From Halogeometricum pallidum JCM 14848 (GTDB lineage Archaea > Halobacteriota > Halobacteria > Halobacteriales > Haloferacaceae), in assembly GCF_000337095.1 (NCBI RefSeq), contig NZ_AOIV01000001.1:1-36988 (forward strand): a DNA stretch of 36,988 bases. The letters run 5' to 3'. Positions 1 to 36,988 of this stretch are shown piece after piece. Made by a program: the position numbers and the translations under genes. The notes under the pieces are model-generated. The model was not told where the DNA came from. It saw only the letters and a program-made list of their open reading frames with translations, and made no database searches. How positions within the stretch are numbered: the first letter of the stretch is position 1; every line of letters begins with the position of its first letter.

Positions 1-125
1 GCCACGCCCGGCGAGTACGCTAAGGAGAGGTCTCGCTGCGTGTTCGTCGGTTTCGTCGTCGAAATCTCGATTTTACCCGGCGGCTCTTCGCGGTGATACT
101 CCCGCGCGTCGTCGTCTAATCCCAT
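1..125 (-). CDS. Malic enzyme, N-terminal fragment (cut by left window edge)
   Basis: The reverse strand from 125 downwards reads an open frame of 41 codons that leaves the window. It starts MGLDDDAREYHREEPPGKIE and continues with a TKP segment, QRDLSLAYSPG and V. This is the hallmark N-terminus of NAD(P)-dependent malic enzymes, which oxidatively decarboxylate malate to pyruvate and link the TCA cycle to pyruvate metabolism. The tyrosine in the AYSPG motif belongs to the substrate site in this family. The ATG is supported by a T-rich TATA-like element about 25-33 nt upstream. It lies 113 bp downstream of the M24-like gene on the same strand, with two inverted repeats in the gap. Family assignment is confident from the motif; cofactor preference and total length cannot be seen. 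Confidence 0.82.
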   Translation of the reverse strand, partial: MGLDDDAREYHREEPPGKIEISTTKPTNTQRDLSLAYSPGV

Positions 126-149
126 GCCCGAGGGCACCCGTGGAACCGT

Positions 150-158
150 GAAAAAGCT
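150..158 (-). promoter_or_regulatory. Putative TATA element for the malic enzyme gene
   Basis: On the minus strand a run of five T follows AGC, 25-33 nt before the ATG at 125. This is the distance expected for a leaderless haloarchaeal transcript. It is assigned from composition and position only. Confidence 0.4.
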
Positions 159-164
159 ACCGTA

Positions 165-186
165 CTGTCGAAAAAGACTTCGACAG
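165..186. promoter_or_regulatory. Perfect 8-bp inverted repeat upstream of the malic enzyme gene
   Basis: CTGTCGAA (165-172) and TTCGACAG (179-186) are exact reverse complements with a 6-nt spacer. The element sits about 40-61 nt upstream of the malic enzyme ATG, directly beyond its putative TATA box. This position fits an operator for an activator. It could also form an RNA hairpin in the tail of the upstream M24-like transcript. Confidence 0.45.
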
Positions 187-192
187 ACGACG

Positions 193-214
193 AAACAATA
201 CTCGCTGGCGAGTA
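193..214 (-). terminator. Putative terminator hairpin after the M24-like gene
   Basis: TACTCGC (199-205) and GCGAGTA (208-214) form a perfect 7-bp inverted repeat with a 2-nt centre. It begins 25 nt after the stop of the M24-like gene. Read on the minus strand it is followed by TTGTTTCG, so it resembles a stem with a T-rich tail. Archaeal termination relies mainly on T-runs, so the stem may instead be a 16-bp palindromic protein site. Confidence 0.35.
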
Positions 215-238
215 CTCCTTTACTCCGAACCGCTCCCG

Positions 239-1399
239 CTACTCCGCGTCGAGGTGGAGTATCTCGTGTCGTTCGACGGCGAACTCGTGGTCCCACGCCG
301 TGACCGTACGGGTGGGCCACTCGCCCGTCGCTGTCAGCACCTCCGCGCCGTCATCGGCGACGAGGACGGTATCTTCGGATTTCGCGCCCCGTATCGTCGG
401 GTTGTACGCGTACGCCATCGGCGTCTCCACCGGGGCATCCTCGCCGGGCGAGGCGAACCACTCGCGGCCGGCGTAGCCCGCGGCCCCGCCCTGGTGGTGT
501 TCGCGCCACTCCTCGGGGTAGTCGACGTGTTCGTAGGCGGCCATGATGTTGTCGAAGACGCCGTCGGCGGTGCCGTCGAGTCGCGCGACGGCCCGCGTCG
601 CCGCCAGCGCACTCGTCTCCACCTGCTGAGCCTTCCGGTGGCGTTCGGCCAACCACTCCGGCGGGTCGAAGGCGACGGTTCGGGTCGTGCTCGCGTGCAG
701 ACCGCCGCGTTCGGCCGTCACCGACAGCAGAGCGTAGTCGCCCAACTCCGCGTACGTCGGGGTGTAGTGGCGGTACGTCTGCGCCCGTTCGGCGCCGCCG
801 ACGAGGACGACGGGCGCCTCGATGCCCCGCGTCGCCAACGCTATCTTCAGCGCCGCGGCCACCTCGTGTTCGGTGTCCCCCGGTTCGAGTTCGCGCGCGA
901 CCCGTTCGACGGCGTCCGCCGTCTCGCGTCCGAGTTCGCGGTAGCGTTCGACGTCCGTCTCCGAGAGCGGTTGGCGGAGTTCGGCCGCGTCCACCGAGTC
1001 GAGTCCGGGCACCTCGAAATCCGCCGCGCCCTCTCCCTCGGTCTCGCCGGCGACGCCGTCGGCCAGCGACGACTCGTACCAGTTCGTCTGCCGCACGTCG
1101 AACGCCTCGGGCACCTCCTCGTCGGCGAGGCGGTTCGCCTCGATGTTGTCGGTGACGACGACCCACCCGTCCTCGCGGTCGTAGCCCGCGGCGGCGACGC
1201 CCAGGTCAGCGCCCCGACTGACGACATTGCTCCCGCCGGTGAGCCACGAGAAGGAGTTCGGCTCCGCGAACCAGACCGCGTCGAGTTCCTCCCGGTCGAG
1301 ATACTCCTCCAATCGCTCCCGCCGGTCGTCGAGGTGGTCGGTGACGATGTCGCGTTCGCTCCCGGTCGCTTCCGAACCGGAGTCGCCTTCGTCGGTCAT
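239..1399 (-). CDS. M24 (Xaa-Pro peptidase/creatinase-like) family protein, probably without normal metal centre
   Basis: This 386-residue protein has the pita-bread layout of M24 proteins: an N-terminal creatinase-like domain (about 25-130) and a C-terminal domain (about 150-386). Family marks are TTRTV (238-242), HHQGG (301-305) and an NP..G.KSEDT stretch (333-344). Active M24 enzymes bind two metals through D, D, H, E, E. Aligned by eye, the two aspartates correspond to S226 and S237 and the first glutamate to N333. Only the histidine (301 or 302) and E342 remain. A dinuclear peptidase therefore looks unlikely; a non-catalytic role or an altered activity is possible. The N-terminal 24 residues are acidic and low in complexity. 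The ATG at 1399 is the clear start. The gene is alone upstream of the malic enzyme on the same strand. Confidence 0.8.
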   Translation of the reverse strand: MTDEGDSGSEATGSERDIVTDHLDDRRERLEEYLDREELDAVWFAEPNSFSWLTGGSNVVSRGADLGVAAAGYDREDGWVVVTDNIEANRLADEEVPEAFDVRQTNWYESSLADGVAGETEGEGAADFEVPGLDSVDAAELRQPLSETDVERYRELGRETADAVERVARELEPGDTEHEVAAALKIALATRGIEAPVVLVGGAERAQTYRHYTPTYAELGDYALLSVTAERGGLHASTTRTVAFDPPEWLAERHRKAQQVETSALAATRAVARLDGTADGVFDNIMAAYEHVDYPEEWREHHQGGAAGYAGREWFASPGEDAPVETPMAYAYNPTIRGAKSEDTVLVADDGAEVLTATGEWPTRTVTAWDHEFAVERHEILHLDAE

Positions 1400-1494
1400 A
1401 CGCGACCGTTCCCACGGGAGCCATTGAAACGTTCCGGTGGTTCGCGCGTCTGCGGAGAGAGGGGTTCAAGTGGACGCGACCCCGAGAGCGGAAT

Positions 1495-2313
1495 ATGAAC
1501 ACTCGCCTCCGACGCCTCGTGGCACTCACCGTGCCGCTCACGGGCTTTCTGATGGTACTCGGGGTGTACACCGCCGCCGCCGGCGCCGGCCTGACGTGCG
1601 CCGGGCGGTGGCCGTTCTGCGACGGCTTCTTGGGGCTGTTCCCGGCCAACTGGAGCAGCTTCATCGAATGGTTCCACCGACTCGTGGCGATGCTCGTCGG
1701 CTTTCTCATCCTCGGCACCACGATTCAGGCGTGGCGGGCCGGCGTCGACAGTCGCGTCCGTCGGTCACTCGCCCTCGCCACCATCCTCCTTCCCTCGCAG
1801 ATTATCCTCGGCGCGCTGACCGTGACGACGTACGAGTGGGTCGTCCTCTCGGCGCACTTCGTTACGGCGTCGACCATCTACACCGCCGTCGTTCTCGCCT
1901 TCGCGCGGGCGTACGAACCCCCCGCCGCCGGCGAACTCCGCCGCGCCCTCGGGGGTGCCGCCGTCGGCGTCGCCGCCCTCGTCGTCCTCGCGCCCCACGC
2001 GTTCCTCCCGTTCGGCGCGAACCTCCAGGCCGTCTACTACACGCTCGGACTCGTCGCCTACGGCGTTCTCGTCGCCGCCACCGCGTGGCTCGGTTCGGGC
2101 GACGGCGCCGGCCGCGTCCGCCTCCTGACGGGGAGCGCCGCCCTCCTCCTCGTCGCCCTCCTCGTCCTCGGGCGACAGGTGTACAGCGGGGGACTGGAGT
2201 ACGTCTCCGTCGCCGGCACCCTCCTCGTCCTCGGCCTCGTCGCCGCCGCGGCGTACGCCCTCCGCGACCGTCCGACGCGGCAGTCCCGCGGCGTCCCCGG
2301 CGGGAGCGACTGA
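1495..2313 (+). CDS. ctaA: COX15/CtaA-family heme A synthase
   Basis: This is a 272-residue membrane protein with about eight hydrophobic segments. CtaA proteins oxidise the C8 methyl of heme O to give heme A for cytochrome c oxidase. The N-terminal half carries the family marks: a cysteine pair in CAGRWPFC (C35, C42), the EWFHR motif (H61) and H121 in LSAHF. These match the two N-terminal heme-ligand histidines of bacterial CtaA. The C-terminal half, about 170-272, contains no histidine after H168, so the second conserved His pair is absent. The half-size four-helix CtaA of Aeropyrum shows that the N-terminal half can be enough. No other oxidase assembly gene is next to it. The start ATG at 1495 follows the divergent M24-like gene by 95 bp. 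Confidence 0.85.
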   Translation: MNTRLRRLVALTVPLTGFLMVLGVYTAAAGAGLTCAGRWPFCDGFLGLFPANWSSFIEWFHRLVAMLVGFLILGTTIQAWRAGVDSRVRRSLALATILLPSQIILGALTVTTYEWVVLSAHFVTASTIYTAVVLAFARAYEPPAAGELRRALGGAAVGVAALVVLAPHAFLPFGANLQAVYYTLGLVAYGVLVAATAWLGSGDGAGRVRLLTGSAALLLVALLVLGRQVYSGGLEYVSVAGTLLVLGLVAAAAYALRDRPTRQSRGVPGGSD

Positions 2314-2355
2314 CCGCCGGGTGGTCCGGCCGCGGGCCTTCTTCGTCCATCGACG

Positions 2356-2383
2356 CCGTACGGTCGCCGGTCCGTACGGTCGC
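2356..2383. repeat. Two 12-bp direct repeats, each containing an 8-bp palindrome
   Basis: CCGTACGGTCGC occurs at 2356-2367 and again at 2372-2383, a 16-bp period. CCGTACGG is itself a perfect palindrome. The pair lies between the ctaA stop and the binding-protein promoter, about 115-140 nt upstream of that TATA box. It could bind a regulator. Confidence 0.5.
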
Positions 2384-2497
2384 ACGAACTCGACCGTGCC
2401 AATTCTCGAATCGCCAGTTCTGGTCGGTCGCGGTACCCGATGTTCCGTCTCTCGGCGCGATTGTTGGATACCTCGCGTTCGCCGAATCGAAGAGGTG

Positions 2498-2502
2498 TTA
2501 TA
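2498..2502 (+). promoter_or_regulatory. TATA element of the amino acid ABC transporter operon
   Basis: TTATA is centred about 28 nt upstream of the ATG at 2528, the spacing expected for a leaderless haloarchaeal transcript. It supports choosing 2528 over the more distant in-frame start at 2321. Confidence 0.6.
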
Positions 2503-2527
2503 CCAGGGTCGGTTACGGACGGGTGTT

Positions 2528-3448
2528 ATGGACAGACGTGCTTATCTGAAAACCGGTGCCGGAGTGGTCGCTGGCGGTCTCTTCGCGGGTTGTACGGGTG
2601 GTAACGGGGACGGCGAAGGGTCGACCGAGACGGCGACGTCTGAGGCGACAACCGGCGCCGAGGGGACGGGAGACGGAACCGAGACGGGAACCGAGTCCGG
2701 CAGCGAGGGCGACGTCGTACCGGACAACGTCGTCATCGGGTCGGACATTCCGTACCGACCGTTCGAGTATGAGACCACCTCGGGCGAACTCACCGGCTTC
2801 GACGTCGACATCGCGAAGGCCATCTTCGAGGAGCAACTCGGGACGAGTTACGAGTTCAAGCCGACGAGCTTCGACTCGATCATCCCCTCGCTGAAGAACA
2901 ACAACTTCCGCATCATCATGTCGGCGATGACCATCAACGACGAGCGCGCCAAGCAGGTCGACTTCTCGGACCCCTACTTCACCGCGTATCAGACCGTCAT
3001 CGTCCGGCAGGACAGCGACATCCAGACGAAAGAGGACCTCCGCGGGAAGACCGTCGGCGTCCAGAAGGGGACCACCGGCGCCGACGCCGCCCAACAGCTA
3101 AAGTCCGAGTTCAACGGCGAGTTGGAACTCAACCAGTACGACCAGGTCACCGGGGCGTTCCAAGCGCTCATCAACGGACAGGTCGTCGCCGTCATCAACG
3201 ACAACACGGTCAACGCCGAGTTCGTCAACAACCAGGGCGAAGGGCAGGTCCGCTTCCTCAAGGGGGAGGGTGCGGCCGCCGAGTCCGGCGAGAACGCTCC
3301 CGACTACCTCACGCTCACCGTCGAGAACTACGGCATCGCGTTCCGTCAGGACGACGACGAGTTCCGCAAGCGAGTGAACGAGGCGCTCGCCGCCATCCAG
3401 GAGAACGGGACGTACGACGAGATATACGCCGAGTACTTCGAGGGCTGA
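2528..3448 (+). CDS. ABC transporter substrate-binding lipoprotein, polar amino acid type (family 3)
   Basis: The 306-residue product starts MDRRAYLKTGAGVVAGGLFA followed by GC. This gives a twin-arginine signal (RRAYLK) and a lipobox ending in C22, so it should be exported folded by Tat and anchored by lipid outside the membrane. An acidic Ser/Thr/Gly/Glu linker (about 24-65) precedes a family 3 binding domain (about 70-306). Family features include IPYRPFEY, the GFDVDIAK segment, SAMTIN.ER and DFSDPYF. The expected ligand is glutamine, glutamate or another polar amino acid; the exact ligand cannot be read from the sequence. An in-frame start at 2321 is rejected because it lies before the TATA box and would bury the Tat signal. 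The permease and ATPase genes follow at once. Confidence 0.92.
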   Translation: MDRRAYLKTGAGVVAGGLFAGCTGGNGDGEGSTETATSEATTGAEGTGDGTETGTESGSEGDVVPDNVVIGSDIPYRPFEYETTSGELTGFDVDIAKAIFEEQLGTSYEFKPTSFDSIIPSLKNNNFRIIMSAMTINDERAKQVDFSDPYFTAYQTVIVRQDSDIQTKEDLRGKTVGVQKGTTGADAAQQLKSEFNGELELNQYDQVTGAFQALINGQVVAVINDNTVNAEFVNNQGEGQVRFLKGEGAAAESGENAPDYLTLTVENYGIAFRQDDDEFRKRVNEALAAIQENGTYDEIYAEYFEG

Positions 3449-3487
3449 ACGCGGCCCCCGTTACTGACGTAGATATCCGAACTACCA

Positions 3488-4318
3488 ATGGCTGATACAT
3501 ACTCCGGCGCGACCGCCGACGAGGGCGACCGCGGGAGCGGCGGGTTAGTCGACGACACGACGCTGAAGTGGCTCGGCGTGGGGCTATCGAGCCTGTTCGC
3601 GCTCGCCGTCTTGGCGCTCGTCGTCTACATTATCACGACGCAGGTCGACTTCGCGCTGATGCGGACCGTCCTGCCGCAGTTCGTCTCGGCGTACCTGCTG
3701 GTGCTCCAAATCGTCGTCATCGGGGGCGTCCTCTCGGTGACCGCGGGCGTGTTCGTCGGCCTCGCGCGCGTCTCGAAGACGTCGATAACGAACGGCATCG
3801 CGACGGCGTACGTCCAGTTCTTCCGCGGAACGCCGCTGCTGTTCCAGATATTCGTCATCTACTTCGGTATTCCGACGCTGTGGCCCGGCACCTTCCCCGT
3901 GCAGAACTGGGGATTCCCGACGGCCATCATCGCGTTGACGCTCAACCACGCCGCGTACGTCGGCGAGGCGGTCCGCGGCGGTATCGACGCCGTCCCCGAC
4001 GGCCAGATGGAGGCCGCGCGGTCGCTCGGGATGGGCTACATCCAGGGGATGCGCGAGGTGGTCGTCCCGCAGGCGTGGCGCAACGCCCTCGCGGCCATCG
4101 GCAACGACCAGGTCATCCTCGTGAAGGACACCTCGCTTCTCACCATCATCGCCATCCCCGAACTCATGCAGCAGTTCCGGAGCGTCAACAGCGCGACGTT
4201 CGACGCGTGGACGCCGCTCGTCCTCGTCGCCATCGCGTACCTCTCCATCACGCTCCCGCTGATGCGACTCGTGAGCTATTTGGAGGACCGCTCGGACTGG
4301 GGAGGTGACAGCCAGTGA
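3488..4318 (+). CDS. Amino acid ABC transporter permease (HisM/GlnP type)
   Basis: This 276-residue inner membrane protein starts 39 bp after the binding-protein gene. It has a hydrophilic N-terminus of about 28 residues, then about five to six membrane helices. The ATPase-coupling EAA loop is clear: [20 protein letters not shown] followed by SLGM. Earlier, [12 protein letters not shown] matches the RGTP motif typical of polar amino acid permeases. With only one permease gene in the operon, a homodimer is likely. The stop TGA overlaps the start of the ATPase gene, which indicates translational coupling. Confidence 0.93.
4301..4308 (+). promoter_or_regulatory. Strong Shine-Dalgarno for the GTG-started ATPase gene
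   Basis: GGAGGTGA lies inside the permease 3' end, 6 nt before the GTG at 4315. It is nearly fully complementary to the 16S anti-SD and fixes the start on GTG. Confidence 0.7.
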
Positions 4319-5046
4319 ACCCCCTCTTGGAGTTCGACGAGGTGAACAAGTACTTCGGCGAGACGCACGTCCTGAAGGACGTCTCGCTCGATATCGAGGA
4401 CCAGGACGTGACCGTCGTCGTCGGCCCCTCCGGGTCCGGAAAGTCGACGCTCCTGCGCTGTGCCAACCGCCTCGAAGAGATTCAGGGCGGGGAGATTCGC
4501 CTCGACGGCGAGTCCATCTCCGACCCGAAGGCCGACATCAACGTCCTCCGCCAGCGCATCGGCATGGTGTTCCAGTCGTTCAACCTCTTCCCGCACAAGA
4601 CGGCCCTGGAGAACGTGACGCTCGCGCCGCGGAAGGTCCGCGGACTCGACGACGACGTCGCCGAGGCGCGCGGCGAGGAACTCCTCGACCGCGTCGGTCT
4701 CAGCGCCCAACTGAACTCCTACCCGAACCAGCTATCCGGGGGCCAACAACAGCGCGTCGCCATCGCCCGCGCGCTGGCGATGGACCCGAAGGTGATGCTG
4801 TTCGACGAGGTGACGAGCGCGCTGGACCCCGAACTGGTGGGGGAGGTGCTCGAAGTGATGCGGACGCTCGCCGACGAGGGGATGACGATGATGGTCGTCA
4901 CCCACGAGATGGGGTTCGCCCGCGAGGTGGGCGACCGAATCGTCCTCATGTCCGACGGTCGCATCGTCGAGACCGGAGAACCGAAGCAGTTCTTCGAGAG
5001 CCCCGAGACCGACCGCGGCAAGCGGTTCCTCTCGAAGATTCTCTAA
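4315..5046 (+). CDS. Amino acid ABC transporter ATP-binding protein (GlnQ type)
   Basis: The 243-residue ATPase has all expected motifs: Walker [10 protein letters not shown] (37-45), Q-loop Q87, signature LSGGQ (140-144), Walker B VMLFDE (160-165), D-loop SALD and H-loop H197. It energises uptake through the permease encoded just upstream. The start is a GTG at 4315 whose last two bases are part of the permease TGA (GTGA overlap). A very strong ribosome binding sequence GGAGGTGA lies at 4301-4308, 6 nt before it. DEVTSALD replaces DEPTSALD, a common variant in polar amino acid ATPases. Confidence 0.95.
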
Positions 5047-5103
5047 ATGCAAAAAGTAATAATCTGCGACACGTTCATCTGCTCGGACGACGATACTTCG
5101 GCT

Positions 5104-5292
5104 ATGAACGCCCTCACTCCCCGCTCGCGCTCCGAGCGGCAGACGAAAACCCTGAGAAAATCCGTCCTCTTCTGTCCCGACTGCGACCGCGCGGCGCCGC
5201 TGGACGACTGGTCGCACACCGACGACGCCGGCGACGAGACCGTCTCGTGTCCCGACTGCGAGGCGTCGCTGGCCGTCGTCCGCATCGCCTGA
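5104..5292 (+). CDS. Small haloarchaeal zinc-ribbon protein
   Basis: A 62-residue protein starting MNALTPRSRSERQTKTLRKS. Two CPDC knuckles (about residues 24-27 and 49-52) should bind one zinc ion. A basic N-terminus precedes an acidic middle. Proteins of this pattern are widespread in Halobacteria and uncharacterised. An in-frame ATG at 5047 would add 19 residues, but it touches the ATPase stop and runs through an AT-rich stretch (about 5055-5065) that looks like the promoter, so 5104 is preferred. It is convergent with the alcohol dehydrogenase, only 18 bp away. Confidence 0.72.
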   Translation: MNALTPRSRSERQTKTLRKSVLFCPDCDRAAPLDDWSHTDDAGDETVSCPDCEASLAVVRIA

Positions 5293-5310
5293 TTTTCCCG
5301 GTCGCGCCGT

Positions 5311-6372
5311 TCAGAACGTCATCACTTCGACGCCGACGGTGTCGTAGTCGCTCATCGCCGCCAGCCGGTCCGGTATCTCGTCGAGCGACACCTCTCGTGT
5401 CACGAGAGCGCCGGGGTCGACGGCGTCCGAGGCGAGCAGCGACAGCAGGTCGTCGGCGCTCGTCGGCGGCATCCCGCGCGCGCCGAGGAACGACACCTCG
5501 TGTCTGGTCATCCAGTCGGTCGGCAGCGACACCTCCCCCTTCTCCTCGTCGGTGGTCAGCCCCACCTGCACGTGCGCCCCGCGGGGTCTGACACAACGGA
5601 CGGAGTTACGACAGGTCTCAGCGACGCCCAACGCGTCGAGCGAGACGTGCGCGCCGCCGTCAGTAACGGCGCGAACCTCCTCGACGGCGTCGGCCTCGGA
5701 AGCGTCCACCAGTACCTCCGCCCCGAGGTCCGCCGCCGCGTCTAAGGCGGACTCCCGCACGTCGACGGCGACGACGCGCGCGCCGAGGACGCGGGCGACC
5801 TGAACGGCCGAGAGGCCGACGCCGCCGCATCCGTGGACGGCCACCCACTCGCCCGCGCCGAGGCCGGCCCGCGCGTTCAGCGCGTTGTAGGCGGTCATGA
5901 ACCGACAGCCGAGGGCGGCCACGTCCCGCGAGTCGACGCTGTCGGGGAGATGGAGGGCGTTGTAGTCGGCCGACGGGAGGTGGACCCGTTCGGCGAACGC
6001 CCCCTGCGCGGACCGCTCGAAGCCGAGGGCGTGCGGGTGGTCGCCGGTGCAGACGTTGCCGTGGCCGGTCCGGCAGTAGCCGCAGGACCCGCAGGCGAGG
6101 TTGAACGGTAGGGCCACGCGGTCGCCCTCCGCGACGGTCCTCACGCGGTCGCCCGCCTCGACGATGCGGCCGGCGGGTTCGTGCCCGAGAATCTGTCCGG
6201 GGTCCACCGCGTCGTCGGCCCACTCGCCGTGGCCCATCCAGGCGTGCCAGTCGCTGCGGCAGATGCCGCAGGCCTCCACCTCGACGACGACCCCTTCGGG
6301 GTCGGCCGTCGGTTCGGGCGCGTCTTCGATGCTCAGCGGTTCGCCGTGTTCGCGGAGGACTGCGGCGCGCAT
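5311..6372 (-). CDS. Zinc-dependent medium-chain alcohol dehydrogenase
   Basis: The 353-residue product belongs to the medium-chain dehydrogenase superfamily, which oxidises alcohols or reduces aldehydes with NAD(P). The GroES-like domain holds catalytic zinc ligands C35 (CGICRSDWHAW), H64-E65 (GHE) and probably C156. Structural zinc cysteines are at C94, C97, C100 and C108. The Rossmann domain has GCGGVG at 181-186, followed by an acidic residue (VAVD) that favours NAD. The ATG at 6372 is chosen because T-rich DNA lies about 25 nt upstream; an upstream ATG at 6396 would start inside that promoter. The substrate is not readable. It lies 74 bp downstream of the F420-type oxidoreductase on the same strand and may be cotranscribed. 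Confidence 0.88.
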   Translation of the reverse strand: MRAAVLREHGEPLSIEDAPEPTADPEGVVVEVEACGICRSDWHAWMGHGEWADDAVDPGQILGHEPAGRIVEAGDRVRTVAEGDRVALPFNLACGSCGYCRTGHGNVCTGDHPHALGFERSAQGAFAERVHLPSADYNALHLPDSVDSRDVAALGCRFMTAYNALNARAGLGAGEWVAVHGCGGVGLSAVQVARVLGARVVAVDVRESALDAAADLGAEVLVDASEADAVEEVRAVTDGGAHVSLDALGVAETCRNSVRCVRPRGAHVQVGLTTDEEKGEVSLPTDWMTRHEVSFLGARGMPPTSADDLLSLLASDAVDPGALVTREVSLDEIPDRLAAMSDYDTVGVEVMTF

Positions 6373-6446
6373 ACGCACGAGTCGGAGGCGATGCAAAAAG
6401 AGACCCCGGTCGGGAAGTGCGACGGAACGAACGCGTTACGCCGCGC

Positions 6447-7394
6447 TCACCGGAACGAGGGGAGGACTTCCTCCTCGTAGAACTCGAAGAACGCCTCCTG
6501 GTCGTCGCCTATCTGGTGGAAGTAGACGTGGTCGTACCCCGCGTCGAGACACTGTTGGATGCTGTCGATGTGCTCCTGCGGGTCGGTGCTGGTGAGGGTC
6601 GACCCCTCCCGGACCGTCTCCTCGGTCACCATCTGACTCGCCTGATCGAAGTGCTTCGGCGTCGGGAGTATCTGATTGAGTTCGCCCGGCAGCGCCGACT
6701 GCCGCCAGTTCTCGTGGGCCGTCTTCACCGCCTCGTCCTCCGAGTCCGCGACGCACATCGTCAACTGCGTCATCTTCGGGCCGTCGCCGTCGAACTCCTC
6801 GACGACGTCCTGCGGGCCGACCGACCAGAAGCCGTCGCCGATGTCGCCCGCCCGCCGCGCGGACTCCTCGCCGAACGCCGAGACGACGAGCGACGGCAGT
6901 TCGTCGGGCAGGGTGTACAGGCGGGCGTTCTCGACGGTGTAGTGCTCGCCGTGGTGGCTCACCTGCTCGCCCGTCCAGAGGCTCTTCATGACGTCGACGG
7001 CCTCCTCGAGCATGTCCATTCGCACGTCGTGTTCGGGCCAGTGCTCGCCCGTGACGTGTTCGTTGAGGGCCTCCCCGGAGCCGACGCCGAAGTAGAACTC
7101 CCGGCCGTCGAGCATCTCCTTGGTCGTCGCCGCCGCCTGCGCGACGTTCACGGGGTGGATGCGGACGGTGGGACAGGTGACGCCGACGCCGAGGTCGATG
7201 TCCTCGGTCGCCGCCGCGACGCCGCCGAGCGTGTTCCAGACGAACGGCGACTCGCCCTGCTCGGCCAGCCACGGGTGGAAGTGGTCGGACGCGGAGAGGA
7301 AGTCGTAACCGCGCGACTCGGCCTCCCGCGCGAGTTCGACCAGTTCGCTCCCGGCGAACTCCTCGCTCGACAGAGTGTATCCGAATTCTGTCAT
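6447..7394 (-). CDS. LLM-class F420-dependent oxidoreductase, glucose-6-phosphate dehydrogenase-like (TIGR03557 type)
   Basis: This 315-residue protein has the luciferase-like TIM-barrel pattern of F420-dependent enzymes. The segment SDHFHPW gives D37, H38 and W42, and GSGEALNE gives E108. These match D39, H40, W44 and E109 of mycobacterial F420-dependent glucose-6-phosphate dehydrogenase by spacing and context. F420 binding is therefore likely. Sugar phosphate as substrate is only inferred, because the wider family includes other alcohol dehydrogenases. The start at 7394 is backed by a TATA element at 7419-7426; a longer reading from 7448 would include that promoter. Clamp-loader gene rfcL lies upstream on the same strand, 105 bp away. 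Confidence 0.85.
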   Translation of the reverse strand: MTEFGYTLSSEEFAGSELVELAREAESRGYDFLSASDHFHPWLAEQGESPFVWNTLGGVAAATEDIDLGVGVTCPTVRIHPVNVAQAAATTKEMLDGREFYFGVGSGEALNEHVTGEHWPEHDVRMDMLEEAVDVMKSLWTGEQVSHHGEHYTVENARLYTLPDELPSLVVSAFGEESARRAGDIGDGFWSVGPQDVVEEFDGDGPKMTQLTMCVADSEDEAVKTAHENWRQSALPGELNQILPTPKHFDQASQMVTEETVREGSTLTSTDPQEHIDSIQQCLDAGYDHVYFHQIGDDQEAFFEFYEEEVLPSFR

Positions 7395-7418
7395 GATTTC
7401 GGCTTCTCGCGGGTGTTC

Positions 7419-7426
7419 GATAAATG
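7419..7426 (-). promoter_or_regulatory. TATA element of the F420 oxidoreductase gene
   Basis: On the minus strand CATTTATC lies 25-32 nt upstream of the ATG at 7394, the spacing of a leaderless promoter. Confidence 0.6.
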
Positions 7427-7499
7427 AAGTGGCAGAACACTCATGCACCGTCTCGCCGACGGCGGCCGGTTCGTCGGGAGGCGGACCCCTGGGCGGCGG

Positions 7500-9002
7500 T
7501 CAGAAGAAGTCGTCCAGTCCCGACTGGTCGTCGTCCTCGGCGTCCGAGTCATCCGCGTCGTCGTCCGCCTCGTCGTCGGCGTCGCGGTCCAACACGTCGC
7601 CGTCGCGTTCCCCGCCGGACCCCTCGTCCGGTCCGTCGCCGCTCTCGTCCTCGCTTTCTCCCTCCGCCGTCGCGTCGTCGGGGACGGACCCGGCGAACGC
7701 GCCGCCGGTGTGAGCTTCCATCTCCACCTCGCGCATCTCCGCGGCGTCCTCGACGATGGACTGCACCTTGTTCGTCGTCTCGCCGCTCCCGGTGACGAAG
7801 GAGACGGCCGACTCGTCCAGGTCGTACCACGCGGCCATGGCGACGGTCACGTCCCGCGGCTTGCAGTGGTGCGTGATGGCCGCGAGGAAGGGGAGCACGT
7901 CGCGCCGGGCGGTGCCCATCGAGAACCCGCCCGACTCGGCTATCTTGCGGACCACGTCGTCGCGCGTCTTGTCCCGGGTCGACCGGTACGGCGCGCCGCC
8001 GTACCGCGTCCACCCGCCGTAGGTTCCGTCCCGCGCGGCGGCGACGCCGGCGGCGACGTTGTCCCCCGCGTACCGCCAGTAGGAGTAGTCCTGCGTGGCC
8101 ATCACGCGGCCCAACCAGACGTCGGCGTTGGCGAGGAACTCGTAGGCGCGGGCGAGTTCCTCGTCGTCGTACACCAGCGAAACCTTGTCCTCGATCCACT
8201 TCACCTGGTTGTCGGGCGTCTCGTCCACCGCGTACGACGACTGGAGGGCCTCGCGAGCCGAATCCTCCTTCAGCACCGAGTCGATGTACTCAAACAGGCC
8301 GATTGCGCTGTCGCGCGCGGCCGTCACGACGTCCTCGACGGCGAGGCGTTCGGTCCCCTCGGCGGCCGCCTGCAGGTCGTTGACCGCCGACCGAAGGTCC
8401 CCGGAGTTCACCTCCGCGATGCGGTCGAGGGCGTCGTCGTCGAACTCGATTCCCTCCTTGCGGAGGATGTCGCGGAGGACGGGGACGATAGAGCGCGCGG
8501 AGACGTCGCGGAACTCTATCTCCCGTGCGGCGTTGCGCAGACCGTTCGACATGTCGTAGTACTCGTTGGCGATGAGGACGATAGGCTGGTTCGACTCCTT
8601 GACGAGGCGGGTGACCGCGCCCGCGCCGCCGCGGTCGTAGTTGCCGTGGATGTTGTCCGCCTCGTCGAGGATGACCAACTGTCGCCCCTCCCGTTCGCCG
8701 TTGGCGTCGCCCGCCGCCGCGCCCGCCAGCGTCGCGTTCTTCGCGGCCCGACCGGCGAAGCGTTCGATGACGTCGGCCGTCCGCTGGTCGGAGGCGTTCA
8801 ACTCGACCGTCTCCCACCCCATGTCGGCGGCGAGAGCGTGCGCGGCGGACGTCTTGCCGACGCCGGGCGCGCCGTGGAGGACGACGGCCTCGCGGTGGTC
8901 GCCCCACGTCTTCCCCCACTCGGCGAACGCGTCGCGGGCCTTGTTGTTCCCGCGGACCTCCGCCAGCGTCGACGGTCGGTACTTTTCCGTCCAGTCTGCC
9001 AT
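7500..9002 (-). CDS. rfcL: Replication factor C large subunit (clamp loader)
   Basis: The 500-residue AAA+ protein loads the sliding clamp PCNA together with the small RFC subunit. It opens MADWTEKYRPSTLAEVRGNN, the standard RFC box. Walker A GAPGVGKT is at 44-51, Walker B with DEAD at 113-116, and NASDQR at about 69-74 is also typical. The C-terminal 80 or so residues are very acidic and low in complexity, as expected in halophiles. The last eight residues QSGLDDFF form a PCNA-interacting PIP box. The start ATG at 9002 follows directly on the promoter region shared with the divergent short-chain dehydrogenase. Confidence 0.96.
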   Translation of the reverse strand: MADWTEKYRPSTLAEVRGNNKARDAFAEWGKTWGDHREAVVLHGAPGVGKTSAAHALAADMGWETVELNASDQRTADVIERFAGRAAKNATLAGAAAGDANGEREGRQLVILDEADNIHGNYDRGGAGAVTRLVKESNQPIVLIANEYYDMSNGLRNAAREIEFRDVSARSIVPVLRDILRKEGIEFDDDALDRIAEVNSGDLRSAVNDLQAAAEGTERLAVEDVVTAARDSAIGLFEYIDSVLKEDSAREALQSSYAVDETPDNQVKWIEDKVSLVYDDEELARAYEFLANADVWLGRVMATQDYSYWRYAGDNVAAGVAAARDGTYGGWTRYGGAPYRSTRDKTRDDVVRKIAESGGFSMGTARRDVLPFLAAITHHCKPRDVTVAMAAWYDLDESAVSFVTGSGETTNKVQSIVEDAAEMREVEMEAHTGGAFAGSVPDDATAEGESEDESGDGPDEGSGGERDGDVLDRDADDEADDDADDSDAEDDDQSGLDDFF

Positions 9003-9206
9003 TATAGGACGGTGGTCGGAGCCGCGTTTAGTGGTTGCGGAGCGTCAGTCCCGGTGTCACCGACCGGGAGTCGGCGGGACGGGTCGTTCCGCGCACTCCT
9101 CGGCCGCCTCTTTCAGTCGAGTCGCGGAGCGAACCCCGAGCCACGTACCGGTATTTCTTTGCGACGGACGACGCGAACACGGTTAACGCGAGTGTGTAAT
9201 CACGAA

Positions 9207-9986
9207 ATGGATGAAACAATCGACGAGCGAACGGCGATAGTCACCGGGTCGAGCAGAGGAATCGGAAAACACGTCGCGAAGCGATTCGCGGCGGACGGCG
9301 CGAACGTCGTGGTCTGCTCGCGGTCGCTGGAGGACTGCGAAGCGGTCGCGGCGGAGATAGAGTCCGACGGCGGGTCGGCCCACGCGGTCGAGGTCGACGT
9401 GAGCGAGAAGCCGTCGGTCGAAAACCTCATCGAGGAGGCCGTCGACCGGTTCGGCCGACTCGACGTGATGGTGAACAACGCCGGCATCAACATCCGCGGC
9501 CCCGCCGAGGACATCACCCCCGAGGAGTGGCAACAGGTCCTCGACGTCAACTTGACCGGCGTCTTCTTCTGCGCGCAGGCGGCCGGCGAACGGATGATAG
9601 AACAAGGCGACGGCGGCAGCATCGTCAACATCTCCAGCATGATGGGAAGCATGGGCCAGCAGGACCGGACGCCCTACAACACGACGAAAGGCGGCGTCAA
9701 CAACCTCACGCGCTGTCTCGCCGTCGAGTGGGCGGAGCACGACATTCAGGTGAACGCCCTCGCGCCGGGGTACATAGAGACCGAGATGGTCGAACAGGCG
9801 CAGGAGGACGCCGACTTCGACAGAGAGGACGTCCAGAACCGAACGCCGCTCGGCCGGTTCGGCACGCTCGAGGAAATCGCGAACTGCGTCTCCTTTCTCG
9901 CCTCGAACGACAACTTCGTCACCGGAGAGGTGCTCACCGCCGACGGCGGCTGGTCGGCCTTCGGGTGGGGCTGTAAGGACGACTGA
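9207..9986 (+). CDS. Short-chain dehydrogenase/reductase (classical SDR)
   Basis: A 259-residue single-domain Rossmann enzyme. Cofactor motif TGSSRGIG is at 13-20, NNAG at 90-93, and the catalytic set S143 or S144, Y157 and K161 is intact (YNTTK). The residues after beta-2, CSRS, suggest NADP rather than NAD; this is an inference. The C-terminal end has the common GEVLTADGGWS motif. FabG and glucose 1-dehydrogenase proteins look alike at this level, so the substrate is open. The ATG at 9207 matches the usual length. It is divergent from rfcL with 204 bp between, and convergent with the ion channel gene 14 bp downstream. Confidence 0.9.
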   Translation: MDETIDERTAIVTGSSRGIGKHVAKRFAADGANVVVCSRSLEDCEAVAAEIESDGGSAHAVEVDVSEKPSVENLIEEAVDRFGRLDVMVNNAGINIRGPAEDITPEEWQQVLDVNLTGVFFCAQAAGERMIEQGDGGSIVNISSMMGSMGQQDRTPYNTTKGGVNNLTRCLAVEWAEHDIQVNALAPGYIETEMVEQAQEDADFDREDVQNRTPLGRFGTLEEIANCVSFLASNDNFVTGEVLTADGGWSAFGWGCKDD

Positions 9987-10000
9987 GGCGGATACGCTCC

Positions 10001-10996
10001 TCACTCCCGGTTCGGCCACTCGCGGGCGTCGGACTCTATCAGGCCGCGCAACTGCCGTCGCCGCCATCCTATCTCCGCGAGCGAGTCGGCGAACTCCTCG
10101 TCGGACGCCGCGGGAATCCCGGCGTCGCGGAGCGACTCGATGGAGGGGGCGGGCGGCGGGTCGTCCGCCGGTTCGACGAACGCCTCTTCGAGTAGCGAGA
10201 GGTAATCCTCCACGCTCGACCGAGCGCTGTCGACGATGACGTCGGCGGGTTCCCCCTCCTGCGATGTCCCGAAGCGGAGGAGGGTCAGCAACTCGTCGAG
10301 GTGGACGACGCTGACGGCGGGGGCGTTTCTGGCTCGCTCGCTGTGGAAGTGGTGCACGACGGGGTACGCCTTGTGGTTCGCCACGAGGGTGTCGAGGTCC
10401 GACGCCAGCGAGTTCAGCGGGAGGTCGAGCCCGCGGAACTCCTCGCCGTTCCACGCGTTCCGCAGTATCTCGTGGCTCCGGTCGCCGAGGCCGCTCACCC
10501 CGCTGGCGAACGCGCGCTTCTGCGTGACCGCGTCCAGCACCGAGAGGATGTACGTGACCATCAGCGTCACGAACAGCATCCCCGAGGCCGTCGTCAGCGC
10601 GGTCGCCACCTGCCAGACGCCGCCGTTCGGGGTGAAGTCGCCGTTCCCCATCGTGAACAGCGTGTAGCCGACGAAGTAGAACCGCTCGGCCCAGTCGATG
10701 GGACCGTTCTGACGGGTGTCAACGAGGGCGGCGTCGCCGCCGGCGAACAAAAGCATCCACCCACCCCAGAGGAGCGCTATCCAGACGAGGAGGCCGACGA
10801 CGAGTATCGTCGGCCCCGCGAGGGTCAACGGCCGGTGTCGGTCGCCGAACGCGCGTCGGAACAGGGTCCAGATGGCCTCCATCAGCCGCGAAGTGAGGGG
10901 ACCGGCGCCGCCTTGGACCCACAGCGTCGTCCAGAGGACGTCGACGGTCACCGCGAGGACCGAGAGCGCTCCCGCGACGAGATAGACCGGGTTCAT
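10001..10996 (-). CDS. Two-TM potassium channel-like protein with atypical selectivity filter
   Basis: A 331-residue protein with an N-terminal helix (about 2-22), a second helix (about 60-85), a pore segment and a following helix (about 128-155), then a soluble C-terminal half of about 170 residues. The pore reads YTLFTMGNGDFTP, with filter residues 115-120 TMGNGD in place of the potassium-channel TVGYGD. The helix-pore-helix layout and the GD after the filter support membership of the ion channel 2 superfamily. Ion selectivity is uncertain because Tyr is replaced by Asn at 118. The soluble tail has no domain I recognise and may be regulatory. GGAGG at 11001-11005 lies 4 nt before the ATG. 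Confidence 0.75.
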   Translation of the reverse strand: MNPVYLVAGALSVLAVTVDVLWTTLWVQGGAGPLTSRLMEAIWTLFRRAFGDRHRPLTLAGPTILVVGLLVWIALLWGGWMLLFAGGDAALVDTRQNGPIDWAERFYFVGYTLFTMGNGDFTPNGGVWQVATALTTASGMLFVTLMVTYILSVLDAVTQKRAFASGVSGLGDRSHEILRNAWNGEEFRGLDLPLNSLASDLDTLVANHKAYPVVHHFHSERARNAPAVSVVHLDELLTLLRFGTSQEGEPADVIVDSARSSVEDYLSLLEEAFVEPADDPPPAPSIESLRDAGIPAASDEEFADSLAEIGWRRRQLRGLIESDAREWPNRE

Positions 10997-11161
10997 CGTT
11001 CCTCCGACTCCGCCGCACCGTCTCTCCGAACCGCAGATTCGAGGGGTTCGCCGCGCGCTCCGAGCGTTCGTGAACGCATGGTCGGTCGTTCGGCGTCGCG
11101 GCCGAAAAAGCGTCTGGCGGGTCCCTCCGCTCCGGACGGCCGGTTCGTCCCGGCCCCCGGT

Positions 11162-11167
11162 GTTATC
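11162..11167 (+). promoter_or_regulatory. TATA-like element for the GTG-started membrane protein gene
   Basis: GTTATC lies 26-31 nt before the GTG at 11193. It supports that GTG over the more distant ATG at 11070, which lies in non-coding-like sequence. Confidence 0.55.
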
Positions 11168-11192
11168 CGTCCGACCCCCGAACTCATCGGCC

Positions 11193-11954
11193 GTGTTCCC
11201 GACGCTCGGCGTCCTCTGCGCCGTCGCCTTCGCCGCGGTGCACGTCTTCGCCGGTAAACTCCGGTTTCTGCGGGCCGTCCCGCGCAGTCGGTGGCTCTCC
11301 GCGGCGGGCGGCGTCTCCGTCGCCTACGTGTTCGTGCACGTCTTCCCCGAGATAACCGAGCACCACGCGCGGTTGACCGAGGGGCCCGCGGCGGCGAGCC
11401 CCCTCCTCGCCACCCTCACCGAACACGCCGTCTTCCTCGCGACGCTCGCCGGCTTCACCGCCTTCTACGGCCTCGAACAGTTCGCCAGGCGGTCCGGCTC
11501 CGCCCGCGACGGCGGTTCGGGGTCGTCGGAATCGTCGGAGTCGTCGGCGGCAACGGGCGCCTTCTGGGTCCACGTGGGGTCGTTCGCGGCGTACAACGGC
11601 CTCGTCGGCTACCTCCTCCTCCACCGCGAGGAGGCGGGCGCCGCGAGCCTCCTCCTGTACGCGGTGGCCATGGCCGTCCACTTCGTCGTCACCGACTACG
11701 GCCTGCGCGACCACCACCGAGATACCTACGACCGCGTCGGGCGCTGGGTGCTCGCCGCCGCCGCCCCCGCGGGCGTCGGCGTCGGCTTCTTCGTCGACGT
11801 TCCCGAGGCGGTGCTGTCGCTGCTGTTCGCGTTCCTCGCCGGCGGCATCGTCCTCAACGTCATCAAAGAGGAACTCCCCGAGGAGCGAGAGAGCCGCTTT
11901 TGGACGTTCGCCGCCGGACTCGTCGGCTACACCGTGGTCCTCCTCGTCGTCTGA
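11193..11954 (+). CDS. Multi-pass membrane protein, weakly ZIP-like
   Basis: The product has 253 residues and about seven to eight hydrophobic segments. A Ser/Glu/Gly-rich loop at about 103-117 is the only clear soluble part. HVFPEITEHH (49-58) lies at the end of the second helix, and the last part reads GGIVLNVIKEELPEE before a final helix. Both recall the metal-binding helices of ZIP transporters (HNFPE and HE.PE), but the match is partial and the key histidine of the second motif is missing. A metal transport role is therefore only a suggestion. The start is the GTG at 11193, placed by the TATA element 26-31 nt upstream. It is divergent from the channel gene. Confidence 0.65.
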   Translation: MFPTLGVLCAVAFAAVHVFAGKLRFLRAVPRSRWLSAAGGVSVAYVFVHVFPEITEHHARLTEGPAAASPLLATLTEHAVFLATLAGFTAFYGLEQFARRSGSARDGGSGSSESSESSAATGAFWVHVGSFAAYNGLVGYLLLHREEAGAASLLLYAVAMAVHFVVTDYGLRDHHRDTYDRVGRWVLAAAAPAGVGVGFFVDVPEAVLSLLFAFLAGGIVLNVIKEELPEERESRFWTFAAGLVGYTVVLLVV

Positions 11955-11998
11955 GCGTCGGGCGGGGTACTCTCAGCTCGCGAGATTCATCACGGACT

Positions 11999-12004
11999 GT
12001 TATG
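11999..12004 (+). promoter_or_regulatory. TATA-like element for the FMN-barrel gene
   Basis: GTTATG lies 25-30 nt before the ATG at 12029. It makes that ATG a better start than the in-frame ATG at 12002, which lies within the element. Confidence 0.55.
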
Positions 12005-12028
12005 CTAGTGGAGCGCGTACCGTCGGCT

Positions 12029-12481
12029 ATGTCAGACCAATCCGTCGCCATGAGTCGCGAAGAGGTACGAGCGTTCCTCGGGTCTGGTGGCACCGGCGTC
12101 GTCGCGTTCGCCAAGGACGACGAGTCGTACGCGATTCCGGTCTCCTACGGCTTCGACCCCGAGGAGGAACGGGTGTACCTGCGCCTCGCGTTCGCCCCCG
12201 AATCAGAGAAGCGGAAGTTCGTCAACGCCACGAGCCTCGTCTCCCTCGTCGTCGACGAGGAGACGCCGGAGGGATGGAAGTCCGTCGTCGTCCGCGGCCA
12301 CCTCGCGGAGGTGACCGAGGCGGCACTCGACTCCACCGTCGTCGAGGCGATGCGGACGATGGACATCCCGTTCGTCACCATCTACGACCGCCCCTCCGCG
12401 GAGTTGGAGTTCGAGATGTACCGCCTCGAACCCGAGGAACTCACCGGTCGCAGGGAGAAGCCCTCGCGCGGTATCGAGTGA
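12029..12481 (+). CDS. Pyridoxamine 5'-phosphate oxidase-like FMN-binding split-barrel protein
   Basis: A 150-residue protein of the flavin split-barrel fold. The N-terminal part has the usual GTGVVAFAKDDESYAIPVSY pattern, in which a small molecule is tested against a beta-barrel. It then shows YLRLAFAPESEKRKF and a VVVRGHL strand. Members bind FMN, F420 or heme and are often annotated as pyridoxamine 5'-phosphate oxidase-like; at this size a true PdxH role is unlikely. The start ATG at 12029 is backed by a TATA element. It is followed 45 bp downstream by the broken acetyltransferase gene on the same strand. Confidence 0.82.
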   Translation: MSDQSVAMSREEVRAFLGSGGTGVVAFAKDDESYAIPVSYGFDPEEERVYLRLAFAPESEKRKFVNATSLVSLVVDEETPEGWKSVVVRGHLAEVTEAALDSTVVEAMRTMDIPFVTIYDRPSAELEFEMYRLEPEELTGRREKPSRGIE

Positions 12482-12526
12482 CACACGCGGGACAGCTTCT
12501 TTTCGGCGAACTCACATCTCGGTAGT

Positions 12527-13145
12527 GTGTTTCCCGTCGAGATTCGCACCGACCGGCTCAGCCTCCGCCGCGCGACGCGCGAGGAGGTTTCCACGCTGGA
12601 GTGCTACGACTACTGCCGCGAGGGCGCCGAGGACATCGACGAGGTGACCCGGTACGTCCCGTGGGACCCGCACGCAACGCCGAAGGAGACGCTCGCTTTC
12701 TCGCCGCCTGCGAGGAGCGCTGGGACGACGGCGAGGCGGCCGAGTACGCCGTCAGACTGCGCGACACCGGCGAACTCCTCGGCATGACGGGTATCGACTG
12801 CGACTGGAAACACGACGCGGCGAGACCCGGTTCTGGCTCCGCAAGCCGTTCTGGGGGCGCGGCTACTCCGGCGAACGCGCCCGCGCCCTCCTGACGCTGG
12901 CGTTCGACCGCCTCGACTTCGGCCTCGCCGCCGTCGGCGTCGCCGCGGACAACCGAAAGTCCCGCCGGGCCGTCGAGAAGTACGTCGATGACGCGGGCGG
13001 CCGCTTCGAGGGCGTGATTCGACGCGGCCTCCCCCTCGCGGACGGCGACGTGCGCGACGAGGCGCGCTACAGCGTTTCACAAGAGGAGTGGCGCGAGGTG
13101 GGCGGCGCCGACGACTCGGTTCGGGTCGTCGAATCGCGGGAGTGA
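12527..13145 (+). pseudogene. RimJ/RimL-type GNAT acetyltransferase with two single-base frameshifts
   Basis: Three overlapping frames join into one acetyltransferase of about 206 residues. Frame one opens MFPVEIRTDRLSLRRATREE at a GTG and reads to about 12700 (PWDPHATPKETLAF). The next frame continues with LAACEERW to KHDAA at about 12821. The last frame continues with TRFWLRKPFWGRGYSGERA and ends at the TGA at 13143-13145. WLRKPFWGRGYSGE is the acetyl-CoA binding segment of this family. Each join needs one added base, so two 1-nt deletions are implied, near 12700 and near 12821. Third-position GC stays high throughout, so the damage is recent or the result of sequencing error. The gene ends exactly where a second, intact acetyltransferase gene ends on the other strand. 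Confidence 0.85.
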
Positions 13146-13661
13146 CTACAGGTCGCGTGCGACCATCTCGCCCCAGTGTTCGAACCCGTAGCGCTCGTAG
13201 AACGACTGCGCCCGGTCGTTCTCGCGGTCCACGTCCAGTACCATCCGGTCCAGCGGGAGGTCCTGTTCGCGGGCGCAGTCGACGGCGGCGTCCATCAGGC
13301 CGTCGGCGACGCCCGACCCCCGACGCTCGGGGGCGACGAATATCTCGTTGAGGACGGCGGCGTCCCACACGAACGACAGCGACTCGGGGAGCAGAAAGGA
13401 GTAGCCGACGAGTTCGGCGTCCGCCGTTTCGGACTCCGCGCCGGCAACGGCGACGTTCACGCACGCCGCGTCCTCGTCGACGCAGCGGTCCACCCAGTCG
13501 AGCCATCGCTCCCGGTAGCCGTCGGTGAGTTTCGCCTCGTACGCCTCCGCCTTGTCGGCGGGACCGGTATCCTCTCCGATGCCGAGTTCGAAGCCGCGCT
13601 TCAGTTGCCACAATCGCTCGGCGTCGTCTCTCTCGTACGGTCGGATCGTCGCGTCGGTCAT
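13146..13661 (-). CDS. GNAT-family N-acetyltransferase
   Basis: A 171-residue protein opening MTDATIRPYERDDAERLWQL, a typical GNAT start. The acetyl-CoA site is in the segment NEIFVAPERRGSGVADGLMD, where ERRGSGVADGL is the Q/RxxGxG/A motif. It ends with the usual SFYERYGFEHWGE. The acceptor is unknown; amino groups of small molecules or proteins are possible. An in-frame ATG nine codons upstream exists, but the 13661 start gives the common N-terminus. It is convergent with the broken acetyltransferase, the two stop codons touching without overlap. The two are distinct subfamilies and not duplicates. Confidence 0.87.
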   Translation of the reverse strand: MTDATIRPYERDDAERLWQLKRGFELGIGEDTGPADKAEAYEAKLTDGYRERWLDWVDRCVDEDAACVNVAVAGAESETADAELVGYSFLLPESLSFVWDAAVLNEIFVAPERRGSGVADGLMDAAVDCAREQDLPLDRMVLDVDRENDRAQSFYERYGFEHWGEMVARDL

Positions 13662-13709
13662 CGGTTCGTCGTCGGCGGAGAGGGACAAGAACGCGCCGAT
13701 ACCGCGCGG

Positions 13710-14378
13710 CTACTCGCCGAGCAGTCGCGCCAGCGACCGGCCGCCGCCCAGCCGAATCGCCACCACGACGGTCGAGACGAGAACCAAGGCGAAGCGGAAT
13801 CCAGCCATCGCCACCGGGAAGAGCCGTTCGACGCGGCCCTCCTCGACGGTTCGCTCCACCCCGCGCGTAGGCGCGGCGTCCAGCACCGTTCGGAACCGGA
13901 AGTTGGCCGTCGTCCGCGTCGGTTTCGGCTCCGGGGGGGAGAGGTCGACGAACGTCTGCACCCATCCCCGGTCGGTGGAGTAGTACAACTCCCCGTTGAA
14001 CACGTAGAAGCGGTCGTGGAGGGGGTACAGGGCGTTGACGCCGCCGAGAAACAGGTCCGGGAGGATGCCGGCTCCGAGGAGGCAGAACGCGCCCACCCAC
14101 GCCACCTTCAGTCCCCGGACGCCGTAGCGGCGGCGGAGCGCGGAGGCGGCGCCGCGCCGGGTGTCCCAGAGGAGGACGGCGAAGACGAACGCCGGGAGCA
14201 ACAGCGTGTGTCCGAGCGAGCGGTGCGCGCCCGGCAGCACCGGTTCGGCCAGCACGTCCAGGTCCGGGAGGGCGGTGAAGCCGAAGACGACGAGCGCGCT
14301 CCGCCGGTCGAACTCCTCGCCCAGGAGGGCGGCCCCGACGAGTCCGGCTATCGCGAGGTGGACGACGGTGGACGGCAT
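13710..14378 (-). CDS. YdjM/DUF457-like membrane-bound metal-dependent hydrolase homologue
   Basis: A 222-residue membrane protein opening MPSTVVHLAIAGLVGAALLG. H7, then the LPDLDVL motif and GAHRSLGHTL, fit the conserved His and Asp pattern of the YdjM family, which is annotated as membrane-bound metal-dependent hydrolase, although activity has rarely been shown. About four hydrophobic segments are visible. A soluble segment of about 80 residues with no motif known to me lies before the last helix. The ATG at 14378 is chosen because the 100 codons read further upstream are basic and serine-rich and cross the divergent promoter region. Confidence 0.72.
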   Translation of the reverse strand: MPSTVVHLAIAGLVGAALLGEEFDRRSALVVFGFTALPDLDVLAEPVLPGAHRSLGHTLLLPAFVFAVLLWDTRRGAASALRRRYGVRGLKVAWVGAFCLLGAGILPDLFLGGVNALYPLHDRFYVFNGELYYSTDRGWVQTFVDLSPPEPKPTRTTANFRFRTVLDAAPTRGVERTVEEGRVERLFPVAMAGFRFALVLVSTVVVAIRLGGGRSLARLLGE

Positions 14379-14488
14379 GGCCGTGAGTGACGCGGAGGAG
14401 CTCTTAACCTTCCCGCCCGGTCGCTCGTCGTTCGTCGAACCCCACTTTCGATATTCTTTTGCGTCGCAGTCGCGCAGAGGGCAGTAGA

Positions 14489-14527
14489 ATGGACCGGTAC
14501 GACCGAGGCGCGGGAGGGTCCCGATGA
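14489..14527 (+). CDS. Possible 12-codon upstream ORF overlapping the regulator start
   Basis: An ATG at 14489 opens MDRYDRGAGGSR and ends at TGA 14525-14527. This stop shares the bases ATGA with the start codon of the HTH regulator. A ribosome binding sequence (GGGAGGG, 14511-14517) lies inside it and serves the regulator. The overlap could couple translation or set expression. Whether it is translated is unknown. Confidence 0.3.
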   Translation: MDRYDRGAGGSR

Positions 14528-15231
14528 CGGACGTTCCGCGCGACGAACTCGCGCGACGCATCGCCGGCGAGATAACGCTGAGCGACGACGCGGGTGCGAC
14601 GCTCCGCAAGTGGCGCACGGACTTCGACATCTCCCAGACCGTGCTCGCCGAGGAACTCGACGTGTCGTCGTCGGTCATCTCCGACTACGAGAGCGGGCGG
14701 CGCGAGAGCCCCGGCATCGGCGTCGTCCGCCGGATGGTGGAGGCGCTCCTCGATATCGACGAGTCGCGCGGCGGCAGTCGCATCCGGCAGTACGCCCGCG
14801 TCATCTCCGCGGGGTTCGAGAGCGACATCGTCCAGGACCTCCGCGAGTACCCCACCTCGGTGCCGCTGGAACGCCTATACGAGGTGATGGACGCGACCGA
14901 ACTCGTCCGCGGCGACCACGATCAGGTGAGCGGCCACACGGTCATCAACAGCATCGAGGCCATCACGCGCCTCTCCTCCGAGGAGTTCTACCGCCTGTAC
15001 GGCCAGTCGACGAGTCGCGCGCTCGTGTTCACGCACGTCAGCCGCGGGGAGTCGCCGCTCGTGGCGATGCGCGTCGTGAACCCGACGCCGAACGCCGTCA
15101 TCCTCCACGGGTTGGAGGAGGAGGACCTCTGGGAGCACGCCGCCGCCCTCGCGGGCATCGACGGTTTCTCGCTCGCCATCTCGAACCGCGACCTCGACGC
15201 GATGCTCGAAGACCTGCGCACTCTCTCGTAA
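14524..15231 (+). CDS. XRE-type HTH transcriptional regulator with conserved archaeal C-terminal domain
   Basis: The 235-residue protein has an N-terminal helix-turn-helix of the Cro/CI type at about 23-80, with LRKWRTDFDISQTVLAEELD, then VSSSVISDYESGRR, the recognition helix. The C-terminal part (about 100-235) contains TSRALVFTHVSRGESPLVAM and RVVNPTPNAVILHGL. This looks like a ligand-sensing domain found in archaeal XRE proteins; the ligand is not known to me. A good Shine-Dalgarno sequence lies 6-7 nt before the ATG, so this gene probably has a leader. It is divergent from the YdjM-like gene, 145 bp apart. Confidence 0.85.
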   Translation: MTDVPRDELARRIAGEITLSDDAGATLRKWRTDFDISQTVLAEELDVSSSVISDYESGRRESPGIGVVRRMVEALLDIDESRGGSRIRQYARVISAGFESDIVQDLREYPTSVPLERLYEVMDATELVRGDHDQVSGHTVINSIEAITRLSSEEFYRLYGQSTSRALVFTHVSRGESPLVAMRVVNPTPNAVILHGLEEEDLWEHAAALAGIDGFSLAISNRDLDAMLEDLRTLS

Positions 15232-15320
15232 GCCTCCCTACTCTTCTCCCCGACTCGTCGTCGCGTCCGCCCCCACCTCGCCGCCGAGCGGAGGCCGCCG
15301 GACTCTTGTGTGCATCACCC

Positions 15321-15650
15321 GTGCGTGAACCCGTGCCACACGCTGACGCGGGGGGGTTACTCGATTTGTTGGGCGACCAGTCGGTCCGGGAGATACTCGT
15401 GCACACCAGCGAACGTCCGCGTTCCGCGAGAGAACTCGCCGCCGCGTGCGACGTGTCGAAACCGACCGTCTACCGGCGACTCGAAGCGCTCGAACGCCGC
15501 GACCTGCTGGCGCAGAAGACGCGCTACGACGCCGACGGCAACCACTACGCGGCGTACGCCTGCCGCCTCGAAGAAGTGACGTTCGGGGTCGACGCCGACG
15601 GACTCGCGGCCGACCTCGAGCGGGGCCGTCCGGTCGCCGCCGACGACTGA
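15321..15650 (+). CDS. ArsR-like winged-helix transcriptional regulator
   Basis: A 109-residue protein opening, from GTG at 15321, MREPVPHADAGGLLDLLGDQ. Haloarchaeal members of this group often begin with MRDPLP and have the same LLDLLGD segment, which supports this start; a GTG at 15333 is the alternative. The winged helix spans about residues 15-75, with the recognition helix in CDVSKPTVYRRLEALE. The C-terminal 30 residues are acidic. It probably represses or activates nearby or unlinked genes; no target can be read here. It lies 89 bp after the XRE-type gene on the same strand. Confidence 0.78.
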   Translation: MREPVPHADAGGLLDLLGDQSVREILVHTSERPRSARELAAACDVSKPTVYRRLEALERRDLLAQKTRYDADGNHYAAYACRLEEVTFGVDADGLAADLERGRPVAADD

Positions 15651-15651
15651 G

Positions 15652-15951
15652 TTACGCGTTCGAGTTCCTCGACTCCTGATTGAGCGAGAACTCCTCGGTG
15701 ACGAGGATGTATCCGACCGCGAGCGCCGCGTATCCCAGCATGATGGGGACGTACCACTTCGGCGACACCGACGGCTGCAGGAACGCCGCCCAGTAGGCGA
15801 CGGCCAGACTGCCGACGGCGAACGCCGCGGCCTGCCAGTGGCGCGCGACGTCGCGGGCGGCCGTTCGGAGATGCGATTCGTCCGACTCCGAGTTCCCGTC
15901 GTCCGCCGTCTCTTCCCTGGCGGACGTCTCGGCGGGAGTATTACCGGTCAC
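15652..15951 (-). CDS. Small two-helix membrane protein of unknown function
   Basis: A 99-residue protein with an acidic, Ser/Thr-rich N-terminal 30 residues, followed by two membrane helices (about 41-61 and 69-88). The loop WAAFLQPSVSPKWYVP separates them. The C-terminal tail is short and polar. I do not recognise a function. It starts with GTG at 15951. A TATA element (15979-15986) lies 28-35 nt upstream. It is convergent with the winged-helix regulator, 1 bp from its stop. Confidence 0.7.
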   Translation of the reverse strand: MTGNTPAETSAREETADDGNSESDESHLRTAARDVARHWQAAAFAVGSLAVAYWAAFLQPSVSPKWYVPIMLGYAALAVGYILVTEEFSLNQESRNSNA

Positions 15952-15978
15952 GTACCGTCGGCGTGTAAAACCGTGATA

Positions 15979-15986
15979 GATAAAAG
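15979..15986 (-). promoter_or_regulatory. TATA element of the small membrane protein gene
   Basis: On the minus strand CTTTTATC lies 28-35 nt upstream of the GTG at 15951. Confidence 0.6.
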
Positions 15987-15995
15987 CTGCCGGGG

Positions 15996-16016
15996 CGACT
16001 TCACGGACTGAAGTCG
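15996..16016. promoter_or_regulatory. Perfect 8-bp inverted repeat next to the TATA element
   Basis: CGACTTCA (15996-16003) and TGAAGTCG (16009-16016) are exact reverse complements with a 5-nt loop. The element lies 56 nt after the HMG-CoA synthase stop and 10 nt upstream of the TATA box of the small membrane protein gene. It could be a hairpin ending the synthase transcript or an operator of the next gene. On the minus strand a TTTTAT tract follows the stem after 9 nt. Confidence 0.45.
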
Positions 16017-16071
16017 ACGGCGCGACGGATGGGCCGCGCGAGGGGGGGATGCCGTCGCCGCGGATGTTCAG

Positions 16072-17409
16072 CTACTCTATGTAGTCGTAGCGGCGTTCGT
16101 TCATCCGTCCCCATCCGGTGAAGACGAACTCCGACTCGGGGGGGCTGAACCGGTCGACGTCGGTCTCTTTCTCGTGGTTGTGCACGTCGTGGACGAGTTC
16201 GTACTCGTCGTAGGAGATGTCGTACCGGCGGGCGAGTTGGTCGTCCACCTCGATGTTCTCGACGTGTTCTTCCCAGCCTTCGACGACCGTCTCGGCGTGA
16301 ATCTCCGCCTGCGCGCCGGAGCCGTACGACCCGACGAGCAACCGCTTGCCGGTCAGGTCGTGGCCCGATTCGAGGGCGTCGCGGAGCGCCGCGAGGCGGG
16401 CGATGTGGACCGACCCCGTGTACCAGTTGCCGACGTTGCGCGATATCTCCAGCGTCGGTTCGATGGTCCGACCGTACCACTCCCGGTAGTGGTCGGTCTC
16501 CTTCAGTTCGTCCATGTAGGCGCGGATGGCCTCCTCGTAGTCCTCTCGGGTGTCGTACGCCTCCTCGCGGGGTTGCATCCCGATCTCCTCGGCGAGTTCC
16601 TCCTCGACGTCGGTGTCGCGCGTCATGTGTCGGTAGCCGAGGACGGCCGCCTTCCGGACCATCCCCGGGAACGGCGTGTGGAACGGGATGTACTCGAAGT
16701 CGTCGGGGTGGGTGTCGCCCGAGACGGACTCGTAGTCCTCGAGGGCCTCGCGCATCCGCGCGAGGTACACCTGCACGGAGCGCTTGCCGTCGACGCTCGG
16801 GAACTGCTGGTTCGGCTTCAGGAAGTCCGTCTCGTCGGCGCTGCCGTAGCCCTGCTCGGTCGAGAGTTCGACGATGGAGGGATTTTCGGTGATGAGCATG
16901 GCGACGGCGCCGGCGCCCTGCGTCGCCTCGCCCGGGTCCCCGCGTTCGTACAGGGCGGTGTCGGTGGCGATGACGAGGGCGCCGAGGCCGCGGTTGCGGC
17001 CCGCCTTGATCCAGTTGTAGGCGTCGTCGATGCTCTGGGTGCCGGCGAGGCAGGCGAACTTCCGTTCGCCCTTGTTCGCGTGGTGGAAGTCGCCGTCGTA
17101 CACCTGTTCGAGGCAGCCCGCGATGTACGTCGAGACGGGCTTCGAGTTGTCGAACGCCGACTCGGTGGCCACGTCGATGCGCCCGATGTCGTCGGGCGTC
17201 AGCCCCTTGCGGTCCATCAGGCGCTTGGCCGCGTTCGCCCCCATGGTGACGATGTCCTCGTACACGTCCGGGAACGACGAGGATTCGAGACCGAGCCCCT
17301 TCGTGTACTTCTCGGGGTCCTCGCCCATCGCCGGCGCGAACGTGTTCGGCAGGTCGAGTCTCAGCTTGCCCGTCCATATCTCGATGGCGTCGATGCCGAC
17401 GGCTGTCAT
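16072..17409 (-). CDS. Hydroxymethylglutaryl-CoA synthase
   Basis: The 445-residue thiolase-fold enzyme condenses acetoacetyl-CoA with acetyl-CoA to HMG-CoA, the entry step of the mevalonate pathway for archaeal lipids and carotenoids. The catalytic triad is intact: E83 in ATESAFDNSKP, C120 in FACLAGTQS and H244 in IPFHTPFPG. The length fits haloarchaeal family members. The ATG at 17409 follows directly on a promoter-like region. It stands alone on the minus strand with the pilin-like gene upstream. No other mevalonate pathway gene is in the window. Confidence 0.95.
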   Translation of the reverse strand: MTAVGIDAIEIWTGKLRLDLPNTFAPAMGEDPEKYTKGLGLESSSFPDVYEDIVTMGANAAKRLMDRKGLTPDDIGRIDVATESAFDNSKPVSTYIAGCLEQVYDGDFHHANKGERKFACLAGTQSIDDAYNWIKAGRNRGLGALVIATDTALYERGDPGEATQGAGAVAMLITENPSIVELSTEQGYGSADETDFLKPNQQFPSVDGKRSVQVYLARMREALEDYESVSGDTHPDDFEYIPFHTPFPGMVRKAAVLGYRHMTRDTDVEEELAEEIGMQPREEAYDTREDYEEAIRAYMDELKETDHYREWYGRTIEPTLEISRNVGNWYTGSVHIARLAALRDALESGHDLTGKRLLVGSYGSGAQAEIHAETVVEGWEEHVENIEVDDQLARRYDISYDEYELVHDVHNHEKETDVDRFSPPESEFVFTGWGRMNERRYDYIE

Positions 17410-17572
17410 GGTTCTTCATTCCGAAGCCCGGCCATATGGGTTTGTCGATGAGGTGTTACGTCATCTGTCGAACCGAGTTCGGGGGAACCAACCGTTCCGC
17501 GGCGGGTCGGTGACGACCGCGACGACGCCGAGGAGGTGCCGCTTGGACTCGACTACTCCTCGGATTTTCCGC

Positions 17573-19309
17573 TCAGTAGGGATCGGTTGCGGTGACGGTG
17601 AACGTCTCCGCGTACGTCGTCCCGTCGATTTCGTACTCGACGGTCACGGTCACGTCGTGGTCCCCCACGTCCTGACCGTGCCCGCCGTTGTTCTGGAACT
17701 CGTAGAAGTAGACGGTCGTCTCCTCGTCCGCCCCGAGGGTAGCGCGGGAGGTGAGCGACTCGATACCCGAACCGAGGGCGTACTCGTCGCCGCTGTCGTC
17801 ACCGGCCTCGTACCACCCGTCGTTCGCCTCCGGGTCGTTCTGGCCGTCGTCGTTCACGTCGAAGTACACCTCGTACTGGCCGTCCCCCTTTCCGCCGTTC
17901 GTCTCGTAGAGTTGCCGGACGCTGGATCTCGTCGTCGAGTCGACGGAGACGCCCGTTATCTCGGCGGCGGTCGACCCGTCGTTTCGGAGTACGAACTGGA
18001 CGCCGCTGTCCGACCCGTAATTCGCCTTGCCCAGTCCGCTTCCCTCGACCACCGAGAGGGGCCCGTCTCCCTCTACGTACCCGTCGCCGCTACTGCCGTC
18101 GGAGTACACGCGTACGGTGTACTGCACGTTCTCCGGTCTCTCGGGATCGAACGACGGACTCGACGGGTCAGAGAGGTAACTGACGTTGATTGTCTCGGTT
18201 CCACCCTCTTCGGGCGCTTCGTAGACGAAGCGGTACCGACCCGGTTCGTCCGCGAACGGTCCGCGAATCCGCCCGTCCGTTGCCGAACTGTTCAGCGTGC
18301 TCGGGACGGATACGGGGTTGTTGTATTTATCGCGTACCTCGACGACGAACGCCGCGTGCTCGCCCGCCCGGAGGCCGGCGTCGATTCCCCCGACGCCCGT
18401 CAGGTACGCCGCCTCGGAGTCCTCGGACCCCGATCCGACGCGCACCCGCGAGGCGCTCAGTTGGTAGGTCACTCCCGGTTCGAGCGTGAGTTCGACGGTT
18501 CCCGGGGACGCCCCCTCGGACACGGCGAGGACGTGTCCGTCGCCGTCGCCGTGCATCTCGCCGGAGTCCCGCAGCAGTTTCCGCCAGTCGCTCTCGGAGA
18601 GATCAGTCGGTACGACGATGGTGAGCGGACCGGTCGAACTGTTCGTGACCGACATCGTCCGGGAAGACTGACTCACCACCTCGGGGTCGACGGCGAGCGC
18701 TCTGGACCCGCCGCGCGAGAGATTGCCGGTCAGCGTCACGACGGAGATGCGTTCGCCGGAGACGAGCGTCTGTCCGGTCCTCGGGAGGATGACCGTCTCG
18801 TTCCCCCGGTCGAAGCGGTTGTAGAGGACGCCGTTCTCGTACACCGTCGTCGGGGCGTTCCGAAGCTCGTGATACGACGGTCGGTAGGCGAGCGATTTCG
18901 TCGGATACCGGTGCGTCTCGTTCCAGAAGTCGGCGACGTCGCGGTAGTCGCCCGCCGCCGTGGTCGTATCGTCGGCTGTGATGTTCCGGAACGACATCGA
19001 TCCGAGCGGCGACGTCGAGAGCGTTCCGCCCGGCGGCGAGGGGTTGACGAACATCGCCCGCGCGGGATACTCCGTCCCGAGTTCGACCGAGGCGGGCACC
19101 GATGACCCCGTCGAGGCCGTCCGCAGGATGCCGTTGCGCACCTCCTGCATATCGCTCACCGCGCGCTGGTTGTGTCGGAACTCGACGCGTTCGTTCTCCT
19201 GTGGGACCACCGTCGCCTGGTACATCGACAGCGAGACGACGAGAAACCCGAACAACAGCACCGCTCCGATCTGAACGGTGACCCCCCGGTCATCCCCCCC
19301 AAAGTCCAT
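17573..19309 (-). CDS. Large pilin-like surface protein with N-terminal type IV pilin-type segment
   Basis: The 578-residue protein opens MDFGGDDRGVTVQIGAVLLF, then a hydrophobic stretch (about 14-32) ending in YQATVVPQEN. This DRGVT.QIGAVLLFGF pattern is found in a family of haloarchaeal proteins with a pilin- or archaellin-like N-terminus. The rest is extracellular in character: acidic, Ser/Thr/Gly-rich, with many possible N-glycosylation sites. A segment at about 325-410 (VVEVRDKYNNPVSVPSTL onwards) resembles an invasin-type Ig fold. The C-terminal 150 residues contain another beta-rich region ending in TVTVEYEIDGTTYAE. Its length is far above that of a normal pilin, so it is probably a surface-anchored or minor pilus component. 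A clear TATA element lies upstream. It is alone, without a pilus assembly operon. Confidence 0.75.
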   Translation of the reverse strand: MDFGGDDRGVTVQIGAVLLFGFLVVSLSMYQATVVPQENERVEFRHNQRAVSDMQEVRNGILRTASTGSSVPASVELGTEYPARAMFVNPSPPGGTLSTSPLGSMSFRNITADDTTTAAGDYRDVADFWNETHRYPTKSLAYRPSYHELRNAPTTVYENGVLYNRFDRGNETVILPRTGQTLVSGERISVVTLTGNLSRGGSRALAVDPEVVSQSSRTMSVTNSSTGPLTIVVPTDLSESDWRKLLRDSGEMHGDGDGHVLAVSEGASPGTVELTLEPGVTYQLSASRVRVGSGSEDSEAAYLTGVGGIDAGLRAGEHAAFVVEVRDKYNNPVSVPSTLNSSATDGRIRGPFADEPGRYRFVYEAPEEGGTETINVSYLSDPSSPSFDPERPENVQYTVRVYSDGSSGDGYVEGDGPLSVVEGSGLGKANYGSDSGVQFVLRNDGSTAAEITGVSVDSTTRSSVRQLYETNGGKGDGQYEVYFDVNDDGQNDPEANDGWYEAGDDSGDEYALGSGIESLTSRATLGADEETTVYFYEFQNNGGHGQDVGDHDVTVTVEYEIDGTTYAETFTVTATDPY

Positions 19310-19330
19310 ACATAGGATTGTATGACTGTC

Positions 19331-19339
19331 AGATAAAAG
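19331..19339 (-). promoter_or_regulatory. TATA element of the pilin-like gene
   Basis: On the minus strand CTTTTATCT lies 22-30 nt upstream of the ATG at 19309. It is one of the clearest haloarchaeal TATA boxes in the window. Confidence 0.7.
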
Positions 19340-19405
19340 TATTCCTCTGGAGACCGGCGAGAGGCGCGGGCGCGCGACGCCCGGCGAAGGGCATCCGATG
19401 GCCCC

Positions 19406-19996
19406 TTACTCGTCTTCTTCTTCGACGACTTCGGGGTCGCTCATGGCGCTCTGAAGGCTGTCGAGGCCGTTGAGCCACTCGGAGACGAGCCCGTACTCGA
19501 TCTCTTCGGCGACGGACATGTCGAGTTCGTCGCCCTCGATGATGCGCGTGCCCGCCTGCACGAGGTAGCCGAGCGCGGCGTCCAGGTCCTCCTCCTGTTC
19601 GGCCTCGGCGGCCACCTGCACGTACTCTTCGAGGGGGACTTTCTCGGCGGGGCCGGCGGCGATGTACTCCTCGGCGGCGTAGAAGACGCAGACGAGGCTC
19701 GTCTGGACGCCGTCGATGAGCATCACCTTCTCTTCGACGTCGTCGCCCTCGAAGGTGGGGTCCGAGAGGACAATTTCGCGCACGCCCTCTATCTCTTCGA
19801 GGGCGGCGTCCTCGGAGAGGGTCCCCTCCTCGTGGGCGGAGACGATCTTCGCCACCGCGATGGCGGCGTCGTCCTGTAAGTTCAAGAGCAGTCGGGCGGA
19901 GTCCTCGTTCTCCGGGTCGAGTTCCTCCTCCTCGACGCGCGAAATCCAGTTCTGCCAACGCTCTCTCGTGTAGTAGGTCTCCTCTGCCTCGGTCAT
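19406..19996 (-). CDS. DUF2150 family protein
   Basis: A 196-residue soluble, strongly acidic protein. It opens MTEAEETYYTRERWQNWISR and is helical in character throughout, with DDAAIAVAKIVSA, SLVCVFYAAEEYI and EEIEYGLVSEWL. It belongs, by recall of the family pattern, to DUF2150, found in haloarchaea and methanogens with no known function. It ends in an acidic tail. It has its own promoter-like region in the 155 bp between it and the TatD-like gene. Confidence 0.78.
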   Translation of the reverse strand: MTEAEETYYTRERWQNWISRVEEEELDPENEDSARLLLNLQDDAAIAVAKIVSAHEEGTLSEDAALEEIEGVREIVLSDPTFEGDDVEEKVMLIDGVQTSLVCVFYAAEEYIAAGPAEKVPLEEYVQVAAEAEQEEDLDAALGYLVQAGTRIIEGDELDMSVAEEIEYGLVSEWLNGLDSLQSAMSDPEVVEEEDE

Positions 19997-20151
19997 GTCT
20001 CAACCATCCCGGTGGTCGTTCAAATGCCTTTCCTATATCCGCGGGTTCCGGGGACCGTACGCCAGCGACGGGTACGAGCGCCGACGGCGCCGAATCAGGC
20101 GTATACGCGCGTCACGGAGAGCGAGCGAGCCTCCATCGTACCGAGCGGGCG

Positions 20152-21000
20152 TCACCGCTCCAGCGTCCCGCGGGTGTCGATGCCGTACACGGCACGCGGG
20201 GTTTCGACGTGCGCCGTCTCCACGGCGTCGTCCCACCCCTCCTCCAGCATCCACCGCACCCGGCGCGGCACCGTCTTCGGGCCGAGGACCGCTCCCGGTC
20301 GGTCGACGTCGTCGACGAAGTCCGTCTCCATCAGGAAGGGATCCCCGCGTTCGGCCGCGGTTTCGATGCGGTCCTTCTCGCTCATCACGCTCGGCGTCGG
20401 CCCCGCGAGTCGCCCCGCCGCGTAGTGTTTCACCACCTTCTTCGGCGTCATCCCGGCGTCCGCGGCCCACTCGGCCACCTCGGTGAGGTCCTCCGTCGAC
20501 TCGGTGTGGAGTTGGACGGCGCAGTCGAGGTCCGCGCCGAGGTCGAAGGCGTGCCGCATCACGTCGTTCGACGCCTCCCACACCTCGTCGGCGACCTCGT
20601 AGTGCGGCCGCCCCGACTTCAGACCGAGGGCGGCGCCGTCGCGGACGTACTCGGCCGCGAGGTCCAGTCCCGAGCGCATCACGTCGCGCGCCTCGTCCGC
20701 GGAGAGGTCGCGTTCGTCGACGAGGCGGGAGACGAGGCCGGGGTGAACGCCGAGGACGGGCCACGCTCGCCCCGGCAGTTCCTCGGTCGCCTCCGCGACG
20801 ACGTCGATGGTCTCCTCGAAGACGGGGCGGAAGTCCTCGCGTTCGCTGACCTCGATGCCGAAGTGCCACGACGGGCGGTTTACCACCAGGAGGTGCGTGC
20901 CGCCGAGGCGCGCGAAGTCGCGGACGGCGTCGATACCCCGACCGTGGGTCGGGTCGAGATGTAAGTGGTCGTCGAGGACCGGCGTACCCAACTGTTCCAT
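20152..21000 (-). CDS. TatD-like metal-dependent hydrolase
   Basis: A 282-residue TIM-barrel protein. It opens MEQLGTPVLDDHLHLDPTHG, giving the HxH metal motif (H12, H14). Further metal-site candidates are H105 in VLGVHPG, H181 in QLHTES and D247 near FLMETDFVDD. The family is the archaeal branch of TatD/amidohydrolase-like proteins, predicted to cleave phosphodiester or amide bonds; true TatD proteins are DNases, but this branch is uncharacterised. The ATG at 21000 gives the normal N-terminus. It lies 72 bp downstream of the NYN-domain gene on the same strand. Confidence 0.85.
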   Translation of the reverse strand: MEQLGTPVLDDHLHLDPTHGRGIDAVRDFARLGGTHLLVVNRPSWHFGIEVSEREDFRPVFEETIDVVAEATEELPGRAWPVLGVHPGLVSRLVDERDLSADEARDVMRSGLDLAAEYVRDGAALGLKSGRPHYEVADEVWEASNDVMRHAFDLGADLDCAVQLHTESTEDLTEVAEWAADAGMTPKKVVKHYAAGRLAGPTPSVMSEKDRIETAAERGDPFLMETDFVDDVDRPGAVLGPKTVPRRVRWMLEEGWDDAVETAHVETPRAVYGIDTRGTLER

Positions 21001-21072
21001 ACGTCGGGGTCGGGCGGTCCGAGTAAAAGAGTGGTCGCTCTCGGCCCGCGGCCCGGAGTCGGCCGTCGCTCG

Positions 21073-21660
21073 CTACTCGTCGTAGCCGACCATCGACGGC
21101 CCCTCCTCGTCGTCGCCGAGGGTGACGCTCTCCGTCGCGGCGTTCCGGAGGGCGTCGGACCGGCCGAACGCGCCGGGCGCGATTGCCACGGTTCGCAGGC
21201 CGTAGGCGTTGGCCGTCTCGACGGCGGGCTTGAAGTCCGTGTCGCGGGAGGCGACGGCGACGACGTCCGCGCGACCCTCGACGGCGAACCGGGTCAGGTC
21301 GACGGCGAGGCGCACGTCCACGTCGCCGCTGGTGACGACCACCTCGAAGCCGCGCGCCTCGGCGGCCTGAATCAGCCCCGGAGTGGCGTGTTCGTCGAGG
21401 TAGAGGCGCGTGGCGGCGGGCCGGCCGAAGGCGGCGGCCGCCTCGCGCACGTCGTCTAAGTCCACCTCGAACTCGTCGCGGAGGACGTTTGGCCCGTCCA
21501 CGAACAGGGCGACGCGCGGGGCGTCGGCGGATCGAGCGCTATCGTCGGTGCGGTCGTCGGCGGCGTCGGTGCGGGCGGCGTCGCCGGCGACCCCGGCGGC
21601 GTCCCCCGTCTCGGCTTCCGGGGCGTCATCGTCCCCGGAATCCCGTCGCGAGCGGTCCAT
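21073..21660 (-). CDS. NYN-domain protein (PIN-like nuclease fold)
   Basis: The 195-residue protein has an acidic, Ala/Asp-rich N-terminal 55 residues and then a NYN domain. The domain begins with RVALFVDGPNVL, where the aspartate and asparagine are the typical metal and active-site residues. It goes on with TSGDVDVRLAVDL and VVAVASRDTDFKPAVETA, which carry the other conserved aspartates. The archaeal family (TIGR00288-like) is thought to act on RNA, but activity is inferred. The ATG at 21660 is supported by a TATA element; a reading from 21801 would add 47 basic residues lying in promoter DNA. Confidence 0.82.
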   Translation of the reverse strand: MDRSRRDSGDDDAPEAETGDAAGVAGDAARTDAADDRTDDSARSADAPRVALFVDGPNVLRDEFEVDLDDVREAAAAFGRPAATRLYLDEHATPGLIQAAEARGFEVVVTSGDVDVRLAVDLTRFAVEGRADVVAVASRDTDFKPAVETANAYGLRTVAIAPGAFGRSDALRNAATESVTLGDDEEGPSMVGYDE

Positions 21661-21683
21661 GCGCGTTCGTTTCGTCCGAGCCA

Positions 21684-21690
21684 GAATAAC
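21684..21690 (-). promoter_or_regulatory. TATA element of the NYN-domain gene
   Basis: On the minus strand GTTATTC lies 24-30 nt upstream of the ATG at 21660. Confidence 0.6.
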
Positions 21691-21791
21691 CCCGCTGATT
21701 CGCGGAGCGCGGTTCCGGTGCGCGTTCGACGCCCGTTCCTCTCGTTCCGAACGACGCGACGAACGGACGGTTATACAGATTATATTACGAC

Positions 21792-21808
21792 GTATGTACA
21801 CTATATAC
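21792..21808. promoter_or_regulatory. Imperfect 17-bp palindrome in AT-rich divergent promoter region
   Basis: GTATGTACACTATATAC pairs with its own reverse complement at 12 of 16 non-central positions (GTAT.TA...TA.ATAC). It lies in the most AT-rich stretch of the window (about 21768-21835), between the divergent NYN and small-protein genes. An operator is possible. Confidence 0.35.
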
Positions 21809-21821
21809 CCCTTATGAGCTA

Positions 21822-21830
21822 TTTTTATCT
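21822..21830 (+). promoter_or_regulatory. TATA element of the small conserved protein gene
   Basis: TTTTTATCT lies 33-41 nt before the ATG at 21863. This implies a short 5' leader of about 10 nt. Confidence 0.55.
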
Positions 21831-21862
21831 ACCTATCTCGCACACAAGTTGATGACGTATGA

Positions 21863-22132
21863 ATGAGTGTGGCAAAGACTGGGGAAACGTTCACCGTCGT
21901 CGGTGAGATGAACGCTCACGGCGCGTTGACCCTGCGAACCCACGAGACGAACGCGACCTACCACGTGGTCGAGTACGCTCGCGAGGGGCTCCGCGAGCGA
22001 CTCGCCGGACTCCCGGCGGGAGCGCCCGTCACGATGGAGTTGACGCGGGCCGGCGCCCGAGGGGACGGATGGCGCGCCGACGGCGTGTATCTTCGAAACG
22101 ACGCGGCCGGAGACGCGGCCGCAGGTGGGTGA
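21863..22132 (+). CDS. Small conserved haloarchaeal protein, function unknown
   Basis: An 89-residue protein opening MSVAKTGETFTVVGEMNAHG. It is beta-rich and compact, with TLRTHETNATYHVVEY, a central helix (EGLRERLAGL) and a second beta part ending DGWRADGVYL. The C-terminal Ala/Gly tail is disordered. Proteins of this pattern are found in many haloarchaea and have no known function. It is divergent from the NYN gene, with 202 bp of AT-rich promoter DNA between. Confidence 0.68.
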   Translation: MSVAKTGETFTVVGEMNAHGALTLRTHETNATYHVVEYAREGLRERLAGLPAGAPVTMELTRAGARGDGWRADGVYLRNDAAGDAAAGG

Positions 22133-22193
22133 GAAAACGAACGAATCGAACGAGTCGAACTCAACCACGAGTGGTCCCCGTCGTACCGCCACC

Positions 22194-22213
22194 GGAACGT
22201 CCGCCGACGTTCC
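22194..22213 (+). terminator. Perfect 8-bp hairpin downstream of the small conserved gene
   Basis: GGAACGTC (22194-22201) and GACGTTCC (22206-22213) form a perfect stem with loop CGCC, followed by ACGTTTGTCTG. It lies 62 nt after the stop at 22132 and could end that transcript. The rest of 22133-22416 shows no gene I can support. Confidence 0.4.
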
Positions 22214-22416
22214 ACGTTTGTCTGTAACCGACCGTCCCTCCCGATACCTCCGAGGGAGCGTGCACATCCCGCCTGGTGCGTTCGCTCCCTCGCTTCCGTT
22301 CTGCGAACCCGTAACGTCGAGTCACCGCCGACGGCGCGCGAACGACGAACGATTCGAGCGACCGGACGGTCCCGACGACGGCACAGCGTTTTCAGGCCGC
22401 TTCCGCTAGGGCCGGT

Positions 22417-23199
22417 GTGTCACGACCGGACACCGCCGTCGAGACGGTACGGGCCGTCGCAGCGTCGTCGTACGAGCACCGGATACAGTATCCGGCGGCG
22501 GCGCTGGCGTACTACGCGTTCGCCTCGCTGCTCCCGGTGTTAGTGCTGCTGTTGGTCGCCGTCGGGAAGCCGGTCGTCGAACCGGTCCGGAACGCGACGG
22601 CTCACTTTCTCACCCCGCAGGCGCAGCAGTTGGTGTCGCGGGCGCTGTCGAACTCCACCGGGAAGGCCGGCGCGACGCTGTTCGCCGTCGTCGTCCTCGT
22701 CTGGAACGCGGCGAACGTCACCGCCGGCTTCGAGACCGTGGTCGCTCGCGTCGAGGACGCCGCCCACGAGTCGGCGGGGGGTCGACTCGTCGACGTGGTC
22801 GCCGTCCTCGGGTCGGTCGGACTGAGCGTCGCGGCGGTCGTCGCCGCGAGCACGCTCTTCGTCCTCCTACCCAGCGCCGTGCCCGCCGCGGCCGGCCTCG
22901 GCTTCCTGTTCGTCGCGCTCTCGGTCGTGCTCCTCCCCCTGTACTACGTCCCGACGAGCGAACTCCCCTCACCGACGGCGGCGCTCCCCGGGGCCGTCAC
23001 CGCCGCTCTCGGATGGACGGTGTTGCTCGCTACCCTCCGCTTTTACATCGCGAACGCGGCCGCGTACGCGGTGTTCGGCGTTCTCAGCGTCGTCCTGCTC
23101 GTGCTTACGAGCCTCTACCTCGCCGCCGTCGTCATCATGCTCGGGTTCGTCGTGAACGCGACGCTCTCGGCGGAGACCACCGCCGCGAGTTCGGCGTGA
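22417..23199 (+). CDS. YihY/BrkB family inner membrane protein
   Basis: A 260-residue protein with about six membrane helices. It opens, from GTG, with MSRPDTAVETVRAVAASSYE. The family mark is the first helix region IQYPAAALAYYAFASLLPVL, in which the AA.AYYAF.SL.P pattern is conserved in the BrkB family. Later hydrophobic segments follow with few charges. The family was once annotated as RNase BN, which is wrong; it is now treated as a membrane protein of uncertain transport function. A T-rich element about 28 nt upstream supports the GTG start. It is convergent with the EF-1alpha gene. Confidence 0.85.
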   Translation: MSRPDTAVETVRAVAASSYEHRIQYPAAALAYYAFASLLPVLVLLLVAVGKPVVEPVRNATAHFLTPQAQQLVSRALSNSTGKAGATLFAVVVLVWNAANVTAGFETVVARVEDAAHESAGGRLVDVVAVLGSVGLSVAAVVAASTLFVLLPSAVPAAAGLGFLFVALSVVLLPLYYVPTSELPSPTAALPGAVTAALGWTVLLATLRFYIANAAAYAVFGVLSVVLLVLTSLYLAAVVIMLGFVVNATLSAETTAASSA

Positions 23200-23295
23200 G
23201 GAGGGGCCGGTACGTGGTCGCGGCGGCGTCGCTCGCCGCTCCCGCGGAACGCTGCGTCGAAGGAAAACGAAGTCGCGGGGTCCGAAATCGACCGA

Positions 23296-24561
23296 CTACC
23301 GCTCGTGAACTTCGAGCACCTTGCCGGCCGCGATGGTCTGACCCATATCGCGGACGGCGAAGGAGCCGAGTTCGGGAATCTCCGAGGAGGGTTCCAGCAC
23401 CAGCGGTTTCTGCGGGCGCAGGGTCACGACCGCCGCGTCGCCGGCCTTGATGAAGTCGGGGTTCTCCTCTGCGACTTCGCCCGACGCGGGGTCGAGTTTC
23501 TGGTCGATGGACTCGAACGTGCAGGCCACTTGGGCGGTGTGCGCGTGGATGACCGGCGTGTAGCCCGCGGTGATGACCGAGGGGTGCTGCATCACGACGA
23601 TCTGCGCCTTGAACGTCTCGGCGACCGAGGGCGGGGCGTCGGCGGGGCCGGCCACGTCCCCGCGGCGGATGTCGTCTTTGCCGATGCCGCGGACGTTGAA
23701 CCCGACGTTGTCGCCGGGGCCGGCGCTGTCGACTTCCTCGTGGTGCATCTCGATGGTCTTCACCTCGCCCGATACGTCCGACGGTTGGAACGAGACGTTG
23801 TCCCCGACGTTCAGTACGCCCGTCTCGACGCGCCCGACGGGGACGGTGCCGATGCCGGAGATGGTGTAGACGTCCTGGATGGGGACGCGCAGGGGGGCGT
23901 CCGTCGGCGGTGACGACTCCGGGAGGTTGTTCAGCGCCTCCAGCACGGTGGGACCGTCGAACCAGTCCATGTTTGCGGAGCGTTCGGCGATGTTGTCGCC
24001 CTCGAACGCCGAGATGGGGATGAAGCGCGCGTCGTCGCTGTCGAAGCGGACCTGCGTGAGTAGCTCCTGCACCTCCTCTTTGACCTCGTTGTAGGTGTTC
24101 TCGCTGTAGTCGACGGTGTCCATCTTGTTGACCGCGATGATGAGCGTCTCGATACCCAGCGTGCGGGCCAAGAAGACGTGTTCGCGGGTCTGCGGGGCGA
24201 CGCCGTCGTCGGCGGCGACCACGAGAACGGCGTGGTCGGCCTGCGAGGCGCCCGTAATCATGTTCTTCACGAAGTCGCGGTGACCGGGCGTGTCCACGAT
24301 GGTGAAGTAGTACTTCTCCGTGTCGAAGCGCTGGTGGGCGATGTCGATGGTCACCCCGCGCTCTCGCTCCTCGGCGAGGTTGTCCATGACGTAGGCGAAC
24401 TCGAAGCCGGATTTACCCTTCTCGGCCGCCTCCTCGCGGTGCTGTTCGATGATGTGTTCGGGGACGCTTCCCGTCTCGAACAGGAGTCGACCGACGAGTG
24501 TGGACTTCCCGTGGTCGACGTGTCCGATGATGGCCAGGTTCTGGTGTGGTTTGTCGCTCAT
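23296..24561 (-). CDS. Translation elongation factor EF-1 subunit alpha
   Basis: The 421-residue GTPase carries aminoacyl-tRNA to the ribosome. All G motifs are clear: G1 GHVDHGKST (13-21), G2 GVTID (69-73), G3 DTPGH (90-94) and G4 NKMD (145-148). Domains II and III follow with the usual [15 protein letters not shown] and [10 protein letters not shown] motifs. Compared from memory with other haloarchaeal copies, G3 reads DTPGH where DCPGH is usual, and a few other conserved positions differ. The gene stands alone: neither the EF-2 gene nor rpsJ, its usual neighbours in haloarchaea, is next to it. A second copy elsewhere in the genome is possible. The gene is intact and its composition matches its surroundings. 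Confidence 0.95.
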
Positions 24562-24933
24562 GAGTGGAAACGCGTCGGCGGCGGCGCCCGCAAAGCGGAC
24601 CCGGTTCGCGACGCTCAGCTATCTAGATGGATTCGAGAGGACAAAACGGTTCCCCGGGTACGAACGCCCGAATTGACGACTATCAGCCGATCAGACGGTT
24701 CGCATCAAACGGTCCATGTCGGCGAAGGTAGCCGTTCGGCGGTGGTCATCAGCAGCGTGGGCGTCTCGGTTGGGAGAATTTGCTACAATCATAGTAACTT
24801 ATTGGACGTCCGTCGGTATAACTCTGTTTTCGCGTATTTTGATTTGTCGCAGAACTCGACTGTTCCCGTCCCTGGTATTTATCTGGCCTCTTACAGATAG
24901 TATGATAATAGAGAAGTCATATGTATAGATAAC

Positions 24934-24948
24934 GTCTCGAAACGAGAC
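24934..24948. promoter_or_regulatory. Perfect 6-bp inverted repeat upstream of the histidine kinase gene
   Basis: GTCTCG (24934-24939) and CGAGAC (24943-24948) flank AAA. It lies 53 nt upstream of the kinase ATG and downstream of an AT-rich promoter-like stretch. It could be an operator or a 5' leader hairpin. Confidence 0.4.
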
Positions 24949-24991
24949 ATTCGAGCGGCGAAAGCGGGCGGCTATCGGACGATACGGGGGC

Positions 24992-24996
24992 AGGAG
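24992..24996 (+). promoter_or_regulatory. Shine-Dalgarno of the histidine kinase gene
   Basis: AGGAG lies 4 nt before the ATG at 25001. Together with the AT-rich promoter far upstream it suggests a transcript with a 5' leader, unlike most genes here. Confidence 0.5.
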
Positions 24997-25000
24997 ACAT

Positions 25001-26182
25001 ATGGAACGAAACACACGAGGGGGTAAGGGAGCGACGAAGGGACCGCGGCTACTCGTCGGATTGGGGTATCTGTTCGTGCTCGCCATCGTCGGCGAGTGGG
25101 TAGTAATGGAGACTCTCTATCCGACAGAACCACTGACGACGGATTACGCGTTCACGCTCCTGTTCAACGGACTTCCGGCGCTCGGAATCAGCTACGGCGG
25201 CTACTGGCTCCGGCGGAGCGACATCGAACCCGACCAGTACCGGCGCGTCGTCCGCTGGTGTCTCGGCGGACTCGTCGTCTTCTGCTCGCTCAACCTCGTG
25301 ATGATCGCTATCTGGCCGGCCGAGGGATTCAGAGCCAACCTCGGGTGGGCCCGCGGGACGGCAGTCTTCGGGGCGGTGGGCGGACTCCTCGTCGGCGGCA
25401 TCGAGGCGCGCACAGTCCGGCGCGCCCGCGTCGCCGAACGCGAAACCGCCCACACCAAGCACGTGGAGTCCCAGCGCCGGTGGTTCGGCTATCTCAACAG
25501 CCTCCTCCGGCACGAGGTGTTGAACACGGCCAACGTCATCGAGGGGTACAGCGAGCTGCTCATCGATGACGACCCCGACGAACTCGCCGCGGACCGACTC
25601 GAAGTCATCCGCCGGCAGAGTCGGAGTCTCACCGATGTCATCGACGACGTGCGGGTGCTGCTCGAAGCGACCGAGGAACCCGACGAACTCGAGGCCGTGA
25701 ACCTCTCGGCGATGCTGGCCGACCGACTCGCCGAACTGCGGGTGCGCGACCCCCGGGCCGACGTCCGAACGGCCGTCCCCGACGACGTGTTCGTGCGGGC
25801 CGACGGCCTCCTCTCGCGGGTGTTCTCGAACCTCCTGCACAACGCCGTCGAACACCACGACGGCGACCGTCCGACCGTCTCCGTGTCGGTCGAGACGACC
25901 GACGAGACGGCTCTCGTCACGATAGCGGACGACGGTCCCGGCGTGCCCGAGGCCAAACGCGACGCGATATTCGAAGGAGACGTCCGGTCGAGCAACCATG
26001 GCCTCGGGCTCTATCTGGTTCGGACGCTGACCGAACGGTACGACGGGACGGTCGAACTCCGCGAGACGGGGCCGGAGGGGAGCGTCTTCGCCGTCGAACT
26101 CCCTCTCGCCGAGAAGTCGACGGGGGTGTTCGACCCCGCCGAGGCGGTGGTTCCGGCGGCTATCGCCGTCTGGACCGGGTAG
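25001..26182 (+). CDS. Membrane-bound sensor histidine kinase
   Basis: The 393-residue kinase has about four N-terminal membrane helices (about 17-37, 48-68, 86-106 and 118-134) and a short linker. The phospho-acceptor H171 follows in LLRHEVLNTANVIEGYSELL. The ATPase domain shows N281 (NLLHNAVEHH), the G1 box ADDGPGVP (309-316) and the G2 box NHGLGLYL (332-339). The C-terminal tail is short. It has no PAS or extracellular domain, so the stimulus may be sensed within the membrane. No response regulator gene is adjacent, as is usual for haloarchaeal kinases. An SD sequence precedes the ATG. Confidence 0.9.
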   Translation: MERNTRGGKGATKGPRLLVGLGYLFVLAIVGEWVVMETLYPTEPLTTDYAFTLLFNGLPALGISYGGYWLRRSDIEPDQYRRVVRWCLGGLVVFCSLNLVMIAIWPAEGFRANLGWARGTAVFGAVGGLLVGGIEARTVRRARVAERETAHTKHVESQRRWFGYLNSLLRHEVLNTANVIEGYSELLIDDDPDELAADRLEVIRRQSRSLTDVIDDVRVLLEATEEPDELEAVNLSAMLADRLAELRVRDPRADVRTAVPDDVFVRADGLLSRVFSNLLHNAVEHHDGDRPTVSVSVETTDETALVTIADDGPGVPEAKRDAIFEGDVRSSNHGLGLYLVRTLTERYDGTVELRETGPEGSVFAVELPLAEKSTGVFDPAEAVVPAAIAVWTG

Positions 26183-26679
26183 CCCGCGGGCCGGAAACGG
26201 GCGTGGCGAGGCAGCGTTGGCTTTCTCTCCGACGGGCCGGACCGCCCTATCAGTCGACCCGGCGGGTCGGACGTTGAAGACGCGTCCTCGTGTTCCTCGA
26301 CGGGGCGGTTGCGGGGCGGGAGGCGCTCGGTACGGCGCTCCTGCGTCGCCTCCGGTCGACCGTCGAAGGTGTCGGCTTCCTCACCGGATTCTTCGTGACG
26401 ACCGCCGGCGCGATAGCGGTCGTCTCGTGGAGAGGGGGGGCGTGCAGTCGGGCGAACGGGCGCCCTCCGCGTCGCCGCCGCGTCGCGAGCATCGTCGTCG
26501 GCCCTTCCTCGCGACCGAGGCGACCGGGCTGGTCGGCGCGTTCGAACCGCGCGCCGTCCGAACACCGACCGAACCGCATTTGCTATCGCAGTATGTGATT
26601 TATTGGAGGAGTACGGCCGTCCGCCGGAACGCCGAACCGACATACCAAAGCATTACTTCGCCCGAACCAACTCGGAGAT
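26183..26679. other. 497-bp intergenic region before the glycine cleavage operon, possible decayed gene
   Basis: No intact gene is supported. A GTG at 26290 opens about 46 codons with normal third-position GC and a hydrophobic segment (GVGFLTGFFVTTAGAIAVV). After a run of seven G (26434-26440) the frame turns into Arg/Pro-rich text unlike a halophilic protein. This could be the remnant of a small membrane protein gene or chance. TATA-like sequence TGATTTATTGG lies at 26597-26607. The gcvT promoter is at 26651-26658. I see no glycine riboswitch. Confidence 0.4.
26651..26658 (+). promoter_or_regulatory. TATA-like element for the gcv operon
   Basis: CATTACTT lies 22-29 nt before the gcvT ATG at 26680, consistent with a leaderless start. 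A second candidate lies about 75 nt upstream of the ATG. Confidence 0.45.
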
Positions 26680-27783
26680 ATGGCCCTTCGCAAACCGCCG
26701 TTGCGCGAGGCTCACGCGGCCCGTGATGCCAAGTTCACGGAGTTCGGTGGGTGGGACATGCCGGTCGAGTTCGACTCGATACGGACAGAGCACGCGGCCG
26801 TCCGCGAATCGGTCGGCATCTTCGACGTCTCGCACATGGGCGAGGTGGAGGTGTCCGGTCCGGACGCGACGACGCTGATGCAGCGACTCACCACGAACGA
26901 CGTGACGCGCCTCAACCCCGGCGACTCGCAGTACGCGATGATAACGAACGAGGAGGGAACGATTCTGGACGACACCGTCGTCTATCGCCTCCCCGACGAA
27001 GCGGGGGAGCGGTACCTGTTCATCCCGAACGCCGGACACGACGCCCAGATGCACGAACGGTGGACGGTCCACCGCGACGAGTGGGGGTTGGACGCGCAGG
27101 TAAACGACGTCACCGAGGAGTGGGCGATGTTCGCCGTGCAGGGTCCCGACGCCGGGGACGCCGTCGCGGCCGCGTCCGACGGGGACGCCGCCGACCTCCC
27201 GAAGTTCGAGGCACACTACGCGGACGTCGTCGGCGCCCGGTCGTGGGTCGCCCGCACCGGATACACCGGCGAGGACGGGTTCGAGATACTCTGTCCGTGG
27301 GACGACGTCGAGACGGTGTGGAACGCGTTCGTCGACGACCACGACTGCACGCCGTGCGGCCTCGGCGCGCGCGACACGCTCCGAATCGAGATGGGATTCC
27401 TGCTCTCCGGGCAGGACTTCGACCCCGAGACGGAGCCTCGCGACCCCTACGAGGCCGGCGTCGGCTTCACGGTGAAACTCGACACGGAGTTCGTCGGCCG
27501 CGACGCCCTCGAAGCCGTCTACGAGGAGGGCGTCGACGAGAAGTTCGTCGGGCTGAAACTGCTCGACCGCGGCGTCGCCCGACACGGTTACGACGTCGTC
27601 GACGACGACGGACACGTCGTCGGCCACGTCACCAGCGGAACGATGAGTCCCACCCTGAACGAACCAATCGCACTCGGCTACGTCCCCGTCGAGCACGCGG
27701 AACCCGGCACGCGCCTCCGCGTCGCCGTCCGGGAGCAGGAAAAGCGCGCGAAGGTAGTCAGCACGCCCTTCTTGGAGGATTAA
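26680..27783 (+). CDS. gcvT: Aminomethyltransferase, glycine cleavage system T protein
   Basis: The 367-residue enzyme takes the aminomethyl group from lipoylated H protein, releases ammonia and passes the methylene group to tetrahydrofolate. Family features are [17 protein letters not shown] near the N-terminus, [27 protein letters not shown]-like sequence ([10 protein letters not shown]) and [13 protein letters not shown], which includes the catalytic-site arginine and aspartate region. Length is standard. It is the first gene of a four-gene cluster; gcvH starts 2 bp after its stop, with the ribosome binding sequence GGAGG inside its 3' end. Confidence 0.95.
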
Positions 27784-27785
27784 CA

Positions 27786-28166
27786 ATGTTCGAAGTACCC
27801 GAAGACCGCAAGTATCTGGAATCGCACGAGTACGCAACCACCGACGGCGAGACGGCCACCGTCGGCATCTCCGACTTCGCGCAGGACGAACTGGGCGACG
27901 TCGTCTTCGTCGAACTCCCCGCGGAGGGTGACGAGATGACGAGGGGCGAGGAGTTCGGCGTCGTCGAGTCCATCAAGGCCGTCTCCGACCTCTACGCCCC
28001 CGTCTCCGGGACGGTGGTCGACGTGAACGAGGAACTGTTCGACCGGCCGGAACTCGTCAACGAGGACCCCTACGGCGAGGGATGGATGCTCGAAGTCGAG
28101 GTGTCGGACGCCGACGAGTTCGACGAACTGCTCTCGCCCGAGGAGTACCGCGACCAGACCGAATGA
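27786..28166 (+). CDS. gcvH: Glycine cleavage system H protein
   Basis: The 126-residue lipoyl carrier shuttles the aminomethyl group between P, T and L proteins. The lipoylation site is K64 in [13 protein letters not shown]. The N-terminus [16 protein letters not shown] and the C-terminal [14 protein letters not shown] are typical. A Shine-Dalgarno GGAGG (27774-27778) lies 7 nt before the ATG. The stop overlaps the gcvPA start as ATGA. Confidence 0.96.
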
Positions 28167-29485
28167 CGCGCGGAAGCCCCTACGCACCCCACACCGACGC
28201 GGAGACGGCCGCGATGCTCGACGCCGTCGGCGCCGACGACGAGGAGTCGCTGTTCGACATCCCCGAAGACGTTCGATTCGACGGCGAGTTCGGCATCGAA
28301 GCGCGCGGAGAGCGGGAACTTCGAACCGAACTGTCGGACACGTTCGCCAGGAACCGACGGCTCACCGAGTTCCTCGGGCGCGGCCACCACGGCCACTACG
28401 TGCCGTCGCTGGTCGACGACATCTCGCGCCGTTCGGAGTTTCTCACCTCCTACACGCAGTATCAACCCGAGATAACGCAGGGGTTCCTGCAGGTGCTGTT
28501 CGAGTACCAGTCGATGCTGGTCGAACTCACCGGCCTCCCCGTGGCGAACTGCTCGATGTACGACGCCGCGACGGCGCTGGCGGAGGCGGCGCGCCTCTCG
28601 AACCGCGTCCGCCGCGTCTCCGGTACCCGCGTGCTGGTCCCGGAGACGCTCCACGCGGGCAAGCGGAGCGTCCTCGACAACTACGTCTCCGGGACGGCCC
28701 TCACCGTCGAGACGTACCCGATGGACGACGGCAACGTCGACGTCGACGCCCTCGCCGAACGGGTAGACCAGAATACCTCGATGGTGTACGCCGAGAACCC
28801 GACGGTCCGCGGCGCCATCGAGGAGCGCCTGTCCGAAATCGGTGATATCGCGGACGACGCGAACACGCTGTTCTGTCTCGGCACGGACATCGTCGCGCTC
28901 GGACTCCTCGAAGAACCCGCGAGCGTCGGCGCCGACGTCGTCGTCGGCGAGGCGGACGCCCTCGGGATGCCCACCTCGTACGGAATGGGCCTCGGCCTGT
29001 TCGCTACCCGCGAGGAGTTTCTCCGACAGGTGCCGGGACGACTCGTCGGCGCCGGCGAGGACGCCGGCGGCAGGCGCGCCTACACGCTGACGCTGCAGAC
29101 GCGCGAACAGCACATTCGCAAGGAGCGCGCCACCTCGAACATCTGCACGAACCAGGCGTGGGTCGCCCTCCGGACGGCGATGCACGTCGCGTCCCTCGGT
29201 CCGGACGGACTCGTCGACCTCGCGAAACGCTGTGTCACCGACGCCGAGTCGCTCGCGGCGGAGTTGAGCGACCTGAACGGCGTCCAAGCGCCCGTCCACG
29301 ACCGACACCACTTCCGGGAGTTCGTCGCCCACACCGACCAACCGGCCGAAGCCATCGCCTCCGATTTGGAGAAAGAGGGCTTCGCCGTCCACGTCGTCGG
29401 AGAGCACGAACTACAGGTATGCGTCACCGACCTGAACGCCTCGAAGACCGACGAGTTGGTCGCGGCGTTCGAGGAGGTCTTGTAA
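28163..29485 (+). CDS. gcvPA: Glycine dehydrogenase (decarboxylating) subunit 1
   Basis: The 440-residue alpha half of the split P protein works with subunit 2 to decarboxylate glycine using pyridoxal phosphate. It opens [20 protein letters not shown]. The central motif [20 protein letters not shown] is a strong family mark, as is [20 protein letters not shown]. Split P proteins are normal in archaea and many bacteria. The ATG at 28163 overlaps the gcvH TGA (ATGA), so translation is coupled; a start at 28082 within gcvH is rejected. Confidence 0.95.
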
Positions 29486-29486
29486 C

Positions 29487-30914
29487 ATGGATTACGACCA
29501 AGCGCGTTACTCGCGCGACGACCAGTACGAACCGCTCCTCGCCGAAAAGAACGCGACGCGGGTCGAGATAGACGAAGAGGACTCGCCGCTGCCGGACGAG
29601 TTGACCCGCGACGCGGTGGAACTGCCCGACCTCTCGGAACCCGAACTCGCCCGCCACTACACGCGCCTCTCGCAGATGAACTGGGGCGTCGAGAGCGGAC
29701 CGTACCCGCTCGGGTCCTGTACGATGAAGTACAACCCCTCGTTCACCGAGGACGTGGCCGCCGACCCGAACGCGGCGGTCCACCCCGACCGCTCCGCGCG
29801 GAGCGTGCAGGGGTCGCTGGAACTGCTCTACGACCTGCAGGACTACCTCGCGCGCATCGGCGGGATGGACGCCGTGACGCTCCAACCGCCCGCCGGTGCG
29901 GCGGGCGAGTTCGCGGGCATCCTCGTCGCGAAGGCGTACCACGAGGCGAACGGTAACGACCGGAGCGAGGTGGTCATCCCCGCCTCCGCGCACGGGACGA
30001 ACTTCGCGTCGGCCGCAATGGCCGGCTACGACGTCGTCGAACTCCCGAGCGACGAGGACGGCCGCGTCGACGTGGACGCCCTCGAGGCCGCGCTTTCGGA
30101 GGACACGGCCGCCCTGATGCTCACCAACCCGAACACGGTAGGCCTCTTCGAACGGGACATCGTCGACATCGCGGAGATGGTTCACGACGTCGGCGGCCTG
30201 CTCTACTACGACGGCGCGAACCTCAACGCCCTCCTCGGGCGCGGCCGCCCGGGCGATATGGGCTTCGACATCATGCACTACAACGTGCACAAGACGTTCG
30301 CCACCCCGCACGGCGGCGGCGGACCGGGCGCCGGCCCCGTCGGCGTCGTCGAGGAACTCGCCCCGTACCTCCCGAGTCCCCGCGTCCGCGAACGCGGCGG
30401 TAACTACGAACTGTTCGACCCCGAGGAGTCGATCGGCAAAGTCCACGGCTACCAGGGCAACTGGCTCGTCCTCGTGAAGGCGTACGCCTACATCGCCCGC
30501 CTCGGCGACGAGGGACTGGCGGACTCCTCCGCGAAGGCCGTCCTGAACGCGAACTACCTCGCCTCGCAACTGGACTACGAGGTGCCGTACGAGCCGTTCC
30601 ACCACGAGTTCGCGGCCACCGCCGGCGACAGGGACGCCGCGGACGTCGCAAAGCGAATGCTCGACTACGGCGTCCACCCGCCGACGACGAAGTGGCCCGA
30701 GTTCGTCCCCGAGGCGATGCTCACGGAACCGACGGAGGTGGAGAACCGCGACTCGCTGGACGACCTGGCGCACGCGTTCAACGCCGCGATGGCCGACTCC
30801 GACGAGGAACTGGCGAACGCGCCCTCGAAGACGACGGCGCGGCGCATCGACCAGGTGAGCGCCGCGCGCGAACCCCGTCTGTCGTGGCGAGCGCTGGACG
30901 CGGACGGCGAGTAA
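29487..30914 (+). CDS. gcvPB: Glycine dehydrogenase (decarboxylating) subunit 2
   Basis: The 475-residue beta half of the P protein carries the cofactor lysine, K269 in HYNVHKTFATPHGGGGPG. Other family marks are GPYPLGSCTMKYNP, LQPPAGAAGEFAGI, LTNPNTVGLFE and YYDGANLNALLG. It starts 1 bp after gcvPA, with GGAGG (29473-29477) 9 nt upstream. It is the last gene of the cluster and is convergent with the small zinc-ribbon gene, 57 bp away. The missing partner, dihydrolipoamide dehydrogenase, is usually encoded elsewhere and shared with 2-oxoacid dehydrogenases. Confidence 0.96.
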   Translation: MDYDQARYSRDDQYEPLLAEKNATRVEIDEEDSPLPDELTRDAVELPDLSEPELARHYTRLSQMNWGVESGPYPLGSCTMKYNPSFTEDVAADPNAAVHPDRSARSVQGSLELLYDLQDYLARIGGMDAVTLQPPAGAAGEFAGILVAKAYHEANGNDRSEVVIPASAHGTNFASAAMAGYDVVELPSDEDGRVDVDALEAALSEDTAALMLTNPNTVGLFERDIVDIAEMVHDVGGLLYYDGANLNALLGRGRPGDMGFDIMHYNVHKTFATPHGGGGPGAGPVGVVEELAPYLPSPRVRERGGNYELFDPEESIGKVHGYQGNWLVLVKAYAYIARLGDEGLADSSAKAVLNANYLASQLDYEVPYEPFHHEFAATAGDRDAADVAKRMLDYGVHPPTTKWPEFVPEAMLTEPTEVENRDSLDDLAHAFNAAMADSDEELANAPSKTTARRIDQVSAAREPRLSWRALDADGE

Positions 30915-30971
30915 CGTCCGCTCCGTTTCGAGGGCACCGCTCTCGGCGCGCCGTCGAAAGAAGGAACCGGC

Positions 30972-31130
30972 CTACGCCGTGCGGATGTCGCCGTCTATCT
31001 GGATGAACCCGAACCCGCAGTCGCTACAGCGCCACTTCGTCTTCTTCCCGAGGTGAATCTCCATGTACGCCGTCTTCCAGAACTCGTTGCTGTCGCACTC
31101 GGGGCAGTCGCGTTCCATCTCCAGACTCAT
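30972..31130 (-). CDS. Small zinc beta-ribbon protein (haloarchaeal)
   Basis: A 52-residue protein opening MSLEMERDCPECDSNEFWKT. CPEC (9-12) and CSDC (35-38) should bind one zinc ion; between them lies AYMEIHLGKKTKWR. Such proteins are conserved in haloarchaea, and I recall them as the DUF7838 group, but I am not certain of the number. Function is unknown; nucleic acid or protein binding is common for this fold. It is convergent with gcvPB and below the size normally called by gene finders. Confidence 0.75.
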   Translation of the reverse strand: MSLEMERDCPECDSNEFWKTAYMEIHLGKKTKWRCSDCGFGFIQIDGDIRTA

Positions 31131-31267
31131 ACCCGCAGTTCTGCGTCGATGCCAGTTGAAGATACTGGTTCCGGGCCCCTCCGGCCTCGGCGAATCCGAG
31201 CTGATCCAGTTCGTATATTCTATTTCGCGATATCGAACGGAAAATTCTGCGATGGTGTTCGGCAGCC

Positions 31268-32035
31268 TCACCCGGTCACTCGTTCGGAACGCTCCCGGTA
31301 TCGCTCGAACAGTTCCGTCGCCCACGCGTGAAACCGCGAGTCGTCGGACTCGGCGAGTGCGCGCAACTGACCCTCCTCGTCGTAGGCGGCCAGCAGCAGT
31401 CGGTCGTCGCCGACGACGAGTCCGACGCGGAAGGCATCGGGACAGCGGTACAACGAGAGGGCGCCCGAACGGACGACGGCGGCGAACTCCGTCGGGTTGC
31501 GCTCGCGGGCGCGTTCGGCCGTCGACGCGGGCATGACCAGTTCGGTGTGAACGCCGCGCAGGGCCAGCGTCGCGTGGGCCTCGTGAAACAGGCGGCTCAG
31601 CACCGGCGAGAGCATCCGGACCCGGTTCGTATCGAAGCGCTTCACGCTCGTGACGTAGCGGTGGACGGGCGCCTGCGGGTCCTCGTCCGTCGCGACGGTG
31701 AGGTCCGCGTCGTCGAGCCACGCCGGGTCCGGCGCGTGCTCGCGGTCCGGGAGGTGCCGGAAGAGGGGCGCGAAGGCGTCGATTCGGTCGAGGGCGTCGA
31801 CGTACGCCGCGTGTTCCTCGGCGACGAGAGCGCCGGTCACGGTCAGCCGGTACGTCCCCCCGCCGCCTTCGACCCACCCGCGGTCGGCGAACTCCGCGAG
31901 GTTCCGCTGGACGCTCCGCCGCGAGGACGGGCCGTCGGCGGCGAGTTCGCTCGGCGACGCCGCCCCCTCCGAGAGGCGCAGGAGGAGCGTCAGGCGGTCG
32001 GGCGAGTCCGCGAGGAACCGCGCGTCGTCGGACAC
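31268..32035 (-). CDS. Winged-helix regulator with FilR1-type C-terminal domain
   Basis: The 255-residue protein has an N-terminal winged helix (about 10-75) with LLLRLSEGAASPSELA and SSRRSVQRNLAEFADRGWVE. The C-terminal domain (about 115-240) resembles the middle domain of the methanogenesis regulator FilR1 that is common in haloarchaeal regulators; FDTNRVRMLSPVLSRLFHEA is typical. A ligand is expected but unknown. It starts from GTG at 32035, with a T-run about 25 nt upstream. It is divergent from the leaderless short ORF and the membrane gene, and may control them. Confidence 0.82.
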   Translation of the reverse strand: MSDDARFLADSPDRLTLLLRLSEGAASPSELAADGPSSRRSVQRNLAEFADRGWVEGGGGTYRLTVTGALVAEEHAAYVDALDRIDAFAPLFRHLPDREHAPDPAWLDDADLTVATDEDPQAPVHRYVTSVKRFDTNRVRMLSPVLSRLFHEAHATLALRGVHTELVMPASTAERARERNPTEFAAVVRSGALSLYRCPDAFRVGLVVGDDRLLLAAYDEEGQLRALAESDDSRFHAWATELFERYRERSERVTG

Positions 32036-32157
32036 GGGTACGGGTATCGAAACCGGGAGAAAAAACCCTGTCGTCGCGGGCCATTGAGCGACCGAGGGCG
32101 CGCGAACGACACCGCTCGGCGTGACCGACGCGGTCCGTCACGAACGCCACGCGGTGA

Positions 32158-32166
32158 CGTAAATTC
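32158..32166 (+). promoter_or_regulatory. TATA-like element before the 28-codon ORF
   Basis: CGTAAATTC lies 23-31 nt before the ATG at 32189. It would give a leaderless transcript that begins on the short ORF and not on the membrane protein gene. Confidence 0.5.
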
Positions 32167-32188
32167 GCCCGGCCCCGTCGCCTCGTAC

Positions 32189-32275
32189 ATGGACGCTCCG
32201 CTCGTCGGCGCCGCCCGCGCCGAATCTCCCCTCGACCGAACGCTCGCCCGACGTGACCGCGCCGCGGTGGTGTGA
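32189..32275 (+). CDS. Short leaderless ORF (28 codons) ahead of a membrane protein gene
   Basis: The ATG is placed 23-31 nt after a TATA-like element. The product of 28 residues opens MDAPLVGAARAESPLDRTLA and ends in RRDRAAVV. Its TGA is 4 nt before the GTG at 32280 and it overlaps the alternative GTG at 32253. It could be a leader peptide whose translation controls the next gene. It could also be the true N-terminus of that gene if a frameshift or sequence error is present. Confidence 0.4.
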   Translation: MDAPLVGAARAESPLDRTLARRDRAAVV

Positions 32276-32279
32276 GACC

Positions 32280-32720
32280 GTGCGCCGAGCGGCCCCTCTG
32301 GCGTTCGTCCGCGACTGGGTCGCGGGCACCGCCGCCATCGGCGCCCTGTACCTGCTGATGCGCGTCCCCTTCCACCCGACCCAGATTCCGGGCTACCTCC
32401 TCGTCGTCGGCTTCGACGTGCTGGAGGCGACGCTCGGGTCGACCGGTACGCGGTACCCGCTCTGGTTCGCCGCGTACCTGTCCGGTCTCGGCGCGGCCGG
32501 CGCCGTCGTCTCCCGCGTGCTCCGGACGCTGGCCGTGCGAACGGACGTCTCGGGTTGGCGCGTCGGCGTCGCGGGCGGATGCGTCGTCGTCGGCGCCGGT
32601 GCGCTCGCGTTCGCATTGTTCGTCTCCGCTCGCGTCGGCGTCGTCTCGGTCCTGCTCACCGGCGGGACGGCGCTGGCGCTGTTCGCCGTAGCGGGTCTGT
32701 TCCTCCGGTTCGGCGCCTGA
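32280..32720 (+). CDS. Small four-helix membrane protein, unknown function
   Basis: From GTG at 32280 the product has 146 residues and four hydrophobic segments, among them FVRDWVAGTAAIGALYLLM, VGVAGGCVVVGAGALAFAL and LLTGGTALALFAVAGLFL. The loop with HPTQIPGYLLVVGFDVLE separates the first two. I do not recognise the family. A GTG at 32253 in the same frame is an alternative and would add nine residues. The only good TATA-like element lies further upstream, in front of a short ORF, so transcription may begin there. It is convergent with the MsnO8-like gene, 12 bp away. Confidence 0.68.
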   Translation: MRRAAPLAFVRDWVAGTAAIGALYLLMRVPFHPTQIPGYLLVVGFDVLEATLGSTGTRYPLWFAAYLSGLGAAGAVVSRVLRTLAVRTDVSGWRVGVAGGCVVVGAGALAFALFVSARVGVVSVLLTGGTALALFAVAGLFLRFGA

Positions 32721-32732
32721 ATCGCGGCGCCG

Positions 32733-33761
32733 TTACCGACCGTCCAGTCCGACGGCCTCGGCCAGCAGTTCGTGTGACTCCAGCGCGTGATCGTGTTCGG
32801 CGACCACCTGCTGTATCATCATCTCGTCGGCGCCGACGCGGTCCGACAGTTGCTCCAGCAGGCCGGCGAGCGTCTCCGGACTCCCGGAGATGGCTCGGGG
32901 CCACTCGTCGTCCTCGAGGGTCGCGGGCGTGGGGTTGGGGACGCCGCCGAGTTCGTCTATCGATTCTTCGATGGAGGGTCTGGTGCCCACCTCGCCGCGC
33001 CGCATCCGCTTGTAGGACGCTTCGGCCACCGCACGACGACGCGCCGCTTCCTCGTCGGTTTCCGCGCAGACGGCGTTCAGCGCGACCATCACCTTCGGTT
33101 CGTCGACGCCGCCGGCCGACCCCGAAGGCTCGAACCGCTCGCGGTACTCCGCGATGGAGTGGGCGGCGAACTGCGGGCGGATGAACGCCGCGAAGCAGTA
33201 GGGGAGGCCGAGTTCGCCCGCGATGGCCGCGCTGGAGGGACTCGAACCGAGGGCCCACGGCGCCGGAGGTTCGGCGCCCGAGCGCGGAATCTCCAGGTCG
33301 GCGTAGGCGTGCGTGTCGGGATACTCGTCGTAGAGGTGGCTGACGACCGCCTCTATCTTCTCGCGGTGGTCCGCGTCGGGGTCCTCGACGCGCCGTTCGG
33401 TGCCGAGGGCGCTGTCGGACGCCGGCGACCCGTTCGCCCGCCCGAGTCCGGCGTCGACCCGTCCGGGGGCGAGGCCGTCCAGCGCGCCGAACACCTCGGC
33501 GACCTTGAACGGACTGTAGTGGTTCAGGAGGACGGCGCCGGTGCCGAGGCGAATCGCGTCCGTCTCGCCGGCGAGGCGGCCGAGCAGCACCTCGGGGGTC
33601 GTCCCGGCGAGCGTGCTCGCCATCCCGTGGTGTTCGGCCACCCAGAAGCGCGAGTAACCCAGTTTCTCGGCGCGCTTCGCGGTTTCGACGGTGTTCGCGT
33701 AGGCGTCGGCGGCGGTGCCGCCTTCGGGGACCGGAGAGAGGTCGACGAGAGAGAGGTCCAT
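32733..33761 (-). CDS. LLM-class flavin-dependent oxidoreductase (MsnO8-like)
   Basis: A 342-residue luciferase-like monooxygenase fold protein. It opens MDLSLVDLSPVPEGGTAADA, the typical start of the MsnO8 subgroup. FWVAEHHGM is the family motif near residue 45, followed by LGTGAVLLNHYSPFKVAEVF and DAGLGRANG. ALGSSPSSAA is another family mark. FMN is the probable cofactor; substrate is unknown. It is distinct from the F420-type member at 6447-7394 and lacks its SDHF and SGE motifs. It lies 84 bp downstream of the M20 gene on the same strand and may be cotranscribed. Confidence 0.88.
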   Translation of the reverse strand: MDLSLVDLSPVPEGGTAADAYANTVETAKRAEKLGYSRFWVAEHHGMASTLAGTTPEVLLGRLAGETDAIRLGTGAVLLNHYSPFKVAEVFGALDGLAPGRVDAGLGRANGSPASDSALGTERRVEDPDADHREKIEAVVSHLYDEYPDTHAYADLEIPRSGAEPPAPWALGSSPSSAAIAGELGLPYCFAAFIRPQFAAHSIAEYRERFEPSGSAGGVDEPKVMVALNAVCAETDEEAARRRAVAEASYKRMRRGEVGTRPSIEESIDELGGVPNPTPATLEDDEWPRAISGSPETLAGLLEQLSDRVGADEMMIQQVVAEHDHALESHELLAEAVGLDGR

Positions 33762-33845
33762 GACCGAACTCGGAGACTGCGACCCAAAACCGTTCGGCTA
33801 CCAGCAGTCCGTCGGTCCGGTCGACTCCCGGCGGGACGGCCCCGC

Positions 33846-35273
33846 TCAGCGGCTCACGAGTTCGTAGGGGTCGGCATCCTCGGGGAGGGGGCTCTCGTAG
33901 TCGTGGTCGGCCGAGCGCTCCTCGAACTCGGCGCGGGCGCGAGCGCGGAGTTCGTCGTCTCCGAGCAGGTCCGCGAGCGTCGCCGCGATGGTCTTCGCGG
34001 CGAACGCCATGCCGACGGTGCCGAGGTCCCTCCCGGCCGCGACGGCCTGCCAGGAGTGCGCGGGCGTGCCGACGACCCACGTCGCCGCCGTGAACCGGCC
34101 GAGCGGGACGTTCCACGACACGTCGCCCGAATCCGTCGAGTAGGACCCGACCTCCCCCTCGTCGAGGGCGTCGATGGGCCGAGAGAACATCGCCGACTCC
34201 CGGGCCGCCTCGCGTTCGGACTCGGGCAGTTGTTTGAGGGCCCCCTCGGCGTCGCCGAGGGTCTCGCGGAGGTCCTCGGCGAACGCCGCCTGCTCGTCGT
34301 CCAGCGGGAAGTCCACGAGGTCCATGTTCTCGCGGACGGCGTCGGCGAGGGCGTGGTTCGGTAAGACGCCGTACATCCCCGCCGTCTTCGTCGCGTCGAG
34401 GTCCGTGCGAGTCATCGTCGCGGCCGCGCCGGCGATGTCGCGCACCCACTCGGAGATGCGCTCTACCTCCTCGCGTTCGGGTGCGCGGACGATGTACTCG
34501 ACGCTGGCCTCGCCCGGGACGACGTTGGCCGCCGCCCCGCCGTTCCGGACGACGTAGTGGATTCGCGCGGCGTCGGGGACGTGTTCGCGCATGTACTCGA
34601 CGCCGGTGTTCATGAGTTGGACCGCGTCGAGCGCCGACCGCCCGGACTCCGGCGCGGCGGCCGCGTGCGACGTCTCCCCGCGGAAGGTGAAATCGAAGCC
34701 GTCGTTGGCGAGACAGGAGCCCTTGCTCGGCGCGTTGTACCAGCCGGGGTGCCAAGAGACGATTGCGTCCACGTCGTCGAAGGCGCCGTCGCGGACCATG
34801 TACACCTTGCCGCCGCCCGCCTCCTCGGCGGGCGTGCCGAAGAAGACGACCGACCCCGAGAGGTCGCCGCGCTCGATGGCGCGCTTGACCGCGAGGGCGC
34901 CGCCGAGGCTGCCGACGCCGAAGAGGTTGTGTCCGCACCCGTGGCCGGGCGCGCCGGGTTCGACGGGGTCGCGTTCGGCCGTCGCGCGCTGGCTCATCCC
35001 CGGCAGCGCGTCGTACTCGCCCATCGTGCCGACGACGGGGTCCTCCTCGCCGTACCGCGCCACGAACGCCGTGTCGATGCCGCCGGCGCCCGCCTCCACC
35101 TCGAAGCCCTCCTCCCGCAGGACCGACTGGAGTCGTTCGCTCGACTCGGACTCCCGGAGCGCCACCTCCGGGTTGTCCCAGATGTCGCGGGCGAGCGTCC
35201 GCAACCGCTCCCGTTCGGCGTCGATATCCTCGAACAGCGCCCGCTTCACCGCTCCGACGTCGCTGGTTGCCAT
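33846..35273 (-). CDS. M20-family amidohydrolase, AbgB-like
   Basis: The 475-residue protein opens MATSDVGAVKRALFEDIDAE. Metal-site motifs are GHGCGHNLFG (about 109-118), FGTPAEEAGGGK (about 144-155) and SWHPGW (about 173-178). The dimerisation domain segment GETSHAAAAPESGRSALDA is typical of M20D enzymes such as p-aminobenzoyl-glutamate hydrolase subunit B. It probably cleaves an amide bond of an N-acylated amino acid or related compound; the true substrate is open. The partner AbgA-like subunit gene is not next to it. Confidence 0.88.
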   Translation of the reverse strand: MATSDVGAVKRALFEDIDAERERLRTLARDIWDNPEVALRESESSERLQSVLREEGFEVEAGAGGIDTAFVARYGEEDPVVGTMGEYDALPGMSQRATAERDPVEPGAPGHGCGHNLFGVGSLGGALAVKRAIERGDLSGSVVFFGTPAEEAGGGKVYMVRDGAFDDVDAIVSWHPGWYNAPSKGSCLANDGFDFTFRGETSHAAAAPESGRSALDAVQLMNTGVEYMREHVPDAARIHYVVRNGGAAANVVPGEASVEYIVRAPEREEVERISEWVRDIAGAAATMTRTDLDATKTAGMYGVLPNHALADAVRENMDLVDFPLDDEQAAFAEDLRETLGDAEGALKQLPESEREAARESAMFSRPIDALDEGEVGSYSTDSGDVSWNVPLGRFTAATWVVGTPAHSWQAVAAGRDLGTVGMAFAAKTIAATLADLLGDDELRARARAEFEERSADHDYESPLPEDADPYELVSR

Positions 35274-35397
35274 GCGTCACCACTCCACAGATAGAGGGTA
35301 AAGGGTTCGCCCACCGGCAGTCGGCGGGCGGGCGATTCTCGGGTCGCGGCGGTCGAACCGGCGCAGAGTAGAAACCGTTCGCCCGCGAATCGGTGAT

Positions 35398-35661
35398 ATG
35401 GCAGATACCGTCCGCTGTTGGTTCGTCGAGCGCGATTACAACGACCGCGACCTGATTATCATCACGTACGCGACGCCGGAGGGCGACCGAGTGTACCGCC
35501 GAGAACTCGCGGCGCAGGTGGTCGACTCCTCGACGGTCACCGCCGCCCGCGACGTGGACCCCGACAACCTCGAAGCGGTCGACGACCCCGAGACGCGCGA
35601 GCGCTACGCGGCGGAGGCCGAGCGAGTCGCGAACGAACACGACCCGGACGAGAGGATCTGA
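35398..35661 (+). CDS. Small acidic haloarchaeal protein, function unknown
   Basis: An 87-residue protein opening MADTVRCWFVERDYNDRDLI. The first half is beta-rich (IIITYATPEGDRVYRREL). The second half is an acidic helix with DDPETRERYAAEAERVA. Such proteins are common in haloarchaea and have no known function. The ATG at 35398 follows a promoter-like stretch. It is convergent with the flippase-like gene, the stops 6 bp apart. Confidence 0.72.
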   Translation: MADTVRCWFVERDYNDRDLIIITYATPEGDRVYRRELAAQVVDSSTVTAARDVDPDNLEAVDDPETRERYAAEAERVANEHDPDERI

Positions 35662-35667
35662 TTCAGT

Positions 35668-36678
35668 TCAGTTCCGGTAGGTGAGCCACAGCGTCGCGCC
35701 GCCGCCCAGCGGCAGTACGAACCAGAAGCTGGCGACGCGATAGAGGAGCGCGATGGCCGCGGCCGTCGGCGTCGGCACGCCGGCCAGCGCCACCAAGAGC
35801 CCCGTCACGGCGGCTTCGACGCCGCCGAGGCCGCCGGGGGTGGGGACGAGACTCGCCATCGAACTCGCCGGGACGATGAACGCGACCAGTTGGAGCGGCA
35901 GGCTGACGCCCATCGCCCGCCCGGCCAGCCACAGCGGTAGGGCGAAGAACACCCAGCCGACGTAGGCGAACGCGATGGTTTCGAGCACCCACGAACGGCG
36001 CTCCCCGAGTTCGCCGATGAGCGAGAAGAAGCGAGCCACCCGCTCTTCGATGCCCTCGGCGTTGACGAACCCCACCCGCGAGGCGATTGGGTCCAGAACG
36101 CGGGCTATCAGCCGCGTCGCCCACCCGCGGGCCCGCCAGACGAGATAGGCGATCAGGGGGACGCACACAGCGATAGCGCCGAGTCCGTACACCAGCGGGC
36201 GTACGTTCGTCGGGACGCTGCCGGTGACGCCGAGCACCACGACGCCCGCGCCCGCGAAGGTGAAAAACGGGAGGAGGTTCAGCGAGTCGGTGGTGACGAC
36301 GCTGGCCAGCGACTCCTCGTAGCCCACCTCGTGGTCCGCCGACAGCACCGCGGCGACGAACGGACCGCCGCCGGCCTTGCCGAACGGCGTGACGTAGTCG
36401 GCGAACGTCGCGGCGTAGTACGTCGGGACGAGGTCTCGGTACGGAATCTCCACCGAGAGCGACGAGAGCACCACGTCCCAGCCCTTCGCCCAGGCGGTGA
36501 GCGCGACGAGCGAACTCCCGCAGGCGAGGGCGACGGGGAGCAGGTCCGCCTTCGACAGCGCGGAGAGGATCGAGTTCCACCCGAGGACCCGACCGAACAC
36601 GTACAACAGGATCCCCGCGACGCCGAACCCGACGAGCGACTTCAGCGCCGTACGGCGGTCGAACGTCGACTCGCTCAT
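35668..36678 (-). CDS. Flippase-like membrane protein (UPF0104 / LPG synthase TM region family)
   Basis: The 336-residue protein has about eight membrane helices. It opens MSESTFDRRTALKSLVGFGV. The family marks are FADYVTPFGKAGGGPFVAAV (about 94-113) and ASSMASLVPTPGGLGGVEAA (about 272-291), the latter with the conserved PGGLGGVE. The family (TIGR00374-like) is related to the membrane part of lysylphosphatidylglycerol synthase and to lipid-linked sugar flippases; its role in haloarchaea is not settled. The start ATG is at 36678, upstream of which is a 90-bp gap to the next minus-strand gene. Confidence 0.88.
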   Translation of the reverse strand: MSESTFDRRTALKSLVGFGVAGILLYVFGRVLGWNSILSALSKADLLPVALACGSSLVALTAWAKGWDVVLSSLSVEIPYRDLVPTYYAATFADYVTPFGKAGGGPFVAAVLSADHEVGYEESLASVVTTDSLNLLPFFTFAGAGVVVLGVTGSVPTNVRPLVYGLGAIAVCVPLIAYLVWRARGWATRLIARVLDPIASRVGFVNAEGIEERVARFFSLIGELGERRSWVLETIAFAYVGWVFFALPLWLAGRAMGVSLPLQLVAFIVPASSMASLVPTPGGLGGVEAAVTGLLVALAGVPTPTAAAIALLYRVASFWFVLPLGGGATLWLTYRN

Positions 36679-36768
36679 TCGGACGAGCGTTGTCGGAGCG
36701 GACGGTTAAGCGAGGTGGCTGACCGGGGTGCGGGGGACGGGTACGACCCGTTCGTCGGGGCGCGCACG

Positions 36769-36988
36769 TTACCTCGCCGAGGCGGCCGACGCGTCCAGAC
36801 GGCCGCTCTCGTCTCCTCCGTCGTCGCCGTTCGCTTCGATATCGTCGCCTTCGCCGCCCTCTCCACCTTCGCCGCCTTCGCCGCCCTCTCCACCTTCGCC
36901 GCCTTCGCCTCCTTCGCCTCCTTCGCCGCCCTCTCCACCTTCGCCGCCTTCGCCGCCCTCTCCACCTTCGCCGCCTTCGCCTCCTTCG
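36769..36988 (-). CDS. C-terminal fragment of a Gly-Gly-Glu repeat protein (cut by right window edge)
   Basis: On the minus strand an open frame enters from the right edge and stops at TAA 36769-36771. It encodes about 15 uninterrupted GGE triplets followed by GDDIEANGDDGGDESGRLDA and SAASAR. The frame has no start in the window, so the gene begins beyond it. The protein's main domain is unknown; such acidic, flexible tails occur on many haloarchaeal proteins. The alternative minus-strand frame here reads KAAKVERAAK repeats, which are basic and improbable in a halophile. Confidence 0.65.
   Translation of the reverse strand, partial: EGGEGGEGGEGGEGGEGGEGGEGGEGGEGGEGGEGGEGGEGGEGGEGDDIEANGDDGGDESGRLDASAASAR
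36847..36988. repeat. 9-bp tandem repeat with a 27-bp higher-order pattern
   Basis: The DNA repeats a 9-bp unit encoding GGE on the minus strand. Codon use is not random: GGT GGA GAG, then GGC GGC GAA twice, recurs as a 27-bp block, with GGA GGC GAA variants in the middle. This suggests growth by duplication of larger blocks. It continues beyond the window. Confidence 0.75.

Follow-up and report, generated by a model that had tools for sequence, protein, structure and literature searches.

One gene of the window, by which the whole analysed stretch of 36,988 nucleotides from Halogeometricum pallidum JCM 14848 is meant, encodes a protein on the M24 (prolidase/creatinase) fold, and this protein and its family are probably (roughly 0.6) active, metal-free, non-peptidase enzymes of a sugar pathway. 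The alignments support the loss of the metal centre in the window protein and its relatives, which contradicts the name of metallopeptidase given to these proteins in databases ('M24 family metallopeptidase' in most of the plasmid records listed). They are considered to be sugar enzymes because the relatives often sit among sugar-breakdown genes and track glucose dehydrogenase across genomes; we infer catalysis as well as the substrate, and the sugars concerned would be those of the catabolism of free pentoses and glucose. The gene and the codons of its former metal site are as follows:

242..1399, minus strand: coding sequence of the metal-less M24-fold protein, 386 aa (stop codon TAG at 239-241)
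767..772, minus strand: codons of R210-H211, nearly invariant (R or K in 105/105 rows, H in 104/105)
722..724, minus strand: codon of Ser226, at the position of the first M24 metal Asp (alignments to prolidases and family rows)
689..691, minus strand: codon of Ser237, at the position of the second M24 metal Asp (alignments to prolidases and family rows)
485..499, minus strand: codons of H301-H302-Q303-G304-G305, with G305 at the ligand His of HxxGHG; invariant where covered
461..466, minus strand: codons of R312-E313, with R312 opposite a His of the canonical proteins L081 and L082
401..403, minus strand: codon of Asn333, at the position of the first metal Glu (EPG motif of L081)
374..382, minus strand: codons of K340-S341-E342, with E342 as the sole ligand position retained

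The open reading frame is real, with an intact frame on the minus strand that codes from 242 to 1399; the contig starts at base 1 of the window, so that nothing can be read beyond that base. Pfam finds Peptidase_M24 (PF00557) in the window protein with 45.2 bits (cut-off 23), while Creatinase_N is barely over its threshold (23 bits, cut-off 22), and PF00557 is also found in 18 of 18 family members tested, which places the family in the M24 superfamily. There are seven M24 matches in the genome, of which the window copy is by far the weakest (47 bits vs 120–243 for the other six). Against the copy of Halogeometricum limi (L001), the one comparison for which YN00 values were obtained, NG86 gives a dN of 0.13 and a dS of 0.54 (dN/dS ~0.23), and a decaying pseudogene is ruled out for the window copy by this ratio, by the 81% identity to L001 and by the intact frame. 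Elsewhere in the window lie an ordinary gene for a haloarchaeal HMG-CoA synthase (16075–17409; NF041302, 889 bits) and a GcvT gene (26680–27783), and one frame of the minus strand at the end of the window (36772–36987) encodes a long stretch of repeated Glu-Gly-Gly.

An AlphaFold2 model from a 46-row alignment (pLDDT 91.2, pTM 0.89) is recognised as the M24 pita-bread fold by both Foldseek and VIA-align, with matches that span 338–340 residues; the comparison yielded aligned ranges. The best VIA match is the prolidase 5cde (Z 29.5, rmsd 2.8, 339 residues aligned), and creatinase 7yto (Z 28.0) and the ectoine hydrolase EutD 6yo9 (Z 27.4) have values so close to it that the fold does not choose among the three.

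In sequence alignments, S226 and S237 stand opposite the first and second ligand Asp of the Pyrococcus furiosus (1pv9) and P. horikoshii (1wy2) prolidases, which we take to be D209 and D220 in P. furiosus numbering, as we take the five aligned positions to be the M24 ligands D, D, H, E and E. The clean canonical comparison is L081, an M24 protein of the same genome that keeps all five ligands, because L082 aligns poorly at 226 and 333. In the alignment to L081, N333 stands opposite the Glu of the EPG motif, whereas HMMER places this Glu in an insertion just before N333 when the comparison is made to 1pv9 and 1wy2. The earlier note had claimed that S226 and S237 replace the metal Asp residues and that N333 replaces the first metal Glu, and it was right on both counts, the former against the two prolidases and the latter against L081, with the insertion placement as a caveat. 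Its list of lost ligands was one short, as the ligand His (the second H of HxxGHG) is replaced by Gly305, and for the same reason HHQGG, which it had listed with TRTV and NP..G.KSEDT as kept, is an altered HxxGHG and not a kept M24 motif, while TR(T)V is indeed retained, as is the ED within KSEDT. The ligand set of the window protein hence reads S, S, G, N, E, with four of the five metal ligands replaced, and differs from the five-ligand set of an M24 metallopeptidase.

These ligand losses are common to the relatives, as the earlier note had proposed to check, and no row that covers the sites keeps all five ligands. Four of the 107 family rows are fragments, derived from the two copies that are broken (L058 and L097), and these account for the gaps in the following counts. 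Position 226 is never Asp (S77, T14, V9, I3, A1, N1) and neither is position 237 (S87, A13, N5), position 305 is Gly in 105/105 and position 342 is Glu in 105/105, and position 333 is Asn in 105 rows and Ser in 1, so that the first four ligand positions are never D, D, H or E in the rows covering them. The serines at 226 and 237 are themselves variable, and the conserved part consists of the other replaced or retained residues: R240, Y289, HHQGG (301–305), R312 and E342 are invariant where covered, with one exception each at H211 and K340. In a set of 60 rows (the window and 59 of 60 genome-contig loci, one of them bacterial), S226 is found in 54 and S237 in 58, and G305, N333 and E342 in 60/60. 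An 18-sequence alignment with bacterial relatives retains 23 invariant columns, namely W52, G55, E87, W107, L199, H211, G233, R240, Y289, H301–G305, R312, P318, N333, P334, G338, K340, E342, T344 and P362. With relatives at 31–81% identity, conservation of this set of replacements is not due to chance, and the active-site region is, judged by its residues, rebuilt rather than lost. The earlier note's reading as a pseudo-enzyme or a different activity is thus supported, and a different activity is favoured over a dead enzyme by the invariant polar residues, by purifying selection (dN 0.13 vs dS 0.54) and by export-signal motifs in some members.

Relatives are found in haloarchaea, Thermus, Deinococcus, Pantoea and cyanobacteria (Nostoc, Gloeothece). 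The search of genome contigs gave 60 relatives, with a single bacterial locus (L060), in whose phylum 1/39 genomes matched at E <= 1e-30, that of L060 itself; the bacterial evidence therefore comes from plasmid records, with a bias to plasmid-borne catabolic copies. With the window query, 44 matches were obtained from these records, of which some are weak and partial and look like different M24 proteins; the Pantoea query and the Thermus query yielded 37 apiece. The Pantoea DNA query in distant mode had no match in E. coli. The haloarchaeal members group together in the tree, as a single clade that takes up 93 of its 103 rows (99/100), and the branching order of the bacteria is unsure, as the tree tool warns of their long branches. 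Within the haloarchaeal clade, an 11-row clade (98/93) comprises L056, L080 and nine of ten plasmid copies linked to an arabinofuranosidase (see below); the tenth, L097, is outside the tree because it is in pieces. The copy at ~6775–8100 of L097 (Haladaptatus salinisoli plasmid unnamed3) consists of two separate open frames, as does that at ~5589–6990 of L058 (MAG QS_6_71_20), so both look broken or mis-sequenced. Twin-arginine motifs were recognised by eye in four members of a five-row clade (L047, L050, L051, L052, L054): L047, L050, L051 and L052 have DRRTYL or DRRTFL and then a hydrophobic stretch, N-terminal to the metal-less M24 domain. The bacterial copy L060 has a lipobox-like start, also by eye. 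Exported versions of the family thus seem to exist, and the members with Tat- or lipobox-like starts suggest an enzyme that acts on a small compound outside the cytoplasm. In the passages returned by a literature search, no description or characterisation of the family was found; these included passages of PMC5292009, PMC8551123, PMC9795676 and PMC4000134, the last of which deals with an M28-like protein and was set aside as not relevant. Passages on T. brockianus name xylF, xylH, xylR, xylA and xylB, and do not name the M24 gene.

All three Thermus loci read (3/3) hold xylF, a permease, an ATPase, a ROK regulator, xylA, xylB, the metal-less M24 gene and a Gfo/Idh gene, with an annotated SDR after Gfo/Idh in 2/3. 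On haloarchaeal plasmids, an annotated arabinofuranosidase lies within 8 kb in 10/11 loci, several loci have sugar ABC transporter genes and some have FAH, mandelate-racemase-type, XacR or IclR genes, the eleventh locus (L070) being of the ctaA type; the ten arabinofuranosidase-linked copies are related (nine in one clade) and therefore do not represent ten independent events. The two Pantoea loci read (2/2) consist of an MFS transporter, a GMC oxidoreductase, the metal-less M24 gene and an SDR, and the MFS protein of L064 scores above the cut-off of the RbtT/DalT/CsbX transporter model. An aldehyde dehydrogenase gene overlaps the metal-less M24 gene in Deinococcus, where sugar ABC genes and an L-fucose isomerase gene also lie close by, and malQ overlaps it in Nostoc, while in Gloeothece a glucan glucosidase gene lies ~2 kb off on one side and CRISPR genes lie on the other. 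The copy L050, one of those with a Tat motif, is adjoined by GH43 and SMP-30 genes. Haloarcula orthologues have an alpha-amylase-family hydrolase ~0.1 kb downstream on the same strand (9/9), which, as typed on L021 only, belongs to PF00128 and passes a phosphotrehalase model of subfamily, not equivalog, rank. In L021, the metal-less M24 gene also has a nucleoside hydrolase gene upstream, and the second gene after it is of the creatininase family; these four co-directional genes (4896–9716) are an unusual mix and possibly form one transcription unit. No sugar gene was recognised by eye at the Halorubrum (L028) and Salinarchaeum (L040) loci.

Gene order varies around the chromosomal copies, and the neighbours in the window itself are not sugar genes, comprising an amino-acid-type ABC transporter (by eye) and the following gene, provisionally named CtaA-like:

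1495..2313, plus strand: ctaA-like gene, divergent neighbour of the metal-less M24 gene (37% identical to the annotated neighbour in L070; no NCBIfam match at E 1e-20)

Within 600 bp of the metal-less M24 gene, 27/79 loci from several haloarchaeal families have a ctaA-like gene in divergent orientation, a pairing with no obvious reason for its retention, and a malic enzyme gene lies downstream of window-gene orthologues in 22/79 loci, within 600 bp in 11 of them. The ctaA-like gene and the malic enzyme were considered as guides to the substrate, and they suggest none.

The family is present in 43/59 genomes of the window's order (27 genera). A strong match to the glucose dehydrogenase domain Glu_dehyd_C is found in 39/43 genomes with the family vs 4/16 without it (Fisher p 2e-6), where strong means E <= 1e-80, a threshold set after the bimodal scores had been seen, with one partial match counted as absent. 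Counted by genus, the table by which alone kinship was handled in these tests, the association is 17/18 vs 2/9 (p 3e-4). Genomes with the family are larger (median 3.6 Mb vs 2.75 Mb), and within the range of 2.7–3.3 Mb the association with glucose dehydrogenase is 14/15 vs 3/10 (p 0.002). As controls in the same 59 genomes, urease (11/43 vs 4/16) and rhodopsin (24/43 vs 9/16) both give p = 1. Four genomes with the family lack a strong glucose dehydrogenase match and four without it have one, hence the metal-less M24 protein is not obligatory for glucose dehydrogenase.

As the specific reaction, we tentatively propose, from gene context and by analogy, that of a mutarotase (aldose 1-epimerase). 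A pyranose or furanose would be bound in the former metal pocket by His, Glu, Lys and Arg residues that vary little or not at all in the family, and these would shuttle protons between O1 of the sugar and its ring oxygen, so that the ring opens and closes; mutarotation would supply dehydrogenases or isomerases with the right anomer of glycosidase products and imported sugars. In gal operons galM is present, and a mutarotase gene is part of the xyl cluster of Lactococcus. We know of no mutarotase with the M24 fold. GalM (PF01263) was found in 0/196 genomes of the window's phylum by a search that was positive in 10/14 control genomes, and RbsD/FucU (PF05025) in 0/59 genomes of the order by one that was positive in 5/14; as GalM is also absent from genomes without the metal-less M24 gene, its absence alone proves nothing. 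The wider proposal, likewise put forward with reserve, is that dismantling of the metal site turned a metallopeptidase fold into a sugar mutarotase (or an enzyme of sugar lactones) of a new class. It may be the main mutarotase in Thermus xylose operons as well as in those haloarchaea that use sugars, a group in which the GalM search was negative, and some haloarchaea may export it.

The main rival to a mutarotase is a sugar lactonase, unlikely in our judgement, which would hydrolyse without metal the aldono- or pentonolactones made by neighbouring sugar dehydrogenases, with His and Glu activating water in the manner of creatinase and EutD, M24 hydrolases that are metal-free and whose existence supports this idea. 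Dehydrogenases (Gfo/Idh, SDR, GMC, AKR) are indeed frequent neighbours, glucose dehydrogenase makes a lactone, and SMP-30 is present in only 10/59 genomes of the order, strongly in six of them (6/43 with the family vs 0/16 without, p 0.18). However, SMP-30 is present in the window genome, some of the same clusters already contain an SMP-30 or MBL-fold gene (L068, L092, L050), and pentonolactonases characterised from Haloferax and other organisms fall in SMP30 according to passages of PMC9795676. The mutarotase is favoured because of these lactonase-type genes in some clusters, because the xylA-xylB and malQ contexts yield no lactone, so that no lactonase is needed there, and because a sugar dehydrogenase, a GDH, is reported to bind the beta-anomer of glucose or xylose (passages of PMC9795676). 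Mutarotase and lactonase steps can both be overlooked in pathway studies, as both reactions also run spontaneously.

A non-catalytic pseudo-enzyme, a binding or regulatory protein like EBP1 or Spt16, would suit the loss of the metal ligands and has precedents on the M24 fold, with Spt16 among the fold matches of the window model and LmaPA2G4 in the literature; yet the polar residues that never vary (H, R, E and Q) or hardly do (N and K) are concentrated in the motifs of the former active site, and the Tat- or lipobox-like starts of some copies and the catabolic-operon context better suit an enzyme, which makes this quite unlikely. Very unlikely is an amidinohydrolase or amidase of the creatinase or EutD kind that acts on a small nitrogen compound: the close fold scores of these metal-free relatives, the creatininase-family gene of Haloarcula L021 and the amino-acid-type ABC transporter near the window copy fit it, and it is countered by the recurring sugar-gene neighbours, by the co-occurrence with glucose dehydrogenase and by the family profile, whose 13 PDB sequence matches (E <= 1e-5) include prolidases but neither creatinase nor EutD. 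That the protein is still a metallopeptidase, with the metal held by other residues, appears extremely improbable, since four of five ligands are replaced in the rows covering the sites and the genome has six other M24 genes, among them L081 with all five ligands; on its side are the database label, Glu342 and the presence of several His residues.

Should these proteins indeed be sugar enzymes, they would supply a step that has gone unnoticed in Thermus xylose operons and in the breakdown of glucose and pentoses by haloarchaea. Like creatinase and ectoine hydrolase, they would then clearly exemplify how the fold of a metal-dependent peptidase can be turned into a small-molecule enzyme that needs no metal. 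Among known systems, the archaeal Xaa-Pro dipeptidase or prolidase (1pv9, 1wy2; MEROPS M24) shares with the window protein the two-domain pita-bread fold and the TR(T), ED and P-G motifs, and gives the best PDB sequence matches of the family profile (1pv9, E 5e-14). In contrast to prolidase, the window protein has four of five ligands replaced, HHQGG for HxxGHG and a shorter N333–K340 loop, its relatives lie in sugar-gene contexts, and it scores 30.6 bits with the archaeal PepQ dipeptidase model NF040821 against a curated 630. Creatinase (1chm, 1kp0, 7yto; Z 27.8–28.0) is metal-free on the same M24 fold, but differs in gene context and falls outside the profile matches at E <= 1e-5. Ectoine hydrolase EutD/DoeA (6twj, 6twk, 6yo9; Z up to 27.4) is likewise a metal-free small-molecule hydrolase derived from M24, but no ectoine-annotated gene occurs in 19 plasmid loci of the family, and the NCBIfam DoeA model NF038259 gives 14.3 bits (cut-off 575). 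GalM belongs to a different family, and neither its model PF01263 nor that of SMP-30 gluconolactonase (PF08450) matches the window protein up to E 1 in Pfam; what GalM would have in common with it is only the proposed reaction and the role in the operon. With creatinase and EutD, the window family shares the trait of an M24 fold that has lost its metal ligands.
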